Shown here piece after piece: positions 1-64,000 of a stretch of 64,000 nt of DNA. Positions within the stretch are counted from its first letter, which is position 1. Each line of letters begins with the position of its first letter. Source of the DNA: Devosia limi DSM 17137 (GTDB taxonomy: Bacteria > Pseudomonadota > Alphaproteobacteria > Rhizobiales > Devosiaceae); assembly GCF_900128975.1 (NCBI RefSeq), contig NZ_FQVC01000018.1, positions 1 through 64,000 of the forward strand. The letters are read 5' to 3'. A program made the translations under genes and the position numbers. A model generated the notes under the pieces. It was not told the DNA's origin, searched no databases, and was given only the letters and a program-made list of their open reading frames with translations.

Positions 1-142
1 CAAGCCTGGCCAGGCGCCGCGCCAGATCAGCCAGCTCGCCGGGGCTAGTGCCGCAGCGCAGATGCGTGCCGGCTGGATGGATGTGGATGTCCAGATGGGC
101 TTTGGAAACGTCGATGCCGACGAAGCCGGAGTGTACTAACAT
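1..142 (-). CDS. IS110-family transposase, N-terminal part (cut by window edge)
   Basis: Forty-seven codons are visible, starting at the ATG whose complement lies at 140-142. The peptide begins MLVHSGFVGIDVSKAHLDIH and continues with RCGTSPGELADLARRLARL. GIDVSK followed by LDIHIHP is the first acidic motif of the DEDD (RuvC-like) domain of IS110/IS1111 transposases, which cut and recombine DNA under guidance of an element-encoded RNA. The rest of the gene lies left of the window, so I cannot tell whether the copy is intact. The non-coding DNA just upstream of this start (143-about 600) is where many IS110 elements carry their guide RNA. Confidence 0.8.
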   Translation of the reverse strand, partial: MLVHSGFVGIDVSKAHLDIHIHPAGTHLRCGTSPGELADLARRLARL

Positions 143-267
143 GGCCTTGCTCCCAGGCTTGTGGTGCGGGCGAGAGCCCAATCAACCGTTCGGGGTCAAA
201 GGGAGCAGGCAGGGCCTTGCTTGACCGCGGCTGTCAAAAACCAGCCCGTAAAGACGGCCTCCTGCCT

Positions 268-299
268 GCATCAGCCGGGATGCGCATCCCGGCTGATGC
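268..299. repeat. Perfect 32-bp palindrome upstream of the IS110 transposase
   Basis: The arm GCATCAGCCGGGATGC is followed at once by its exact reverse complement, so either strand could fold into a 16-bp stem with almost no loop, or the DNA could form a cruciform. It sits about 125 bp upstream of the transposase start, in DNA with no convincing gene. It may belong to the element's non-coding end or be an IS target or scar. Confidence 0.85.
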
Positions 300-325
300 G
301 CCAAGTAAACCATATTCCCTCCACA

Positions 326-609
326 CAAGCCCGCGGGCAGCCTGGCTGGCCCACCAGCCCTCGCCCACCCACCGCGCTGCCCACGGGCTCGACCGTGGGT
401 CACTATCCGCAAACACCACACCCTCCGCCGTCCCGCGCCCATGAGTGAAGGCTGGGCTGAGTCGTTCGAACATCCAACATCACTGCCGTAGTGGGGGCTG
501 TCGCCGACCCGCGGGTCAAGCCCGCGGGCAGCCCGGTGTACGGCTGGCCCACCAGCCCTCGCCCACCCACCGCGCTGCCCACGGGCTCGACCCGTGGGCC
601 ACTATCCGC
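326..609. repeat. Imperfect direct repeat, two copies (326-410 and 517-609)
   Basis: Both copies run from CAAGCCCGCGGGCAG through GGCCCACCAGCCCTCG and CACGGGCTCGAC to CACTATCCGC. The second copy has a short insertion (CGGTGTA) and one extra C. The whole non-coding stretch 143-682 consists of this duplicated GC-rich unit, the palindrome at 268-299 and low-complexity sequence; open frames in it have biased composition and no recognisable family. It may be a dispersed intergenic repeat or part of the IS110 end. Confidence 0.75.
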
Positions 610-682
610 ACGCACAATCCCGCCATCTGAGCGCGAATGGCTGGCTAAAGTGAGCGCTGGGAGTTCATACGATCCACCCCCC

Positions 683-1597
683 TCACCCCCGCGACTGGTT
701 CACATAGCCCATCGCCGAAGCCGGCACTTCTTCCGCCAGCCATTCCCGGAACGCCCGCGTCTTGCGCGGCTCGCGCCGGCCCTTTGCCGTCACCAGCCAA
801 TAGCCCTGCGGTCCCTCCACCGACAGGTTGAACGGCCGCACCAGCCGACCATCGCTGACCGCGTCGGCGCTCATCATGTCGGCGGCCATCAGCACGCCCT
901 GTTCGGAAATCGCCGCGTCAAAGGCCAGCGAGGCGTCGGTATAGATCGGCCCGCTGCTCAGCGTCACGCTGGGGTCGAGTCCCGCCACCGCCCGCCAGGC
1001 ATCCCAGCTCAGCATTGTCGTCGCATCCTGGATGATCGGCACATGTGCCAGATCCGCCGGTTTCTGCAGCCGGGGTGCCACCAGGGGCGCACAGACCGGC
1101 TGATAGGTTGTGCCCCCCACCAGTTCGGCCGAAACGCCCGGCCATGGCCCCAGCCCGAACCGCACCCCGCAGTCGATATCGGGCCGCGACAGGTCGAGCA
1201 TCGCCGCCGTTACCGTCAGCCGCACTTCGATATCGGGATGGCGCGCGGTGAATTTGTTGATCCGCCAGATCAGCCAGCGCGAGGCAAACACGCTCCCCAC
1301 CGTCAGGTTGAGGACGCTTTCGTCGCTGCCCTTGAGGCTCGCCAGCCCATCCTGCAGCGCCGAAAAGCCCGCCGTCAGCTGCGGCAGCGCCTGACGCAGG
1401 ATCGGCAGGGGCACGAGGCCCTGCGGCGTGCGCTCGAACAGCTCCATGCCCAGCCGCTCCTCGGCCCGGCGCAAATGCTGGCTGACCGCACCCACGGTTA
1501 CGCCCAGTTCTTCGGCTGCCGGCGCCAGGGCGCCGCGTCGCGCCACGATTTCGATGGCGCGCAGCGCATTGAGCGGAATGGGAAAGGGATTGACCAT
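683..1597 (-). CDS. LysR-family transcriptional regulator (GcvA-like)
   Basis: The 304-residue product has the usual LysR layout and length. A winged helix-turn-helix occupies about residues 5-65 (APAAEELGVTVGAVSQHLRRAEERLG) and a substrate-binding-type effector domain about 92-300. The recognition segment and the FERTPQGLVPL wing resemble the GcvA/AmpR branch. The gene faces a small ORF (1691-1834) across about 90 bp that contain a perfect 7-3-7 dyad overlapping its own start codon, so it probably represses itself and controls the divergent ORF. The effector is unknown. The family call is secure; the target is inferred from arrangement only. Confidence 0.9.
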   Translation of the reverse strand: MVNPFPIPLNALRAIEIVARRGALAPAAEELGVTVGAVSQHLRRAEERLGMELFERTPQGLVPLPILRQALPQLTAGFSALQDGLASLKGSDESVLNLTVGSVFASRWLIWRINKFTARHPDIEVRLTVTAAMLDLSRPDIDCGVRFGLGPWPGVSAELVGGTTYQPVCAPLVAPRLQKPADLAHVPIIQDATTMLSWDAWRAVAGLDPSVTLSSGPIYTDASLAFDAAISEQGVLMAADMMSADAVSDGRLVRPFNLSVEGPQGYWLVTAKGRREPRKTRAFREWLAEEVPASAMGYVNQSRG

Positions 1598-1612
1598 ATA
1601 GATTTTCTATAT
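1596..1612. promoter_or_regulatory. Probable LysR operator overlapping the regulator start
   Basis: ATATAGA-TTT-TCTATAT is a perfect 7-bp dyad with a 3-bp centre in otherwise GC-rich DNA. It fits the T-N11-A form of LysR boxes. It covers the start codon of the minus-strand LysR gene (1595-1597) and lies upstream of the plus-strand small ORF. Confidence 0.6.
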
Positions 1613-1690
1613 CTGTCCGGATGCCTTGTCCATTGCAACCCGCCGGGCGAAAGCGCATTTTGTAGTCATGACCTGAAAGGAGGTCACAAA

Positions 1691-1834
1691 ATGTCCACCA
1701 TGAATAATCTGTTCAAGCGCCTTGCCGCTGTCTTCGTTCCGGCTGCGCGCCCCAGCATCGATCCCGACGCCCTCAGCCTGCAGCAATGGGCCGATCTGCC
1801 TGCCCACCACCCCCGCCGCGACCGCGCCGCTTAG
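1691..1834 (+). CDS. Small 47-residue protein, divergent from the LysR gene
   Basis: The ORF starts MSTMNNLFKRLAAVFVPAAR and ends with DALSLQQWADLPAHHPRRDRAA. A strong ribosome binding site, GAAAGGAGGT, lies at 1675-1684 with good spacing, which decides this start over the longer frame that passes through it. I recognise no domain. The basic, amphipathic N-terminus and a short WADLP segment recall small rhizobial DUF1127-type proteins, but the match is weak. It is probably regulated by the divergent LysR protein. Existence as a gene is likely; the function is unknown. Confidence 0.55.
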   Translation: MSTMNNLFKRLAAVFVPAARPSIDPDALSLQQWADLPAHHPRRDRAA

Positions 1835-1929
1835 GCGGCGCCGTGCTCAAGCCATATTCGGGGTCTTGAAGGAACGGGAATGAAACGGTCGGCGTTGCGT
1901 CGGCGCGTTACCCTTCCAAGGAGATCCAT

Positions 1930-2346
1930 ATGGCTCGCTCCCCCCTGGCCCTCGCTGTCCTGCTTGCACTTGTCGGCACCACTGCCGCCTTTGCGCAGGC
2001 TGCGGCCCCGGCTGCGCCAACCGTCCCCGCCGCCCCCGAAATTTCGATTGATCCCGCGGCCGGCCTTGCCGCCGCCACCGATTCCACCGAAGTGCTCACC
2101 GGCCTCTACGCCACCAGGGCCGTGATCGAGATCTGCGCCATCGAGGTGCCCGAAGCCACCACTACGGCGATGACCGCCGACCAGATCCGCTTCGAGCGCA
2201 AGATGGGCTGGGATCCGGCCACGGCGCTCCAGGCCTATGGCGGCATCAAGGCCTCGGTCCAGTCCACCAATCCCGACTGCACCGATGGCAGCCCCGACCG
2301 CCAGGGCGTCGATGCTGTCCTATCCGTCTATGCCGGCGCGCAATAG
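1930..2346 (+). CDS. Secreted hypothetical protein, 138 residues
   Basis: The product begins with a Sec signal peptide, ARSPLALAVLLALVGTTAAFAQ, with cleavage likely after AFA-Q near residue 22. An Ala/Pro-rich linker follows and then a small domain (about residues 45-138) with two cysteines, in EICAIEV and NPDCTDG, that could form a disulfide in the periplasm. An AAGGAG site precedes the ATG. I do not recognise the family. It stands alone between the small ORF and a repeat-rich intergenic region. Confidence 0.65.
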   Translation: MARSPLALAVLLALVGTTAAFAQAAAPAAPTVPAAPEISIDPAAGLAAATDSTEVLTGLYATRAVIEICAIEVPEATTTAMTADQIRFERKMGWDPATALQAYGGIKASVQSTNPDCTDGSPDRQGVDAVLSVYAGAQ

Positions 2347-2374
2347 CCGGCAGAACGACAGCCCAACCCCCGGA

Positions 2375-2398
2375 GTCATTCCCGCGCAGGCGGGAATC
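2375..2398. repeat. Dispersed palindromic repeat, copy 1
   Basis: GTCATTCCCGCGCAGGCGGGAATC contains ATTCCCGC and GCGGGAAT arms around a 3-base centre. It is the same unit as the pair at 2448-2529 and is related to the copy at 6245-6270. Its position just after a gene end is typical of REP-like elements. Confidence 0.75.
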
Positions 2399-2447
2399 TC
2401 CTTCCTTTTCGGTTTCACCCTTACCTAGAATGTCATTCCCACCCGCA

Positions 2448-2529
2448 GAGTCATTCCCGCGCAGGCGGGAATCCATTCTTTCTTCTTGGCCGCATGACGA
2501 ATGGATTCCCGCCTGCGCGGGAATGACTC
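2448..2529. repeat. Inverted pair of the dispersed palindromic repeat
   Basis: One copy at 2448-2478 and an almost exact reverse-complement copy at 2499-2529 flank 20 bp. Each 31-bp arm is itself a palindrome centred on ATTCCCGC...GCGGGAAT. Transcripts from either side could form a long hairpin that would terminate or stabilise messages of the two convergent flanking genes. Confidence 0.8.
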
Positions 2530-2577
2530 AGTGACTGGCAATGACCGTGTGATGACCGGGCGCGCCTTCGCCCCCCC

Positions 2578-3453
2578 TCACTCACAAATCCGCGCCGTAC
2601 AACTCTGCCCGTGGCAGCCCAGGTCCAGGTGCAGATGGTCCTCGTGGTCCGCATTCGCCTCCGGCCCCAGCACGGTGGTAAATCCCGTGCACGCCGCATC
2701 ATGGGCAAAGCGCAGCAGCCGCCCCTTTGGCGCCGCCGCCGGCAGCCAGTCCGCCTCCAGCGCAATGGTCTCGCCATTGGCCAGCGTGAACCCCACCACA
2801 TCGATCGCATTGGCAAAGCCATGCTCGGAGGTGAAGCCGCTGCTGGCATTGTTGCGGTTGCGGCACATATGGCTGGTGCCGATAGTGATGCTGTCGATCC
2901 CCGCATCTGCTGTCGCCAGCGCATAGAGGTCCACCGCCTCCACCCAGGCGGGCAGGGCGCTGGCCATGTCGCAATTGGTGATGATCGGTGTGCTCGTCGC
3001 CACCATCCGCCCCCGGCTCAACACCCCGGTGACGCGGATCGGCGATCGCTCCCCGCAAATCCCCTCGGCCAGTGGCGGCAAGGCTTCCGCCTCCACCAGC
3101 CCCATCAACACCGCCGGACACGCCGTCTGATAGACCCGTGCCTCGGCCGCCGGCTCCGCCTCCACTGCCGGCTCCGCCTCCGCCGCCGGTTCCACCACAT
3201 CCGCCGCTTCCGGCCGTGGCCGCGGCAGGGGCGTCGCTTCCGCAGTCGGCACCGCTTCCGCATCCTCGGCTGCGTCCGGGCGCGGCAATGGTTTTGGCGG
3301 TGTCTCCTGGACCCTATCGACCGCCGGTCGCTGCGGTTCTTGCGGCGATAGCGCCTCGATCATGCGCTCGAACGGCGCCAGAATATCCTGGCCCAGCGCG
3401 GGCGTGGCGCAACTGGCGAGAATGGCGAAGGGCAGGGCTGTGAACATGCGCAT
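2578..3453 (-). CDS. Extensin-like family protein, putative periplasmic peptidoglycan peptidase
   Basis: From MRMFTALPFAILASCATPALGQ the product has a signal peptide, then a Pro/Glu/Ala-rich linker (to about residue 105) with PLPRP repeats. The C-terminal extensin-like domain carries SEHGFANAIDV and HEDHLHLDLG, the His/Asp zinc-binding pattern of M15-type peptidases, plus several cysteines. Related proteins cut peptidoglycan cross-links; activity here is inferred. A GTG start at 3492 would add 13 residues, but the signal peptide fits better from the ATG at 3453. The gene is convergent with the 1930-2346 gene and divergent from lepA. Confidence 0.8.
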   Translation of the reverse strand: MRMFTALPFAILASCATPALGQDILAPFERMIEALSPQEPQRPAVDRVQETPPKPLPRPDAAEDAEAVPTAEATPLPRPRPEAADVVEPAAEAEPAVEAEPAAEARVYQTACPAVLMGLVEAEALPPLAEGICGERSPIRVTGVLSRGRMVATSTPIITNCDMASALPAWVEAVDLYALATADAGIDSITIGTSHMCRNRNNASSGFTSEHGFANAIDVVGFTLANGETIALEADWLPAAAPKGRLLRFAHDAACTGFTTVLGPEANADHEDHLHLDLGCHGQSCTARICE

Positions 3454-3577
3454 GCCCAGCCAACGCACCCCCTGTTGATCGGTTGCGTGCACATTATTGT
3501 CGTTTACACTGCAATCGTGCGGTTTACCGGCGATAAACCATCTTTGCGGCCCTCTGCGCTTCTGCTATCAGCGCCCC

Positions 3578-5383
3578 ATGACAACGCCGCTTTCCCACAT
3601 CCGCAATTTTTCCATCGTCGCCCATATCGACCATGGCAAGTCCACCCTGGCCGACCGGCTCATCCAACTGACCGGCGGGCTGGACCTGCGCGAGATGAAG
3701 GAGCAGGTGCTCGACTCGATGGATATCGAGCGCGAACGCGGCATCACCATCAAGGCGCAGACCGTCCGGCTGACCTACAAGGCCCAGGACGGCGAGACCT
3801 ATATCCTCAATCTCATCGACACGCCCGGCCACGTCGACTTCGCCTATGAAGTCTCCCGCTCGATGGCCGCTGTCGAGGGCTCGCTGCTGGTTGTCGACGC
3901 CTCCCAGGGCGTCGAGGCGCAGACGCTCGCCAATGTCTATCACGCGCTCGATGCCAATCACGAGATCGTCCCCGTCCTCAACAAGGTCGATCTCCCGGCG
4001 GCAGATATTCCGCGCGTCAAACAGCAGATCGAGGACGTCATCGGCATCGATGCGTCCGAGGCGCTGGAAATCTCCGCCAAGACCGGCATCGGCATCGACA
4101 CCGTGCTCGAAGCCATTGTGCATCGCCTGCCCGCCCCCAAGGGCGATATCACTGCGCCGCTCAAGGCGCTGCTGGTCGATAGCTGGTACGATACCTATCT
4201 GGGCGTCGTCGTGCTCGTCCGCATCATCGATGGGGTGATGAAGAAGGGCCAGAAGATCCGCATGATGGCCTCCGGCGCCGTCTATGAGCTGGATCGCGTC
4301 GCCGTCAACACGCCCAAGCTGGTCGAGGTCAAGGAATTGACCCCCGGCGAGCTCGGCGTCTTCACCGCCTCGATCAAGGAAGTTGCCGATACCAATGTCG
4401 GCGATACCATCACCGATGACCGCAAGCCCACGGCGCAGGCCCTGCCGGATTTCCGCCCGGCCCAGCCCGTGGTGTTCTGCGGCCTGTTCCCGGTCGATGC
4501 CTCCGATTTCGAAGAGCTGCGCGCCGCCATGGGCAAGCTGCGGCTCAACGATGCCAGCTTCTCCTATGAGATGGAAACCTCGGCCGCGCTCGGCTTCGGC
4601 TTCCGCTGCGGCTTTTTGGGCCTGCTGCATCTCGAAATCATCCAGGAACGGCTGAGCCGCGAGTTCAATCTCGATCTGATCGCCACCGCCCCCTCGGTGG
4701 TCTACGAGATCGCGCTGACCTCGGGCGACACCATCATGCTGCACAATCCGGCCGATCTGCCCGATGTGATGAAGATCGAGGAAATCCGCGAGCCCTGGAT
4801 CAAGGCAACGATCCTGACGCCCGACGAATATCTCGGCTCGATCCTCAAGCTGTGCCAGGATCGCCGCGGCATCCAGCGCAATCTGAGCTATGTCGGCAAT
4901 CGCGCCATGGTCGAATACGACCTGCCGCTGAACGAAGTGGTGTTCGATTTCTACGACCGCCTCAAGTCGATTTCCAAGGGCTATGCCAGCTTCGACTATA
5001 CCCTGGCCGATTACCGCCCCGGCGATCTGGTCAAGCTGTCGGTGCTGGTCAATTCCGAGCCGGTCGATGCGCTCTCCATGCTGGTCCACCGCACGGTGGC
5101 CGAAAGCCGTGGCCGCATCATGTGCGAAAAGCTCAAGGACCTGATCCCGCCGCATCTGTTCGTGATCCCGATCCAGGCCGCCATCGGCGGCAAGATCATC
5201 GCCCGCGAAACCGTTCGCGCCATGCGCAAGGACGTGACCGCCAAGTGCTATGGTGGCGACGCCACCCGCAAGCGCAAGCTCCTGGACAAGCAAAAAGCCG
5301 GCAAGAAAAAGATGCGCCAGTTCGGCTCCGTCGAAATCCCCCAGGAAGCCTTCATCAAGGCCCTCAAGATGGGTGACGACTAA
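3578..5383 (+). CDS. lepA: Elongation factor 4 (LepA), ribosome back-translocase GTPase
   Basis: This 601-residue GTPase has the exact family length. Visible G motifs are AHIDHGKST (G1), RGITIKAQT (G2), DTPGHVDF (G3), NKVDLP (G4) and SAKTG (G5). EF-G-like domains II, III and V and the LepA-specific C-terminal domain follow, ending in [19 protein letters not shown]. The start is [20 protein letters not shown]; 27 upstream in-frame codons are not typical of LepA. The protein acts on ribosomes, is membrane-associated in some bacteria and influences translation under ionic stress and initiation. It is monocistronic here. Confidence 0.97.
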
Positions 5384-5405
5384 GGGCCTATAGGGCGGAG
5401 AATTT

Positions 5406-6104
5406 TTGGATCAGTCATCGACCGAAACGTTTGACCTCGAAGCTTGTCTAAGCAGGATCGAGCACGTTTCGGCCGAGCTCTGGAAAATTCCTGTCGCCTA
5501 CTTCGGTCCGCAAGGCTCCAAGATTCCAGATATTGGCTGGTACGTACTGGCTGCTGTCAAAAAGACAGCATCTTTGTCCCATGCGTTTTGCGCTCTGATA
5601 CGCGCCAAGAACACGCTTGCAGCGGCATCACTCATCCGGCTGCAGCTCGACACGGCGATGCGCATATCCGGTTTGGCGCTGGTCAACGATGTCGAGGCTG
5701 CCGGCACGCATTTGATGAATGATGGGAGCTACCGGAAGCTTCGGTCACGCGATAACAAGCCGCTGGACGATGCAGTGCTTCATCGCAGATTGGATGAATA
5801 CTATCCTGGATTGACCAGTGTATATGAGGCGACTTCCTCATATGTGCATCTCTCAGCATCACACATCAAAACGGGGCTATCTGAGCCCGGAGGGACGCCT
5901 ACGCTGTTCTTCCACCTGAAGGGCACCGACGACGCACAACCCGATGAATACTTCGCTCACATGGTGGACTCGTTCGCGCAAGCGACAGAATTAACAGCTG
6001 AAATGATTGAAGATTTTATGCGGTTTCGCTACGCGCATATCTTCAAAATCCACCCGTCCACTGAAGGTCATACCGACGGGGGCCGCAGTCCATCCTGCGC
6101 TTAA
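5406..6104 (+). CDS. Hypothetical mostly helical protein, 232 residues
   Basis: The frame starts with TTG (MDQSSTETFDLEACLSRIEH), with GGAG at 5397-5400. The product is predicted to be mainly alpha-helical, with SLIRLQLDTAMRISGLALV and YEATSSYVHLSASHI as its most distinctive segments. These recall DUF5677/HEPN-like helical proteins, but the resemblance is too weak for a name. Base composition is less GC-rich than that of lepA, just 22 bp upstream, which suggests recent acquisition. No partner gene is evident. Confidence 0.6.
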   Translation: MDQSSTETFDLEACLSRIEHVSAELWKIPVAYFGPQGSKIPDIGWYVLAAVKKTASLSHAFCALIRAKNTLAAASLIRLQLDTAMRISGLALVNDVEAAGTHLMNDGSYRKLRSRDNKPLDDAVLHRRLDEYYPGLTSVYEATSSYVHLSASHIKTGLSEPGGTPTLFFHLKGTDDAQPDEYFAHMVDSFAQATELTAEMIEDFMRFRYAHIFKIHPSTEGHTDGGRSPSCA

Positions 6105-6127
6105 TGCTCGAATGCAGAAAGTGCGGA

Positions 6128-6174
6128 CGCGGTGGATCCGCCGCAAGTTGGGGCCCATATTCCCATCCACCGCG
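6128..6174. repeat. Inverted repeat with 10-bp perfect arms
   Basis: CGCGGTGGAT at 6128-6137 is matched by ATCCACCGCG at 6165-6174. It lies just past the stop of the hypothetical gene and could be a transcript-end hairpin, but no T-run follows. Confidence 0.6.
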
Positions 6175-6244
6175 AGCCCGCATTCTCCAGTCACTGCCTA
6201 AAACCCAGCAGTTGCCGCGCCGGCGATGGCTGCCCCCTCGCGGT

Positions 6245-6270
6245 GTCATCCCGGCGCAGGCCGGGATCCA
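6245..6270. repeat. Dispersed palindromic repeat, diverged copy
   Basis: GTCATCCCGGCGCAGGCCGG followed by GATCCA is a variant of the repeat at 2375 and 2448-2529, with ATCCCGGC and GCCGGGAT arms. It lies in the intergenic DNA before the Phd antitoxin gene. Confidence 0.65.
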
Positions 6271-6340
6271 TGCTGAAGGCCCTCAGCAGCATCCAGCGCA
6301 AGGGTAAGGCACAGTCTCCACCCTGCTCTCCTGCGTCCAA

Positions 6341-6359
6341 AATGGCTATATTAGCCATT
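6341..6359. promoter_or_regulatory. Probable antitoxin autoregulation operator
   Basis: AATGGCTA-TAT-TAGCCATT is a perfect 8-3-8 dyad 15 bp before the antitoxin start. Phd/YefM proteins bind dyads of this kind in their own promoters. Confidence 0.65.
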
Positions 6360-6374
6360 CTGGAGGTCCGAAAA

Positions 6375-6614
6375 ATGTCCACCATCACCGCTACCAACGC
6401 CAAGAACAAGTTCGGCCAGGTCCTCGATCAGGCCCAGCATGAGCCGGTGCATGTGCAGAAAAATGGTCGCGATATCGCGGTGGTCGTTTCGGCCGCCGAG
6501 TATCAGCGGCTGATCGCAGCCAGTGCCGGCAGCAAGGTCAGCCCGCGCGTGCAACAACTCCTCGCCGAAAGCATGGAGCAGCGTCGCTCGGTTTATGAAG
6601 CGTTGGCCAAATAG
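6375..6614 (+). CDS. Phd/YefM-family antitoxin without a visible toxin
   Basis: The 79-residue product begins MSTITATNAKNKFGQVLDQA and continues EPVHVQKNGRDIAVVVSAAEYQRL, the classic Phd/YefM N-terminal DNA-binding and dimerisation fold. A GGAGG site lies just upstream and the 8-3-8 dyad precedes it. The C-terminal tail, which normally wraps and neutralises a toxin, is present (VQQLLAESMEQRRSVYEALAK). No RelE, Doc or PIN-like ORF follows before the next gene at 6735 or precedes it. It is therefore an orphan antitoxin, either a remnant, a stand-alone repressor or an anti-addiction module. Confidence 0.88.
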   Translation: MSTITATNAKNKFGQVLDQAQHEPVHVQKNGRDIAVVVSAAEYQRLIAASAGSKVSPRVQQLLAESMEQRRSVYEALAK

Positions 6615-6734
6615 GTTCACGAGGCCCAGACTGTTGCGCACCCACATCGCACCGCGCTAGCCCACCTAATCCCCGCCCCCACCACCCTCCCGCATACTCC
6701 TTCCCAACCCTGTTCCCGGAAGGAGCCTAAGACC

Positions 6735-7304
6735 ATGCCCATCACCGCCCGCACCGCTGCCCGCCACGAGGCCGTCTATCTCCGGCTGCAGGCGCTGCTC
6801 ACCCAGACCCAGGCCATTGCCACCAGGCGTCCCGAGGCGCTGTTGCCCGAGGCGACGCGGATCCTGGCCGAGGGGCTGTTGTTCGATGCGCGCCCCTTTC
6901 TGTCCGGCGCCCGCAGGCGGCGCGACTGGCCCGCGGTCGCCGTTGATCAGGCCGGGCTGGCGGTGCAATTGGGCCAGGTCCTGGCCGGGCTCGATGCGTT
7001 TGAAATCGCCCATACCAGCTGGAATGCCAAGCTGGCCTGCCTGCTCTGGTCGGTTTCCGATGCGCGGGACCTGCCGGTGCGGCGGCTGCGGCCAAAGCTG
7101 GCCGTCGTCGCGGCCGACAATGCCCATATGCGGCTGTTGCGCGACAAGCTGGCGCGACGCATCGATGAGCGGGCCCGGGGCACTTACGAGCGCGGCTACC
7201 GCGATGGCCAATTGCAGGCCCGCGCCGGCCTTGGCGCCGGTGCCGATCCTGATGCGGATGCGGACGAGCCGCAAACTTATCCCCGCCTGCGCCTGCCGGG
7301 CTAG
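6735..7304 (+). CDS. Hypothetical cytoplasmic protein, 189 residues
   Basis: Starts MPITARTAARHEAVYLRLQA after GGAAGGAGCC. There is no signal peptide or membrane segment. The composition is rich in Ala, Leu, Arg and Asp, with an Asp-rich C-terminus (GADPDADADEP) and the motif GTYERGYRDGQLQAR near residue 160. GC content and codon use match the chromosome, so the gene is probably native. I do not recognise the family. Confidence 0.6.
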   Translation: MPITARTAARHEAVYLRLQALLTQTQAIATRRPEALLPEATRILAEGLLFDARPFLSGARRRRDWPAVAVDQAGLAVQLGQVLAGLDAFEIAHTSWNAKLACLLWSVSDARDLPVRRLRPKLAVVAADNAHMRLLRDKLARRIDERARGTYERGYRDGQLQARAGLGAGADPDADADEPQTYPRLRLPG

Positions 7305-7460
7305 ACTGGCCCGGTCAGTTCCGCTGGGACGGGAGTTGCAACGACCAGCTGCGGAACGATGGCCGGGAGGGTGGGGGAGTCGGACCCCGCCTGGGTCCAG
7401 GCCTGCTGTGTTGGCCTAAGCTCAAAAGGTCGGCCGCAGGCTCGTTCCAGAAAACCCGGC

Positions 7461-7520
7461 GCCCCGAGGCGCTCTGTGTCTCACTCTATACCTATCCAGG
7501 GACGCAAGGCGTCTCGGGGC
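7461..7520 (+). other. Two alternative hairpins in a gene-less stretch (7305-7631)
   Basis: GCCCCGAGGCGC (7461-7472) can pair with GCGTCTCGGGGC (7509-7520), 11 of 12 as Watson-Crick. The right arm also takes part in a smaller hairpin, GACGC-AAG-GCGTC (7501-7513). The two structures exclude each other, as in attenuators. The element lies about 110 bp before the lipoprotein gene at 7632. The rest of 7305-7631 holds nothing I can name. Confidence 0.35.
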
Positions 7521-7631
7521 CCCGTTCACTGCTCTCCCCGGAGGCGTCCGCGCCGTCCGGCGCTCCGGCTTGCCACGCCGCTGCCGCTTTCCCGCGCTAT
7601 TTCCGCCTTCCCCAGTTTGAAGGACTATTCG

Positions 7632-7835
7632 ATGAAAAAGCTTGTTCCCGTTGCGCTCGTTGTTATCGCCGGCTTTTCCCTTACCGCCTGCACCTCCAGT
7701 CAGCGCACCTTGACCGGTGCTGCCGTGGGTGGTGCGGCGGGCGCCGCACTCGGTGGTGCCGTGGGCGGCTATGGCGGTGCCATTATCGGTGGCGCCGGTG
7801 GCGCGGCCGCCGGCGCGGTGATCGCCAACAATTAG
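7632..7835 (+). CDS. Small glycine-zipper lipoprotein, 67 residues
   Basis: MKKLVPVALVVIAGFSLTAC is a lipoprotein signal with lipobox LTAC, so the mature protein should start at Cys20 and be lipid-anchored. The rest is a run of GxxxG glycine-zipper repeats (TGAAVGGAAGAALGGAVGG and onward), which form tight transmembrane helix hairpins in SlyB/Pcp- and YMGG-like envelope proteins. GAAGGA precedes the ATG. It probably contributes to outer-membrane integrity or stress response; the exact role is unknown. Confidence 0.75.
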   Translation: MKKLVPVALVVIAGFSLTACTSSQRTLTGAAVGGAAGAALGGAVGGYGGAIIGGAGGAAAGAVIANN

Positions 7836-7929
7836 GCGCGGCGCGCCGCTATCGGGCCGGGCGGGCTGGGCGGCGGCGCCCGCCCGGTCTATCCTGGCTG
7901 CATTGCCATTACCTTGACGGACCGATTTG

Positions 7930-8409
7930 ATGACCAGTCTCGCCGATTTCACCCTGCCGCTGCTCGAGGGCACGCCCCAAAGCCTCGCCGATTACGCCGG
8001 CAAGGTGGTGCTGGTGGTCAATGTCGCCAGCAAATGCGGCCTCACGCCGCAATATGCCGGGCTCGAGGCGCTGTGGCGCGAATTGGGGCCACAGGGCCTC
8101 GTCATCCTCGGCTTTCCCTGCAACCAGTTTGGCGATCAGGAGCCGGGCAGTTCCGCCGAGATCGCCCAGTTCTGTTCGGCCACTTATGACGTGAGCTTCC
8201 CGGTCTTTGCCCGCATCGAGGTCAATGGGTCCGATGCCCATCCCCTCTATGTCTGGCTCAAATCCTCTGCCCCCGGCATTTTCGGCTCCGAGGCGATCAA
8301 ATGGAATTTCACCAAATTCCTCATCGGCCGCGACGGTCTGGTGGCCGAGCGTTTCGCCCCCACCACCGAACCCGCCGATCTCGCCGCCCCCATCCGGGCG
8401 CTGCTCTGA
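7930..8409 (+). CDS. Glutathione peroxidase
   Basis: The 159-residue thioredoxin-fold peroxidase carries all family motifs: VNVASKCGLTPQY with the peroxidatic cysteine, LGFPCNQFGDQEPG with the active-site Gln, and KWNFTKFLIGRDG with the active-site Trp and Asn. Cysteine rather than selenocysteine is used. The second Cys in FPCNQF can serve as resolving cysteine in thioredoxin-dependent members. It reduces hydroperoxides in the cytoplasm. The ATG at 7930 is preferred over an upstream in-frame TTG. It may work with the peroxiredoxin at 13215 and MsrA at 16279 as general oxidative defence. Confidence 0.93.
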   Translation: MTSLADFTLPLLEGTPQSLADYAGKVVLVVNVASKCGLTPQYAGLEALWRELGPQGLVILGFPCNQFGDQEPGSSAEIAQFCSATYDVSFPVFARIEVNGSDAHPLYVWLKSSAPGIFGSEAIKWNFTKFLIGRDGLVAERFAPTTEPADLAAPIRALL

Positions 8410-8602
8410 GCGCGGCGCCCACCGGGGCAATGGCGCTGTGGCCCCAGTGCCACAGCATCGGCCGCTTTGTCGCAGCGCCGGAACGAACCTTTCAACCACC
8501 CGTTGGTCTGGCACGGGGCGGAAAACGATGCGCGGTCCATCCCCTGGATCAGCGCTTCCGCAAACCGAATGGCCCAGCCATTCCCTTGAAAGGACAATTA
8601 CA

Positions 8603-9220
8603 ATGAACACGATTCTCAAGGCCTCCATGGCCGTGCTGACGCTCGCCATTGCCACCCCGGCCTTTGCCCAGGGCACCGTCGATGCCAATGCCTCCATTGG
8701 CGCCACCAGCGGTGGGGCTGGCGGCGCGGCACTCGGCTTTGTCGTTGGTGGCCCCATTGGCGCAGTCATTGGCGGCTTTGCCGGCGCGGTCCTCGGTGCT
8801 GAAGTCGGCGTTGCCGCCACCACGGTCGAGTTCGCCGCCGCCAATCCGGTCGAGCCGATCTATCTCGATGGCGCCGCTCTGGGCGCTGTCGTTCCGGCTG
8901 ATGTGACCATTTACCCGGTCGAGGGCGACGAGCAGTATGGCTATGTCTATGCCAATAACCGCGTCTGGATCGTCGATCTGCAGAGCCGCGCCCTGGTGCA
9001 GTCGCCGGGCTATCTGGTGCCCCAGACCGCCGCTGATTACGCCATCGGCAATCCGGTGACCTCGGCCACCGTCGAGGGTGACGTGGTCGTCGGCTATGTC
9101 GTGCCCGAAGGCGTCGAACTGGTCGCCGTGCCCGAAGATCCCACCTATTCCTACGTCTATGTCAACGATCGCCCGGCCCTGGTTGATAACAGCACCCGCG
9201 CCATCGTCTGGATCAACTAG
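8603..9220 (+). CDS. DUF1236-domain exported protein with glycine zipper
   Basis: The 205-residue product has a signal peptide (ILKASMAVLTLAIATPAFAQ), a glycine-zipper segment (about residues 38-70, GGAALGFVVGGPIGAVIGG) and then two DUF1236-like beta repeats, each with a YGYVYANNR or YSYVYVNDRPALVD core and a terminal RAIVWI. DUF1236 proteins are common in Rhizobiales periplasms, with no proven function. AAGGAC lies 7 bp before the start. A good terminator follows at 9235. Confidence 0.82.
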   Translation: MNTILKASMAVLTLAIATPAFAQGTVDANASIGATSGGAGGAALGFVVGGPIGAVIGGFAGAVLGAEVGVAATTVEFAAANPVEPIYLDGAALGAVVPADVTIYPVEGDEQYGYVYANNRVWIVDLQSRALVQSPGYLVPQTAADYAIGNPVTSATVEGDVVVGYVVPEGVELVAVPEDPTYSYVYVNDRPALVDNSTRAIVWIN

Positions 9221-9234
9221 TCCCACCGCATGCC

Positions 9235-9256
9235 GCCGCCCGGTTCGCCGGGCGGC
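9235..9256 (+). terminator. Rho-independent terminator after the DUF1236 gene
   Basis: GCCGCCCGG-TTCG-CCGGGCGGC is a perfect 9-bp stem with a stable UUCG-type loop, 14 bp past the stop codon. It is followed by TTCGCTTTG, a modest T-rich tail. Confidence 0.75.
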
Positions 9257-9318
9257 TTCGCTTTGACCATTCCGCCGCTTTGGGCAATATAGGCGGCGCT
9301 GCGGGCGGAGGGGCTGGC

Positions 9319-9777
9319 ATGGCCGACATTCTGGACTATTGCGAAGGGCTGGAGATCGTCAGCTTCAAGCCGGGGCAGGAAATCCTGGCGGAAGGCGAGC
9401 GACTTGGCCGGCTCTATATCCTGGTCGAGGGGCAGGTCGAGGTGATCCGCGAACGCACCCAGGTCACCCATGTCGATGAACCCGGCTCGATGTTCGGGGA
9501 GATGTCGGTGCTGCTCGACATGGCCCACTCCGCCAGCGTCAAGGCGCTCTCGGCGGTCAGGGCCTATGCAATCCCCGATGCGCTGACCTTCCTCGACAAG
9601 CGCCCAGAATTTTCGCTGCATATCGCCACCATGCTGGCGCGGCGGCTCTACTACACCACCTCCTACCTGGTCGATCTGCAGCAGCAGGCCGCCGGCAAGC
9701 GGCAGGACCTTGATCTGGTCGATCAGATCCTGGCCGCGCTGGTCGAGCCGCCCAAGACGGAGCGACCCGCCAAGTAA
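9319..9777 (+). CDS. Cyclic nucleotide-binding domain protein, no DNA-binding domain
   Basis: The 152-residue protein is essentially one cNMP-binding domain (MADILDYCEGLEIVSFKPGQ; LYILVEGQVEVI; SMFGEMSVLLDMAHSASVKA, which is the phosphate-binding cassette) plus a C-terminal helix. The cassette has GEMS and ends in HSASV rather than the RTAT or RSAT of classical cAMP receptors, so the ligand is uncertain. There is no helix-turn-helix, so it is not a Crp/Fnr regulator. It may be a stand-alone sensor that acts on partner proteins. GCGGAGGGG supports the ATG at 9319. Confidence 0.8.
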   Translation: MADILDYCEGLEIVSFKPGQEILAEGERLGRLYILVEGQVEVIRERTQVTHVDEPGSMFGEMSVLLDMAHSASVKALSAVRAYAIPDALTFLDKRPEFSLHIATMLARRLYYTTSYLVDLQQQAAGKRQDLDLVDQILAALVEPPKTERPAK

Positions 9778-9863
9778 CGGCTTCCATTTTTCTGCTGTGA
9801 CGATAGTCTCTTGCCTGCAAAGCGGCCGGGTCGCGGTCGCTCCTTTTTGGGAGGCCGTGCGTC

Positions 9864-10232
9864 ATGGCGCATAAGTTCAAGATCACCCCAGCCGCGAACG
9901 ATTCTTTCAAGTTCGCCTTTGTCTACAATGCCGAATCGATCGTCTGGTCGGAAAACTACAAGGCCAAGGCGAGCGCCAAGGCCGGTATCGACTCGATCAA
10001 GAAGAATGCCCCTGGCGCGCCGACGGTCGATCTGACCAAGGACGAGACCGGCAGCGGCTATCGCTTCGAAATCGTCGGCTCCAAGGACGGCCAGTTCTTC
10101 GTGCGCTTTGTTGCCTCCAATGGCGAAACCATGGTGCGTTCCGAAACCTACAAGGCCAAGGCCAGTGCCGTGAACGCCATTGAATCGGTCAAGAAGAACG
10201 GCCCCGACGCCGAAGTCGTCGACGAAGCCTGA
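9864..10232 (+). CDS. YegP family protein with two DUF1508 repeats
   Basis: The 122-residue product contains two DUF1508 units. The first (residues about 5-55) has FVYNAESIVWSENYKAKASA and ends with SIKKNAP. The second (about 65-115) has FVASNGETMVRSETYKAKAS and ends with SVKKNGP. Each forms a small beta-sheet with one helix, and tandem copies are the normal YegP arrangement. The function is unknown. It is cytoplasmic and monocistronic. Confidence 0.9.
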   Translation: MAHKFKITPAANDSFKFAFVYNAESIVWSENYKAKASAKAGIDSIKKNAPGAPTVDLTKDETGSGYRFEIVGSKDGQFFVRFVASNGETMVRSETYKAKASAVNAIESVKKNGPDAEVVDEA

Positions 10233-10311
10233 TCGCCAGCAAATCCTGGTTTCCAAGCACTCCGTGTCTGGTCTAGTCTCCCGGCAAAACAATCCGGGAG
10301 ACTGCTGCCTC

Positions 10312-11112
10312 ATGTCATCGATCCGCCATCTCTTCGCCGCCGCTGCAGTTACGCTTGCCCTTGGTGTTGCTGCCCCGCAGGCGCAGGACCTGCCCGATCT
10401 GGCCGGCCGCACCATCGTCGCCGTCACCGAAAACGCCTATGTACCCCTGAACTTCGCCGATCCTGCGACCGGGCAGGGCGTGGGCTTTGAATATGACCTG
10501 TTCAACGAGATCGCCAAGCGGCTCAATGCCAAGGTCGATTGGCAACTCGCCAGCTGGGATGTGATGATCCAGGCGGTGCGCGATGGCCAGTTCGAAGTCG
10601 GCATGGATGGCATCACCATCAATGACGAGCGCAAGGCGCAGATCGATTTTTCCGACAGCTACCTGACCTCCCAGCAACTGATGCTGGTGCGCGCCGACGA
10701 AACCCGTTTCACCGATGCGGCCACCTTCGCCCCCAATGCCGATTTCCTCGTCGGCGCCCAGGCTGGCACCACCAATTTCTACGTCGCGGTCTATAATGTC
10801 CTCGATGGTGACGAAGCCAATCCGCGTATCAAACTGTTCGATACGTTTGGCGCTTCGGTCTCGGCGCTGCAGTCCGGCGATGTCGACACTGTGCTGATGG
10901 ATCAGACCTCGGCCAATGGCTATATCGGCGCCAATCCCGGCGCCTTCAAAGTCGTCGGCACCCCGCTCGGCGCCGAGGATTTCGGCTTCATCCTCACCCC
11001 CGGCTCCGATCTGGTCGCCCCCATCAATGCCGCCCTCACAGCCATCAAGGCCGACGGCACCATGGACCAGCTGCAGCAGAAGTGGTTCTACGAATACAAC
11101 GCCGCGCAATAG
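10312..11112 (+). CDS. Amino-acid ABC transporter, periplasmic binding protein (family 3)
   Basis: The 266-residue product has a signal peptide (ending near APQAQ) and the family 3 fold: YVPLNFADPATGQGVGFEYDLFNEIAKRLN, then WDVMIQAVRDGQFEVGMDGITINDERKAQIDFSDSYL. This matches polar amino-acid binders (glutamine, histidine, cystine types). It delivers substrate to the permease at 11276. CCGGGAG precedes the ATG at 10312. The substrate cannot be read from sequence. Confidence 0.92.
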   Translation: MSSIRHLFAAAAVTLALGVAAPQAQDLPDLAGRTIVAVTENAYVPLNFADPATGQGVGFEYDLFNEIAKRLNAKVDWQLASWDVMIQAVRDGQFEVGMDGITINDERKAQIDFSDSYLTSQQLMLVRADETRFTDAATFAPNADFLVGAQAGTTNFYVAVYNVLDGDEANPRIKLFDTFGASVSALQSGDVDTVLMDQTSANGYIGANPGAFKVVGTPLGAEDFGFILTPGSDLVAPINAALTAIKADGTMDQLQQKWFYEYNAAQ

Positions 11113-11213
11113 CGCCGCCGAAATCCCTCAGCCGACACCTTCTCCCTTGCGGGGAGGGATCAAGACTGGGGGATGAGCGCCACAATCGTGGGGCTTCCAG
11201 CCCCCCCTCCCAG

Positions 11214-11234
11214 CCTCCCCCGTCGCGGGGGAGG
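11214..11234. repeat. GC-rich hairpin and dispersed intergenic repeat
   Basis: CCTCCCCCG-TCG-CGGGGGAGG is a perfect 9-bp stem. Together with CTCCCTTGCGGGGAGGG (about 11141-11157) it forms a mosaic unit typical of dispersed intergenic repeats in this group. It lies between the binding-protein and permease genes, so it may reduce read-through or stabilise the upstream message. Confidence 0.6.
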
Positions 11235-11275
11235 TACCGCTCCGTGACTGCGGACGAACCGGTACCAAGCGCCGC

Positions 11276-12091
11276 ATGACCTACACCCCCCGCAAACCCT
11301 CCGCCCTGTCCCGCACCCCCTGGTGGCTCGTCGCCATCGGCCTGCTCTTCGTTGTCGGGCTTTGGGCCATCACCGCCGATGCCGGCTATGCCCAGATTTT
11401 CCGCGCGCTGTCGGGCGGCGTCACCACCACCATCTGGGTCACTGTGATTGCCTTTTCCGGCGCCACAGTGCTGGGCCTCTGCATCGCGCTGGCCCGCACC
11501 GCGCCCAATCGGGTGCTGCGCGAGATCGCCACCTTCTACGTAGAGATCATCCGCGGCATACCCCTCCTGGTCTTCCTGTTCTACGTCGCCTTTGTCGGCG
11601 CGCCCTGGGTAGTTGGGGCCGTCAATACATTGCTCACCCCGCTGATTGCCGCCGGCTGGCTCGAACCGCTCACCGTGCGCAATTTCGACTTCGTCTGGCG
11701 GGCCATCCTGGCGCTCACCATCTGCTATTCCGCCTTCATCGCCGAAATTTTCCGCGCCGGTATTGAATCGGTCGACAAAGGCCAGATCGAAGCGGCGCGC
11801 GCGCTGGGCCTATCGCGCTGGCATTGCTTCCGCTTCATCGTCTTCCCCCAGGCCCTGCGCACCATCCTGCCACCCCTGGCCAATGATTTCGTCTCGATGA
11901 TCAAGGACTCGGCGCTGGTTTCGGCGCTCGGCGTGCAGGACATCACCCAGTTGGGCAAGGTGCTGTCCTCCAGCTCCTTCAAGTTCTTTGAAACCTACAA
12001 TGTCGTGGCGTTTCTCTATCTCACCATGACCATTTCACTGTCGCTGCTGGTGCGCCTGCTCGAGCGCTATCTTCGCCAGGAGCGGCGCTGA
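11276..12091 (+). CDS. Amino-acid ABC transporter permease (HisM/GlnP type)
   Basis: The 271-residue inner-membrane protein has several hydrophobic segments and the conserved EAA loop, IEAARALGLSRWHCFRFIVFPQ, which docks the ATPase. The N-terminal amino-acid-permease signature (GGVTTTIWVTVIAFSGATVLG) and EIIRGIPLLVFLFY are typical of the HisMQ family. It is separated from its binding protein by 163 bp with repeats. No ATP-binding subunit is encoded nearby, so it must share one encoded elsewhere. Confidence 0.92.
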   Translation: MTYTPRKPSALSRTPWWLVAIGLLFVVGLWAITADAGYAQIFRALSGGVTTTIWVTVIAFSGATVLGLCIALARTAPNRVLREIATFYVEIIRGIPLLVFLFYVAFVGAPWVVGAVNTLLTPLIAAGWLEPLTVRNFDFVWRAILALTICYSAFIAEIFRAGIESVDKGQIEAARALGLSRWHCFRFIVFPQALRTILPPLANDFVSMIKDSALVSALGVQDITQLGKVLSSSSFKFFETYNVVAFLYLTMTISLSLLVRLLERYLRQERR

Positions 12092-12173
12092 CAATCGGTG
12101 CCTCCGGTCATCGCCAAGCCTTGTGCGCTGGGCTAGGGTCCCTATCTATCATCGGCCCAATCAAGGACTTGCC

Positions 12174-12698
12174 ATGAACCGCTTCGCCCGCCTTGCCCTG
12201 CCTGTCGCGCTCGTCGCCTTCCTCGCTGCCTGTTCGGACTCGCGCGAAGTTGGCAATGTCGGGGTCGATTGGACCGGCAATGACATCTCCATCGAAGCGG
12301 TGGCCGATCCTGAGGTCGGCGGCGTCATCTGCCATCTCGCTTATTTCAATCGCGGCCTGATCGATCGCCTGCAGCAGGGCAATTGGTTCGAGGATCCCTC
12401 CTATTCGGCGCTCGACTGCACCGCCGTCGGCCCCATCACCGTTGGCGATATCTCGACCCGTGCCGGCGGCGAGGAAATCTTCCGCGAGGGCCGGTCCCTG
12501 ATCTGGAAGTCGCTACGCGTCACCCGCATCTATGATGCCAAGAACAATGCGCTGATCTATCTCGGCCATTCGCGCGAAGTGCAGCAGGGCTCGGCCAAGA
12601 TGTCGCTCTCGGTCGTGCCGCTCACCATCGGCCAGGTCACCTGGGAACGCGGCGCCCCGCCCAATGTTTCGGCCGCCCAGCCCGCCGCCGTGCAGTAA
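12174..12698 (+). CDS. creA: CreA family protein (exported lipoprotein)
   Basis: The 174-residue product carries VGVDWTGNDISIEAVADPEV, GGVICHLAYFNRG, EDPSYSALDCTAVGPI, FREGRSLIWKSLRVTRIYDAKNNALIYLGHS and SVSVVPL-like blocks, which are diagnostic for CreA. The N-terminus (LPVALVAFLAACSDS) has a lipobox, LAAC, so this homologue may be lipid-anchored. CreA is widespread in Proteobacteria, but its role is unknown despite the name it shares with the creABCD locus. Confidence 0.9.
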   Translation: MNRFARLALPVALVAFLAACSDSREVGNVGVDWTGNDISIEAVADPEVGGVICHLAYFNRGLIDRLQQGNWFEDPSYSALDCTAVGPITVGDISTRAGGEEIFREGRSLIWKSLRVTRIYDAKNNALIYLGHSREVQQGSAKMSLSVVPLTIGQVTWERGAPPNVSAAQPAAVQ

Positions 12699-12841
12699 GC
12701 CCGGCCAATTGCCGGTCATCGACGGCGAGCCAGAAACCGCTAATTGCATATTGATTAGAACTTAATCGACGTACGGAACTTTCCGCACATCGCTTGCGCG
12801 CATCATCGTCCCGTCTTTGGCTCATCTGAGGGATGGGACTA

Positions 12842-13045
12842 ATGGGGCGATGGATCGATCTGGTCTCGGCGAATGCCGCTGAACTGCTGTGGATCGGCAG
12901 TGGCGTGTTGGCGATCTATCTGATCGCCCGCCTGCTCAAGGCCCATCCACTCTTGGCACTGACCATTGCGCTCCTGCCCCTGGCCGTGGCCTATTTCTTT
13001 TATCACCCCGCATCGCCGAGCCACTTCATCGCCATGATGGGCTGA
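12842..13045 (+). CDS. Small two-helix membrane protein
   Basis: The 67-residue peptide has two hydrophobic stretches, ELLWIGSGVLAIYLIARLL and LLALTIALLPLAVAYFFY, joined by a short basic turn. GAGGGA lies 6-8 bp before the ATG at 12842, so that start is preferred over the ATG at 12833. No family is recognised. It precedes the peroxiredoxin gene with about 170 bp between. Confidence 0.55.
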   Translation: MGRWIDLVSANAAELLWIGSGVLAIYLIARLLKAHPLLALTIALLPLAVAYFFYHPASPSHFIAMMG

Positions 13046-13183
13046 CGCGCTTCCGTCGTCATGCTGCGCCCATGACGGCCCTTGGAACGCCATGCCGTGC
13101 TAACCCAGCAAAAGATAAAAAGAATTTGCGGCTTGGCGCTTCTATGCGCCATCGCTAGTACGATACTCTGTAACCAACGGAAA

Positions 13184-13199
13184 CGCCCCGTCTGGGGCG
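13184..13199 (+). other. Short hairpin in the peroxiredoxin leader
   Basis: CGCCCC-GTCT-GGGGCG forms a perfect 6-bp stem ending 15 bp before the peroxiredoxin start codon, close to its ribosome binding site. It could affect translation, or be chance in GC-rich DNA. Confidence 0.35.
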
Positions 13200-13214
13200 A
13201 GCGAAGGACAAGCA

Positions 13215-13850
13215 ATGGCAATTCTGATTGGCGATATCGCCCCCGATTTCACGGCCGACTCCAGCGAAGGCCCCATCCATTTTTATGACTATATCGATGG
13301 CGCTTGGGCCGTGCTGTTTTCGCACCCCAAGAATTACACCCCGGTCTGCACCACCGAGCTGGGCTACACCGCCAAGCTGAAGCCCGAATTCGACAAGCGC
13401 GGCGTCAAGGTGCTTGGCCTGTCGGTCGACAAGCTCGAAGACCATGCCGGCTGGGCCAGCGATATCGCTGAAACCCAGGGCGCTGCCCTCAATTTCCCGC
13501 TGCTCGCCGATACCAATGGCGACGTGGCCCGCGCCTACGACATGATCCACCCCAATGCCGATAATACCCTGACCGTGCGGTCAGTGTTCGTCATCGGGCC
13601 GGACAAGAAGGTCAAGCTCAAGATCGAATACCCAGCCTCCACCGGCCGCAATTTCGATGAAGTCCTGCGCGTCATCGATAGCCTGCAGCTGACCGCCAAG
13701 CATCAGGTCGCCACCCCGGTCAATTGGAAGGATGGCGAAGACGTCATCATCGTCCCGGCCGTCTCCAACGAAGCCGCCAAGGAGAAATTCCCCGAAGGCT
13801 GGAAAGAGCTCAAGCCCTACCTCCGCATCGTGCCACAGCCGCGCGGCTAG
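13215..13850 (+). CDS. 1-Cys peroxiredoxin (Prx6 type)
   Basis: The 211-residue protein has SHPKNYTPVCTTELGYTAKL with the peroxidatic Cys and the PxxxTxxC motif (NYTPVCTTE), plus the long Prx6 C-terminal domain (TPVNWKDGEDVIIVPAVSNEAAKEKFP). No resolving Cys is seen, consistent with a 1-Cys mechanism reduced by an external thiol. It removes hydrogen and alkyl peroxides in the cytoplasm. A strong terminator follows at 13873. Confidence 0.94.
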   Translation: MAILIGDIAPDFTADSSEGPIHFYDYIDGAWAVLFSHPKNYTPVCTTELGYTAKLKPEFDKRGVKVLGLSVDKLEDHAGWASDIAETQGAALNFPLLADTNGDVARAYDMIHPNADNTLTVRSVFVIGPDKKVKLKIEYPASTGRNFDEVLRVIDSLQLTAKHQVATPVNWKDGEDVIIVPAVSNEAAKEKFPEGWKELKPYLRIVPQPRG

Positions 13851-13872
13851 CACTTTCGCGCCATGACCTCCT

Positions 13873-13895
13873 GGGCGGCACACACGGTGCCGCCC
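13873..13895 (+). terminator. Rho-independent terminator after the peroxiredoxin gene
   Basis: GGGCGGCAC-ACACG-GTGCCGCCC is a perfect 9-bp stem 22 bp past the stop, followed by ATTCTTGTTT. Confidence 0.8.
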
Positions 13896-14012
13896 ATTCT
13901 TGTTTGTGGCCCGCTGCCCCACGCCATCCCGCCTCTATTCAGCCCATCTTAACAGCCCCGCTGCACTATCCCTGCGCTCGCGCCATTACGCGCCCCTGGA
14001 TCCGCCTCCTGC

Positions 14013-15800
14013 ATGACCTCCGGCCCTGTCAAACCCGCCAGTCTCAATCCCTGGATGCTGCTGGCGGTGTTCGTTGTTGCCGCCCTGACGCTGATCGCGC
14101 GGGCCCAACTGTCCGCGGGGCCGCTACTTGGCGATACCGATGATGCCATGCGCATGGTGGTGGTCAGGGACTTTCTGGCCGGGCAGGGCTGGCATGATCT
14201 GGTCCAGCACCGCCTCGACACTCCCTATGGTGCCGAAATTCACTGGTCGCGGCTGGTCGATGTACCACTGGGCCTGCTGGTCTTGGGTTTCCGCCCCTTG
14301 TTTGGCTCCGGGGCTGAAATGGCCGCCGCCTATGTCTGGCCGCTGCTGCTGCTCGCCGTCCTGCTGTGGGTCAGCGCCCGCCTGTCGTTGCGCCTCGTCG
14401 GCCCTGAAGCTGTGCTGCCGGCGCTGATCCTGCCGGTACTGAACCCGGCAATTGCCGCCGAATTCGTGCCCGGCCGCATCGATCACCATAATCTCGTGAT
14501 CATCCTGACGCTTGCCACCGCCTGGACCAGTATCGAAGCGTTGCAGCGGCCGCGCTTTGCCCTTGCCGCTGGCCTGTTGGCCGCCACATCGCTGGCCATC
14601 GCCACCGAATCCATTCCCGCCATCGCCGCCGCTATTGTGGTCTTCGCCATGCTTTGGGTGGTGGACCCAAACCGCAGCACAACGACCCGCCTGTTCGGCC
14701 TCGCCTTTGCCGCTGCCACTCTGCTGCATCTCGCCATCGCGCGCCCGCCCGGTCGCTGGCTGGAGGCGGCCTGCGACATGATCTCGCCGGTCTATGCCGG
14801 CGGTGCGCTGGTCGTCGGTGTCGTCTTCACCCTGGTGTCACTGCTGCGGGGGCCGCGCTCACCCTGGTTGCGTCTGTTACTGCTGGGCGGATTGGGCCTG
14901 GGCGGGCTTGCCGGCCTGCTGGCGATCTATCCCCAATGCCTGGGTGGGCCCTATGCCGCGCTTGACCCATGGCTGCTGGCGAACTGGATTGATCGTATCG
15001 CCGAGGCCAAGCCCTGGCATGTCTCGGTAATCGATCTACCGGGCTATTCCATTGCCGTGGCGCTGCCAGTGCTGCTGGCGTTGCCGCTCTTGGTCGCTCG
15101 CCTGCTCTATGCCAGACACGATCGCGATGAATGGCTGGTCCTGTTGGCGTTTCTGCTGTTTGTAACCCTGGTCATGCTGGCGCAGGTGCGCGGGGTGCGC
15201 CTCGCCGCCATGCTCGCTGTGCCACCCGCTGCCTGGCTGATCGTCACCATCCGCCACCGTTATCTGGCCAACAAGCGCGGGGGCGACGCTCTGCTCCTGC
15301 TGGTGGCCTGGACCGTCCTGTCCGGCGTGGTCCTCGCGCCCTTGGTCAGTTTTGGCGTCGGCCTGCTGCCCGCCAGCAGCGTTGCGAAGGTACAGGAAGC
15401 GCGCGCCAGCAAACTGGCCTGTCTTGAGCCTGAAGCCTTTATTGATCTGCGCGGCCTGCCGCCCGAGCGCATCCTGACACCCATAGACCTGGGCGCCCAC
15501 ATGCTGCTCGAAACCCCGCATGCAGTCGTCGCCGCGCCCTATCATCGCAACCAGCGGGGCGTCCGCGCCGTCTTCGACTTCCTCAATCTGCCGATCGATC
15601 AGGCCCGGGACATTCTCGAAATGCGGGGGATTGGCCTCGTCGTCACCTGCCCCGCCATGCCCGAAATGCAGGGACTTGCCACCCGTGCCCCCGATTCTTT
15701 CATCGAGCTCGCCCGCCAAGACCTGCTTCCCCCCTGGCTCCGCGAGGTCAGCCTTCCGGATAGCCCGCTCAAGGTCTATGCCGTCCTGCCCCGCTGGTAG
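14013..15800 (+). CDS. Multi-pass membrane protein, putative GT-C-type glycosyltransferase
   Basis: The 595-residue protein has about a dozen hydrophobic segments. The first large loop carries GDTDDAMRMVVVRDFLAGQG (residues 40-59) followed by HWSRLVDVPLG; a further loop has FVPGRIDHHN. Acidic motifs in the first periplasmic loop and a His-rich motif later are a feature of STT3/PMT-like GT-C enzymes that use lipid-linked sugars. The soluble C-terminal portion (from about residue 480) is small. The substrate is unknown. The 3' end is convergent with, and overlapped by, the minus-strand MmcQ frame. Confidence 0.7.
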   Translation: MTSGPVKPASLNPWMLLAVFVVAALTLIARAQLSAGPLLGDTDDAMRMVVVRDFLAGQGWHDLVQHRLDTPYGAEIHWSRLVDVPLGLLVLGFRPLFGSGAEMAAAYVWPLLLLAVLLWVSARLSLRLVGPEAVLPALILPVLNPAIAAEFVPGRIDHHNLVIILTLATAWTSIEALQRPRFALAAGLLAATSLAIATESIPAIAAAIVVFAMLWVVDPNRSTTTRLFGLAFAAATLLHLAIARPPGRWLEAACDMISPVYAGGALVVGVVFTLVSLLRGPRSPWLRLLLLGGLGLGGLAGLLAIYPQCLGGPYAALDPWLLANWIDRIAEAKPWHVSVIDLPGYSIAVALPVLLALPLLVARLLYARHDRDEWLVLLAFLLFVTLVMLAQVRGVRLAAMLAVPPAAWLIVTIRHRYLANKRGGDALLLLVAWTVLSGVVLAPLVSFGVGLLPASSVAKVQEARASKLACLEPEAFIDLRGLPPERILTPIDLGAHMLLETPHAVVAAPYHRNQRGVRAVFDFLNLPIDQARDILEMRGIGLVVTCPAMPEMQGLATRAPDSFIELARQDLLPPWLREVSLPDSPLKVYAVLPRW

Positions 15801-16187
15801 CCCCAGGTCCATTCGCACCTTGCGCGTCAGTTTCGCGGCTACCAGCCGATACGCTTCCCGCACATAACGGCCCAATTCCTCATCGCTCAGGGGCGCTCCC
15901 GCTCCCGCCCCCACCTGCACCCAGTGCGCCCGTGCCAGATACGGTGCCGGTCGCACCTCGGCCAGTTCGGGCAGCATTGCGAATGACAGCTCCGAACATT
16001 TGAAGCTCAGCGCCAGCGGCCCGCTCGTCTGCCAGCCCGATAGCAGCGCAAAAATCTTGCCACCCACCTTGGCCACGCTGGCATCGCCCCATTGCCGCAC
16101 CAGCGTGGTGCCGGGCAGCGCCAGCACAAACGCCTCGAAGTCAGGCCGCAGCAGCATGCTGGCAGCTGTACTGTTATCGGTACTCAC
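15036..16187 (-). CDS. MmcQ/YjbR-like protein with an unusual 255-residue antisense extension
   Basis: Residues 1 to about 128 form a MmcQ/YjbR (CyaY-like DNA-binding fold) protein: FEAFVLALPGTTLVRQWGDAS, KVGGKIFALLSGW, SFKCSELSFAMLPEL and AYRLVAAKLTRKVRMDLGL. Family members are about 110-130 residues and stop here. This frame has no stop at the expected place (about 15,800) and runs 765 bp into the antisense of the membrane-protein gene. The extension (ADLAEPGGKQVLAGELDER and onward) is low-complexity, as expected of a shadow frame. The stop was probably lost by mutation, or the end is misplaced by a frameshift. MsrA lies next on the same strand. Confidence 0.7.
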   Translation of the reverse strand: MSTDNSTAASMLLRPDFEAFVLALPGTTLVRQWGDASVAKVGGKIFALLSGWQTSGPLALSFKCSELSFAMLPELAEVRPAPYLARAHWVQVGAGAGAPLSDEELGRYVREAYRLVAAKLTRKVRMDLGLPAGQDGIDLERAIRKADLAEPGGKQVLAGELDERIGGTGGKSLHFGHGGAGDDEANPPHFENVPGLIDRQIEEVEDGADAPLVAMIGRGDDCMRGFEQHVGAQVYGCQDALGRQAAQINKGFRLKTGQFAGARFLYLRNAAGGQQADAKTDQGREDHAGQDGPGHQQEQSVAPALVGQITVADGDDQPGSGWHSEHGGEAHPAHLRQHDQGYKQQKRQQDQPFIAIVSGIEQASDQERQRQQHWQRHGNGIAR

Positions 16188-16278
16188 TCAAGTCCCGCCC
16201 ACAATCAAAGGATGCCTGTCGGATGACCCGGACCAGCGTTGCGGTGGCGGTCTCTATCGATCCGATTGGGCAGATTGG

Positions 16279-16935
16279 TTACTGCGCGGCAACGCCGGTG
16301 CCGATCGGGCAACTGACGCCAGTGCCCTGCAGGCCACAATACCCCCGCGGATTCTTCGCCAGATATTGCTGGTGGTAGGTTTCGGCAAAATAGAACGGCC
16401 CGGCCTCGCCGATCTCGGTGGTGATCTCGCCCAGCCCGCGCTGGCGCAGCGCGCCCTGATAGGCCTCGCGACTGGCCGCAACAATCGCCGCCTGCTCTGG
16501 CGTTGTCGTATAAATGGCCGAGCGGTACTGCGTGCCGTGGTCATTGCCCTGCCGCATGCCCTGGGTCGGGTCATGCTCTTCCCAGAATGTCTTGAGCAAC
16601 GCCTCCAGGCTGATCTTGGCGGGGTCATAGACGACCATCACCGCTTCGGTATGGCCGGTGCGGCCGGAACAGACCTCTTCATAGCTCGCATTGGGGGTGA
16701 CGCCGCCCTGATAGCCCACGGCGGTGACGATGACGCCAGGCAGTTGCCAGAACAGCCGCTCGGCTCCCCAGAAACAGCCAAGGCCAAAATAGATGGTTTG
16801 TGCACCGGCCGGATAAGGCCCCTTCAGCGGCGCGCCGTTGACGAAGTGCTCATTGGCGACGCTCATCGTCTCGGCACGCCCCGGCAACGCCTCATCGGCA
16901 CCGGGAATGGTTGTGGGCTTGGTCTTGAAGAACAT
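16279..16935 (-). CDS. msrA: Peptide-methionine (S)-S-oxide reductase MsrA
   Basis: The 218-residue product has [18 protein letters not shown] with the catalytic Cys, [42 protein letters not shown] and the C-terminal [16 protein letters not shown], whose Cys residues regenerate the enzyme. It reduces methionine-S-sulfoxide in proteins. GAAAGGA lies 9 bp before the ATG at 16935 ([19 protein letters not shown]), so this start is preferred over one six codons upstream. The longer N-terminal arm than in the shortest MsrAs is usual for this group. Confidence 0.95.
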
Positions 16936-16971
16936 GGTCAGGTTTCCTTTCAAAGCTGTGCCACGAACGGG

Positions 16972-17295
16972 TCAGAGCTGGTCAGCCTGCACATAGCGGT
17001 CGCGCCGCCGCGTCCGTCCGGCAACAATCATCACGATGGCCGGCAGGGCCAGCACCGCAAAGGCCGGATAGGTCAGTACGATCTCAAAAGCGCCACCCAG
17101 CAGGTCGGCAAAGAAGCGGCTATCGAAGAAGGCGCGCACGGCCTCAATGCTGGGGGCATGCACGTTGTCCCATGCATCGGCGAAGCTGGTCAGAACCACG
17201 CTGTTGGCAGCCAGTGATTTGGTTCCGTCAATCACCAGCAATACAAATGCCAGGCCCAGGAGCCAGGTTCCGACAATTCTCAAAACAAGCCGCAT
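16972..17295 (-). CDS. Small conserved membrane protein, 107 residues
   Basis: From MRLVLRIVGTWLLGLAFVLL there are two hydrophobic helices: one at the N-terminus and one near the C-terminus (EIVLTYPAFAVLALPAIVMIVAG), with a basic tail RTRRRDR. The loop has DGTKSLAANSVVLTSFADAWD. I recall such proteins as conserved in Rhizobiales without known function. A longer frame upstream of this Met exists but lacks a ribosome site and overlaps tRNA-Ser, so the short form is preferred. It shares direction with msrA, 36 bp away. Confidence 0.65.
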   Translation of the reverse strand: MRLVLRIVGTWLLGLAFVLLVIDGTKSLAANSVVLTSFADAWDNVHAPSIEAVRAFFDSRFFADLLGGAFEIVLTYPAFAVLALPAIVMIVAGRTRRRDRYVQADQL

Positions 17296-17511
17296 TGCAT
17301 TTCCCAAGCGCCCGGAGAAGCTGAATTGGGCTCGCCCGTCCGGCCCCGACCGCACCCGCTTTGTGCCACGGTCCGGGGCTTTCTCACAAGATGGTAGGCG
17401 CCGAGCATAAAACAATCGGTATGCCATGCTTGTGATCACTTGCGCCCGCTCTGACGATGAGTATATTGCGCCGGCTCGCGCCGGGTTTTTCCACCGGCTC
17501 AAAAGCGACGC

Positions 17512-17601
17512 GGAGAGATGGCCGAGTGGTCGAAGGCGCACGCCTGGAAAGTGTGTAGGCGGGGAACCGTCTCAAGGGTTCGAATCCCTTTCTCTCCGCC
17601 A
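17512..17601 (+). tRNA. tRNA-Ser (anticodon GGA)
   Basis: Full cloverleaf: acceptor stem GGAGAGA pairs with TCTCTCC, the D arm is GCC..GGC, the anticodon loop is CTGGAAA (anticodon GGA), and a long variable arm (AGGCGG..CCGTCT) marks the class II serine type. The T arm is AAGGG-TTCGAAT-CCCTT, and G then an encoded CCA end the gene. A T-rich stretch (17619-17652) follows. This is the left border of a low-GC island, a typical tRNA insertion site. Confidence 0.97.
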
Positions 17602-17726
17602 TTATTCGCAAGCCATTGTTTTTATTTCGTTTTCTTGCTTTTTTGATTTCGCTGTAACCAGATTGTACCCATACTGTGCGGCATAGTAGTCACTCTTTGT
17701 CCTACCGGCTGCAGTGAGACCTTGAC

Positions 17727-18602
17727 TTGAGCAGCACCGATCAAAGGCAGCACCTCTTATTCGAGCGTGAAACTCACTTTCGTAACTTCCAACTTTGGCC
17801 GCTAGCGAACAAGCTGGACCTGCGTCGGTGGCTGGGCAATTTTGAGAATGCAGAACAGGAGTTTGCTCTCAGATTAGCGAACGCGTTCTGCTATTTCTCG
17901 GATGACGCGGTGGATGCGCTTTTTAGAGCCTCTGTGCAGCGATATTTCAATGTTCTGGCTTCGCGGAAAACACTGTCGGCAACACAGCCTCTTCATCGGC
18001 TGGCGTTTGTGCCTGTTGAAGGCGAGACGCCGAATACCACCGATAGTGGTCATCTCTTCGCAAGACGGCTCAAAAAGAAGATGGGGGTACCGGAGGCGAG
18101 AATTCTCTACCCCGCTAACGTTATCCAGAGCCACTCCAACTATGACACCATCATTTTCGTCGATGATTTCGTCGGCAGTGGCAATCAGATGGAGGAAACT
18201 TTCCGTAGATCTTATGAAGGGCAATCCTTTTGGGAGCTAGCTCACTCTAGGCAGATGACCTTCGGATATTGTGCATGCGTGTTCACCGAGAAAGGGCTGA
18301 ACAGATTGCGCACCAACCTTCCCATGCTTGATCTTTCTCCAGCTCACGTGACTGGAGAGGATTACAATCTTTCATTGCCTTCTTCTTCGTTCTGGAGTGG
18401 ACTTGAACCGAGTGCGATAGAAGCGTTCCTCCGCAGCGCAAGCGCTAGGGCGGGCTTCACCAGAGAAGACCATTCCGAGGAAGATTGGCGCGGCTTTCAT
18501 GGCTTGGGACTCGGTGTCGGATTTAGTCATGGGATTCCCGACGCAAACCTTGCGTTGTTTTGGTCCCAGCGGAACGACTGGAAGCCGCTGGTAAGGTGGT
18601 AG
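17727..18602 (+). CDS. Phosphoribosyltransferase-like protein (PRTase-CE type), first gene of island operon
   Basis: The 291-residue product starts at TTG 17727 (MSSTDQRQHLLFERETHFRN). Residues about 145-160 read YDTIIFVDDFVGSGNQMEET, the PRPP-binding loop of type I phosphoribosyltransferases (two acidic residues, then a Gly-rich turn), preceded by a helical segment with ALRLANAFCYFSDDAVDALF. As I recall, proteins like this have been grouped as PRTase-CE, a conflict-system branch beside AAA ATPases; I could not check. It is not a purine or pyrimidine salvage enzyme by context. The next gene starts 2 bp after its stop. Base composition is low GC. Confidence 0.7.
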   Translation: MSSTDQRQHLLFERETHFRNFQLWPLANKLDLRRWLGNFENAEQEFALRLANAFCYFSDDAVDALFRASVQRYFNVLASRKTLSATQPLHRLAFVPVEGETPNTTDSGHLFARRLKKKMGVPEARILYPANVIQSHSNYDTIIFVDDFVGSGNQMEETFRRSYEGQSFWELAHSRQMTFGYCACVFTEKGLNRLRTNLPMLDLSPAHVTGEDYNLSLPSSSFWSGLEPSAIEAFLRSASARAGFTREDHSEEDWRGFHGLGLGVGFSHGIPDANLALFWSQRNDWKPLVRW

Positions 18603-18604
18603 GC

Positions 18605-20473
18605 ATGGACACAGATAGTGACAAAGCCCAGAACTTGCAGGAGCTGTTTGGCAGCTTTCGTGCTGAGTGGCTTGAGCACAGGTTATATTCGCTCTTTAGT
18701 GAACCTGAGTATTTCCCAACACTTCGCGATAAGCGTCCCTGCGCTTTGGTGGGAGGGAGAGGTTCGGGTAAGACGACTGTACTAAGGTGCATGTCTTACG
18801 AAGGTCAGTTTGCTCTATCCGGGGAGAGTATTGAGGCTTTCGACAAATCTGATTTTATCGGGCTATACTTTCGCGTGAACACCCCGCACGTAACTGCCTT
18901 CTCGGGGCCTGACCTTAGCGACTTGGACTGGCGGAAGCTTTTCTCACACTATATCAACCTGATAATTTGCGAACAAATTGCAGCATTTGCCTGTTGGTAT
19001 TCCCATAAAGCCGATGAAGAACATCTACTGTCAGCTTCCGCCTGTCGCAGGATAAGTGCGACTTTAGGTGTCGCGGAAGTTGTCGGGGTGAAAGATCTGC
19101 TCGGCTCTATTCGCTCAGCGATACATGAAATCGAATTATACATTAACAACATTGACGTAAAGCGCCCGGCGCTGTCGATGTTGCAGCGTCCAATTGAACA
19201 ATTCATCGCTGAATTAAGAAGTACGGACTACTTTTCGAGTAAAACTATCTATATCATCGTAGATGAATACGAGAACCTGCTTGATTATCAGCAAATAATC
19301 GTGAACACGCTAATAAAGCACTCTGGTTCTGGTTATGTTTTCAAATTGGGGGTTCGTGAACTTGGTTGGCGTACAAAGTCTACCCTTAACGAGAATGAAC
19401 AGCTGATCAGCCCTGCCGACTACGAACTGATAAGTATAGAAGAAAGACTTGGCCCCAATTTCAGAGAATTTTCGAGGCGTGTTTGTGAAGCTCGTCTATC
19501 AGACTGGTATGCAAAGTATGGAATGCAGCACCTTGCTCTAAAGGATCTTCTCCCAAATCTAACCTACGAAGATGAGGCTATACGGTTAGGCGTAGTAGAG
19601 CAGGTCAAAGATATTAAAGCGCAGATGAAGCGTCTTACGCTTCGGCGGCCGCTGGAGGAGATACATCCTCTCGTTCTATTTGTGTTTCAGGCGCTCAATC
19701 CCGGCAATTTAGGCGCAGCCATTGCGGAAATTGCTGATTTTGCTGCAGGGCAGGTGGATAAAAAGGAGCGGTACAACAACTACAAATATGCGATGCTGTT
19801 TAAGATATCTGGCCCAAAGTCGGATATATCTAAGTATTATTGCGGAAATGCGGTTTTTGCTACCATTTCAAGTTCCAACATTAGGTTTTATCTTCAGCTT
19901 GTAGCTGAGAGTATGTCCCTTCAATTGCGATCCGGTAAAGCGGTTTCCGAGCCGATATCACCTGAGGATCAAACTAAAGCAGCCCGTGCAATCGGCCTGC
20001 GATACTTAAACGAGCTTGAGGGAATGACTGCAAGGGGGGCCCAGATAGTCAAGCTGCTGCTCGGATTCGGTCGTCTTTTTCAGATATTGTCTATGAATCC
20101 AATAGGTGGGAAACCTGAGTGTACTCAGTTTCAATTGACTCCTACCGGACGAGATGGCTCCAATTACGAAGCCGCCAAGTCGGTACTTAATCAGGCCGTC
20201 ATGCACTTAGGATTCGTACGTCATCCTGGCACAAAGCTAAGCACGGTTGCCGACACGAGAGAGTGGGACTACTCACTTCATCCAATATTTGCGCCATATT
20301 TCAACTTCAGCCATCGCCGTAAACGCAAAATGGACGTTCGTGATATCGATGTGCTGGCGATGATCGATAAACCAAAGGATACCATCAGAGCACTGTTGAA
20401 GGACCGCTCTGATTTGGCCGAACAGGACGCACCTGTTCAGCTTCGGCTTTTTGAAGAATACCTTTCGGGCTGA
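18605..20473 (+). CDS. Large P-loop ATPase (ORC/CDC6-like AAA type), island operon
   Basis: The 622-residue protein has Walker A CALVGGRGSGKTTVLRCMSY (residues about 49-68) and Walker B KTIYIIVDEYENLLDYQQ (about residue 220). The region between holds long helices. The C-terminal half (about 350-622) is likely a winged-helix and helical effector or sensor module, with NFSHRRKRKMDVRDIDVL near the end. This resembles ORC-CDC6-like AAA ATPases found in bacterial conflict islands. The ATG at 18605 follows the previous stop by 2 bp. In the operon it is the likely sensor or motor. AT-rich codon use throughout supports transfer. Confidence 0.72.
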   Translation: MDTDSDKAQNLQELFGSFRAEWLEHRLYSLFSEPEYFPTLRDKRPCALVGGRGSGKTTVLRCMSYEGQFALSGESIEAFDKSDFIGLYFRVNTPHVTAFSGPDLSDLDWRKLFSHYINLIICEQIAAFACWYSHKADEEHLLSASACRRISATLGVAEVVGVKDLLGSIRSAIHEIELYINNIDVKRPALSMLQRPIEQFIAELRSTDYFSSKTIYIIVDEYENLLDYQQIIVNTLIKHSGSGYVFKLGVRELGWRTKSTLNENEQLISPADYELISIEERLGPNFREFSRRVCEARLSDWYAKYGMQHLALKDLLPNLTYEDEAIRLGVVEQVKDIKAQMKRLTLRRPLEEIHPLVLFVFQALNPGNLGAAIAEIADFAAGQVDKKERYNNYKYAMLFKISGPKSDISKYYCGNAVFATISSSNIRFYLQLVAESMSLQLRSGKAVSEPISPEDQTKAARAIGLRYLNELEGMTARGAQIVKLLLGFGRLFQILSMNPIGGKPECTQFQLTPTGRDGSNYEAAKSVLNQAVMHLGFVRHPGTKLSTVADTREWDYSLHPIFAPYFNFSHRRKRKMDVRDIDVLAMIDKPKDTIRALLKDRSDLAEQDAPVQLRLFEEYLSG

Positions 20474-20477
20474 TGAA

Positions 20478-21398
20478 ATGATTAGAGCGCTGCCCTCAAG
20501 GGTTTTTGACAGCCTCGCCGAAGTTCCCTTTGGAAGCGATACCGTTCTTATTCACGGCACGTTGGAAGACCGAAGTAAGTTGCCGGTTCATTGGAGCGGA
20601 GGCACGAGTAACTTGCATTCCGTAGAGCTAAGTGAAACAGGAAATTTGTTTGAATTTTTGCTGCAAAACAATGACTTGGTATCCACTAGAAGAAAATCAT
20701 CCATCCTAAAGTTCTTGGACTCGGTTGGCGGCAATTCAATTTGTCTGGATATTACCGGCCTGTCCCACCACGTCTGGATGCCACTGGTAAAATTGCTAAT
20801 CGATGAGCATAGAGATTTTCAGTGCATCTACTCTGAACCCAGAACGTATACTTCAAAGATGAACCCACGCCCCGGTGAGTTTTTCGACCTGAGCGAGCGT
20901 ATTCGGGGCTTTTCCCCCGTTCCTACCTTTATCACAGTAGCAAACTTGGCTGAGTTTGATTCCTGCGTCGTGCCGCTGTTGGGGTTCGAGGGAACTCGGC
21001 TTAAGTACCTAATTGAAACGCTGCAACCTGAAGGAAAGAATGTATTTCCGGTTGTAGGTGTCCCGGGCTTCAAGTTGGAATACCCGTTCCATACTTACGA
21101 AGGAAACGCTGATGCTCTTGAATCTGATAGGGCATGGACAAACGTGGCCTTTGTTGATGCTGCATGCCCTTTTTCGCTGTTCCATTCATTGGATGACATT
21201 AAGCGCACGAGGAGTACCAGCCAGCTGAAGATAGCTCCTATTGGGACCAAGCCACATGCGTTAGGTGCAGCGATCTACGCGGTACGTAATCCAACAGCTG
21301 AGTTGGTGTACGACCACCCCATAAGAAAGAAAACGCGCAGTACTGGAGCTGGTAGATGTCATGTTTATAACGTCTCAGAGTTCATTCGATCGCTTTGA
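20478..21398 (+). CDS. Unrecognised protein with Rossmann-like core, island operon
   Basis: The 306-residue product (from MIRALPSRVFDSLAEVPFGS) has no family I can name. Strand-helix alternation is visible: DTVLIHGTLEDRSKLPVHW, NSICLDITGLSHHVWMPLVK, QCIYSEPRTYTSK, and near the end IAPIGTKPHALGAAIYAV and AELVYDHPIRKKTRSTGAG. The DITGL and YSEPRTYT pieces recall Rossmann-like nucleotide-sensing domains, but that is a guess. Two TTG/ATG starts are possible; the ATG at 20478 lies 4 bp after the ATPase stop. It overlaps the methyltransferase start by 38 bp, which ties it to the same operon. Confidence 0.65.
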   Translation: MIRALPSRVFDSLAEVPFGSDTVLIHGTLEDRSKLPVHWSGGTSNLHSVELSETGNLFEFLLQNNDLVSTRRKSSILKFLDSVGGNSICLDITGLSHHVWMPLVKLLIDEHRDFQCIYSEPRTYTSKMNPRPGEFFDLSERIRGFSPVPTFITVANLAEFDSCVVPLLGFEGTRLKYLIETLQPEGKNVFPVVGVPGFKLEYPFHTYEGNADALESDRAWTNVAFVDAACPFSLFHSLDDIKRTRSTSQLKIAPIGTKPHALGAAIYAVRNPTAELVYDHPIRKKTRSTGAGRCHVYNVSEFIRSL

Positions 21399-22464
21399 GT
21401 TGGACCGATTAGACAGGTACTACACTCCTAGTGTGCTTGCAGATCAGCTGGTCAGTCTCTGCCGGTGTGAAGAGGTAGAAAGCATCGCGGACTTCGCAGC
21501 CGGTGCAGGAAGTTTGCTTTTGGCGGCAAAACAGAGATGGCCCAACGCGTTGTTGTTCGCCAATGATATAGATAGTGCCGCGAATTCACTGCACAGTTCA
21601 GAGATACACAAGAAGGCTAACTTCAACTTTCTCTCTGAGGAATTCGTCGCTCCTCGTAGCGTGGGCCGCTTTAAATTGGTCCTCTTGAATCCTCCGTTCA
21701 GCGAAGTGAGTCGGTCGACCAGTGGAGACGTAGGCCCGAGCTGCAGCCGAGCACTAGCATTCGTTTTGAAAGCTCTGACGTTTTTGGCCGACGATGGTGA
21801 ACTGATCGCTTTGCTGCCAAGCAATATCCTAACCAGCTTGAAGGATCGTGAGGCTCTCACCTATCTCCGTTCCGAGTACCGGGTGGAGGTCGTGCTGCCG
21901 CCAACCAGAGGCATGTTTGGCAGTGCTGACGTTTCCATCTGTGCCTTGCGGTTGTCCATAGTAAGCCACTTGCCACCACCTACGAGCTACCAGCGGAGCG
22001 TTGAAAAGGCCTCCAAAAGGTGGAGCATTGGTAGGGGCGAAGTGTCTGTTTCTAGGGCAGCTCGAAAGCGAACGGCTGGGGCTGGATGGGTTCACACCAC
22101 AAGCATCGCTGATAATGATATCGTTCACCGCTATGAGGCAGCTGATCCGATAATGAAGAGAAAAGCCTGTCCGCATGGTTCAATTTTGATCCCGCGAGTA
22201 GGTGGATTTCAAAAGCAGAAAAGTGTTCTTTTGAGCAGTGATGTTTCGGAAGTAATTTCGGATTGCATAATTTGGATATGGCACGAGGACAGGGAAGCGG
22301 TGAAAGAGCTATTTAGCTATTTGAACTCACATCATGCTGATCTAGGTAGTCTGTATTCAGGTACGGGGGCTCAATTTGTCACGTATGAGCGGATCGGTAT
22401 CTTTATCGACGATTGGTGTAACCAATCCATGTTCTTTAGCGATATTGAACACCGTTCCGACTGA
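21361..22464 (+). CDS. N6-adenine DNA methyltransferase-like protein, island operon
   Basis: The 367-residue product has a gamma-class methyltransferase core: motif X/I region RYYTPSVLADQLVSLC and SIADFAAGAGSLLLAAKQR (AdoMet binding), FANDIDSAANSL, and catalytic motif IV LVLLNPPFSEVS. Then ADDGELIALLPSNILTSL and DISICALRLS-like strands follow. The remaining C-terminal part is too short for a full type I target-recognition set, and no specificity or restriction subunit is encoded. It starts inside the previous gene and ends inside the convergent recombinase gene (108-bp overlap at 22357-22464). The likely role is self-DNA marking or modification within the four-gene system. Confidence 0.8.
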   Translation: MFITSQSSFDRFELDRLDRYYTPSVLADQLVSLCRCEEVESIADFAAGAGSLLLAAKQRWPNALLFANDIDSAANSLHSSEIHKKANFNFLSEEFVAPRSVGRFKLVLLNPPFSEVSRSTSGDVGPSCSRALAFVLKALTFLADDGELIALLPSNILTSLKDREALTYLRSEYRVEVVLPPTRGMFGSADVSICALRLSIVSHLPPPTSYQRSVEKASKRWSIGRGEVSVSRAARKRTAGAGWVHTTSIADNDIVHRYEAADPIMKRKACPHGSILIPRVGGFQKQKSVLLSSDVSEVISDCIIWIWHEDREAVKELFSYLNSHHADLGSLYSGTGAQFVTYERIGIFIDDWCNQSMFFSDIEHRSD

Positions 22465-23007
22465 TATGCCGTGGCTGCTAGCGACCTTTCGATACGAAGC
22501 GCCCGAGTTAAGATCTTGGATGATCCAATGATGGTCGATACGGGATTTCGGTCTTCCTAGCGAAGTACCTGATTGCTTCGTCCTTGCCAGTCCAAGTTTG
22601 ACCCGTTCCGAAATCATGCTCCGTTCAAATTCTGCGAATACCCCACACATCTGGTAAAGTGCCTTGCCGGAAGGAGTTGTTGTGTCGAGGGCTTGTTGGT
22701 GTAAGTACAGATCGACACCATTGGCATGCAGATCATCCAGCGCTTGCACCAAACTAGCTAGGCTACGACCCAACCTAGACACATCCCAAGCCATGATTAC
22801 ATCAAACTTTGCCCTGACTGCCTCCTTAAGCATTAGATCGTAGGCTGGTCTTTTGTCTCGCCCTTTTGCTCCGCTGATCCCTTGGTCCTCATAGACAGCT
22901 ACTACTTTCCAATTTCTAGAGACCACAACTCTCTCAAGTTCGATGCGCTGATTATCCGTAGTCTGCTCTTTTGTGCTTACTCGCAGATACAACACCGCCC
23001 GCTTCAT
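22357..23007 (-). CDS. Serine recombinase (resolvase/invertase family)
   Basis: The 216-residue product starts MKRAVLYLRVSTKEQTTDNQ with the catalytic Ser in RVSTKEQ. DVIMAWDVSRLGRSLASLVQ and YQMCGVFAEFERSMISERVK give the conserved Arg residues of the catalytic domain and the E-helix. The C-terminal helix-turn-helix is at about residues 160-195 (SYRKVASSHGISVGTVFNIA). Length and layout match small Tn3-type resolvases and DNA invertases. A 30-bp dyad lies directly upstream (23018-23047). It may serve island mobility or flip/delete a nearby segment. Its last 108 bp overlap the methyltransferase gene. Confidence 0.92.
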   Translation of the reverse strand: MKRAVLYLRVSTKEQTTDNQRIELERVVVSRNWKVVAVYEDQGISGAKGRDKRPAYDLMLKEAVRAKFDVIMAWDVSRLGRSLASLVQALDDLHANGVDLYLHQQALDTTTPSGKALYQMCGVFAEFERSMISERVKLGLARTKQSGTSLGRPKSRIDHHWIIQDLNSGASYRKVASSHGISVGTVFNIAKEHGLVTPIVDKDTDPLIRDKLSPRT

Positions 23008-23017
23008 CGGCTATCTC

Positions 23018-23047
23018 CTGTTCAATAATCAAATGTTATTTGAACAG
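23018..23047. promoter_or_regulatory. Dyad upstream of the serine recombinase: possible crossover site or operator
   Basis: CTGTTCAA at 23018-23025 and TTGAACAG at 23040-23047 are exact inverted arms around a 14-bp AT-rich centre. About 28-30 bp with imperfect inner symmetry is the size of a resolvase crossover subsite, and the start codon of the recombinase is only 10 bp away. Confidence 0.5.
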
Positions 23048-23218
23048 ATAAATTGACAGCGTACAAGTGAGGGTTTGTGGTGTTATTTCGAGGGTGAGGT
23101 CGGGAGGGTTTTTTGAATGGCGCTAGCCGTCAGTAACCACCTTAGGTATTGCTGCCGCCTGAGGTGTTGCTGCGTTTGCAAAGTAATTCTAGACTGGGAG
23201 GAAACAGGGGGGGGGATT

Positions 23219-24067
23219 ATGCGGGTTGTTTATACGGCCGTACTGGTAGTTTCTTGTATATTGTTGACAGCAGGAACGACACACGCTCAGCGATTAACTG
23301 ATGTTCCACCAGTTGAATCCGTCTCCGACCTGCCATGGGTTACCTACCCTTCAATGGGTGTGATAAGCGATCAGGCAGAAGTTTCTCTGCAGGGCGGATT
23401 GTACTTTTTAGGAGAAGAAGCGACTAGCCGATTTCTGGTGTTGAACGGCAATCCCGCGAGACGGGGGCAGTTCACGTTAGCTCCCGAAAGCTTGGCTTGG
23501 TTCGCTATCTTCAACTTTGATGCGTCGGGCTACGTCAGGGACGACGAGAAAATCGACGCCGACGCCCTTTTAAGTACGTTGAAAGAGCAAAATGCAAGTG
23601 GCTTTGAAGAGCGAAAACGGCTTGGACTTACTCAACTAACATTAGTCGATTGGTCCGTGCCGCCCCACTATGACGCTACTACAAAGCGACTTGAATGGGG
23701 CACACTCTTAATGGCGTCAGATGGCACCGAAGTTGCGAATTATACAGTCAGGATCTTGGGTCGATCTGGGGTTATGAGAGCAGTATTAGTTTCTGACACT
23801 CCGGCTTTGAAAACTAACGTTGCAGCATTTCATGCCAGTCTTGCCGGTTTTGGCTTTTTGCCTGCTCACCAGTATGGGGCATATCAACAAGGAGACAGGA
23901 TTGCCGAATACGGACTGGCGGCGCTGATAGTCGGTGGAGCGGCAGCTGTGGCCACTAAATCGGGGTTTCTGAAGACATTTGGAGTGTTTCTGTTTGCGAT
24001 CGGGGCTGCTGTAGTGGCTGCAATTGGAGCACTGTTTCGAAGAGTATTTAGGCGCTCCAGTACATGA
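23219..24067 (+). CDS. DUF2167 family membrane protein
   Basis: The 282-residue product has a signal peptide (MRVVYTAVLVVSCILLTAGT), DUF2167 blocks SLQGGLYFLGEEATSRFLVL, NFDASGYVRDDEKIDADALL, LTLVDWSVPPHYDATTKRLEWG, NYTVRILGRSGVMRAVLVSD and DRIAEYGLAALIVGGAAAVA, and a C-terminal transmembrane segment with a basic tail. The family is exported and anchored in the inner membrane; function unknown. GGGAGGAAAC and the ATG at 23219 define the start; an upstream in-frame start would add a Cys-rich unnatural leader. It forms a pair with the next gene. Its presence inside the island is unusual for a gene normally tied to stress loci. Confidence 0.88.
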   Translation: MRVVYTAVLVVSCILLTAGTTHAQRLTDVPPVESVSDLPWVTYPSMGVISDQAEVSLQGGLYFLGEEATSRFLVLNGNPARRGQFTLAPESLAWFAIFNFDASGYVRDDEKIDADALLSTLKEQNASGFEERKRLGLTQLTLVDWSVPPHYDATTKRLEWGTLLMASDGTEVANYTVRILGRSGVMRAVLVSDTPALKTNVAAFHASLAGFGFLPAHQYGAYQQGDRIAEYGLAALIVGGAAAVATKSGFLKTFGVFLFAIGAAVVAAIGALFRRVFRRSST

Positions 24068-24077
24068 TGGTCCGGAA

Positions 24078-24788
24078 GTGATTCCAGATCAGTCGTTCTG
24101 GTTGCTCTGTTTCTGCTTCTATATTTCAGACTGCATCAAGATCTTGAAGCCGGATCAGATGAAGTTTGTGAGTGTGGGGGCTGGATGGTTGCCGGTGACG
24201 CCATTGTTATCTCATCAGCCGCCCAGCAGGGTGCTAGCTCTGCTCCTGCCACTCCCATGGGAGACGGCTTGTTCGTTCAGTTGGCGAGGCATCTCGCATA
24301 CAGCGGTGCCCAGAGGTGGTATTAGGCAGCTTAAAAGCCAAATTGATGGCCTTCGTATCTATCAAGCTGCATCTGTAATTGTTTCTTTGAATCTGTTTGT
24401 TCTCGGCCCCGTTGCAACGCACTATTTTGGACTGCGGTCGGCCATAGCGTCTGTAATGCCCCTTCATCTCCTGATTGCGATATGGTGTTCAGTTTCTGTT
24501 CTCACCGACCGCAAGCTGCTCATCGGAAGACGTCGAGCGTTGGGTATGATTTTGGAATGGATATTATGTCCGGGCTACCTCGCAAACGCCTACAAAAGAG
24601 TTGGATTGGCGTTGGTGCCTGCCACAAGTGCCGACGATGTCATAAAATCGGAGATTGCCGCCACACCGTTTCCGAAGTGGATGGTGTCTGTGAGGCGGTA
24701 TGTCGATGAGTTAGAAGGTGCCGAGGGCCCTTCCAGCGAGGTAGCTACACGCATCATTCGCTTACTTGGAACATCAGGACCTCGCTAG
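24078..24788 (+). CDS. Membrane protein, partner of the DUF2167 gene
   Basis: From a GTG at 24078 the product is 236 residues: MIPDQSFWLLCFCFYISDCI, a loop, then two adjacent hydrophobic helices (VIVSLNLFVLGPVATHYFGL and ASVMPLHLLIAIWCSVSVL) and a soluble C-terminus ending RIIRLLGTSGPR. The start lies 10 bp after the DUF2167 stop, so the two genes are probably co-transcribed. No family is recognised. The start is uncertain because no clear ribosome site is seen and an ATG occurs at 24159. Confidence 0.6.
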   Translation: MIPDQSFWLLCFCFYISDCIKILKPDQMKFVSVGAGWLPVTPLLSHQPPSRVLALLLPLPWETACSFSWRGISHTAVPRGGIRQLKSQIDGLRIYQAASVIVSLNLFVLGPVATHYFGLRSAIASVMPLHLLIAIWCSVSVLTDRKLLIGRRRALGMILEWILCPGYLANAYKRVGLALVPATSADDVIKSEIAATPFPKWMVSVRRYVDELEGAEGPSSEVATRIIRLLGTSGPR

Positions 24789-24822
24789 GTGGCATGGCAG
24801 CGGATGCCCGCCAGTGACACCC

Positions 24823-24991
24823 CCACCCCCTACCGGTGCCGTATATGGCTTTCCCCTGAGAAGGACGTTTAAGGTTGTAAACCTCCGGCTCAGATGGGAT
24901 GGGGCGGGGTACCCGGAGCTGCGTGGATAGCCCCTGTAAGCCTCAGGGAAGGCCGTACAGCGAGGTTATGGGTGCCGGGTAGGGTTGGTGG
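24823..24991 (+). ncRNA. Strongly structured non-coding segment, candidate RNA
   Basis: Pairing read by eye: outer stem CCACC/GGTGG (24823-24827 with 24987-24991), then CCCTACC/GGTAGGG (24828-24834 with 24978-24984) continuing GGTGCC/GGTGCC (24835-24840 with 24971-24976, two G-U). Next comes a 16-pair stem with one bulge (24844-24860 with 24942-24957, using G-U pairs). Inside are hairpins GTTTA/TAAAC (24867-24882) and CTCCGG/CCGGAG (24883-24918). CCCTG at 24932-24936 could instead pair CAGGG at 24944-24948, opening the long stem. No coding frame fits. The reverse strand could fold too, so the strand is tentative. Confidence 0.5.
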
Positions 24992-25020
24992 CGCGCTTGG
25001 TCCTGCGTCGCCCTAAGCGG

Positions 25021-25049
25021 TTGACATATCAGGCCATTTGACGTATAAA
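25021..25049 (+). promoter_or_regulatory. Near-consensus sigma-70 promoter
   Basis: TTGACA (25021-25026) is followed after exactly 17 bp by TATAAA (25044-25049). It would transcribe rightward into the interrupted ORF at 25241, with a leader of roughly 185 nt that includes an inverted repeat around GCCCT...AGGGC (about 25143-25180). A similar element without a good -35 (GGCATATCAG, near 25129) repeats part of the promoter region. Confidence 0.6.
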
Positions 25050-25240
25050 GAAGTTATCCAGAATTCATATCCTGGGTTCCTCATCAAAATTTTGTATTCT
25101 ACTTGTTTGTCAAGGGCTTAGGCCGTTTGGCATATCAGTAATGTTATTTGCCCTCCCCCCTCTTTATGAGCAGGGCATAATCCCAAGTCTCTTGTGACTG
25201 TGGGAACGCATCCTATTGGATGAACTGAAAGCAACTCAAA

Positions 25241-25573
25241 TTGTTAGAAGAAGTGTCCGCCAGCCAGCTAGCAGAGCTAGAGGCATCATTTAATTTGCCC
25301 ATCTATCTGCCCTCATCCGAGTCACTCCTTGCTACGGAGCTGAGCTTCCCCATGTTCGGAGAGATTAGGGGCGACCAGAAGTACAGAAATGACCTAGAGA
25401 GCCTGTCCAACGCCGTGCTTGATCGTCTGGCGAGGGCCGCCACCCCGAGTATCCATAGTAAGGTTAGAAGGCACCTCCATGAACATCGCAAGTCCATGCT
25501 TTCCATCATGCACAGCCTCGCCCATGCATGCTCACTGAATAGCCCCGCGTTCTGTAGACACCTTCGGGGTTAG
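25241..25573 (+). pseudogene. Island gene interrupted by the IS3 remnant
   Basis: The frame opens with TTG (MLEEVSASQLAELEASFNLP), just after an in-frame stop at 25226, and runs 110 codons. The last few codons (from about CRHLRG) already come from the IS3 end, so the original protein continued and has been cut. The visible part is helical with LATELSFPMFGEIRGDQKYR and a basic segment KVRRHLHEHRKSML. I recognise no family. The promoter at 25021 probably belonged to it. Confidence 0.5.
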
Positions 25574-26490
25574 ATTTGGTGTCGTCGTTCGAACTCGACA
25601 GGTGAGAGCATGCCGTTGCGGACGTGCTTGCGGGTCGGGTTGTAGAACATCTCGATGTAATCGAACACATCCTGGCGGGCCTCGTCTCGGGTTCGATAGG
25701 TGCGGCGCCTGATCCTCTCGCGCTTGAGAAGGTTGAAGAAGCTTTCGGCCACAGCATTGTCATGGCAGTTGCCACGGCGGCTCATGGAGTGAACCAGATT
25801 GTGGTGCCGCAGGAAGCTGGCCCAGTCCATGCTGGTGAACTGGGAGCCCTGATCGGAATGGACCAGCACCGTGTTCTGTGGCTTGCGGCGCCAGACAGCC
25901 ATGTGCAGGGCCTGAAGGACGACCTCACTGGTCTGCCGGCTTTGTAGCGACCAGCCGATGACGCGACGCGAGAACAGGTCAATGACCACGGCCAGATAGG
26001 CAAAGCCCTCCATGGTCTTGATATAGGTGATGTCGGTCACCCAGGCGGTGTCCGGCGCCTGGACGTCGAACTGCCGAGCCAGGGTGTTATCGACTACCAC
26101 TGATGGCTTGCCACCATAAGAACCAGGCCGCCGCCGATAGCCGATCTGGGCCTTGATCCCGGCGAGCCTGGCCAGGCGGGCGATGCGGTTGGCACAGCTG
26201 GTCTCGCCCTGATCGAGCAGGTCGTCATGAAGCTTGCGGTAGCCATAGACCTTGCCGCTCTGCTTCCAGGCATCCTCGATCAGCTGGGTCTGGCGAATGT
26301 CTTCCTGGGCCCGCTTGCTCAAGGGGCTTCTGAGCCAGGCATAGAAACCGCTGGGGTGGATGCGCAGACACCGGCACATGGTGCGCACCGAAAACTGCTC
26401 GCGATGCTCGGCGACGAACGCGTACCTCACTTTGCATCCTTGGCGAAGTACGCGGCCGCTTTTTTTAGGATGTCGCGCTCCTCGGTAAAC
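25554..26490 (-). mobile_element. IS3-family insertion sequence, left part deleted
   Basis: The right end is taken at TGTAGACACC (25554), which is where the island ORF is broken. Nearly all of orfB is present, but only the last about 20 codons of orfA remain (EERDILKKAAAYFAKDAK) before the sequence becomes unrelated near 26,490. The element therefore cannot move by itself. The breakpoint joins island DNA to the catabolic block on the right, so an IS-linked deletion probably removed the island's right end. Confidence 0.75.
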
Positions 26491-26499
26491 CGAAACCAC
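25570..26499 (-). CDS. IS3-family transposase OrfB (DDE recombinase)
   Basis: About 285 residues of true OrfB are present: the HTH_21-like part MCRCLRIHPSGFYAWLRSPL, then the rve integrase core with DTAWVTDITYIKTMEGFAYL (first Asp), VLVHSDQGSQFTSMDWASFL (second Asp) and NCHDNAVAESFFNLLKRERI (catalytic Glu), ending PVEFERRHQI. All DDE residues are intact. The frame continues upstream into orfA sequence, as expected for -1 frameshift fusion at the A7 run at 26460-26466. Without a full orfA the protein probably lacks its DNA-binding part. Confidence 0.93.
   Translation of the reverse strand: MVSVYRGARHPKKSGRVLRQGCKVRYAFVAEHREQFSVRTMCRCLRIHPSGFYAWLRSPLSKRAQEDIRQTQLIEDAWKQSGKVYGYRKLHDDLLDQGETSCANRIARLARLAGIKAQIGYRRRPGSYGGKPSVVVDNTLARQFDVQAPDTAWVTDITYIKTMEGFAYLAVVIDLFSRRVIGWSLQSRQTSEVVLQALHMAVWRRKPQNTVLVHSDQGSQFTSMDWASFLRHHNLVHSMSRRGNCHDNAVAESFFNLLKRERIRRRTYRTRDEARQDVFDYIEMFYNPTRKHVRNGMLSPVEFERRHQI
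26460..26466 (-). other. Programmed -1 frameshift site of the IS3 element
   Basis: On the minus strand this reads AAAAAAAG, the slippery run typical of IS3 orfA/orfB junctions. The orfA frame ends 32 bp further on (AKDAK then TGA), and orfB sequence begins in the -1 frame. Confidence 0.65.
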
Positions 26500-26805
26500 G
26501 ATGCTGCAGGAGGAAGATGAAAATGGCGCAGTCGCTTTGCACTCTGCCGCTGAGGGCTAGCGCGATTTCGTTTATGGTGTTGCTGTCGCGAGTCACCCAC
26601 TGGCCGTGCTGGCGCCACTGGCCACCGGTAAGCCAGAAATACGCTTTGAAGCGCGCACCTATTTCTCAAACGGCTGCCGCGGCTACGACGTCATGGGAAT
26701 GGGGCGGGATCAGCTCATCGCCGACGTGCGAGCTCACGAGCGGGTGCTGTCGCTACCAAGCGGTCATTCTCTGTCTAATCACCACATTTCGCTCGCTGGT
26801 AGCCA
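26491..26805. other. Gene-less junction between IS3 remnant and catabolic block
   Basis: About 315 bp without a gene I can support. One minus-strand frame reads RFKAYFWLTGGQWRQHGQWV and on to a stop with normal amino-acid use, so it may be a fragment of a lost protein; I recognise no family. The other frames here have skewed composition. Confidence 0.4.
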
Positions 26806-27654
26806 TCACGCGTATATCTCGATGTCTAGAGTTCGCGCGGCTATCATTCGTGTCAGTGTTTGTCCGACCACGGAGGCCGCATCGCCCAAATCGAGAGCGA
26901 TGCTCATATGATTGGCGTTTGCCACATCGCTACGCGTCGCTGTTACGCCTTGAGCCGCAAACATGGCTGCCATTTCATCGGCCTGGACGTGAAATGGCTT
27001 GGTCTCATGCTCTCCGACCAGCAGGGTGATTTGGCCTCCAACCCGATAGCTTTTTGAAGCTGGCGAGAAATCGGCCACTTCTTCGTCGGTTAGGGAGATC
27101 AAGGGCTGCAAGAAAGATGTTTGCAGCGGCGCGAGCTGGTAAATGCCGCTTAATAGGAGTGCGCTTTGTGGTCTTACCGCGCTAGTGGTCTCAAGCAAGG
27201 TGCAGCACAGGTGAGCACCGGCGGAATGGCCGGATATGGTTAGACGATTGGCGTCGCCGCCGAAGCTTGATGCATTGGCGACGAGCCATGCCGCAGCGCA
27301 GCGCACCTGAGCAACGATTGTCTTCATGCGCACGGCCGGCATGAGGTCATAGTCGACTATTGCGGCAATGCCACCTGCGGCGACGACGGTGTCGGCGACG
27401 AAGGAGAAGTCGTTCTTGGTGAACATCCTCCAATATCCACCATGAACGAACAGGTGGATGGGGCGAGGTGAATTAAGGCCCGCGGGCAAGAAGAGGTCGA
27501 GTTTTTCATTCGGCCCCTCGCCATAGCGAACGTCAAGCCTCGATATCTGGACCGCACGCGTCTCCTGGCTGCGCTCAGAGAACGCAACCAAATAGCGGTC
27601 GAAGTCCGCTACGTGATCGCGGGTCTTGAACAGGTCGATGCTCTCTCCGACCAT
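26806..27654 (-). CDS. Alpha/beta hydrolase (carboxylesterase / kynurenine formamidase-like)
   Basis: The 282-residue product has the oxyanion-hole motif LFVHGGYWRMF, the nucleophile elbow ISGHSAGAHLCC, and candidate acid and base residues in VGEHETKPF and ANHMSIALDLGD. This matches the BNA7/arylformamidase-like group of small-ester or amide hydrolases. Its ATG overlaps the TGA of the aldehyde dehydrogenase gene (at 27654), so it is translationally coupled as the last gene of the minus-strand catabolic operon. A lactone, ester or amide intermediate is a plausible substrate. Confidence 0.85.
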   Translation of the reverse strand: MVGESIDLFKTRDHVADFDRYLVAFSERSQETRAVQISRLDVRYGEGPNEKLDLFLPAGLNSPRPIHLFVHGGYWRMFTKNDFSFVADTVVAAGGIAAIVDYDLMPAVRMKTIVAQVRCAAAWLVANASSFGGDANRLTISGHSAGAHLCCTLLETTSAVRPQSALLLSGIYQLAPLQTSFLQPLISLTDEEVADFSPASKSYRVGGQITLLVGEHETKPFHVQADEMAAMFAAQGVTATRSDVANANHMSIALDLGDAASVVGQTLTRMIAARTLDIEIYA

Positions 27655-29123
27655 CAGAAGTCGGCCGCGATATACTTGGCTTCCATAAATTCGAGTATGC
27701 CGTGAATGCCACCCTCACGTCCCAAGCCGCTTTGCTTGACGCCGCCGAATGGAGCTGCCGGATCGGATAGAAGTCCTCGGTTCAACGCAATCATGCCGGC
27801 TTCGACGCGACTGGCAACCGATAGTCCACGTTTCAGGTCTTGTGTGTAGATGTATGCGGCAAGCCCGTATTCGGTGTCGTTCGCCGCAGCGATGGCATCG
27901 TCCTCGGTTGAAAATCGATAGAGCGCTGCAACCGGTCCGAAGATTTCCTCATAGGCCAAGTTGGCATCGCGGGGCAAATCTGCCAGCACTGTGGGCGGGT
28001 AGAAAAAGCCTTTTCCCCCGGGCCGGACGCCGCCCTGCAAAATACGGGCGCCGCGAGTCGTCGCATCGGCAACTAGGGCCTCGATCTTGTCGACGGCTTT
28101 GCGGGTGATCATGGGGCCGCAGGCGGTTTGCGGGTCGCTGCCGGCACCGACCTTTAGCGCGGCCATGCGCGCCGAGAGACCGGCTGCGAAACGGTCATAA
28201 ATGCCATCCTGTACATAGAACCGATTGGCCGCCGTGCAGGCTTCACCGGCATTGCGCATCTTGGCGATCATGGCGCCGTCGAGCGCTGCTTCAAGGTCCG
28301 CATCATCGAAAACGATGAAGGGGGCATTGCCGCCCAGCTCCATGGAGCAGCTCAGCACAGTCTTGGCCGCTTCGGCCAACAGCACCCGGCCAATGCCGGT
28401 CGAGCCGGTAAAGGAGAGTTTGCGCACGCGCGGGTCGCTTAGCATGGCATTGGTGACCGGGCCGGGGGTCGATGTTGTGATGACGTTGACTACGCCATCG
28501 GGTACGCCGGCTTCAGCATAGATTTCAGCAAGGGCATAGGCCGTCAGAGGCGTTTCGCTGGCTGGTTTCAGCACAACGGTGCAGCCTGCGGCGAGCGCCG
28601 GCGCGATCTTGCGCGTTGCCATGGCTGCCGGGAAATTCCACGGCGTGATCAGCACAGAAACGCCGATGGGCTCGTAATCCACCAAGATGCGGTTGCTGCC
28701 CGATGGCGCCGTGCGGAACTCGCCGCCGACGCGCACTGCTTCTTCACCATACCATCGGAAAAACTCGGCTGCATAGGTCACTTCGCCCCGCGCATCGACC
28801 AACGACTTGCCATTCTCAAGCGATATCAAGGTCGCGATCTCTTCGTGACGCTCAGTCATCAGCACAAAGCATCGGCGCAAGATTTCGGCGCGCTGGCGTG
28901 CTGGAGTATCACGCCATCCGGCGGCTGCCGCCGCTGCCGCGTCGACGGCCGCGGTCGCGTCGGCGACGCTGGCATTGGCAACCCTGGCCAAAACCTCTTC
29001 GGTGGATGGGTTGACCACTGCAATATCGGCGCCCGGTAACCAACGCCCACCGATGTAAAGGCCGCGCGCATAGCGTGTGCAGTCGATGGTGGCGGGACGC
29101 GGAGACGAGGTGACGGCACTCAT
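27654..29123 (-). CDS. NAD(P)-dependent aldehyde dehydrogenase (succinate-semialdehyde type)
   Basis: The 489-residue enzyme has the full ALDH set: [59 protein letters not shown], catalytic Glu in [12 protein letters not shown], catalytic Cys in [16 protein letters not shown] and [22 protein letters not shown] and the overall pattern are closest to GabD-like succinate-semialdehyde dehydrogenases. It would oxidise an aldehyde made by the neighbouring alcohol dehydrogenase. It lies 22 bp after that gene. Confidence 0.92.
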
Positions 29124-29145
29124 GGGAAGGATCCTTATCTGCAGG

Positions 29146-30363
29146 TCAAACGGCGAGCGTGCGGTCGCCTATAAAGGCGGCTCGCACCAGCCGGTTCATG
29201 GCCGCCTCGTCGATCGGGCGGGGATTGTTGTCGATCAGTCGGCCGATGGTCAACGACTGGGTCGCAGTCCATTCGATCCTGTCTTTGTCCAGGCCCAGAG
29301 CTTCCAGATTTGCAGGAATGCCGATGGCGGCAAACAACTCGGCCACGCGGGTAATCGCAGCGTCGGCGAGTTCGCTTTCATTTGAGCCCGCCACATGCAT
29401 CGCCCGCCCGACGGCGGCCAGTTCTGGCAATGCTACCGAGCGATTGTAGGTCATGACGTAAGGCAGAAGGGCAGCGACGCCCAGCCCGTGCGCCGTGTGC
29501 GTGTCCGCGCCAATAGGATATTGGATGGCATGGGCCAATGCAGTGCCTGCAGTGCCAAAAGCCATGCCAGCTGCGGATGCGCCAAGCATGACATCGGCGC
29601 GGGCCTCCATGTCGCTGCCGTCGCTGCAGGCTCGTTCTAGGCTCTTGGCCAAAAGCCCGATCGCCAGCAGGGCAAAATGATCGCTCAGTCTATTCTTGCC
29701 GACGAACACTCTTTGCTGGGACAGGCCCGCAGTGGGTTCGCGGCGAATTGCCATGAAAGCTTCAATGGCGTGGGTCAGCGCATCAGCACCGGCGACCGCG
29801 GTGAGGCCCGGCGGACATGTTGCAGTCAATTCGGGATCGCAGATGGCGGCGTGGGGAATGAGGTGGGGGCTGGATATCCCCACTTTCATGGTGCGTTCCG
29901 GATCGGACAGAACCGCGACCGGGGTAACTTCCGAGCCCGTTCCTGCGGTGGTAGGGACAGCGATAATCGGCAGGATGGGGCCGGGCACCTTGAATTCACC
30001 GTAGTAGTCCTGTGGCGCGCCGCCATGCGTAAGCAAAAGCGCAACGCATTTTGCTAGGTCAAGACAACTGCCCCCGCCGATACCGATGACCATCTCGGGG
30101 GCAAAGGCCCTCGCGCTTTCGGCCGCAGCCGTACAGGAGTCGCGCGGAACATCGGGCAAGACGCTTGAATCGACCTGCACCGTCACGCCTGCTGCCTCAA
30201 GGTCTGCGATCATTTCGTGGAAGATCGGTTCTCCGGCCAACCTTGCGTCCGTGCAAACCAGGGCGCGCGTCCCAAGGCGTCGCGCTACCGTGCCCAGGCA
30301 TTTGCGCTGGCCAACTCCGAATACGACCTCTCTGGGCATTCTAATTGCGGCAAACAAGCTCAT
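29146..30363 (-). CDS. Iron-containing alcohol dehydrogenase
   Basis: The 405-residue protein has the family blocks VIGIGGGSCLDLAKCVALLL, VPTTAGTGSEVTPVAVLSD, metal ligands in AVAGADALTHAIEAFMA (Asp and His) and further His residues in GTALAHAIQYPI and HTAHGLGVAALLPYVM. It is about 25 residues longer than usual because of an insertion (REPTAGLSQQRVFVGKNRL) after the first ligand helix. The start is the ATG at 30363, which overlaps the TGA of the upstream gene. It probably interconverts a hydroxy acid and its semialdehyde for the next gene. Confidence 0.92.
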   Translation of the reverse strand: MSLFAAIRMPREVVFGVGQRKCLGTVARRLGTRALVCTDARLAGEPIFHEMIADLEAAGVTVQVDSSVLPDVPRDSCTAAAESARAFAPEMVIGIGGGSCLDLAKCVALLLTHGGAPQDYYGEFKVPGPILPIIAVPTTAGTGSEVTPVAVLSDPERTMKVGISSPHLIPHAAICDPELTATCPPGLTAVAGADALTHAIEAFMAIRREPTAGLSQQRVFVGKNRLSDHFALLAIGLLAKSLERACSDGSDMEARADVMLGASAAGMAFGTAGTALAHAIQYPIGADTHTAHGLGVAALLPYVMTYNRSVALPELAAVGRAMHVAGSNESELADAAITRVAELFAAIGIPANLEALGLDKDRIEWTATQSLTIGRLIDNNPRPIDEAAMNRLVRAAFIGDRTLAV

Positions 30364-31403
30364 GAGTAAACGTCCTGGGTGGCGATAGGGGAAGGCGCCG
30401 CCAGGGCGCCCGATAGTGACGCCCAAAGATCGGCATCGATCTCCAGGCCATGTTGAAGCGAAGCCGTCCGGCGCCGCTGGCCGCCATCGCCTGGAATGGT
30501 CACCGGATGGGTTGGCTGCTGCGGCGGGCTAAGGCGGAGGTCAGCCAGATAGGTCGCCAGGGTTTGCGAGAGGTGCGGCTGCGCGGGTGGGTTGATAACG
30601 ATGAACAGGTCGCCCTTGTTGGCGAAGTGGTCGGCATCAAGCGTGCCGCGCACATCCGGCGCCAGCGCGGACCCAGCCAAGCTTGCCACCAGCAGTTCAA
30701 TGGCGAGACCGATGCCATAGCCCTTGGCTGCACCAAATGGCGCGAGCGATCCGGCCTTGGCCATCGTCGCGTCCGTCGTTGGATTGCCGTCCCGGTCCAA
30801 CGCCCATCCGATGGGGATAGGCTCACCGCGCAACGCATGGTCATGAATTTTGCCCATCGAGACAGTTCCTGTCGCCATGTCGAGGACGAAGGGGCTGGGA
30901 CCTGCCGGAATGCCGATGGCCAGGGGGTTGGTACCCAGCATCGCCTGCTTGCCGCCAAAGGGATGCACCAGCGCCTCGCTGGTCGAAAAGGCCAGAACGA
31001 TCATGCCCTCACTAGCGGCCTTCTCGACGTAGTAGGCGAGCATGCCAAGATGATTAGCGTTGCGGATGCCGGCAATGGAAATGCCGGTCTGTTTCGCCCG
31101 CCCGACCAGTTCCGCAAGCGCGTTCATGGCAACAACCGGGCCAAAACCTTGCTGCCCATCAACGATCAACATGCTCGCCGATTGCCAGGTGTGGTGTCCC
31201 AGTGCTGCGGGATTGATCAGGCCTTTTTCCATGCGCTCAAGCAGCCGGGGCAGGCGCAGCAATCCATGTGAGGGATGTCCACGCAACTGTGCCTCTACCA
31301 GCAGGTCAGCCTGCAGTTGCGCATGGTGCGACGGCGCGCCGAACTGCACGAGCAGTGCGCTCGCCAAACCTCGCGCCTCAGCAGCGTCGACCCTGATATT
31401 CAT
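30360..31403 (-). CDS. LDH2 (malate/L-lactate/ureidoglycolate) dehydrogenase family oxidoreductase
   Basis: The 347-residue product has the LDH2 signature AQLRGHPSHGLLRLPRLLER, ISIAGIRNANHLGMLAYYVE, MLGTNPLAIGIPAGPSPFVL and AKGYGIGLAIELLVASLAGS. These NAD(P)-dependent enzymes oxidise 2-hydroxy acids. It is first in the minus-strand operon and faces the GntR gene across a dyad operator. With the alcohol and aldehyde dehydrogenases it suggests stepwise oxidation of an imported polyol or hydroxy acid. Confidence 0.9.
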   Translation of the reverse strand: MNIRVDAAEARGLASALLVQFGAPSHHAQLQADLLVEAQLRGHPSHGLLRLPRLLERMEKGLINPAALGHHTWQSASMLIVDGQQGFGPVVAMNALAELVGRAKQTGISIAGIRNANHLGMLAYYVEKAASEGMIVLAFSTSEALVHPFGGKQAMLGTNPLAIGIPAGPSPFVLDMATGTVSMGKIHDHALRGEPIPIGWALDRDGNPTTDATMAKAGSLAPFGAAKGYGIGLAIELLVASLAGSALAPDVRGTLDADHFANKGDLFIVINPPAQPHLSQTLATYLADLRLSPPQQPTHPVTIPGDGGQRRRTASLQHGLEIDADLWASLSGALAAPSPIATQDVYS

Positions 31404-31408
31404 TTCAC

Positions 31409-31427
31409 ATCCGATATCATATAGGAT
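31409..31427. promoter_or_regulatory. Probable GntR operator between the divergent catabolic units
   Basis: ATCCGATATCATATAGGAT matches its reverse complement at 16 of 19 positions (ATCC-ATAT-N-ATAT-GGAT). It starts 5 bp upstream of the LDH2-family start and lies 50 bp before gntR, placed to control both. Confidence 0.6.
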
Positions 31428-31476
31428 TGCATGTGTCGTAACATCGTGTTAGCAGGATGGCAATGTCAAGGGGTAA

Positions 31477-32196
31477 ATGATGGCGCGAACGGTTCTGACG
31501 ACGGATGCTGGTGCGGATCGCAATGGTGCTGGAGCCTCTGGCATCCAGAGGCCAATCAGCCTTGCCAACGAGGTCTATGAGACCATTTTCTCTCAACTGA
31601 TGGCGCTCAAGATTGCGCCTGGTGCTCGCATCACCGTCGACAATCTGGCGCGTGAACTGGGCGTTTCACAGACGCCGATCCGTGAGGCTCTTGGTCGGTT
31701 GGAGGGGGAAGGTCTTGTTCACAAGACTCACTTGATCGGCTTTAGCGCGGCGCCACAGATTTCGGCCCGCCAGTTTGGCGAGTTGTATGAGCTTCGGCTC
31801 CTCCTTGAGCCGCACGCTACGGGTCGCGCCGTCGGCCAGATGACAGACGACATGCTGGCGACACTTGCCGAGGCCGCGGGTGTCATGGGGCGGCGCGCAA
31901 AGTCGGGCGACGAACGCGCGCGTTATTCCCAGTTCGCTCGCCAGGATGCCGTGTTCCACGACCTGATCCTGCAGTCCGCTGGCAATGAGTTGGTTCGCGA
32001 AACGCTGGCGCATCAACACACGCACTTTCACATCTTCCGCCTGATGTTTCATTCGCGCGTCACCGAGGAAGCGCTGGAAGAGCACGAGGCGATCATTACG
32101 GCCTTCGAGGCGCGAAACGCTGCTGCCGCTGAAGCAGCCATGCGTATTCATATCGAGCGGTCGCGCGACCGCCTGCTGCCGGTTTTCGACGAATGA
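31477..32196 (+). CDS. GntR-family regulator, FadR/FCD subgroup
   Basis: The 239-residue protein has an N-terminal winged helix (ITVDNLARELGVSQTPIREA, then LGRLEGEGLVHKT, residues about 55-90) and a helical FCD ligand domain with the metal-binding Asp and His pattern (ARQDAVFHDLILQSAGNELV; EEHEAIITAFEARNA). It probably represses both units until the transported substrate or a derivative is bound. AAGGGG precedes two adjacent ATG codons (31477 and 31480). It overlaps the transporter ATPase gene by 4 bp. Confidence 0.92.
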   Translation: MMARTVLTTDAGADRNGAGASGIQRPISLANEVYETIFSQLMALKIAPGARITVDNLARELGVSQTPIREALGRLEGEGLVHKTHLIGFSAAPQISARQFGELYELRLLLEPHATGRAVGQMTDDMLATLAEAAGVMGRRAKSGDERARYSQFARQDAVFHDLILQSAGNELVRETLAHQHTHFHIFRLMFHSRVTEEALEEHEAIITAFEARNAAAAEAAMRIHIERSRDRLLPVFDE

Positions 32197-33752
32197 ACGC
32201 CGCTGAAGTGATGATCGAGGCGGCCTCGCATCTGGAGACCCTGCCACTGATGCAGCTTTCGGGGTTGGGTAAGGCCTATGGTGCGGTCACGGTGCTGTCC
32301 GGGGTCGATCTCGACATTCGCTCGGGCGAAGTCCACGCCATTATCGGTGAGAACGGCGCCGGCAAATCGACCCTGATGCGATTGATTTCGGGCCATGTGA
32401 AGCCGAGCGCCGGCACAATTCGTTTGTCCGGGGAACTGGTCGAATTCCAAAATCCAGCGGCGGCCGAAAATGCTGGCATTGCCCTCGTGCACCAGGAAAT
32501 CCTGCTCGCTGATGGGCTGACTGTCGTGGAAAACCTGTTTCTCGGGCGCGAACTGACGCGCAATGGCGTCATTGATGATCGCGCGATGGAGCGTATCGCA
32601 GTGCAGCGCCTGGCCGATCTTGGATGCACGGCCTCGCCCCGGGCGCTGATCCGCAGCTTGCCTATCGCGCAGCGCCAGTTGGTGCAGATCGCCCGGGCCT
32701 TGCTCGAAGACCATAGGCTGGTGATTTTCGACGAGCCGACCGCCGTTTTGACCACGACGGAAGTGGACACACTTCTGGGCATCGTGCGCGGCTTGCGCGA
32801 TCAGGGCGCCGCAGTCCTTTATATCTCGCATCGCCTCAACGAGGTCGAAGCGCTGGCCGACCGCATCACGGTGCTGCGCGATGGCAAGATGATCGGCACC
32901 TATGATGCGGCAAACGTGACGCAGGAAGACATGGCGCGCCTGATGGTGGGCCGTGAGCTTTCCATGCTCTATCCGCCCAAGCGCGGTGTTTCGACAGCGG
33001 CGCCGGTGCTCGAAATCGAACATCTCAGTGTGCCGGGTTTCGTTGAGGATGCTTCGCTTGTCGCGCGGCCGGGCGAAGTGCTGGGCCTGGGCGGCATGAT
33101 CGGGGCGGGCCGAACCGAACTTTTCGAGGGTCTTCTTGGACTGCGCCCGGCAAAGGTGGGTGAGGTTCGGGTCAGCGGCAAGGCGGTGAGAATCCGCTCG
33201 GTGGCTGATGGCGTCGACGTGGGGATCGGCTATCTCACTGAGGATCGCAAGGGCAAGGGCCTCTTGTTGCGCGAGCGCCTCGCACCCAATCTCGTGCTCA
33301 CTGCGCTCTCCCGGCTATATCGCAAGCCCTATATCGAGCAATCGCTGGAGCAGCGCGAGCTGGACCGGGCGGTCGACGAATATGACATTCGAGTGCGCAG
33401 CAAGCGGCTCGAGGCCGGGCAGTTGTCCGGCGGCAATCAGCAAAAGCTGCTGCTGGCCAAGATCATGATGCTCGACCCAAAGGTCGTCATTATCGACGAG
33501 CCAACGCGCGGCATCGATATCGGCAACAAGAGCCAGATCTATTCCTTCATCGATGCCCTGATCCGCGCCGGCAAGGCGTGCATCGTCATCTCATCGGAAC
33601 TGCAAGAGCTTGTGGGCCTGTGCGACCGCATCTTGGTGATGCGCGCCGGCAGCATCGTGGCGGAGTTCGCGGGTAACGACATCACTGAAGAAGCCGTCGT
33701 TCTGGCGGCCACAAGCGGCGGACCAAACGCTGCGGCAGGAGGAAAACACTAA
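32193..33752 (+). CDS. Sugar ABC transporter ATPase with two domains (RbsA/MglA type)
   Basis: The 519-residue protein has two fused nucleotide-binding domains. The first has Walker A HAIIGENGAGKSTLMRL, a degenerate signature (SLPIAQRQLVQIARAL) and Walker B LVIFDEPTAVL. The second has a non-canonical Walker A (GMIGAGRTELFEG), signature LSGGNQQKLLLAK and Walker B VVIIDEPTRGID. This asymmetric pattern is normal for ribose/galactose-type importers. It powers the permease at 33753. Confidence 0.94.
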   Translation: MNAAEVMIEAASHLETLPLMQLSGLGKAYGAVTVLSGVDLDIRSGEVHAIIGENGAGKSTLMRLISGHVKPSAGTIRLSGELVEFQNPAAAENAGIALVHQEILLADGLTVVENLFLGRELTRNGVIDDRAMERIAVQRLADLGCTASPRALIRSLPIAQRQLVQIARALLEDHRLVIFDEPTAVLTTTEVDTLLGIVRGLRDQGAAVLYISHRLNEVEALADRITVLRDGKMIGTYDAANVTQEDMARLMVGRELSMLYPPKRGVSTAAPVLEIEHLSVPGFVEDASLVARPGEVLGLGGMIGAGRTELFEGLLGLRPAKVGEVRVSGKAVRIRSVADGVDVGIGYLTEDRKGKGLLLRERLAPNLVLTALSRLYRKPYIEQSLEQRELDRAVDEYDIRVRSKRLEAGQLSGGNQQKLLLAKIMMLDPKVVIIDEPTRGIDIGNKSQIYSFIDALIRAGKACIVISSELQELVGLCDRILVMRAGSIVAEFAGNDITEEAVVLAATSGGPNAAAGGKH

Positions 33753-34748
33753 ATGAGCGACATCACGGCGATGCCTGCGCGCGAGCCTTGGCTACAGCGC
33801 ATCAACTGGGTCGATATCGGACCTTTCATCGCGCTGGGCATCCTGGTCATTGTCGGGGTGCTGATAAATCCAGACTTCCTGTCGCCCACCAACATCGCCA
33901 ATGTGGTGACTCGGTCCGCCTTCATCGCCATTATCGCGGTCGGCGCGACCTTCGTCATTTCCTCGGGCGGGCTAGATCTTTCCGTCGGCGCGATGACAGC
34001 GTTCGTTACCGGGATCATGATCATGTTCATGAATGCCATGGTGCCCAGCCTTGGTGGCAATGCCATCATCGCTGGCATGGCGTTGGCGCTCTGCGTTGGT
34101 GCACTTTGCGGGCTATTCAACGGCCTGATCGTGACGGTTGGCAAGATCGAGCCCTTCATCGTCACACTCGGCACGATGGGCATTTTCCGAGCGCTCATTA
34201 CCTTCATGTCCGATGGGGGCAACATCCCCCTGGATCGCAGCCTGCGCGAGCCGTTCCGTCCGGTCTACTACGGCAGTTTTGCCGGCATCCCGATCCCAAT
34301 CCTTGTCTCCATCGCCGTGGCGTCGGTGGGCGCGTTCATTCTCTACAAGACCAAGTTTGGCCGCCGCTGCGCTGCAGTGGGAGCCAATGAGGAAGTGGCG
34401 CGCTTCTCGGGAATTTCGGTTGGTCGCATCCGCACTTTGGCCTTCGTCATCCAGGGCATCTGCGTCGCCATTGCCGCCATCTGCTATGTGCCGCGCCTTG
34501 GGGCAGCCACCCCGACTACGGGCCAGCTCTGGGAGCTTCAGGTGATCACTGCCGTGGTGATCGGGGGCACAGCTCTGCGCGGTGGCAAAGGGCGCATCTG
34601 GGGCACCGTGGCCGGGGCCGTCATCCTTGAGATGATCGCCAACCTCATGGTGCTGTCCAATTTTATCTCCGAATACCTCGTCGCTGCGGTGCAAGGCATC
34701 ATCATCATCATCGCCATGCTCGTGCAGAGGTTCTCCAAGCAGCCGTGA
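33753..34748 (+). CDS. Sugar ABC transporter permease (RbsC type)
   Basis: The 331-residue inner-membrane protein has 8-10 hydrophobic segments and family motifs FVISSGGLDLSVGAMTAFVT, GLFNGLIVTVGKIEPFIVTL, EVARFSGISVGRIRTLAFVI and VIGGTALRGGKGRIWGTVAG. It starts immediately after the ATPase stop (33752/33753). It forms the channel of the importer. Confidence 0.94.
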   Translation: MSDITAMPAREPWLQRINWVDIGPFIALGILVIVGVLINPDFLSPTNIANVVTRSAFIAIIAVGATFVISSGGLDLSVGAMTAFVTGIMIMFMNAMVPSLGGNAIIAGMALALCVGALCGLFNGLIVTVGKIEPFIVTLGTMGIFRALITFMSDGGNIPLDRSLREPFRPVYYGSFAGIPIPILVSIAVASVGAFILYKTKFGRRCAAVGANEEVARFSGISVGRIRTLAFVIQGICVAIAAICYVPRLGAATPTTGQLWELQVITAVVIGGTALRGGKGRIWGTVAGAVILEMIANLMVLSNFISEYLVAAVQGIIIIIAMLVQRFSKQP

Positions 34749-34803
34749 CCGGACCTCACGCCTTGCAAAAAACTTCAGGTCCATTTTCTGGGAGGAAACT
34801 ACA

Positions 34804-35751
34804 TTGAGAAGTAATCTATTAGCCTCGGCCGCGCTGACGACCATCCTGTTGGCCGTTCCTGCTGTCGCTCAGGAAACCAAGACCATTGCCGTCTCCGTTC
34901 CCGCGGCCACCCATGGTTGGACGGGCGGTGTGGTGTACCATGCGCAGAAGGCGGCTGAGGAAATCCAGGCCGCGTTTCCCAATATCAAGGTGGTGGTCAA
35001 GACCTCTCCGTCCGCGGCGGCACAGGTCAGCGCGCTCGAGGATTTGAGCGCTGCTGGGAACCTGGATGCTCTGGTCATCCTGCCGTTCTCGTCCGATGAA
35101 CTGACCGGGCCGGTTCAGTCGGTTGCCGATGCAGGCACCTTTATCACTGTCGTCGACCGGGGCCTGACCGATCCGGCAATTCAGGATCTTTACGTCGCCG
35201 GCGACAATATCGCCGTGGGTTCGACCACCGCCAAGTTCCTCGTGGACTCGCTGGGCGGCAAGGGGGACGTCGTTGTGCTGCGCGGTATTCCAACCGTCAT
35301 CGATGACGAACGTATCCAGGGGTTCCAGGAAGGCCTCGCGGGCAGCGATATCAATATCCTCGACATCCAGTACGCCAACTGGAACAGCGATGAGGCCTTC
35401 AGTCTCATGCAGGACTACCTCGCCAAATATCCGCATATCGACGCGGTCTGGGCCAATGACGACGACATGCTGCTCGGTGTTCTGGAAGCCATCCAGCAGT
35501 CGGGCCGCACCGAGATCAAGTATGCACTCGGCGGCAATGGCATGAAGGAAATCATCGAGAAAGTAATGGCGGGTGACCCCATGACCCCAATCGAGACTCC
35601 CTATCCACCGTCGATGATCAAAACAGCCATCTACATGACCGCTGCCCAGTTTAATGGTCAGGCCCCAGTTCGGGGCACGGTCAAGCTCGATGCACCGTTG
35701 ATCACCAAGGACAACGCGGCCGAATACTACTTCCCCGATTCCCCGTTCTGA
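34804..35751 (+). CDS. Sugar ABC transporter periplasmic binding protein (RbsB type)
   Basis: The 315-residue product starts at TTG 34804, with GGGAGG 8 bp upstream. Signal peptide LLASAALTTILLAVPAVAQ is followed by the two-domain type I binding fold: TIAVSVPAATHGWTGGVVYH, LDALVILPFSSDELTGPVQS, GDVVVLRGIPTVIDDERIQG and DAVWANDDDMLLGVLEAIQ. It binds a sugar, polyol or related compound. HGWTGGV in the binding loop differs from the D-ribose binder, so the substrate is open. A perfect palindrome follows its stop. Confidence 0.92.
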   Translation: MRSNLLASAALTTILLAVPAVAQETKTIAVSVPAATHGWTGGVVYHAQKAAEEIQAAFPNIKVVVKTSPSAAAQVSALEDLSAAGNLDALVILPFSSDELTGPVQSVADAGTFITVVDRGLTDPAIQDLYVAGDNIAVGSTTAKFLVDSLGGKGDVVVLRGIPTVIDDERIQGFQEGLAGSDINILDIQYANWNSDEAFSLMQDYLAKYPHIDAVWANDDDMLLGVLEAIQQSGRTEIKYALGGNGMKEIIEKVMAGDPMTPIETPYPPSMIKTAIYMTAAQFNGQAPVRGTVKLDAPLITKDNAAEYYFPDSPF

Positions 35752-35760
35752 TTGTTTATT

Positions 35761-35782
35761 GGACCGCGCCATGGCGCGGTCC
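35761..35782 (+). other. Intercistronic 22-bp perfect palindrome
   Basis: GGACCGCGCCA and TGGCGCGGTCC form a perfect hairpin 9 bp after the binding-protein stop. Such hairpins protect the abundant binding-protein message from 3' decay and lower read-through to the next gene. No T-run follows. Confidence 0.7.
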
Positions 35783-35811
35783 AGCCCCATTTGTTTGTTT
35801 GGAGACTGAGA

Positions 35812-36423
35812 ATGCCTGGCAAAAAAATCCTCATGTTGTGCGGTGAATTCACCGAGGAATACGAAATCTTTGTTTATCAGCAAGCGATGGAGGCCGTCGG
35901 CCACACCGTTCATGTCGTTTGCCCCGACAAGAAGGCCGGCGAGGTCATTGCTACTTCGCTGCACGATTTCGAAGGTCACCAGACCTATACCGAAAAGATG
36001 GGCCACTACGCCCTGATCAACAAAACCTTCAGTGAAGTGCGGCTGGACGAGTATCACGCCGTCTATGCAGCCGGTGGTCGTGGGCCGGAATATATCCGCA
36101 CCGACAAGCGGGTGCAGGCAATGGTTAGGCATTTCCACGAGACCAACAAGCCCATCTTCACCATCTGCCACGGCGTGCAAATCCTGATCGCAGTCGATGG
36201 CGTAGTGCGCGGCAAGAAGGTTGCTGCCTTGGGCGCTTGCGAGCCTGAAGTGACGCTGGCTGGCGGCACCTATATCGATCTTTCACCGACCGACGCCTAT
36301 GTCGATGGCACCATGGTTTCGGCCAAGGGCTGGACCGCGCTTGCCGCCTTCATCCGCGAATGCCTCAAGGTGCTTGGTACTGAAATCCGCCATAGCGACG
36401 ACGTCAACGAAAAGGCCGCATAA
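35812..36423 (+). CDS. DJ-1/PfpI family protein
   Basis: The 203-residue protein begins MPGKKILMLCGEFTEEYEIF and has the nucleophile elbow KPIFTICHGVQILIAVDGVV (Cys in ICHG) with Glu in the first strand region. Blocks AVYAAGGRGPEYIRTDKRVQ and GKKVAALGACEPEVTLAGG are typical of PfpI-like amidotransferase-fold proteins, whose members act as glyoxalases, deglycases or hydratases. GGAGAC precedes the ATG at 35812. As the last gene of the transport operon it may act on a reactive carbonyl from the imported compound. Confidence 0.88.
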   Translation: MPGKKILMLCGEFTEEYEIFVYQQAMEAVGHTVHVVCPDKKAGEVIATSLHDFEGHQTYTEKMGHYALINKTFSEVRLDEYHAVYAAGGRGPEYIRTDKRVQAMVRHFHETNKPIFTICHGVQILIAVDGVVRGKKVAALGACEPEVTLAGGTYIDLSPTDAYVDGTMVSAKGWTALAAFIRECLKVLGTEIRHSDDVNEKAA

Positions 36424-36517
36424 AGTAAACTGAAGGATCTGCGGCCGCCCAGTCGTATAGCCGCCTAGACGGACTTGGAGATTGGACGGCTCGACCAGAC
36501 ATAAGCCTCACGAACTG

Positions 36518-36942
36518 GCATCATGCGACAGGCTTCGGCTCCCTTCGCATGATGCTCCAACACTCCTGCGTTTGGAGCACTCTGCCATGCTTGTGGTCAA
36601 AGCTCCTGTAAATTCCTGTCAATCGGCGGACCGCCACTCTGTGTTTGATGGCCTTGACCAGCAGCGCCCAGATGATACGCACCATCTTGTTGGCCAGTGC
36701 GACCGTGACCAGCATGCGCGGCTTGCGAGCCATCATCTGCTCAAGCCATGAGCCTGCGGGTGCACCTTGCTTGCTCGCCCGCAAGACCACCGCACTGGAA
36801 TGATGAGAAGTCGCTGCAAGGTTCGCTCACCCATCTTGGCGATCGACCCCAGCTTTTGCTTGCCACCGCTCGAGACTTGGCGGGGCGCCAGACCCAACCA
36901 AGCCGCGAAGTCTCGGCCTTTTCTAAACGTCTCGGCTGGCAA
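36518..36942 (-). pseudogene. IS110/IS1111-family transposase remnant, C-terminal, frameshifted
   Basis: The minus strand encodes FRKGRDFAAWLGLAPRQVSS and GGKQKLGSIAKMGERTLQRL, the conserved C-terminal domain of IS110 transposases. A frameshift near 36,800 then leads to VLRASKQGAPAGSWLEQMMA and RKPRMLVTVALANKMVRIIW. The N-terminal DEDD half is missing. Downstream of the gene end is an 11-bp perfect inverted repeat (GCATCATGCGA, 36518-36528 with 36545-36555), which may be part of the element end. The rest of 36424-37043 holds no other gene. Confidence 0.85.
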
Positions 36943-37043
36943 TCCTGGGCCATGACGCGGCGAGACGATCTGCGGGCGACTATCCCCAAGATGGCTGAAT
37001 TTGTGATTTGAGGAGCAGGTTTTCTCGTGGTGATGATCGTTTC

Positions 37044-37883
37044 ATGTCGAAGATTGTACTTCTGGTTATCGCCTTGGTGGTCCTCGGTGGTGTGGCTGCC
37101 GCTTATTGGTCCTACCGTCAGGCCGTAGAAGAAACTGAACGTGCCGTGGCTGCTATTGTGGGGCGGGCGCAAACTCCCTTGGGCGCGTTCCAACCGTCGA
37201 TGGTTTCAGATTTGCCGGAAGTTGCGCAGCGCTACTTCAACCATGCGATCAAGCCCGGCACCCCGCTCCAGACCACCGTGCAACTCCAAATGGATGGCAA
37301 ATTCCTGCTCGGGGATCGTCAGGAATACCAGACCTATGACATGACGGCCTATCAGGTTCTGGCCCCGCCATCGGAATTCGTATGGGTGCCCTCGATGCGA
37401 TCAGGCTTGCTGCGCATTACAGGGTCTGATGCCCTGGTGGAGGGGGAGGGATGGACGCGCTTCTGGATCAATTCCCTGGTGCCAGTGGTGAACCAGGGGG
37501 CCTCCCCTGATTTGAACCGCTCGGCTTTGACGCGCGCTGCAATGGAGGCGATATGGGTCCCGGCGAGCCTGCTTCCCGAGAACGGAGCGGCGTGGGAGCA
37601 GACGGGCCCGAACACGGCGCGCGTGACCTTCTCCACGGGCGTCGAGCCCGTGGGCATCACGCTGGCAGTAGACGGAAAGGTTGTGGAGATTGTCTCGATG
37701 CGCTGGAGCAATGAGAACGCTGACAAGGTCTTCCGTCTGCAGCGGTTCGGAGGAGCAGTCGAAGCTGAAGCCAGCTTTGGCGGGTACACCATTCCCAGTC
37801 GGGTGAAGATGGGCAATCACTACGGGACTGAGAACTATCTCCCGTTTTTCCAGGTTGCGGTCACCGAGGCACAATACCTCTAG
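37044..37883 (+). CDS. DUF6544-like (DUF6920) exported protein
   Basis: The 279-residue product has an N-terminal membrane anchor (KIVLLVIALVVLGGVAAAYW). Next come LPEVAQRYFNHAIKPGTPLQ, PPSEFVWVPSMRSGLLRITG, a WVPASLLPENGAAWEQTGPN block and FGGYTIPSRVKMGNHYGTEN. These match the DUF6544/DUF6920 pattern (LPxPVQRYF; WxPxALLP). Function is unknown. The ATG at 37044 gives the cleanest anchor. The gene lies just past the IS110 remnant. Confidence 0.75.
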   Translation: MSKIVLLVIALVVLGGVAAAYWSYRQAVEETERAVAAIVGRAQTPLGAFQPSMVSDLPEVAQRYFNHAIKPGTPLQTTVQLQMDGKFLLGDRQEYQTYDMTAYQVLAPPSEFVWVPSMRSGLLRITGSDALVEGEGWTRFWINSLVPVVNQGASPDLNRSALTRAAMEAIWVPASLLPENGAAWEQTGPNTARVTFSTGVEPVGITLAVDGKVVEIVSMRWSNENADKVFRLQRFGGAVEAEASFGGYTIPSRVKMGNHYGTENYLPFFQVAVTEAQYL

Positions 37884-37913
37884 AGGCCACAAACCGGTGT
37901 GCCGCCAGACCGG

Positions 37914-38807
37914 TCAATGCGCCGACAGCGCCTCGGCCAGGAAATCGAACACCATGCGCACGCGGCGCGACGTGTTCAGTTCTCGATGGGTAGTCAACCA
38001 CAGCGGGAAGATGAACGGCGTATAGGAACCCTCTAGAACCCGGCAGACACCCGGAGTGCTATCACCCAAGAATTCAGGGACCATGCCGATGCCGCCGCCC
38101 GCCTTGAGCAGTTCCCAATGAACCAGATGGCTGTCGGACAGGATGGTGAGATTGCCACGTTCCACCGAAAGGCCGGCCCCCGCCAGCGCGCCAAGGTAGG
38201 TTTCAGGCGACCACAGGCTGATGAAATCGGCGTCTGCCAAGGTATGGGGCGTCAGAGGCTTCTCAAATCGCTCCAGATAAAGCTCCGAGGCATAGAGACG
38301 AGCGGTGACGTCGCTCATCTTGCGGGCAATCAGCTCCGGCTGGTCGGGACGGAAATTGCGGAGGGCAATGTCGGCCTCGCGCCGGCGCAGGTCCGAAGCG
38401 GTGTTCTTGGCGATAAGATCCACGGTGAGGCCGGCAGCGGCGCGCCGCAGTTTTGCGATCACCGGTGGCAGCAGATAGGCCGCGTCGATCTCGCTGGCAC
38501 TGACGGCAATGGTGCCTTCTAGCGCCTGTGCGCGGCCGGAGGCGCCTAGCGAGAAACGCCCAGCGGCCTCACCCATGGTTCGAACGTGTTCGAGCAGATC
38601 GAGGCCGCTGGGCGTGAGTTCCAGTCCGCGCCCCGTGCGTTCGAAGAGAACCACACCCAGTTCCTCCTGCAGCGCCTCGACCTGGCGCCCCAGCGTCGGC
38701 TGTGCCATGCCCAGCGCCCGGGCGGCAGCCGACAGGGAGCCTTCCTCCGCCGTGACGAGAAAAGCCCGGGCCCGATTCCAGTCGAATTTCACAGACCGCC
38801 AATCCAT
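37914..38807 (-). CDS. LysR-family transcriptional regulator
   Basis: The protein (297 residues from MDWRSVKFDWNRARAFLVTA) has a clear LysR winged helix (SLSAAARALGMAQPTLGRQV, EALQEELGVVLFERTGRGLE) and a C-terminal effector domain with ILSDSHLVHWELLKAGGGIG. An ATG four codons upstream (38819) is also possible. It is divergent from the quinone-oxidoreductase-like gene, and an imperfect ATGCATATGTGCAT dyad overlaps its start, so it most likely controls that neighbour. Confidence 0.9.
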   Translation of the reverse strand: MDWRSVKFDWNRARAFLVTAEEGSLSAAARALGMAQPTLGRQVEALQEELGVVLFERTGRGLELTPSGLDLLEHVRTMGEAAGRFSLGASGRAQALEGTIAVSASEIDAAYLLPPVIAKLRRAAAGLTVDLIAKNTASDLRRREADIALRNFRPDQPELIARKMSDVTARLYASELYLERFEKPLTPHTLADADFISLWSPETYLGALAGAGLSVERGNLTILSDSHLVHWELLKAGGGIGMVPEFLGDSTPGVCRVLEGSYTPFIFPLWLTTHRELNTSRRVRMVFDFLAEALSAH

Positions 38808-38917
38808 GCATATGTGCATATCGAAATGCAGGATTTAGTCAATTCTGCAGAGGCGTCCCCTGCCTTATCGTCCTGGTCATCGGCACCGCACTGGTGCGAG
38901 CCAAGAGGAGACAGAAG

Positions 38918-39922
38918 ATGAAAGCTGTAATTGCACCGGCCTATGGCGGCCCCGAAGTTCTGCGTGTCAAGGAGATCGATCGCCCCAAGGTCCAGGACAA
39001 ACAGATCCTGGTAAAAGTCTATGCCAGCGCCGTGACGCAGGCGGACGTGATGATGCGGACCGGCACTCCCTGGTTCGGACGCATTTTTCTGGGGCTGAGC
39101 AAGCCCAAGGCGGCCATTCCGGGCACCGCCTTTGCCGGTAAAGTCATCGGGGTAGGCCCCGGCGTGACGCGCTTTGCCGTCGGCGACGATGTCTTCGGCG
39201 AGACCGGTCTCGGCTTCCATGCCCATGCCCAGTTCCTCGCAGTGCCCGAGGATGGCGTCATCGAATACATCCCCGCGACCATGTCCTATCAGGAGGCCGC
39301 GCCGGTAGTCGACGGTACGTTGACGGTGCACCATTTCCTGACGCGCCTCGTGACCATCCGCCCGGACCAGAAGGTGCTGATCAATGGTGCGGCCGGTGGG
39401 CTGGGAACCTCGGCGGTGCAGTTGGCAAAACACCTGGGTGCCGAGGTTACGGCCGTCGCCAGCGGTCGCAACAGCGAGTTTCTGTCGCGCCTCGGCGCTG
39501 ACCATGTCATCGACTATGAGCGGGAAGACTTCAGCCACCGGCTGGGGGCCTATGACGTGATCTTCGATACGGTCGGCAAGGTACCCTTCGGCAAGGCCAA
39601 GCGGGCGCTCAAGCCGGGCGGTGTCTACCTGTCTCCGGTTTTGGGGCTGGGCCTGCTGCTGCAAATGCTCTGGACCGGCAAGTTCGGCCGCAGGAAGGCC
39701 AAGTTCTCCGCCACCGGATTGCTGCCGCATGCAGAACTGGGCAAGCGGTTGACCGAGGTTAAGACGCTTATCGAGGCGGGCGCGCTCCGCACGATCATAG
39801 ATCGGCACTTCGATCTGACAGAGATCGGCGAGGCGCATCGCTACGTCCAGGCTGGGCACAAGCGCGGCAATGTCGTGCTCGAAATCGTCCACGACGATCT
39901 CCAGGTCCTGGCGGCCGAGTAG
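38918..39922 (+). CDS. Zinc-independent alcohol dehydrogenase / quinone oxidoreductase family (MDR)
   Basis: The 334-residue MDR-superfamily enzyme starts MKAVIAPAYGGPEVLRVKEI after AAGAGGAG. The GroES-like half lacks the catalytic zinc ligands (TQADVMMRTGTPWFG), and the Rossmann half has VLINGAAGGLGTSAVQLAKH, the NADP-binding AAGGLG pattern of quinone oxidoreductases, and VIDYEREDFSHRLGAYDVIF. It probably reduces a quinone or enone with NADPH. The divergent LysR gene at 37914 likely regulates it. Confidence 0.9.
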   Translation: MKAVIAPAYGGPEVLRVKEIDRPKVQDKQILVKVYASAVTQADVMMRTGTPWFGRIFLGLSKPKAAIPGTAFAGKVIGVGPGVTRFAVGDDVFGETGLGFHAHAQFLAVPEDGVIEYIPATMSYQEAAPVVDGTLTVHHFLTRLVTIRPDQKVLINGAAGGLGTSAVQLAKHLGAEVTAVASGRNSEFLSRLGADHVIDYEREDFSHRLGAYDVIFDTVGKVPFGKAKRALKPGGVYLSPVLGLGLLLQMLWTGKFGRRKAKFSATGLLPHAELGKRLTEVKTLIEAGALRTIIDRHFDLTEIGEAHRYVQAGHKRGNVVLEIVHDDLQVLAAE

Positions 39923-40537
39923 GGCCGATCCTGCAATGCAGTGCACGCGGCTGGCCTCAACCGGTCAGCCTGGATGCGGTTCGCGTCTTGCTTCTGATGA
40001 CTTCAACGGGGCCTGCACTGCAGACGGCGGCAGGTTGAAGCTGAGCGGTATGTTGAGAACGCCGCCATTGTCACCTCGAGCGCGGCCGCGGCCAGGCAGC
40101 GGGCGCAAACGTGGGACTCGCGAAGAGGCTTTTGGTCGACCACGCGGTCTTCCTTGCCTTAGCAGTGACAAGGACACGGATGCGGTACCTTGTCTGCAGA
40201 CGTCAGTTAAATGCAAGTGCTATGAATAACCTGCTCAATTAAATCTCTGAAATTCCTGAAATAGAACTTTGTGTATTTGTAGTTATTGTTTCAATGTGTG
40301 AAATTACTGATAAATGCTTATTTATACTTTCTAGGCGCGGCGTCTTGGCTGATAAGCCGTAAGGTGTTCTCGACGCCGAAAGGGGGCGATTGCGTGCCTT
40401 TTGGTGCTGGAGTGGAACTTATTTTTCGGCCTGACAATAGGTTGGCGAGGAAAATTCTCCAGCCTGTCGTGCATTCCCCTATTCACAAGAGTGGCAAGTG
40501 CCATTAATGAACGTTAATAATTGGGGGGGGTGGCGCT
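39923..40537. other. Gene-less stretch with AT-rich upstream region of the autotransporter
   Basis: The left part (39923-40200) is GC-rich, with no gene I can support. From about 40205 to 40345 the sequence turns strongly AT-rich (AATTAAATCTCTGAAATTCC; TTGTGTATTTGTAGTTATTG), unlike the surroundings, followed by a roughly 190-bp leader. This may be the promoter and a binding region for a nucleoid or Ros/MucR-type protein. No clear -35/-10 pair was chosen. Confidence 0.4.
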
Positions 40538-43288
40538 TTGCTTAATAGTATAAATTCCAGAATTTTTGGTAGAGTTTCCGCCACGGCCCTGCTTCTGGCG
40601 ATGGCGCAGGCGCATGCGGCCGATACCAATGTGACGGGCGGGGGGACGCTGAACGTCTCGGCCGGCGATACGCTGGGCACATCGCTACTGCTTGATGACG
40701 GTACCCTGATGGTGCAGGATCCGTTGACGATTTCCGTCACGACCACAACGCTGGGCCCTGGTGGCGGTACCATCGACACCAATGGGTATGCCACCACGCT
40801 GAACTCCGCGTTGCAGGGGGGCGGGACCTTTACCAAGACAGGTGCGGGCGTGCTGACATTCATCGGCATGAACACCTACACCGGTGCGACCGCGGTCACG
40901 CAAGGCACGCTCGCCCTGTCGGGTCAGGGGCGCCTTGATCGATCGAGCAGCGTGACGGTAAGCACTGGCGCAACCCTGGATGTTTCGGCCGCCACAGCGG
41001 CATCCGTCCTGCAGTTGAACGGCGCAGGGTCAGTTGTGCTCGGCAATAATAATTTGGAGATCGGTAGCGGCGCTTTCTCGGGCATCATTTCCGGAGATGG
41101 CGGTATTAGCGTTAACACCGGTAGTCTTACCCTTACCGGCAATAATACGTTCACGGGTCAGGCATCCAGCGGTGCCGGCGTGCTGCAGATCGGCGATGGC
41201 GGAACCATCGGTTACGTTGTCGGCAATATTCTGAATACCGGGTCCCTGGTGTTCAATCGATCGGACGCCCTGACCTATAACGGGCTGATAACTGGCAACG
41301 GCGCCAGCACGTTTACCGGCGGCGGCACCTATGTGCTGACCCAGGATAGCAGCGCTTCGGGCGCCTGGACCATCGATGCTGGCACTACGGTGCAATGGGG
41401 AAATGGTGGCGCAACCGGTTGGCTGGGTGGTGGGCCGAGCGTTTCGGTCGGCCCGGTCGTCAACAATGGCACCCTGATCATCAATCGCTCCGGCGACCGC
41501 ATCTACCAGGGAGCGATCGGCGGCAGCGGTAGTTTCGCCATAGAAGGCTCTGGCGTGGTCACGCTGTCCAAGACAAATACCTATACAGGTGCGACGGACG
41601 TCAAGGACGGGGGGCTCTTGGTGCTGGGGTCGATTGCATCCTCCAGTCTGACCAATGTGCATTCTGGGGCGATGCTCGCGTCAACAGGCGCCGGTACTTT
41701 GGGAGACACAAGAGTACTGCATGGCGGCATCCTGGCACCTGGCAATCTATCGTCGCGTGGGAGCGGGAAGCTGAGTTCGATCGGCACGATGAACGTGGCC
41801 GGAAATGTAACGTTCGAAAGTGGCTCGGTACTCGACATTCAGGTCACCAAGGCTGGCCTAAGCGACAAGGTCAGCGTAGCTGGCAGCGCCACGATTGATC
41901 CGGCGGCACTGGTGCGCGTCCGCGCGCTCAACGGCACCGACGACGGCTCCACCTACGCGCCCGACACCACCTATACCATCCTCTCGACGACGGGCGGTGT
42001 TACCGGCCAGTTCAACAATAACGTGGATGAACAGTTCGCATTCCTCGATGCAGCACTGAAATATGTCGGAAACGACGTTCAGTTGAACCTCACCCGCAAT
42101 GACGTGACACTGCCTGACGTTGCCAGCACCGCCAACCAGCAATCGTCCGCATCCGCCCTGGCGGGCTTCGATCAAACTGACGCCATTTACCAGCAACTTC
42201 TGGGTCTTACAGCCGAGCAGGCGCAGAACGCCTATGACAGCGTTTCGGGCGAAGCGCATGCCTCCGGCCAGCAGGTGCTCGATCAGACATTTGCTCTTTT
42301 TACCTCTTCCCTTATTGGCGGTCCGACTGGCGGCGGTGCTGCGGGCGCACGCCAGACATCGGTGCTGGGTTATGTGGAAGTGCCGGCCTCTTCAAATCCG
42401 GGCCTGGCGGCCATCGATGAGGCCGAGCAGACCACCGTCATGTCGAACCTGGCCTGGCTCGCGCCGCTGGGCGGCGTGGGCACTGTCAGGGGCAATGGCA
42501 ATGCCGCCGAGATCCATTGGGCATCCGGCGGTCTGGCTCTCGGTTACGAAGGTGTCGTCGCGACGGGCGATCATAAGCTGACCTATGGCGCCGGCCTGGG
42601 CTATCTGGCCTCTAGGGGCGAATTGGCAGGTCGCGCCTCAACTTACGAAACCCAGGGCGGTTTCGTAGGCGTCTATGGCGATTGGGCCGACGGCGCCTGG
42701 GCGCTGTCGGGCAACCTGGCCTATGGTGCCAGTCATGTGTCAACGCGCCGCGACATTACGGTGGGCGCAGTTTCCCGTACCGCCACGGCCGGCTATTGGG
42801 CGCAGTCTATTGGAGCGGAACTTGAGGCCGGTTATGGGTTTAAGTTGACCGAGCAAATGACACTTAAACCCCTCGGCATGCTGGGTATGGTCTGGTCGGG
42901 CCATGGCGGCGCGACCGAAACCGGGGCCGGATCGCTCAATGGCACGATTGCGGCGGCTGGCAAGTGGCAGGTTGATATCGGGCTTGGTGTCGAGCTGGCG
43001 CATACCATGTCCCTGTCCAATGGTGCCGATCTGACATTGAAGGCGCGCGGCCTGTGGCAGCACGCATTGACCGATCCGGCATCGAGCCAAAACCTGGCAC
43101 TGGCCGGCAATTCCGCGACGCCGATAAACGTCAGAGGCGCCGCGGCCGACCGTGACCGCTTCGTTCTCGGCCTGGGGGTGGACTACGCGCCAACCGAAGA
43201 GACGCGCCTCTCGCTCAACTACACCGGTACCTTTTCGGGAGCGCAGTCGTCGCATGTCGCTGGTGCTTCTGTCGGCTTCGCCTTCTAG
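40538..43288 (+). CDS. Autotransporter (type Va) with passenger repeats and beta-barrel
   Basis: The 916-residue product starts at TTG 40538 after a G-run and has a signal peptide (VSATALLLAMAQAHA). The passenger (about residues 30-560) is a beta-helix with autotransporter-associated repeats such as GTFTKTGAGVLTFIGMNTYT, GNNTFTGQASSGAGVLQIGD and VVTLSKTNTYTGATDVKDGG. The barrel domain fills about the last 270 residues and ends in ASVGFAF with terminal Phe, the outer-membrane insertion signal. No protease motif is visible. It is probably an adhesin or surface protein. The coding GC content is normal, although the upstream region is AT-rich. Confidence 0.9.
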   Translation: MLNSINSRIFGRVSATALLLAMAQAHAADTNVTGGGTLNVSAGDTLGTSLLLDDGTLMVQDPLTISVTTTTLGPGGGTIDTNGYATTLNSALQGGGTFTKTGAGVLTFIGMNTYTGATAVTQGTLALSGQGRLDRSSSVTVSTGATLDVSAATAASVLQLNGAGSVVLGNNNLEIGSGAFSGIISGDGGISVNTGSLTLTGNNTFTGQASSGAGVLQIGDGGTIGYVVGNILNTGSLVFNRSDALTYNGLITGNGASTFTGGGTYVLTQDSSASGAWTIDAGTTVQWGNGGATGWLGGGPSVSVGPVVNNGTLIINRSGDRIYQGAIGGSGSFAIEGSGVVTLSKTNTYTGATDVKDGGLLVLGSIASSSLTNVHSGAMLASTGAGTLGDTRVLHGGILAPGNLSSRGSGKLSSIGTMNVAGNVTFESGSVLDIQVTKAGLSDKVSVAGSATIDPAALVRVRALNGTDDGSTYAPDTTYTILSTTGGVTGQFNNNVDEQFAFLDAALKYVGNDVQLNLTRNDVTLPDVASTANQQSSASALAGFDQTDAIYQQLLGLTAEQAQNAYDSVSGEAHASGQQVLDQTFALFTSSLIGGPTGGGAAGARQTSVLGYVEVPASSNPGLAAIDEAEQTTVMSNLAWLAPLGGVGTVRGNGNAAEIHWASGGLALGYEGVVATGDHKLTYGAGLGYLASRGELAGRASTYETQGGFVGVYGDWADGAWALSGNLAYGASHVSTRRDITVGAVSRTATAGYWAQSIGAELEAGYGFKLTEQMTLKPLGMLGMVWSGHGGATETGAGSLNGTIAAAGKWQVDIGLGVELAHTMSLSNGADLTLKARGLWQHALTDPASSQNLALAGNSATPINVRGAAADRDRFVLGLGVDYAPTEETRLSLNYTGTFSGAQSSHVAGASVGFAF

Positions 43289-43992
43289 GGCCAGAAAGGG
43301 CCTGGGGGAGATGACGTTGAAACTGATCTCGATGACGGCCAACGCGGCGGGGTAGCCTAGCCGCACCTGCGCCTGGGCGTGGCCGGTGAGGAGTGCCGGG
43401 GCCGGATAGAGGCCGGGGCGTATCTGCGCGACACCTCAACTGGGCAAGAGATTGGGCTTCCGTTTCCTTCTCGGCAATGGTCGAGCGGTGGCGTGAGTTC
43501 CTCAAGGTCGAGACGCTCTGCGACCGGAGCTACAATCATGAGCCTCCCGAACCGGAGGATGACAGGCGGGCTTAATGGGCCAAGCGCTCGGTTCCACCCC
43601 CGAAAGGCCCCGCATCGTGGTTCTCGGCATCCTGGCCTTCCTCCAGGCCCGGGTTGGCGGCCTTTAGATCGGCGGCGTCATCACGCGCCGCGTCAGGACG
43701 CGCCGGTCCCCCTCGGGCTTTGACCGCGCGCCAGGTCTGGTTCTGTGGATGCGCGCTCGTTCGCAAATGTCCTGGCCGTCATTTCCCAACAGCAACCGAG
43801 CAACAGCAAGCGCCACCCGCGGCGCAACACCCCATAGCGGTGATTGTCGAACCGCTGGCAGCCTCAGCCGCCTGCTTGAGGATATGGGGCAGGACCGGAT
43901 CGAAGGCGGGAGTTGGCTTCATGCGCTGAGACTGGGGCTTGTTAGTTACATTTTCAACTAATATCCCGGTCTGCGAAGTGGGAGGATATCAG
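43289..43992. other. Gene-less stretch before the homogentisate operon
   Basis: About 700 bp. Several open frames of 60-110 codons exist on both strands, but they overlap one another, have biased composition and show no family I know. The only supported element is the dyad at 43942-43961. Confidence 0.4.
43942..43961. promoter_or_regulatory. Probable operator of the homogentisate operon
   Basis: TTAGTT (43942-43947) and AACTAA (43956-43961) form an exact 6-bp dyad with an 8-bp centre in a local AT-rich patch, 31 bp before hmgA. A MarR- or IclR-type repressor is a likely ligand, but no regulator gene is adjacent. Confidence 0.5.
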
Positions 43993-45354
43993 ATGAGCGA
44001 TCAGGTGATTTCACGCATGGTGCAGGCGGCGACACCGGTTGGCACGCGTCCTGGCTATATGCCCGGCTTCGGCAATGACTTTGAGACCGAGGCGCTGCCC
44101 GGCGCCCTGCCGCAGGGCCGCAACAGCCCGCAGAAATGCAATTACGGGCTCTATGGCGAGCAGCTGTCCGGCACTGCCTTTACCGCGCCGAGCCATCAGA
44201 ACGAGCGCACCTGGTGCTATCGCATCCGCCCCTCGGTGCGCCATGCCAGCCGCTTCGAAAAGATCGCCATGCCCTATTGGCAATCGGCGCCCAATATCGA
44301 TCCCGATGTGATTTCGCTGGGCCAGTACCGCTGGAGCCCGGTGCCCCACAGCCAGGGGAGCCTCAACTGGATCACTGGCATGCGCACCATGACCACGGCG
44401 GGTGACGTCAATACCCAGACCGGAATGGCCAGCCATATCTATCTGGTCACCACCTCGATGGTGGACGAGTATTTCTATTCCGCCGATAGCGAGTTGCTGG
44501 TTGTCCCGCAGGAGGGCCGCCTGCGCTTTTATACCGAACTCGGCATCATTGACCTTGAGCCCAAGGAAATCGCCGTCATTCCGCGCGGGCTGGTCTATCG
44601 GGTCGAACTGATCGAGGGGCCGGCGCGCGGCTTTGTCTGCGAGAATTATGGGCAGAAATTCGAATTGCCGGGCCGGGGCCCTATCGGGGCCAATTGCCTC
44701 GCCAACCGGCGCGATTTCAAGACGCCCGTCGCCGCCTTCGAGGATCGGGACGCGCCATCAACCGTCACGGTGAAGTGGTGCGGTCAATTCCATCGCAGTC
44801 ATATCGATCATTCCCCGCTCGACGTCGTCGCCTGGCACGGCAATTACGCGCCGGTCAAATATGACCTGCGCGATTACTGCCCGGTGGGCGCAGTGCTGTT
44901 CGATCATCCTGACCCCTCGATCTTCACCGTGCTGACCGCGCCGTCCGGCGTTCCGGGCACCGCCAATATCGACTTCGTGCTGTTCCGCGAGCGCTGGGGC
45001 GTGGCGGAAAATACCTTCCGGCCGCCCTGGTTCCACAAGAATGTCATGTCCGAACTGATGGGCAATATCTACGGCAAGTATGACGCCAAGCCCGAAGGCT
45101 TCGTGCCCGGCGGGATGAGCCTCCACAATATGATGCTACCGCATGGCCCCGACCGCGACGCGTTCGAGCGGGCGTCCAATGCCGAGCTGCATCCCGAAAA
45201 GCTCGATAACACCATGTCGTTCATGTTCGAGACGCGCTTCCCGCAACACCTGACCCACTTCGCCGCCAGGGAGGCGCCGTTGCAGGACGATTATGTGGAC
45301 TGCTGGTCGAGCCTGGAAAAGAAGTTCGACGGCACGACGGGGATTAAACAATGA
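43993..45354 (+). CDS. hmgA: Homogentisate 1,2-dioxygenase
   Basis: The 453-residue enzyme starts at [20 protein letters not shown] (GGGAGGAT upstream) and shows [20 protein letters not shown] at the start. The iron site is intact: [20 protein letters not shown] supplies His and Glu, and [20 protein letters not shown] supplies the second His. It opens the ring of homogentisate to maleylacetoacetate with O2. It is the first gene of a five-gene operon and overlaps fumarylacetoacetase by 4 bp (ATGA). No maleylacetoacetate isomerase gene is in the window. Confidence 0.96.
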
Positions 45355-46607
45355 CCAACTCGACCATCCTGATCCGATCGTGGATCGACAGCGCCAATGA
45401 CCCCGATGGCCCGTTCCCGGTCAATAATTTGCCCTATGGCGTGTTCTCGACCGGCGGTGATGCGCCACGCTGCGGCGTGGCCATTGGCGAGTATGTCCTC
45501 GATCTGGCGGCGTTGGAGCGGGCGGGCCTGTTCCCGGCCGTGGGCTTTGACGCTCCAGCACTCAATCCGTTCATGGCGCAGGGGCCTGCCGTCTGGGCCG
45601 ATATCCGCCAGCGGCTCATCGCCCTGTTGTCACAGGGTTCTGACCAGCAGGAGGCAGTGCGCCAGGCGCTATTCCTTCGCGCCGATGTCACCCTGCACCT
45701 GCCGTTCAAGGTCGCCGAATACACCGATTTCTACGCCGGGCGGAGCCACGCCACCAATATCGGCACCATGTTCCGCGGGGCCGAGAATGCGCTGCCGCCC
45801 AACTGGCTGCATATCCCCATCGGCTATAACGGCCGCGCCTCCACCGTCGTGGTCAGCGGCACGGCGATCCGCCGGCCCAATGGGCAGCTCAAGGCCCCGG
45901 ATCAAGACATGCCGAGCTTTGGCCCCTGCAAGCGGCTGGATATCGAGCTGGAACTTGGCGCCGTTATCGGCGTGCCGTCCGCAATGGGCCAGCCGGTCTC
46001 GGTTGCCGAAGCCGATGCGATGATCTTTGGCTATGTGCTGCTCAATGACTGGTCGGCGCGCGATATCCAGGCCTGGGAATACCAGCCGCTCGGTCCGTTC
46101 CAGGCCAAGGCCTTCGCCACCACCATAGGCGCCTGGGTGGTGACGAGGGCGGCGCTGGAGCCATTCCGCACCAGCACCCCGCCGCGCGAAAAGCCGCTGT
46201 TGCCCTATCTGCAGGAAGCCGGCCCGCTGCTCTACGATATCGACCTCAGCGTCACCATGGCGCCGGCAGGGCAGGCGCCCACGCCGATCTGCCGCACAAA
46301 TTACAGCCGCATGTATTATTCGTCCGCCCAGCAATTGGCCCACCACACCAGTTCCGGCTGCTCGATGAACATCGGCGATCTGCTTGGCTCCGGCACCATT
46401 TCGGGCCCGGAAAAGTCCGAATTCGGCTCGCTGCAGGAAATCACCTGGGCCGGCAAGGAACCGCTGACGCTGGGCGACGCCACCCGCACCTTCATCGAAG
46501 ACGGCGACACGCTGACCCTGCATGGCCACGCCCAGGGGCAAGGCTATCGCATCGGCTTCGGCACCTGCGCGGGCACCGTCCTGCCCGCCGTTACATACCC
46601 AAAATAG
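45351..46607 (+). CDS. fahA: Fumarylacetoacetase
   Basis: The 418-residue product has the FAH core: [20 protein letters not shown] (Asp metal ligand and catalytic His), [16 protein letters not shown] (Glu ligands), [20 protein letters not shown] (Asp ligand), [20 protein letters not shown] and [20 protein letters not shown]. It hydrolyses fumarylacetoacetate to fumarate and acetoacetate, the last step of the pathway. An SH3-like N-terminal domain is present. It is coupled to hmgA by a 4-bp overlap. Confidence 0.95.
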
Positions 46608-46616
46608 GAGCCATCC

Positions 46617-47567
46617 ATGGCCAAGGCATTCGCGTCGCAGGGCGACACTAGCGAGAAGAACATCTCGTTCACTGAAATCGGCGCTGGCATCTGGGCGTTC
46701 ACCGCCGAGGGCGATCCCAATTCGGGGGTGATCATCGGCGATGACAGCGTGATGATCATCGAGGCGCAGGCCACGCCGCGCCTCGCCAACAAGGTGATCG
46801 AAAAGGTCCGAGAGATCACCGACAAGCCGATCAGCCATGTCGCGCTGACCCATTACCACGCGGTGCGCGTGCTCGGCGCCTCGGCCTTCGGTGCCGACCA
46901 GATCCTGATGTCCGATAGCGCCCGGGCCATGGTGGTCGAGCGCGGTCAGGAAGATTGGGACAGCGAATTCCAGCGCTTCCCGCGCCTGTTCGAGGGGCAC
47001 GAAAGCATTCCGGGCCTCACCTGGCCGACCACGACTTTTTCCAGATCAATGACGGTTTATCTCGGCCAGCGCCGGGTCGAGCTGATGCATCTCGGCCGCG
47101 CTCATACGGCGGGCGATATCGTCATCCAGGTGCCGGATCAGAACGTCATGTTCACTGGCGATATCGTCGAATATCACTCGGCCTGCTATTGCGGCGATGG
47201 CCACTTCCGCGATTGGGGCCAGACGCTCGATGCCATTCGGGCTTTCGAGGTCGATGCGATTGCGCCGGGGCGCGGCGATGCCTTGATCGGCCCGGAAATG
47301 GTCAACAAGGCCATTGAAAGCACCCGCGATTTCGTCCGCTCCACCTATCAGCCGGCGGCAAAGGTTGCGGCCAAGGGCGGCTCGCTCAAGGATGCCTGGA
47401 ACGAAGTCCGGGCGGTCTGCGATCCGAAATTCTCGGACTTCGCCATCTACGAGCATTGTCTGCCGTTCAACGTGGCGCGCGCCTATGACGAAGCGCGCGG
47501 CATCGATACGCCCCGCATCTGGACCGCGCAGCGCGACCTCGCCATGTGGGAAGCCCTGCAGAACTAG
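46617..47567 (+). CDS. MBL-fold protein with atypical metal motif, homogentisate operon
   Basis: The 316-residue protein is metallo-beta-lactamase-like in layout (IIGDDSVMIIEAQATPRLAN; LMHLGRAHTAGDIVIQVPDQ; VMFTGDIVEYHSACYCGDGH). The signature HxHxDH is replaced by HYHAVR (LTHYHAVRVLGASAF), so the second metal ligand pair is missing. I recall this variant as a conserved subgroup in aromatic degradation loci. A role as hydrolase or as a non-catalytic protein is open. It starts 9 bp after fahA. Confidence 0.82.
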   Translation: MAKAFASQGDTSEKNISFTEIGAGIWAFTAEGDPNSGVIIGDDSVMIIEAQATPRLANKVIEKVREITDKPISHVALTHYHAVRVLGASAFGADQILMSDSARAMVVERGQEDWDSEFQRFPRLFEGHESIPGLTWPTTTFSRSMTVYLGQRRVELMHLGRAHTAGDIVIQVPDQNVMFTGDIVEYHSACYCGDGHFRDWGQTLDAIRAFEVDAIAPGRGDALIGPEMVNKAIESTRDFVRSTYQPAAKVAAKGGSLKDAWNEVRAVCDPKFSDFAIYEHCLPFNVARAYDEARGIDTPRIWTAQRDLAMWEALQN

Positions 47568-47589
47568 CACCAGCCTCGGGGAGGGGGAG

Positions 47590-49203
47590 ATGCCAGCTTA
47601 CCAATACGAGCCGTTCGCCTATATCCGGCCGCCCGAACTCGATGGCGGCCGGAGCCAGGCGCCAATCGCCATTGTCGGCGCCGGGCCGGTCGGCCTGACG
47701 CTGGCCATCGATCTGGCGCTGCGCGGGATTAAATGCGTCGTGCTCGACGACAATAATGTCGTATCGGTGGGCTCGCGCGCCATCTGCTGGGCCAAGCGCA
47801 CCCTGGAAATTTTCGACCGGCTGGGCGTTGGCGAACGCATGCTGGATGCGGGGGTGACCTGGACCGTCGGGCGGCTGTTCCATGGGGCCGAGGAGGTCTA
47901 TTCCTTCGATCTCCTGCCCGAGCACGGGCACAAATATCCCGCCTTCATCAACCTGCAGCAATATCTGGTCGAGCAGTACCTCGTCGAGCGCTGCCACGAT
48001 TTCCCCGATCTCATCGACCTGCGGTTTCTCAACAAGGTGGTGGGACACGCGGAGACCAGTACCGGCGTCGCTGTCGATGTGGAGACGCCGGACGGTCCCT
48101 ATCGGCTGCAGGCGGTTTATCTCGTCGCCTGCGATGGTGCCAATTCGCCCACAAGGCGGCGCATGGGGCTCGATTTCGTCGGACAGAGCTTTGAGGAACA
48201 ATTCCTCATCGCCGATATCGAAATGACGCAGAGCCCGTTCGGCAATTCCGGCGTGGCCGAGCGCTGGTTCTGGTTCGATCCGCCCTTTCATGCGGGCAAG
48301 TCGGCGCTGCTGCATCAGCAGCCCAATGGGATATATCGCATCGACCTGCAACTGAGCGGGAATGTTGATGCCAGGCTCGAAGCGACGCCGGAGCAGGTGC
48401 TGCCGCGCATAAGGGCCATTGTGGGTGACAAGCCGTTCCGGCTCGATTGGGTCAGTGTCTATAGATTCCGCTGCGCCAAGCTGGATCGCTTCGTGCATGG
48501 CCGCGTGATCTTTTGCGGCGATAGCGCCCATGTGGTGTCGCCGTTCGGCGCGCGCGGCGGCAATGGCGGCGTGCAGGACGCCGACAATCTGGGCTGGAAA
48601 CTGGCGGCCCTCATACAGGGCATAGCCGGTCCCGGCCTGCTTGAGAGCTACAACGCCGAACGCGGCCATGGCTCCGCCGAGAACATCCTCAATTCTGCCC
48701 GAGCCACCAATTTCATGACCCCAAAATCGCCGATCGAGGCGCTGTTTCGCAGCGAAACTCTCAGGCTCGCCCATAGTCAGCCCTTCGCCCAGAAGCTGAT
48801 CAATTCGGGACGTCTGTCCCTGCCATGTTCGCTGGAGGGGCATAGCCTTCAAACCCCGGGCGAGGCACCGCTGCGGCCCGGTTCGGTGGTTCTGGACCTG
48901 CCCTTGGCCGATGGCTCCTGGCTGGTGGAGCATGTGCAGGGCGACTTCGTCCTGGTCGGCTTCGGCGACATTGCCCTGCCGGAAGTGGCGGACCTCCGTC
49001 GCCTCGGCATCGACCAGGCAGGCCCCTATCCCGGCTTCGCCAGCACGGGTGACTATGCCGCCACCCGCTACGGCACGGGCCTCGCCTATCTGTTCCGGCC
49101 CGATGGCCATGTCGCTGCGGTCTTCGCACAGCCAAGTGCAGATCAGGTCAGCGCTGCCATGCAACGCGCCCTCGGTGCAGTAGATTGCGCGGTGGCAGCA
49201 TGA
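47590..49203 (+). CDS. FAD-dependent aromatic hydroxylase (MhpA/PheA-type), homogentisate operon
   Basis: The 537-residue flavoprotein monooxygenase has the three class A motifs: GxGxxG in PIAIVGAGPVGLTLAIDLAL, DG in YLVACDGANSPTRRRMGLDF, and GD in VIFCGDSAHVVSPFGARGGN, then GGVQDADNLGWKLAALIQGI. A thioredoxin-like C-terminal domain (about 440-537) is as in phenol hydroxylase relatives. By position it may hydroxylate 3-hydroxyphenylacetate or a similar compound to homogentisate. GAGGGGGAG precedes the ATG at 47590. It overlaps the DUF2783 gene by 4 bp. Confidence 0.9.
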   Translation: MPAYQYEPFAYIRPPELDGGRSQAPIAIVGAGPVGLTLAIDLALRGIKCVVLDDNNVVSVGSRAICWAKRTLEIFDRLGVGERMLDAGVTWTVGRLFHGAEEVYSFDLLPEHGHKYPAFINLQQYLVEQYLVERCHDFPDLIDLRFLNKVVGHAETSTGVAVDVETPDGPYRLQAVYLVACDGANSPTRRRMGLDFVGQSFEEQFLIADIEMTQSPFGNSGVAERWFWFDPPFHAGKSALLHQQPNGIYRIDLQLSGNVDARLEATPEQVLPRIRAIVGDKPFRLDWVSVYRFRCAKLDRFVHGRVIFCGDSAHVVSPFGARGGNGGVQDADNLGWKLAALIQGIAGPGLLESYNAERGHGSAENILNSARATNFMTPKSPIEALFRSETLRLAHSQPFAQKLINSGRLSLPCSLEGHSLQTPGEAPLRPGSVVLDLPLADGSWLVEHVQGDFVLVGFGDIALPEVADLRRLGIDQAGPYPGFASTGDYAATRYGTGLAYLFRPDGHVAAVFAQPSADQVSAAMQRALGAVDCAVAA

Positions 49204-49403
49204 GCGAGACAAGGATCATGCGTGACAATCTGGGCGCCGGTCGGGATGATTTCTATAGTGCCCTGATGCAGGCGCATGAGGGGCTGAGCGAGGCGCAGAG
49301 CCATCAGCTCAATGTCCGGCTGGTGCTGCTGATGGCCAATGAAATTGGTGACCTCAAGCGGCTCAGGGCCGTGATCGAACTGGCGGGGCGCTGCGAACGA
49401 TAG
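49200..49403 (+). CDS. DUF2783 small protein
   Basis: The 67-residue product (MSETRIMRDNLGAGRDDFYS; LMQAHEGLSEAQSHQLNVRL; VLLMANEIGDLKRLRAVIEL) matches DUF2783, short helical proteins that often follow FAD hydroxylases and MBL proteins in aromatic loci. It overlaps the hydroxylase stop by 4 bp (ATGA). It may be an accessory subunit of the hydroxylase; that is inference from co-occurrence. The 225 bp after it (49404-49628) hold no gene. Confidence 0.8.
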   Translation: MSETRIMRDNLGAGRDDFYSALMQAHEGLSEAQSHQLNVRLVLLMANEIGDLKRLRAVIELAGRCER

Positions 49404-49628
49404 ACCGCTGCCGTTTGACCGTTAGCGCGGTCCGGCCCGCTATCGGGTGCGCATAGCGCGGCATCTGGTCGGCTTCGAGCAATGCCCGTTCTGTACCACA
49501 ACGCATTTGAACCCCGCCGCCGAGCCGCGTCCGGCGGCTCTGGTTCAAACTGTTACCCAGCCGGTCGCGCGCTCCGCTCCGCCCTCTCCCTCGACGCGGT
49601 GGGGACTTCCCATTCACCCGCGCACCAT

Positions 49629-50635
<1,007 letters not shown>

Positions 50636-50639
<4 letters not shown>

Positions 50640-51655
50640 GGCTTGGTCTCAGTGCTGGCGGCGTGCAGGGCGCGGGCTTCGCTGCGTGCCGCTTCGGACA
50701 GGTGGCAGCGAATGGCGTGGTTTTCGCCGACGTCATGGGCATTGGGGATGTCGCTGGCGCAACGGCCATCGGCCACCTGGGCGGCAAAGGCGCAGCGCGG
50801 CCGGAAAGCGCAGCCCCGTGGAAGCGCCGCGAGTGCGGGGGGCGAGCCGGGAATAGCGGTGAGCCGTTCGCGGTGCAGATCGAGCCGCGGCACCGATTCC
50901 AGCAGGCCCCAGGTGTAAGGGTGGGACGGGCGATAGAATACGTCGCGCACGCTGCCGGTTTCGACGGCCCGGCCCGCATACATCACCGCCACATCATCGG
51001 CCATTTCGGCCACCACGCCCAGGTCATGGGTAATCAGGATAATGGCGGAGCCAAACTCCCGCTGCAGGTCCTTGAGCAGGTCCAGGATCTGCGCCTGCAC
51101 GGTGACGTCGAGCGCGGTGGTCGGCTCATCGGCAATCAGCAATTGCGGATCGCAGCTCAGCGCCATGGCGATCATGACGCGCTGGCGCATGCCGCCCGAC
51201 AGCTGGTGCGGATAGCTTTCAAAGGTGCGCCTGGGATCGGCCATGCCCACCCGGTCCAGCAGGTCCAGCGCACGCTGGCTTGCCGCCTTGCTGCTGACCC
51301 GGTGATGGGCGCGATAGGCCTCGATGATCTGCTCGCCGATGCGGTGATAAGGGTGCATGGCGGTCAGCGGATCCTGGAAGATCATTGCCATACGCTCGCC
51401 CCGCAACTGGCGCAGCGTCGTCTGGCTGGCCCCGACAATCTGCTCGCCGCCAATGCTGATCTCGCCGCTGACCTGCGCGCGCGGGCCGTGCAGGCCGAGC
51501 ATGGCCAGGCTCGCCGCGGTTTTGCCGGAGCCCGACTCCCCCACGATGGCCAGGGTCTTGCCGCTTTCGACCGAAAAGGTCAGCCCGTCGACAGCCCGGA
51601 TCAGGCCTTCTTCGGCAGGAAAATGTACCTTCAGATCGCGAACCGAGACGAACAT
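50636..51655 (-). CDS. Dipeptide-type ABC transporter ATPase (DppD/OppD)
   Basis: The 339-residue ATPase has Walker [22 protein letters not shown]-loop [16 protein letters not shown], signature [17 protein letters not shown], Walker [21 protein letters not shown] and the Cys motif [18 protein letters not shown]. It pairs with the DppF-type subunit to drive the importer. It starts 8 bp after the arylmalonate decarboxylase-like gene. Confidence 0.94.
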
Positions 51656-51663
51656 GACAGCTC

Positions 51664-52386
51664 CTATTGCTCCGCGACGGCTTCGAACAGGCGGCCTTCG
51701 CCCATCGCGCGGGGGTCCAGTCCGGCCTTACGCACGGTCGCCCACAGTCCGGCCAGTGGCGAGGTGATGACTGGCTTGCCGGTCTCGGCCTCAAGAATGC
51801 GGACGGCGGCACGGGTGGGCAGGCCACCGCAGGAGATCAGCAGCGCCTCGGCGTCCGGCGCTGCCGCAAGGGCGCGGCGGCCAAGCGCGATCACGGCCTC
51901 TTCGGTCACCTGATGCACCGCCTCGATCGAGGCGATGCCCAGATGCTCGAGCGAAGCCAGTTCGATCCCGGCCGTTTCGAGGAATAGCCGCAAGGCGACG
52001 TTGACGTCGTCGCGATAGGCGGTCGCCACGGCCAGCCGCTTGACCCCGAGTTGGGCAATGGCCTCCAGCATGGCGCTGCTCATGGTGAGCGAGGGCAGGC
52101 TGGAGCGCGCAGCGATTTCGGTCTCGAGCGCCAGATTGAAGGCCGGGCCGCGATAAAAGCTCAGCGAGGTGCCCATCAGCGCAATAACGCTGGCGCCACG
52201 CTCGGCCAGCCGTGCCGCAGCAGCGCCGACGGAATTGACCACGGAATCGTAGCCCTGGTTGGACATCTCGGCGAGCCCGAGCCCCTCGGCGATGAAGTCG
52301 TGCTGCGGATAGATCTGGGCGGCGTCGGGCGGTACCGCACCGGCGGCCGGCGGGACAATCAGACCCAGTGATGCGCGTTTCAGCAT
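51664..52386 (-). CDS. Arylmalonate decarboxylase homologue (Asp/Glu racemase superfamily)
   Basis: The 240-residue product has the same length as Bordetella arylmalonate decarboxylase and matches it from the N-terminus (GLIVPPAAGAVPPDAAQIYP). The oxyanion-hole triad G72-T73-S74 (MGTSLSFYRG), Tyr124 (ATAYRDDVN) and catalytic Cys186 (LLISCGGLPT) are all two positions below the Bordetella numbers 74-76, 126 and 188. The first Cys of the two-Cys racemases is absent, as in the decarboxylase. It would decarboxylate a disubstituted malonate or act on a related acid. It sits between permease and ATPase genes. A longer frame starts at 52524, but the ATG at 52386 fits the family. Confidence 0.82.
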   Translation of the reverse strand: MLKRASLGLIVPPAAGAVPPDAAQIYPQHDFIAEGLGLAEMSNQGYDSVVNSVGAAAARLAERGASVIALMGTSLSFYRGPAFNLALETEIAARSSLPSLTMSSAMLEAIAQLGVKRLAVATAYRDDVNVALRLFLETAGIELASLEHLGIASIEAVHQVTEEAVIALGRRALAAAPDAEALLISCGGLPTRAAVRILEAETGKPVITSPLAGLWATVRKAGLDPRAMGEGRLFEAVAEQ

Positions 52387-52453
52387 GTCGGCCCCCGGGA
52401 GCCGAAACGGGGAAAGGCGTTGGACATGGAAAACTCCGTAGGAAAAAACATGG

Positions 52454-53416
52454 TCAGCCCAAGCGCACGCGTGGATCGCGCAGGGCCTGCAAGACATCGA
52501 CAAGAAGGTTGGCGAGCACGACAAACAGCGCCGCGATCAGCACCGTGCCCATGATCACCGGCAGGTCGCCGGTTTCGACCGCCTGCACGGCGAGCGAGCC
52601 GACGCCATTGAGGCCCCAGATGCGCTCGGTGATGATGGTGCCACCCAGAAGGCCGCCGAGATCGAGCCCGACAAGGGTCATCACCGGGGTCATGGCCGGG
52701 GGCAAAGCGTGCTTGTACATCACCCGGCGTTCACCCAGCCCTTTGGCGCGGGCGGTGCGGACATAGTCCTGGTTGAGCGTTTCGAGCATCGAGCCGCGGG
52801 CGATGCGGGTATAGGTGCCGGTGCCGACCACGGCGAGCGTCGCCCAGGGCAGCAGCATGTGGCGCAGCCACTCGCCGGGGTCGCGGGTAATCGGTACGAA
52901 GCCGCCCGAGGGAAACACCGGGAAACCGGCATTGGTCAGCAGGAAGAAGAATACGTAGAACAGCAGCGTGCCGACCACGAAGGTGGGGAAGGACATGCCG
53001 GCCAGCGCCATCATGGTGATCAGCCGGTCAGACGCCTGGCCGGACCGGCGGGCCGAGAAAATGCCGGCCGGAATGGCGACCAGCAGCCAGATGCCCACCG
53101 AACCCAGGGCCAGCGAGATGGTTGCCGGCATGCGCCGCAGGATGGTGGTGAGCACTTCCTCCTGATTGACGAAGGACATGCCGAAGTCGAAATGCAATAG
53201 CGCCCACATGTAGCGCAGATATTGGATATGCACGGGCTGATCGAGGCCGAGCCGGGCACGCACCATGGCGATCTGGTCGGCAGTGGCGAACTCGCCGGCA
53301 AACATCAACGCCGGATCGCCCGGTGTGGCCATATAGAACAGCACGAACACGGCCAGGGTGATCAGCCAGAGCGTCAGCAAGCCGAACAGGGTGCGGCGCA
53401 GAATGAATCTCAGCAT
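52454..53416 (-). CDS. Dipeptide-type ABC transporter permease (DppB type)
   Basis: The 320-residue membrane protein starts MLRFILRRTLFGLLTLWLIT, has six hydrophobic segments, the DppB periplasmic loop (TPGDPALMFAGEFATADQIA; RLGLDQPVHIQYLRYMWALL) and the EAA-like loop LNQDYVRTARAKGLGERRVM, ending with ITERIWGLNGVGSLAVQAV. It follows the DppC-type gene by 6 bp. Confidence 0.94.
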   Translation of the reverse strand: MLRFILRRTLFGLLTLWLITLAVFVLFYMATPGDPALMFAGEFATADQIAMVRARLGLDQPVHIQYLRYMWALLHFDFGMSFVNQEEVLTTILRRMPATISLALGSVGIWLLVAIPAGIFSARRSGQASDRLITMMALAGMSFPTFVVGTLLFYVFFFLLTNAGFPVFPSGGFVPITRDPGEWLRHMLLPWATLAVVGTGTYTRIARGSMLETLNQDYVRTARAKGLGERRVMYKHALPPAMTPVMTLVGLDLGGLLGGTIITERIWGLNGVGSLAVQAVETGDLPVIMGTVLIAALFVVLANLLVDVLQALRDPRVRLG

Positions 53417-53422
53417 GGCGAT

Positions 53423-54343
53423 CTACTTCGTCCGGCGTTCTGAGGAGGGGTCGAGCGCATCACGCAGCCCGTCGCCGAGCACGTTGAAGGCCAGCGTCGC
53501 GGCGAGCAGGAACAGCGCGGGAAACAGGATCGTCCACCAGGCGACGGCATAATTGGTCTGGTTCTCGGCAATGATGCCGCCCCAGGTCGCCGTGGGCGGT
53601 GGCACACCCAGGCCCAGAAAGCTCAGCGAGGCTTCCAGCACGATCACCTGCGGGATCAGGAGGCTCCCATAGACAATGACCTGGCCGGCAATATTGGGCA
53701 GGATTTCGCGCACCATGATGCGCAGGTCGCTGGCCCCCAGCATGCGGGCCGCGTCGACGAACTCGCCCTCCTTGGTGGCCACCACCAGATTGCGCACCAC
53801 GCGGGCGACCGGCCCCCAGGTGAAGAAGATGATGGTGCCCATCATGATGGGAAAGCTGGCGCCATAGACCGAGACCAGCGCCACGGCGGTAATCAGCAGC
53901 GGCAGGCCCAGCACCACGTCGACAAAGCCCGACAGCATGGTGTCGATCAGCCCACCACGAAACCCCGCCAGCATGCCGACGGCGATGCCGATGGCGATGG
54001 CGGTAAGCGCGCAGGTGACGGCCACGAGAATGGTGATCTGGGTGCCGACGACGAGGCGGGCCAGCAGGTCGCGGCCGACCACATCGGTGCCCAGCAGGAA
54101 ATTGGGGCCCGGCGGCAAGGGCACGCCGCCGGGGGTTAGTCCGATATCACGGAACTGCTCATTGGGCCCGTGACCCAGCACCATGACGATGAGAGGCGCA
54201 AAGATCGCCGTCAGCACCAGCAGGATGATGACCGTGAGGGCCGCCATCGCGGCTTTGTCACGCAGCAATTGGCTGATAACGCGTTGCCGCGTGTTCAGTG
54301 CCGGGGGCGCGGGATGGACGGTGCTGGCAGGGATATCGGACAT
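53423..54343 (-). CDS. Dipeptide-type ABC transporter permease (DppC type)
   Basis: The 306-residue protein has the DppC N-terminal helix (KAAMAALTVIILLVLTAIFA), then FLLGTDVVGRDLLARLVVGT, the EAA loop EFVDAARMLGASDLRIMVRE and the end LEASLSFLGLGVPPPTATWG. Its position before the DppB-type gene is reversed from the common dpp order. It forms the channel with DppB. Confidence 0.94.
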   Translation of the reverse strand: MSDIPASTVHPAPPALNTRQRVISQLLRDKAAMAALTVIILLVLTAIFAPLIVMVLGHGPNEQFRDIGLTPGGVPLPPGPNFLLGTDVVGRDLLARLVVGTQITILVAVTCALTAIAIGIAVGMLAGFRGGLIDTMLSGFVDVVLGLPLLITAVALVSVYGASFPIMMGTIIFFTWGPVARVVRNLVVATKEGEFVDAARMLGASDLRIMVREILPNIAGQVIVYGSLLIPQVIVLEASLSFLGLGVPPPTATWGGIIAENQTNYAVAWWTILFPALFLLAATLAFNVLGDGLRDALDPSSERRTK

Positions 54344-54364
54344 CGTTTCGCTCCGGCAGGCCGA

Positions 54365-55324
54365 TCAGCTCGTGGTGAGCGGGGTGGCGTGGTTGGGCGG
54401 CAGGTCGAAGGCGTGGCCCTCGACGCCGAAATCGGCCAGCGCGGCACGGATGGCCTCGCCGTGCTTTTCGGCAATGGCGACGGCGCCGACATTGTCTTCC
54501 AGCTGGCTGATGCGGCTGGCGCCGAAGAGCAGCGATGCGGTCTGCGGATTGGCAATGCAGAAGGCGATGGCGAGCTGGGCCATCGAGCAGTCGAACTGTT
54601 TGGCGACTTCGGCCAGGCGCGGCACCAGATCGATGATCTCTTCGCGCACATTGCCGGGATCGCGGCCGAGCACGCGTTCGCGCACCATGTTGCCGGCCAG
54701 AATGCCGCCTTCAAGGCTGTCCGAAGCGTGGATCGAAATGCCGGTCTCGGCGCGCAGCGCGGTATAGTCGTCGGCTTCGACGATATGGCGGCGGGCGATA
54801 TTGTACTTGAGCTGCACGATCTGCGGCGTCGGCAGGCCCTCGGCCTTGCAGGTGTCGTAGGCGATGCGCAGGTCTTTGGCCGACCAGTTCAGGCCGCCCC
54901 AGGCGCGGGCCTTGCCCGAGGTGACGAAGCCGGCATTGATGCGCGCGGTTTCGGCCGGGTCATCGCGGCCCGGGCGCATGCCGTAGCACATGATGACGTC
55001 GAGATAATCGGTATCGAGGCGGAACAGCAATTCGTCGAGCTGGTGGCCCAGTGTCGGATTGTCGCCGTCATACCACCAGACCTTGTCCATGATCATGATG
55101 TCGGCGCGCTTGAGCCCGGCATCGCGCAGGGCGCGCGACAGCACCACTTCGGTATGCGGGGCGGTGCGGTAATGAGCGACGTCGAACAGGTTGATGCCGA
55201 GATCGGCAGCGCGGCGCACGAGGTTGACGACGTCCCGATATTCCATGCGCGAATAGGTCTGGTACGAACCCAGCGAGACGACCGAGGTCTTGAGGTCCGA
55301 GGTTCCGATCTGGCGGTATTGCAC
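54365..55324 (-). CDS. Aldo/keto reductase family protein, catalytic His replaced
   Basis: The 319-residue product has the AKR barrel with LGINLFDVAHYR (Asp and Tyr of the tetrad) and IMIMDKVWWYDG (Lys). The fourth residue, normally His in a LxxxHxP segment, is missing: the strand reads YLDVIMCYGMRPGRDDPAET. Kvbeta-like blocks QLKYNIARRHIVEADDYTAL and FGASRISQLEDNVGAVAIA follow. It sits second in the transport operon between binding protein and permease. Activity on an unusual substrate or a different mechanism is possible. Confidence 0.85.
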   Translation of the reverse strand: MQYRQIGTSDLKTSVVSLGSYQTYSRMEYRDVVNLVRRAADLGINLFDVAHYRTAPHTEVVLSRALRDAGLKRADIMIMDKVWWYDGDNPTLGHQLDELLFRLDTDYLDVIMCYGMRPGRDDPAETARINAGFVTSGKARAWGGLNWSAKDLRIAYDTCKAEGLPTPQIVQLKYNIARRHIVEADDYTALRAETGISIHASDSLEGGILAGNMVRERVLGRDPGNVREEIIDLVPRLAEVAKQFDCSMAQLAIAFCIANPQTASLLFGASRISQLEDNVGAVAIAEKHGEAIRAALADFGVEGHAFDLPPNHATPLTTS

Positions 55325-55381
55325 GTTAGTCTCCGAAATTGAGGATGGGGTGCGCGGGCGACGGAGCCGCCCGCGCCGGAA

Positions 55382-57136
55382 TTACTCGGCGATCCAGACC
55401 AGGGTCGGATCGACATTGTTGAACAGCAGGTTCACCGTGGTGCCGCGCAGGCGCTCGGACGCGTAGAGCGAGATCTTGCCGGTGATCAGCGGCACGATGG
55501 GCGCATCGCTCATGATCGCCTTGTCGGCAGCCGCCCAGGCCGCGGCCGCAGTGGCTTCGTCGGTGGCGGTCAGGGCCGTGTCGATCAGCGCGTTGACGTC
55601 CTCATTGTTGTAGCAGGTCCAGTTGCTGGTACTGGTCTCGCAAGCCTCGCCGTCGAACATCGGCACGATCATGGTGCGGGCGGAGTCGCCAACCCAGTCG
55701 GCGCGGATCGAGGTCATGCCCATGTCCCAGGCGCCGCCATTGGTGGCCTGACGGTTCTGGTACATCTGCGACATCACGGTGCGCGACGGCGCCGGCTGCA
55801 TGATCAGCTTGATGCCGGCCTTGGCCAGATCAGCTTCCAGAGCTGCCGAATAGAGGTCGTAGCGGCCGCCCGAGGCGTAGCTGAACTTGAGCTCGATGCC
55901 ATTGGGGAAGCCGGCCTCGGCCAGCAGCGCCTTGGCTTTTTCCGGGTCACCCTGGTGGTCGGGGGTCGGATAGAGGTTATAGGGCTCATAGCCGATGACG
56001 TTTTCGGTCAGGATCTGGTCGACGGCTTTCTTGACGTTCGGCCCGCCGCCAACCTGCACGATTGCAGCCTTGTTGACGGCATAATTGATCGCCTGCCGCA
56101 CGCGGATATCGGCCAGTGCGGCATTGTTGTTGGGCGAGGCGCTATTGAGCACGAGGATCGGATTGACCGCACCATCGGCGAACTGCAGCAACTGCGGATC
56201 GTCGGGATTTTCCATGACGCGGGTCAGATCGGCCGTGGCAATGGACAGATCGAAATAGCCGTCTATATCGCCCGCCTCGATCATGCGCTGGGTCTTGCCG
56301 GCGTCGGGTGTGCCGAAGGCAACTTCGATACGGTCGACATAGGCCTTGCGCAGCGGATCGGCCGCAGCATTCCAGGTGGGGCTGCGGACCAGGTTAAGCT
56401 GCTCGTTGAGGATATAGTCCTCGATCACATAGGGGCCCGAGCCCACATAATTGCGGCGCAAATCGGGGGAGTTCGGCAGGTAGTCGAGCATTTCAACCGC
56501 GATCGGGGCCGATGAGATCAGCGCCAGGATCGAGGTGAAGTCGGCGGTCGGCCGTTCCAGCGTGATCTTGAGCGTGCGCTCGTCCTCGGCGGTCAGGCCG
56601 GCGACCTGGGTGTCCTCGACATAAGTGCGGATCGATTCAACATCGGCAGGGACCTGGGCGAAGCCATCGCAGAACTCGGCAAAGCCCTTGATGATGCCAA
56701 TGTAATAGGTCGGCGTACCGGTGGGTTGAACGGGATTGCACAGGCGCTTGAACCCACGGATGGCGTCTTCAGCGGTAATCTGGCGTGGCGCGTCGGTATT
56801 CCACATCGCGCCTTCGCGGATCTTGAACCGATAGACCAGGCCACCTTCCTCCGGGGTGGGCACGGCTTCGGCCAGGTCGGGTACCGGCTGGGCGGCGACC
56901 TTGGGGTCGGCATCGGTCGGGAATGCGACCAGGGTGCGGGTCAGGGCACGGTGCAGGAACACCGACGCCGACCGCGCCGAAACCGGATCGAACCCGGCAA
57001 CGTCACCGGCGCCGACAAGCTTGAACGTGCCGCCCGCCTTGGGCTCCTCTGCCAGCGCCGATTGCGCCATCAGTGTGAGTGCAACGAGCCCGGCGCCAGC
57101 CATAAGCCGTCCCGTCGACAGGATACTCGATTTCAT
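55382..57136 (-). CDS. Dipeptide-type ABC transporter binding protein (family 5)
   Basis: The 584-residue product starts MKSSILSTGRLMAGAGLVAL with a Sec signal peptide ending at QSALA, after an AAGGAGAGG site. Family 5 blocks GDVAGFDPVSARSASVFLHR, YRFKIREGAMWNTDAPRQIT, AEDAIRGFKRLCNP, NYVGSGPYVIEDYILNEQLN and INYAVNKAAIVQVGG are clear. It is first in the operon and captures the substrate in the periplasm. Its large pocket type suits a peptide or a bulky organic acid. Confidence 0.93.
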   Translation of the reverse strand: MKSSILSTGRLMAGAGLVALTLMAQSALAEEPKAGGTFKLVGAGDVAGFDPVSARSASVFLHRALTRTLVAFPTDADPKVAAQPVPDLAEAVPTPEEGGLVYRFKIREGAMWNTDAPRQITAEDAIRGFKRLCNPVQPTGTPTYYIGIIKGFAEFCDGFAQVPADVESIRTYVEDTQVAGLTAEDERTLKITLERPTADFTSILALISSAPIAVEMLDYLPNSPDLRRNYVGSGPYVIEDYILNEQLNLVRSPTWNAAADPLRKAYVDRIEVAFGTPDAGKTQRMIEAGDIDGYFDLSIATADLTRVMENPDDPQLLQFADGAVNPILVLNSASPNNNAALADIRVRQAINYAVNKAAIVQVGGGPNVKKAVDQILTENVIGYEPYNLYPTPDHQGDPEKAKALLAEAGFPNGIELKFSYASGGRYDLYSAALEADLAKAGIKLIMQPAPSRTVMSQMYQNRQATNGGAWDMGMTSIRADWVGDSARTMIVPMFDGEACETSTSNWTCYNNEDVNALIDTALTATDEATAAAAWAAADKAIMSDAPIVPLITGKISLYASERLRGTTVNLLFNNVDPTLVWIAE

Positions 57137-57199
57137 TTCCCTCTCCTTTGAAATCGCCCCTAATGCGGTCACAGCAAGTGAGGCGGTTGTTGCTTGCAG

Positions 57200-57242
57200 T
57201 TCGTTCCGTATATTGGTACGATGTTCCAAATTACGGAACGAA
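57200..57242. promoter_or_regulatory. Long dyad operator between the ABC operon and its IclR regulator
   Basis: TTCGTTCCGTATATTGG (57200-57216) and CCAAATTACGGAACGAA (57226-57242) match as inverted arms at 15 of 17 positions with a 9-bp centre. The GTTCCGTA/TACGGAAC cores are typical of IclR-family sites. The dyad lies 63 bp from the binding-protein start and 33 bp from the iclR start. Confidence 0.78.
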
Positions 57243-57274
57243 TTTATGTCGGCCTATGGGGGATTTGTCAAGAC

Positions 57275-58021
57275 ATGAACAGCGTGCGGAAAGCTTTGGT
57301 GGTTCTGGAAACGGTTGCCGATCTGCAGCCGGTGGGCGTCAGCGAGTTGGCGGCGCACCTCAAGCAACCCAAGACCTCGGTGCAGCGGGCGCTGGAAACC
57401 CTGCATGAGGCATCCTGGATCCGGCCGGCGGTCGGCGAGCGGACGCGGTGGGAATTGACGTTCCGGGCCAGTCGTTTAGCGCGCAAGGCCGGCAATCATT
57501 TCGGGCTGCGCGAAGCCGCTCTGCCGATCATGGAACAGCTGCGTCGCGAGACCAATGAGACTATCCACCTCGCCGTGCTGGACGACTTTGAAATCGTGCT
57601 GATCGAGCGTCTGGAAAGCCCCCATGCCGTGCGTCATGTCGAGCCGCTGGGCGGCCGCGCACCGGTGCTCTCCACTGCGACCGGCAAGGCCATGTTGTCC
57701 TGCATGGACGGCGATGAGGTGGCGCGGGTCTATAACGAAGCGGTAAAGGCCGAGAGCCAGTCCGTAGCCGTGGCCCCGCCGCCATCACTGGACGCGTTGA
57801 TGGCTGAACTTGCCGAGATCGCGGCGCGCGGCTATGCCACCACCACGTCCTGGCGCCAGGACGTGTTTGCTACCGGCGCAGTAATCGTTGCCGCCGACCG
57901 CCGGCCGATCGCAGCGCTCAGCGTCTCGACGCCAGCCGGCCGCGCCACGCCGGAAAATCGGGCCCTCCACGCCCAACTCCTCCCAATCGCCGCGCAGCAA
58001 ATATCGGAACATCTGTTCTAG
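57275..58021 (+). CDS. IclR-family transcriptional regulator
   Basis: The 248-residue protein starts MNSVRKALVVLETVADLQPV, with a winged helix (VSELAAHLKQPKTSVQRALE) and the GAF-like IclR effector domain (ETIHLAVLDDFEIVLIERLE; HVEPLGGRAPVLSTATGKAM; RGYATTTSWRQDVFATGAVI). An upstream in-frame start would include the operator, so the ATG at 57275 is preferred. It probably controls the divergent importer/decarboxylase operon through the dyad at 57200. Confidence 0.92.
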   Translation: MNSVRKALVVLETVADLQPVGVSELAAHLKQPKTSVQRALETLHEASWIRPAVGERTRWELTFRASRLARKAGNHFGLREAALPIMEQLRRETNETIHLAVLDDFEIVLIERLESPHAVRHVEPLGGRAPVLSTATGKAMLSCMDGDEVARVYNEAVKAESQSVAVAPPPSLDALMAELAEIAARGYATTTSWRQDVFATGAVIVAADRRPIAALSVSTPAGRATPENRALHAQLLPIAAQQISEHLF

Positions 58022-58309
58022 CCCCGGAAGGTCGCTCGGAGCGATCACGCAAGCGGTCATCCGGCCGCATGAAGCCTCATTGGACAGTTGAGATGTCCGC
58101 GTTCCAGTCTGCAGCGGACCGTTCAGCACGTTGCGTTCTGGCCAATCCTCGACGTCTTCCAGCCCCGCTGGCTGCGCCCGCTCGAGGTCAGCGAGGCGCA
58201 GGAAGCCGACATTACAACACCAGCACATTAGCTCCGCTTGGCGCAGCGTCATGCTGTATCGCCCTAAGGCGAAGCGATTGCTGAGCGTGTTCAGTGCAAT
58301 CACCTTTTG
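58022..58309. other. Gene-less stretch between iclR and the ArsR operon
   Basis: No gene is supported. A minus-strand frame that extends across into iclR has several Cys residues and no recognisable family. Confidence 0.4.
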
Positions 58310-58353
58310 GCAGGCGTTTACCTGCATGTATTGACAGGCAGGTAAAGGCCTGC
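58310..58353. promoter_or_regulatory. Dyad operator of the ArsR operon
   Basis: GCAGGCGTTTACCTGC (58310-58325) and GCAGGTAAAGGCCTGC (58338-58353) match as inverted arms at 15 of 16 positions around a 12-bp centre. The right arm lies exactly between the -35 and -10 boxes of the promoter at 58331, so bound repressor would block polymerase. Confidence 0.75.
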
Positions 58354-58359
58354 ATATTT
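58331..58359 (+). promoter_or_regulatory. Sigma-70-type promoter of the ArsR operon
   Basis: TTGACA (58331-58336), a 17-bp spacer, then ATATTT (58354-58359). The -35 is consensus. Transcription would start about 20 bp before the arsR-type start codon. Confidence 0.7.
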
Positions 58360-58386
58360 TATATGCCGTCGCACAAGGAGATTCGG

Positions 58387-58707
58387 ATGGATGACGACAG
58401 GGTGTTCAGGGCGCTGGCCGATCCAAACCGCAGGCGGTTGCTCGACCGGCTTTGCGACAGAAACGGCCAGACACTCGGGCAGCTCTGCGAGTCCATGGAT
58501 ATGACGCGCCAATCCGTGACCCAGCATCTCGGCCTCCTTGAGCAGGCCAATCTCATCAGCACCGTCCGTCGTGGGCGCGAGAAACTGCATTTCATCAACC
58601 CGGTCCCGCTTTACGAGGTTTACGCGCGTTGGATCCGGAAATTCGAGGAAGGTCGACTGGGCCTTCTCCACGACATCAAACAGGAACTTGAAAGGAACGG
58701 AAATTGA
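58387..58707 (+). CDS. ArsR-family repressor
   Basis: The 106-residue protein (MDDDRVFRALADPNRRRLLD) has the ArsR winged helix (LGQLCESMDMTRQSVTQHLG; LLEQANLISTVRRGREKLHF). No metal-binding CxC motif is seen at the ArsR site, so it likely belongs to the SRPBCC-linked subgroup rather than a metal sensor. AAGGAG at 58374-58380 selects the ATG at 58387. It overlaps the next gene by 4 bp (TTGA). Confidence 0.92.
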   Translation: MDDDRVFRALADPNRRRLLDRLCDRNGQTLGQLCESMDMTRQSVTQHLGLLEQANLISTVRRGREKLHFINPVPLYEVYARWIRKFEEGRLGLLHDIKQELERNGN

Positions 58708-59150
58708 CCGACAAATCCGCCAGTTTCATCTACGTCACCTTTATCCGCACAACGCCCGAAAAGGTGTTCGACGCGATCACACGGCCAGAGGTTTCCCGCC
58801 GCTACTGGGACCACGAGAACGTCTCGGACGATTGGCGGCCCGGTTCCGATTGGCAGCACATCAAGGTCAAGGAAGCCCGCACCGTCGAATTGGTCGGCAA
58901 GGTCATCGAAAGCGACCCACCCAGGCGGCTCGTCATCAGTTGGGCGAACGAAAGCCAGAAGGACGATCCTGACCAGTACAGCCGGGTCACCTACGATATC
59001 GAACCGAAAGGCGACATGGTCAAGCTGACCGTCTCGCATGAGGAATTGCAGCCCGGCAGCGGCATGTTGAAAGGGATCAGCGAGGGCTGGCCGATTGTCC
59101 TGTCAAGCATGAAGTCCTTCCTCGAAACCGGTCAGGGCCTGAACATCTGA
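58704..59150 (+). CDS. SRPBCC (AHSA1-type) domain protein
   Basis: The 148-residue protein starts at TTG 58704 and has the AHSA1 pattern: ASFIYVTFIRTTPEKVFDAI, PEVSRRYWDHENVSDDWRPG, GKVIESDPPRRLVISWANES and the C-terminal helix EGWPIVLSSMKSFLETG. The helix-grip fold binds hydrophobic ligands. ArsR-plus-AHSA1 pairs are common; the ligand and function are unknown. Confidence 0.9.
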   Translation: MTDKSASFIYVTFIRTTPEKVFDAITRPEVSRRYWDHENVSDDWRPGSDWQHIKVKEARTVELVGKVIESDPPRRLVISWANESQKDDPDQYSRVTYDIEPKGDMVKLTVSHEELQPGSGMLKGISEGWPIVLSSMKSFLETGQGLNI

Positions 59151-59186
59151 CAGCGTCTCGACACGGCAAATCAAAGGGAAAAGAAT

Positions 59187-59543
59187 ATGAGCGAACAAAC
59201 CTATTACGGAAGCTGCCACTGCGGTGCGGTGGAATTCGAGGCGACATTGGCACTGGATCAGGTTGTGACCTGCAACTGCTCCATCTGCCGCCGCCAGGGC
59301 ACGATACTCGGATTTACCTCGACGAAAAAATTCACCCTGCTGAAGGGCGCGGAGAACCTGAGCGATTACCAGTTCGGCTCACACAACATCCATCATGAAT
59401 TCTGCAAAACCTGCGGTGTGAAATCATTTAGCAAAGGTGTGGGGCCGGACGGTGTTGAAATGCGTGCCATCAACGTACGCTGCCTCGAAGATGTGGATAT
59501 CGACAGTCTGTCCCCGCAGAAATTCGATGGCGCAAGCTTGTAG
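59187..59543 (+). CDS. GFA family (CENP-V/Gfa-type zinc) protein
   Basis: The 118-residue protein has GSCHCGAVEFEATLALDQVV, TCNCSICRRQGTILGFTSTK and HHEFCKTCGVKSFSKG, which give the two zinc sites (CxC, CxxC and CxxC sets) of the glutathione-dependent formaldehyde-activating family. It is third in the ArsR operon, 36 bp after the SRPBCC gene. Proof of formaldehyde activation is lacking for most members. Confidence 0.92.
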   Translation: MSEQTYYGSCHCGAVEFEATLALDQVVTCNCSICRRQGTILGFTSTKKFTLLKGAENLSDYQFGSHNIHHEFCKTCGVKSFSKGVGPDGVEMRAINVRCLEDVDIDSLSPQKFDGASL

Positions 59544-59624
59544 CCTCGACGCGTTCCAGACCAGAGGAAGTCAACCAAGACGTGCAATGGTTTCGCACGA
59601 GGCGTCGTGGCAAGAACAAGACTT

Positions 59625-59760
59625 ATGAAGAAAGTCCGTTGGGGTATTCTGTCGATTGCCAATATCGGCATGGAAAAGGTGACGCCGTCGATCATGGCGT
59701 CGCCGCATTCGGACGTGGTTGCCATCGTCTCGCGCGATCTCGGCAAGGGCTGCGGCTTCC
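59625..59760 (+). pseudogene. Gfo/Idh/MocA oxidoreductase fragment (N-terminal)
   Basis: MKKVRWGILSIANIGMEKVT and PSIMASPHSDVVAIVSRDLG form the first beta-alpha-beta of a Gfo/Idh/MocA enzyme (usual length 330-390). After about 45 codons the similarity stops. The remainder is missing, and the 3' part of the minus-strand regulator follows within about 120 bp. It is a decay remnant. Confidence 0.6.
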
Positions 59761-59877
59761 CTGCTGGGCATTCCAAGGCGAAGCTGAACATCCTGATTCA
59801 GGCCGCGAAACATTACGGGTGTCACCAGGCGGGCGCTTGCTGGTTGCGTGCGACAGAACTTGCCGCTGCCCCCGAGA

Positions 59878-61482
59878 TCACGGGGCAGCGACGATACCGG
59901 TGCCGGCCGGCACAATGGGCGGAATCGCCGCCGGGCCATGCAGGCGCATCGCATGGTCGACCAGCCCGCGCATGACATTGGCGCGCGCGCCTTGGGCGAT
60001 GAAGTGACGCGCCGAGGCGAAATAGACGTATTCCAGCGCATTGCGGACGCCGACAGGACCGACCGCGGTTAGCGTCTTGACGACGGCCTCCGGCAGCGGT
60101 TGATCGGCAGCCGTCATGGCCATGCCCATCATCACGACCAACTCGGGCGGGCCATAGCGCATGTCGCCGGTGAAGGTGCTGGCAGCATCGAGCGCGTTGC
60201 GATCACCCTTGGCCAGCAGCGCGATACATTTCAGCACCCGCATATGCTGCAGGAATTCGGAATCCGGATCGGCCATCTCGATGCCACGGTCGAAGAGGAT
60301 GACGGCTTCATTGAAGTTGCCGCGCGCCTGTCGCAACTGCCCCATCACCGGCAGCGCGGCGGCGAAGTCGGCCGTGCGTGCGAAGGCGCGTTCGGCGAGA
60401 TCGTCGGCGAGGTCGAGATGACCGCGATCGACGAAGTACAACAGTTTGGCCGCGGCAAGCATCAGCAGCGGATTGCTTTGGACCGCCGGCAGACAATCCA
60501 GCACTGTGGCTTCGATCTCGTCTTCGATTTCATCGCGTTCCTCGCTGCCCAGTCCAGTGAAGGGATTGGCGAGCACAAGGCGCGCGAACAGATGCAGGCA
60601 CCATTGCAGTGCGATGTCGGGATCGGACGGATTATCCGCACGCGCTGCGCTCAGTTCCTGGCCCTTCTCGAGCCAGGCCGGATTGGACGACGACAGCAAA
60701 GTCGACGCCTTGCGCAGACGGATGTCGAGGGGCTGGTCGGAGGGCGTGCCGAGGCCGGCTGAGGCATCGCTGAGAGCGTCGTGCAATTCTTTGATCGTCC
60801 CGCGCGAAACCCGCGTCGCTTCGGACACAAACGATGCGCTGTCGGCGAGATTGAGGCGGAACGCCCTGACGATGTGTTTGGACGGCATCTCGCGCAATGT
60901 CGCCGCGCAGGCAGGCCGATCGTTGATGGTCTGAAAGCTCACCTGCAGCACATAGCGCAGGCCGATTGAGGCAGCGGAGCGCCAGTCGTCGGCAATGACG
61001 ATCTTCTGTGCGGGTGACATGCCGGCGGCGATTCCGTCGCGCAAGTGCGTCAGCAGCGACAAAGCCCGCGCGTCGATGCGGTCGCGTTGCCCGACGGAGG
61101 CCGGGACGATGGCGAGCCAGGCATCGACCGGCCCAGACTGCGGTGACGCCCCGATCGGCACCGCCGACGGTTCGGCGATCCAGACATAACCTTCGCCATA
61201 TTGCGTGGCGATGTATCGGGGCGATTTGGCGCTGTCGCCGAGTTTGGCACGCAGACGGTTGACCAGGAAATCGATATTGCGGTCGGCGGTGTCGGCGTCC
61301 AGTGACGCGATCTTCTCGATCAGATCGCTGCGCGACATCAACCGATGCGGGTTGCGTGACAAGGCGAGCAACAGTGCCCGTTCATTGCGGGTGAACTGGA
61401 TGGTAGTGTCGCCGCGTCGCGCGAATAGGCAGGTCTCGTCCAGGATCAAATCTGCGAAGAAAACACTCTCCGTTTTGCCCAT
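59878..61482 (-). CDS. Winged-helix regulator with long TPR-like tail (CadC/OmpR-type DNA-binding domain)
   Basis: The 534-residue product starts MGKTESVFFADLILDETCLF after GGAG. The OmpR-type winged helix (about residues 5-105) shows IQFTRNERALLLALSRNPHR, LMSRSDLIEKIASLDADTAD, RNIDFLVNRLRAKLGD and YIATQYGEGYVWIAEP. There is no receiver domain and no transmembrane helix. The rest is helical, with TPR-like pieces (LADDLAERAFARTADFAAAL; ARGNFNEAVILFDRGIEMAD). It may bind a ligand or partner through the tail. It faces the autotransporter gene across 318 bp, so it may control that gene. Confidence 0.85.
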   Translation of the reverse strand: MGKTESVFFADLILDETCLFARRGDTTIQFTRNERALLLALSRNPHRLMSRSDLIEKIASLDADTADRNIDFLVNRLRAKLGDSAKSPRYIATQYGEGYVWIAEPSAVPIGASPQSGPVDAWLAIVPASVGQRDRIDARALSLLTHLRDGIAAGMSPAQKIVIADDWRSAASIGLRYVLQVSFQTINDRPACAATLREMPSKHIVRAFRLNLADSASFVSEATRVSRGTIKELHDALSDASAGLGTPSDQPLDIRLRKASTLLSSSNPAWLEKGQELSAARADNPSDPDIALQWCLHLFARLVLANPFTGLGSEERDEIEDEIEATVLDCLPAVQSNPLLMLAAAKLLYFVDRGHLDLADDLAERAFARTADFAAALPVMGQLRQARGNFNEAVILFDRGIEMADPDSEFLQHMRVLKCIALLAKGDRNALDAASTFTGDMRYGPPELVVMMGMAMTAADQPLPEAVVKTLTAVGPVGVRNALEYVYFASARHFIAQGARANVMRGLVDHAMRLHGPAAIPPIVPAGTGIVAAP

Positions 61483-61661
61483 TCCAAACTCCACGCGCGC
61501 TCTCTGACCCGACACCGCCGCCCGGAGAGTTCTGTCATGGCGGTGCAACTCTGTCGCCTGTTTTAGCGCGGGCATCGCGGAATCGAAGCGAGCGTTTCGC
61601 CCGCCATGCACGGAAACCGCATAGTAGAATTATCGCCCTCTCCGCCGCTTGCACGCAGAGC

Positions 61662-61686
61662 TGGGAATGTGGCGCAAATGTTCCCA
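61662..61686. promoter_or_regulatory. Short dyad upstream of the autotransporter
   Basis: TGGGAA (61662-61667) and TTCCCA (61681-61686) form a 6-bp dyad around a 13-bp centre in the 318-bp divergent intergenic region. It may be a site for the winged-helix regulator. The rest of 61483-61800 holds nothing I can name. Confidence 0.35.
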
Positions 61687-61800
61687 ATTGTTTGGCAATT
61701 ATTAGAAAGCGTGTTTTTTCAGTCACTTGCAGGCATCGCTATGACGTTCGTGTCCGGTATTTGGTTGTGAACTTGCCCCGGACCGCTGTTGAACTGCCCC

Positions 61801-64000
61801 ATGAGACGCGCCAGCGGCGTGCAATTGATGGGGGCGTGCGTGCAGTTTGGTCAGGGACAGTGGATGCAGGGCGCCGCCGGTGCGGCTCTGGCGATTGGGA
61901 TATCGGTCGCGACTGCAACACCGGCGCAGGCTGCCTGTACGCCCGGCGCCGTCGATGCCGCGACACCTGCGCCAGGCACCACGGTGACCTGCTCGGGAAC
62001 CACCCTCGATCAGAACCTCGACGCGGGCTATGGCACCGCCAACCAGACCGGCATTACGATCAATGTCGGCAATGGCGCGACGGTGGAATCCCATGCCAGG
62101 ATCGGCATCTGGGTCGGCGATGGCGTGATCAACAACGGCGTCGGCGCCACGATCCTGGGCTGGACCAATGGCATCATTGCCGCGACCGGCTCTCTCGCCG
62201 TGACCAATGACGGTTCGATCACCGCCACGAACGCGAACGCCATCAACGCGGCCACCGGCTTGACCCTGACCAATCACGCGACAGGCGTCATTTCCGGAGG
62301 GGTATCGGGAATCGTGTCAGGCGGCGTCGTTAATGTCGATAATGCTGGAACCATCACCGGCACGGCCGGCTCCGGCATCAGTTCAGCATCCGCCGTGACG
62401 CTCACCAATCAAACCGGCGGCAATGTCAGCGGGGTAGTCGCCGGCATCAGTTCATCCGCCAACGTGACCTTGACCAACCAAGCCGGCGGCGGTGTCAGCG
62501 GGACAGGCGACGGCATCAAGTCGCTCAACGGTGCTGTCACGGTCGACAACGCAGGCACCATCACCGGCACCAATGAGGCAGCAATCGACGGCCTCCTCGA
62601 CATCTCGGTCACCAACCGCGCTGGCGGCGTCATATCCGGTGGGATGCGTGGCATATTCTCACGCGGTGGCAATATCATTCTCGACAATTCAGGCAGCATC
62701 ACGAGCTCAAACCAGGTCGCAACCGTGAGCACCCAGACCGGCAACGTGACGCTGATCAACCGGGCAGGAGGAAGCATCAACGGCAACGTCATAACCGGCC
62801 AAGGTTTTATCGACGTGCACAATTCCGGAGATATCGGCGGCATCACTGGCAGCACGGGTATTAAAGTGGTCAATGCAGAGACCGGCACGATCACCTCAAT
62901 AGTCAGCGCTGGGGACAGCGAGATCGACAATTTCGGCACCGTGACGACCTTTGTCGGGATCGTCGGGACGGGCAATCTGGTCAATCACACCGGTGCCCGC
63001 ATACTCGGTAGCGTCAACGGGCTGAGCGGTTCCAATGTGGTCAATCACGCTGGCGGATATATCGGGGGCGCCGGTGTCATAAACGGGTCCATCGAAAATT
63101 CCGGAACGATCAACGGTGGCGTCGGGCTCCACGACAACGCGCGGCTCGTGAACAATGCGGGAGCAAGCATCACCAGTGCGACGGATGCTGTTAGCGGGGC
63201 CTCCGGAGCTGGTTCGTCGATCTCCAACGCCGGCACCATCAGCGCCACCAACTATGGGATAGTGTTCTCGAACAGCGGCAACACAATCACCAATCTGGCC
63301 GGCGGCACGATGAGCGGCGGCGCGATTGGCGTACTTTCCACCTCAGACGTGTCCATCACCAATTCCGGAACGATTTCAGGGACAGCGGCACCGGGCATCG
63401 GCCTCCTTGTCGGCGGCGCGTTGCAACTGGTCAACAATGCTGGAGCAAGCATCAACGGCGCGGTCGGTGGGATCGTGACAGGGTTCGCCGGCGGCAGCGC
63501 ATCGATCGTCAACGCCGGCAGCATCAGCGGCGGTACAGCTGCGATCAGTTTCGGTGCCGCCGGCAATACTCTGACGCTGTTACCGGGTTCCGTCATCTCC
63601 GGCGATGTGATCGGCTTTGGCAGCGACACCTTGCAGCTTGCCGGCACGGGCAGGGGTTCAGTCGATATCTCGCAATTTTCCGGCTTCACCACGTTCACCA
63701 AATTCGACCCGTCGATCTGGACGCTGACCGGCACCGCGACCTATGCGTCCCCCGTCGACATCAATGGCGGCACGCTCGCGGTGAACGGCAATCTCGCCTC
63801 CGCTGGCCTGCTCACCGTCAATCCCGGCGGCACCCTCGGCGGCTCTGGTATTGTCGGCGCCACCACCATCAATGGCGGCACGCTGGCGCCCGGCAATTCG
63901 ATAGGCACGCTGACCATGGCCAGCCTGACCATGACGCCGGGCTCGACCTATCTGGTGCAGGTCGACGGTGCCGCGTCGGACAGGATGATCGTCACCGGGG
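61801..64000 (+). CDS. Autotransporter-like surface protein (3' end outside window)
   Basis: The frame is open from the ATG at 61801 to the window end (733 codons) without a stop. A signal peptide ending at TPAQA is reached from MQGAAGAALAIGISVATATP; the first ATG would add 21 residues, as in long-signal autotransporters. The passenger is a low-complexity beta-helix with dozens of short units such as NAGTITGT, TNQAGGGVSG and NNAGASI. It ends here with NGGTLAPGNSIGTLTMASLT, the autotransporter-associated repeat that normally precedes the beta-barrel. The barrel itself lies beyond 64,000. Confidence 0.85.
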   Translation, partial: MRRASGVQLMGACVQFGQGQWMQGAAGAALAIGISVATATPAQAACTPGAVDAATPAPGTTVTCSGTTLDQNLDAGYGTANQTGITINVGNGATVESHARIGIWVGDGVINNGVGATILGWTNGIIAATGSLAVTNDGSITATNANAINAATGLTLTNHATGVISGGVSGIVSGGVVNVDNAGTITGTAGSGISSASAVTLTNQTGGNVSGVVAGISSSANVTLTNQAGGGVSGTGDGIKSLNGAVTVDNAGTITGTNEAAIDGLLDISVTNRAGGVISGGMRGIFSRGGNIILDNSGSITSSNQVATVSTQTGNVTLINRAGGSINGNVITGQGFIDVHNSGDIGGITGSTGIKVVNAETGTITSIVSAGDSEIDNFGTVTTFVGIVGTGNLVNHTGARILGSVNGLSGSNVVNHAGGYIGGAGVINGSIENSGTINGGVGLHDNARLVNNAGASITSATDAVSGASGAGSSISNAGTISATNYGIVFSNSGNTITNLAGGTMSGGAIGVLSTSDVSITNSGTISGTAAPGIGLLVGGALQLVNNAGASINGAVGGIVTGFAGGSASIVNAGSISGGTAAISFGAAGNTLTLLPGSVISGDVIGFGSDTLQLAGTGRGSVDISQFSGFTTFTKFDPSIWTLTGTATYASPVDINGGTLAVNGNLASAGLLTVNPGGTLGGSGIVGATTINGGTLAPGNSIGTLTMASLTMTPGSTYLVQVDGAASDRMIVTG

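Follow-up and report, generated by a model that had tools for sequence, protein, structure and literature searches.

A four-gene operon in Devosia limi with an ORC/CDC6-like ATPase, a CARF6-family protein and a PRTase-CE enzyme as a candidate modification-gated defense system

Four tightly packed genes, all on the forward strand (17727-22464), were found in the window, that is, the whole 64,000-nt stretch of Devosia limi DSM 17137 DNA analyzed here (NZ_FQVC01000018.1). Together they may form a modification-gated defense system in which an ATPase loads on DNA, a CARF protein senses a nucleotide and a PRTase fills what is elsewhere an exchangeable effector slot, a reading to which we assign a probability of roughly 0.45. 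An earlier note, made from the letters of the same DNA, had proposed a multi-gene defense system; the conservation of the gene set, the protein families and the defense context partly bear this out, with the changes that the third protein is now assigned to CARF6 and the PRTase is more likely to occupy an effector slot. The features of the locus are as follows.

17512..17601, + strand: tRNA-Ser(gga), predicted with ARAGORN, left border of the low-GC stretch
17727..18602, + strand: gene 1, PRTase-CE protein, 291 aa (PF24390, E 2e-42; PADLOC PRTase_III-A, E 4e-21)
18605..20473, + strand: gene 2, ORC/CDC6-like AAA+ ATPase, 622 aa (PF24389, E 1.4e-122)
20478..21398, + strand: gene 3, protein of the CARF6 family, about 306 aa with ATG 20478 as start (PADLOC PDLC01913, E 1.8e-107)
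21361..22464, + strand: gene 4, N6-adenine DNA methyltransferase, 367 aa (PF02384, E 8.6e-8; PF05175, E 7.3e-8)
22357..23007, - strand: serine recombinase of the resolvase family (PF00239, E 1.2e-42)

Gaps of 2 bp (genes 1 and 2) and 4 bp (genes 2 and 3, with ATG 20478 as start) separate the genes, genes 3 and 4 overlap by 38 bp, and gene 1 begins 125 bp after the tRNA-Ser(gga). The GC content per kb is 0.45-0.51 within 18-23 kb, compared to 0.56-0.68 outside 17-28 kb; the ORF, GC and ARAGORN data agree with the spacing, low GC and position behind tRNA-Ser reported previously. The serine recombinase is convergent to the operon, the 3' ends of the recombinase and gene 4 overlapping, and is a neighbor excluded from membership of the system.

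The four genes occur together in all 16 non-redundant loci of the subtype that were examined (15 in one count, with L072 as the 16th), namely the window, three genome loci from the gene 3 search, five plasmid loci, six IMG/VR loci from an ATPase-only scan and one match from a phage collection. These belong to alpha-, beta- and gammaproteobacteria, Myxococcota, plasmids and IMG/VR contigs, and the proteins of the other loci share 15-54% identity with those of the window. The co-occurrence across unrelated genomes asked about in the earlier note is borne out, the neighborhood being conserved far beyond close relatives. Over 15 loci, which were used for both residue conservation and distance correlations, the distances of PRTase, ATPase and CARF6 protein correlated with r 0.89-0.92, and those of the methyltransferase with this core at r 0.66-0.81; the methyltransferase gene lies downstream, upstream or inverted depending on the locus. 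PF24389 was matched above its cut-off in 14 genomes and below it in 69 more, and four of the 14, in which the match covers only 31-79 profile positions around Walker A (G331, G223, G055 and G362), were not counted toward the subtype. Related-locus searches with a single protein query gave two loci in one case and none in another; three further viral scans yielded no contigs beyond those already found, and a viral structure library gave no informative match.

Gene 2 starts at ATG 18605 (the ORF as listed reaches further upstream, to TTG 18560) and scored 410.8 bits against PF24389, which has a cut-off of 27. The protein contains a Walker A motif (GGRGSGKTT, G50-T57), a Walker B motif (IIVDEYEN, D220-E221) and, toward the C-terminus, a region of helices and strands that includes a basic stretch; G50, G53, G55, K56, T57, D220 and E221 are invariant in 15/15 loci. 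A Foldseek search with the AF2 model (pLDDT 84) placed ORC/Cdc6 entries on top, the best being a Drosophila ORC/Cdc6 entry at E 3.4e-4, with low TM-scores. The profile, the motifs and the fold matches all agree with the ORC/CDC6-like assignment made previously.

The third protein had been described as unrecognized, which holds for Pfam and NCBIfam, where no family match was found, but not for PADLOC-DB, where it matches PDLC01913 (CARF6) along nearly its full length; an alternative start at TTG 20451 would give 315 aa. The CARF6 name reportedly follows the way in which Makarova et al. 2020 classified CARF proteins. PADLOC CARF6 models are matched by each of the 16 gene 3 relatives of the subtype; the models that relatives match best are PDLC01913, 01920, 01914, 01917, 01919, 01910 and 01916. 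The polar positions D100, Y127, E129, Y133, E180, R183, K267, D288 and R296 are each kept with at most one exception among 15 loci. The AF2 model (pLDDT 81, pTM 0.86) gave high-probability Foldseek matches to CARF/SAVED proteins, with the best probabilities for Can2 (1.00), Cam1 (0.99) and Csm6 (0.95) at E 0.0037-0.074; these were all above E 1e-3, a value below which no PDB match of any kind was obtained, and the gene 3 profile matched no PDB sequence up to E 1. The CARF fold is hence supported mainly by the PADLOC profiles, the fold by itself being weak evidence.

CARF domains are best known for sensing the cyclic oligoadenylates that Cas10 produces, and with gene 3 placed in CARF6 the mechanism is likely to involve nucleotide sensing. 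A CARF domain is shared with type III CRISPR ancillary CARF effectors, but the genome to which the window belongs (G000, 99.96% complete) has no match to Cas10 (PF22335) or Cas1 (PF01867); Cas10 was likewise without a match in the genomes G043, G398 and G399. The locus also differs from CBASS, as no CD-NTase (SMODS, PF18144) match was found in the window genome, nor in G398, while G399 has one match over the cut-off and G043 a weak one.

Gene 1 scored 146.2 bits against PF24390 (gathering cut-off 27) and carries the PRPP loop VDDFVGSGNQ, in which the two aspartates are D146 and D147 when residues are counted from TTG 17727, in keeping with its earlier assignment to PRTase-CE; D146, D147, G152 and Q154 are invariant in 15/15 loci. 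Its putative targets are PRPP or nucleotide/base pools. The "III-A" of the matching PADLOC model hints at type III-A CRISPR, yet the genome lacks the corresponding Cas10 and Cas1 matches.

Gene 4 is above the PF02384 cut-off and has an NPPF motif, of which N110, P111 and P112 are invariant in 15/15 loci. Its catalytic half is M.TaqI/HsdM-like, with PDB profile matches to the EcoR124II M protein (E 9.5e-23), BseCI (1.3e-15) and TaqI (4.6e-12) that are all confined to the first 60% of the profile. The conserved C-terminal half is probably the target recognition region; in a Klebsiella relative this half weakly matches type I specificity (E 3.4e-4). These matches, and its adjacency to the other genes in 16/16 loci, support the DNA methyltransferase as a partner.

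More distant loci retain the ATPase and the CARF6 protein, and the first enzyme or the class of methyltransferase is exchanged. The place of the first gene in the operon is taken by HD-CE in L051 and L054 and by Metallophos, a calcineurin-like phosphoesterase, in L052 and L053, whereas in L057 a single protein combines kinase, ORC and CARF parts (PDLC01925, 1470.9 bits); a kinase-AAA-CARF-wHTH fusion was described in 2014 (PMC4012209). The HD dyad (LHDAGN) is retained in the two HD proteins, GDIH/GNHD/HGH in the calcineurin-like protein and the DD loop in the PRTases. C5 methyltransferases (PF00145) occur in the loci L051, L054 and L057, and an N6_N4/UPF0020 methyltransferase lies upstream of the trio in L047-L049. 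In the flanks of L053, L055, L056 and L058 no methyltransferase was recognized with the gene 4 model and by eye, so self-marking is not generalized to the whole wider family.

On the reading preferred here, the N6-adenine methyltransferase would mark host DNA, as suggested by its family, and the ORC/CDC6-type ATPase, placed by profile in both family and fold, would load on incoming unmarked DNA and act as an ATP-driven detector or scaffold. The CARF6 protein would be a switch that binds a nucleotide and acts jointly with the ATPase, a partnership that the natural fusion supports. The first-slot enzyme (PRTase-CE here, an HD hydrolase, calcineurin-like phosphoesterase or kinase elsewhere) would be the effector and, once released, may harm infected cells or the invader. 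The finding of HD, calcineurin-like and kinase domains in the place of the first gene favors an effector slot for the PRTase, and PMC9122126 terms PRTases probable effectors of retrons and reports that a DprA-PRTase pair gives protection against T7 and lambda. None of the four proteins is recognizable from its Pfam, NCBIfam or PADLOC matches as a nuclease or NADase, so that any harm done by the PRTase is hypothetical. In L067 a PRTase-CE domain and an OLD-like TOPRIM domain are parts of one fusion protein, and the PRTase there could be a regulator rather than an effector.

The invariant aspartates of the PRPP loop (15/15 loci) would also suit a PRTase that makes a signal: the ATPase would detect unmarked DNA, the PRTase would build a non-Cas10 nucleotide messenger from PRPP, and CARF6 would sense this nucleotide and then drive the ATPase or another host factor. 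The presence of CARF6 although the genome gave no match to Cas1, Cas10 or SMODS, the correlation between PRTase and CARF6 distances (r 0.89) and the proposal, in PMC5512222, that PRTase domains of phages and plasmids produce or sense a nucleotide all speak for this. We nevertheless regard it as unlikely, since CARF6 persists alongside an HD protein, phosphoesterase or kinase, which would not yield the same messenger; the CARF6 subfamilies differ between subtypes with different first enzymes, and the exchange is therefore not decisive.

A rather improbable alternative is that the genes do not serve defense and instead form a mobile-element module, whose ORC-like loader, methyltransferase and nucleotide enzymes would serve DNA replication, maintenance or transfer of the plasmid or prophage itself. 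Plasmid records with matches number 152 for gene 2 and 147 for gene 3, 132 of the latter typed as conjugative; five plasmid loci were examined, and the Rhizobium, Sinorhizobium, Bradyrhizobium, Serratia and Enterobacter records were left out. This frequency on plasmids and the occurrence on IMG/VR contigs, the ORC/Cdc6-like fold of gene 2 and the adjoining serine recombinase fit such a module. Against it, the contigs of the window, L002 and L003 appear chromosomal from their neighbors, the side and strand of the methyltransferase vary, three of the genes (1, 3 and 4) have model matches in the defense library PADLOC, and a PRTase-CE relative, DS-32, is labelled anti-phage. Ordinary restriction-modification, with gene 3 or a gene 2 domain as an unrecognized nuclease cutting unmethylated DNA and the PRTase as an accessory, would account for the methyltransferase (PF02384 over cut-off, adjacent in 16/16 loci) and the conserved polar positions of gene 3 (D100 to R296), but is less probable again, as no restriction nuclease was found among the Pfam, NCBIfam and PADLOC matches of the four proteins, including genes 2 and 3, and the gene 3 profile is without a PDB sequence match up to E 1.

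We tentatively suggest a widespread class of CRISPR-independent immune systems with an ORC/CDC6-CARF6 core, in which a non-Cas10 nucleotide would be sensed on unmarked invading DNA and an exchangeable enzyme (PRTase, HD, phosphoesterase or kinase) set off, the self mark coming from a methyltransferase that is likewise exchangeable. If this is true, the PRTase version would represent a new PRPP-based effector or messenger chemistry. Since CARF6 occurs here within a DNA-modification operon, next to a PRTase whose PRPP loop is intact, and the genome gave no Cas10, Cas1 or SMODS match, the ligands of CARF domains outside CRISPR and the role of PRTases in phage defense become directly testable. Relatives of the cassette are found on many conjugative Klebsiella plasmids and may thus bear on plasmid-borne phage resistance.

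The gene families have been catalogued before. In the profile collections, PADLOC has single-gene models that fit genes 1, 3 and 4, while gene 2 matches one weakly, but no named system with this four-gene set was seen at that level; the PADLOC CARF6 label covers the protein only and describes neither a four-gene operon nor exchange of the first enzyme. The literature searched gave no account of the four-gene set, its coverage being partial and an earlier description possible. Like BREX, SspABCDE and related systems, for which PMC12839542 and PMC10853773 describe an ORC/CDC6-clade ATPase coupled to DNA modification, the operon combines these two functions, and BrxC appears far down the Foldseek ranking for gene 2 (rank 36); the four window proteins are, however, without PglZ, BrxX/PglX-type or Ssp matches and include PRTase-CE and CARF6 instead. 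Of the MADS models, mad8 is weakly matched by gene 2 (E 5.8e-6) and mad2 by gene 4 (E 1.6e-10), but the NCBIfam MAD2 score was 12.7 bits against a cut-off of 720, and no other mad model was matched. Gene 1 scored 18.8 bits against the DS-32 equivalog model NF053875 (DefensePredictor; NCBIfam), under the cut-off of 250, whereas the PRTase-CE proteins of L066 and L065 (PF24390 E 3e-51 and 1.9e-51) are over the cut-off of this DS32_1 anti-phage model. The L066 locus carries helicase, NADAR, DUF1156 and DUF499 proteins, the PRTase-CE protein adjoining the DUF1156 methyltransferase and the DUF499 ATPase; the neighbors in L065 were judged by eye, and no CARF match was seen among the ORFs listed for either locus. 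Identity of the operon with DS-32 was rejected because of the different partner genes.

As to the island setting proposed earlier, the tRNA-Ser does adjoin the low-GC genes, but no att pair was found in the window: the 26-base 3' end of the tRNA-Ser is present only once, so that neither an island end nor an att site can be claimed. A repeat search of 17450-45000 returned a single, unrelated pair, and promoter and terminator scans gave no excess over shuffled sequences (6 sites vs 5.8 and 5 vs 5.6, respectively). The other two matches of the tRNA stretch in the genome are 81% and 75% identical.

The four genes at 17727-22464 lie on the + strand with spacings of 2 bp and 4 bp followed by a 38-bp overlap, and a tRNA-Ser ends 125 bp ahead of gene 1. 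GC content is low in the 18-23 kb region, at 0.45-0.51 per kb, compared to 0.56-0.68 outside 17-28 kb. Open reading frames, spacing, GC and tRNA thus all agreed with the earlier note's observation of four packed, low-GC genes behind tRNA-Ser. The operon and its neighbours are:

17727-18602, + strand: gene 1, PRTase-CE (PF24390, E 2e-42)
18605-20473, + strand: gene 2, ORC-CDC6-like ATPase (PF24389, E 1.4e-122)
20478-21398, + strand: gene 3, CARF6-family protein
21361-22464, + strand: gene 4, N6 DNA methylase (PF02384, E 8.6e-8)
22357-23007, - strand: serine recombinase, convergent with gene 4 and overlapping its 3' end by 108 bp
23117-24067, + strand: DUF2167 protein, behind the recombinase and within the low-GC stretch
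25570-26499, - strand: transposase-like protein (rve integrase core and HTH_21; IS3-like by eye), in the lower-GC stretch

Genes 1-3 belong to families that are already catalogued, and so is the class of the methyltransferase. Gene 3, previously described as unrecognised, indeed had no match in Pfam or NCBIfam, but residues 16-313 of its 315 were matched by the PADLOC model CARF6--CARF_CARF_CARF (PDLC01913, E 1.8e-107), and this identity is the main addition to the earlier description. The serine recombinase is a possible mobility gene of the island.

A search with gene 3 in 398 genomes of the phylum returned two, the window's own genome and G043. In a tblastn search of 72,556 plasmid records, gene 3 matched 147 and gene 2 matched 152, with Klebsiella contributing most matches (128 and 130, respectively); the faster evolving gene 1 matched seven of these records. 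Neighbourhoods were read for five plasmid loci, L002 from Phaeobacter, L003 from Corallococcus, L050 from G043, nine IMG/VR loci found with the ATPase alignment, and L072, one of two similar matches in a phage collection. Using HMMs built from our own four alignments, all four genes were located next to one another in 15 non-redundant loci (the window, L002, L003, L006-L010, L041-L046 and L050), although the label is there by construction for the eight loci included in the ATPase and PRTase alignments, the nine in that of gene 3 and the eight in that of gene 4. The copies L001, L004, L005, L011 and L012 were left uncounted. L072 is a sixteenth locus by annotation and translation. The proposal that a multi-gene set is kept across unrelated genomes was upheld. 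With our HMM, gene 4 scored more weakly in L007 (E 2.6e-52) and L046 (E 1.1e-28); in L007 the match is held by an open frame at 7857-8915, of which the PLSDB annotation covers only 8181-8915. The PRTase of L044 (7075-7962) is broken into two ORFs, with intact copies occurring elsewhere. The rest of the IMG/VR loci, L047-L049, encode the core trio of genes 1-3 without a gene 4-type methyltransferase and have an N6_N4/UPF0020 methyltransferase upstream. PADLOC CARF6 models matched the gene 3 relatives in all 16 loci and in these three.

Divergence was compared over 15 loci, with L044 left out and L072 included. Relatives of gene 1 were 15-41% identical to the window protein, those of gene 2 21-53%, those of gene 3 19-54% and those of gene 4 18-42%. 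The distance matrices of genes 1-3 correlated with r values of 0.89, 0.89 and 0.92, and those of gene 4 against genes 1-3 with 0.66, 0.81 and 0.77. Not one of the six correlations was reached in 2000 shuffles, the loci being few and of shared ancestry. The methyltransferase was placed downstream and co-directed in 8/15 loci, downstream and inverted in two, and upstream in five. Judged from these sequence comparisons, the correlations and the variable placement together indicate that the trio travels as a unit, to which the methyltransferase has been joined in different ways.

The wider family was delineated with PF24389, found above cut-off in 14 of 398 genomes, as a long match in ten and as a short stretch around Walker A in four. 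The G123 and G274 loci are 99.98% identical over 10,216 bases, and the ten thus represent nine distinct loci; these two (L053 and L052) come from different species on record within one genus group, and the shared stretch holds a phosphoesterase/ORC/CARF6 trio. All ten carry the PADLOC CARF6 label. The first slot, the operon place of gene 1, is occupied by PRTase-CE in five genomes (the window, G043, G384, G187 and G026), by HD-CE in two (G049 and G366) and by a calcineurin-like phosphoesterase in two (G123 and G274), and in G287 a kinase is fused to ORC and CARF, a type of fusion on record since 2014 (PMC4012209). The HD proteins retain their dyad, the phosphoesterases their calcineurin motifs and the PRTases their PRPP loop; the motif pattern used for the PRPP loop overlooked that of L066. 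A C5 DNA methyltransferase (PF00145) is encoded in the G049, G366 and G287 loci, in G366 three genes from the trio. Among these, the HD-CE/ORC/CARF6 locus L054 (7976-9658) combines its C5 methyltransferase with a mismatch endonuclease of the Vsr type (PF03852, E 1.6e-25). In L055, L056 and L058 the PRTase-CE/ORC/CARF6 trio lies next to HAD-like proteins, with PfkB in L056 and NADAR in L055 by Pfam and further such neighbours by eye, which suggests a branch of the family linked to sugar-phosphate or base chemistry.

The AlphaFold2 model of gene 3 (12 sequences; pLDDT 81, pTM 0.86) has two Rossmann-like halves, judged from strand order. Foldseek against the PDB gave nothing below E 1e-3; the high-probability rows were CARF/SAVED proteins (Can2 1.00, Cam1 0.99, Csm6 0.95, Cap4 SAVED 0.89, Card1 0.84), the top rows by E included KaiC at low probability, and the viral structure library gave no informative match. 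The gene 2 model (pLDDT 84) best matched ORC/Cdc6 chains (E 3.4e-4, probability 1.00), with low query TM-scores of 0.21-0.27 over the first seven rows, and RdrA and BrxC lower in the list. By sequence profile, gene 4 matched the PDB sequences of EcoR124II M, BseCI and TaqI, while genes 1-3 had no convincing PDB match, the best for gene 1 being a uracil PRTase (E 0.056).

Sequence comparison establishes the families, their adjacency, the kept catalytic motifs, the swaps of first enzyme and methyltransferase, and the kinase-ORC-CARF fusion. In a modification-gated defence system, gene 4 would mark self DNA, gene 2 would load onto DNA, gene 3 would provide nucleotide gating and gene 1 would act as effector. 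Counting against an effector role is a 515-aa protein in L067 (7402-8949), in which PRTase-CE is fused to an OLD-like TOPRIM domain. The main argument for gene 1 as an effector, rather than the maker of one fixed messenger, is that the first enzyme is replaced in relatives. PRTase action in defence is supported by DprA-PRTase, described as protecting against T7 and lambda (PMC9122126), and by DS-32: two proteins above the cut-off of NF053875, named 'DS32_1_antiphage' in NCBIfam, are PRTase-CE by Pfam. For DefensePredictor, PRTase is one of the domains abbreviated in the legend to a figure of validated systems (PMC13092281), and we infer that NF053875 is the PRTase of this figure.

The window's genome (99.96% complete) was searched for Cas1, the Cas10 palm and SMODS, and none was matched; Cas10 was also without a match in the three other four-gene genomes searched (G043, Phaeobacter G398 and Corallococcus G399); SMODS was above cut-off in G399 and weak in G043. 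Cas10 was matched at E <= 0.001 in 6 of 11 genomes searched, strongly in G049 (E 2.2e-29), at cut-off in G026, and below cut-off in G123, G274, G384 and G287. From these matches, a CARF-Cas10 link may exist in G049 and perhaps in G026.

The literature searched held no account of the four-gene set, the methyltransferase swap or any experiment on the set. The consecutive numbers PF24389 (ORC-CDC6-like), PF24390 (PRTase-CE) and PF24391 (HD-CE) suggest that Pfam curators met the three families together, and the theme has thus probably been noticed in print already.

The same four gene families are found on the conjugative Klebsiella plasmid pKPHS2 (L009). The Klebsiella version of genes 1-3 was present in 4 of 5426 E. 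coli genomes, all on plasmids, in strains named C600 or J53 that are apparently conjugation recipients. The L072 record, 'Acinetobacter phage MD-2021a', has cstA, efp and other host genes around the operon and an adjoining tRNA-Val, and looks like a bacterial chromosome filed as a phage. L061 encodes a relative of the gene 4 methyltransferase (2585-3874; own model, E 1.4e-60) beside a TniQ protein (PF06527), without the core trio.
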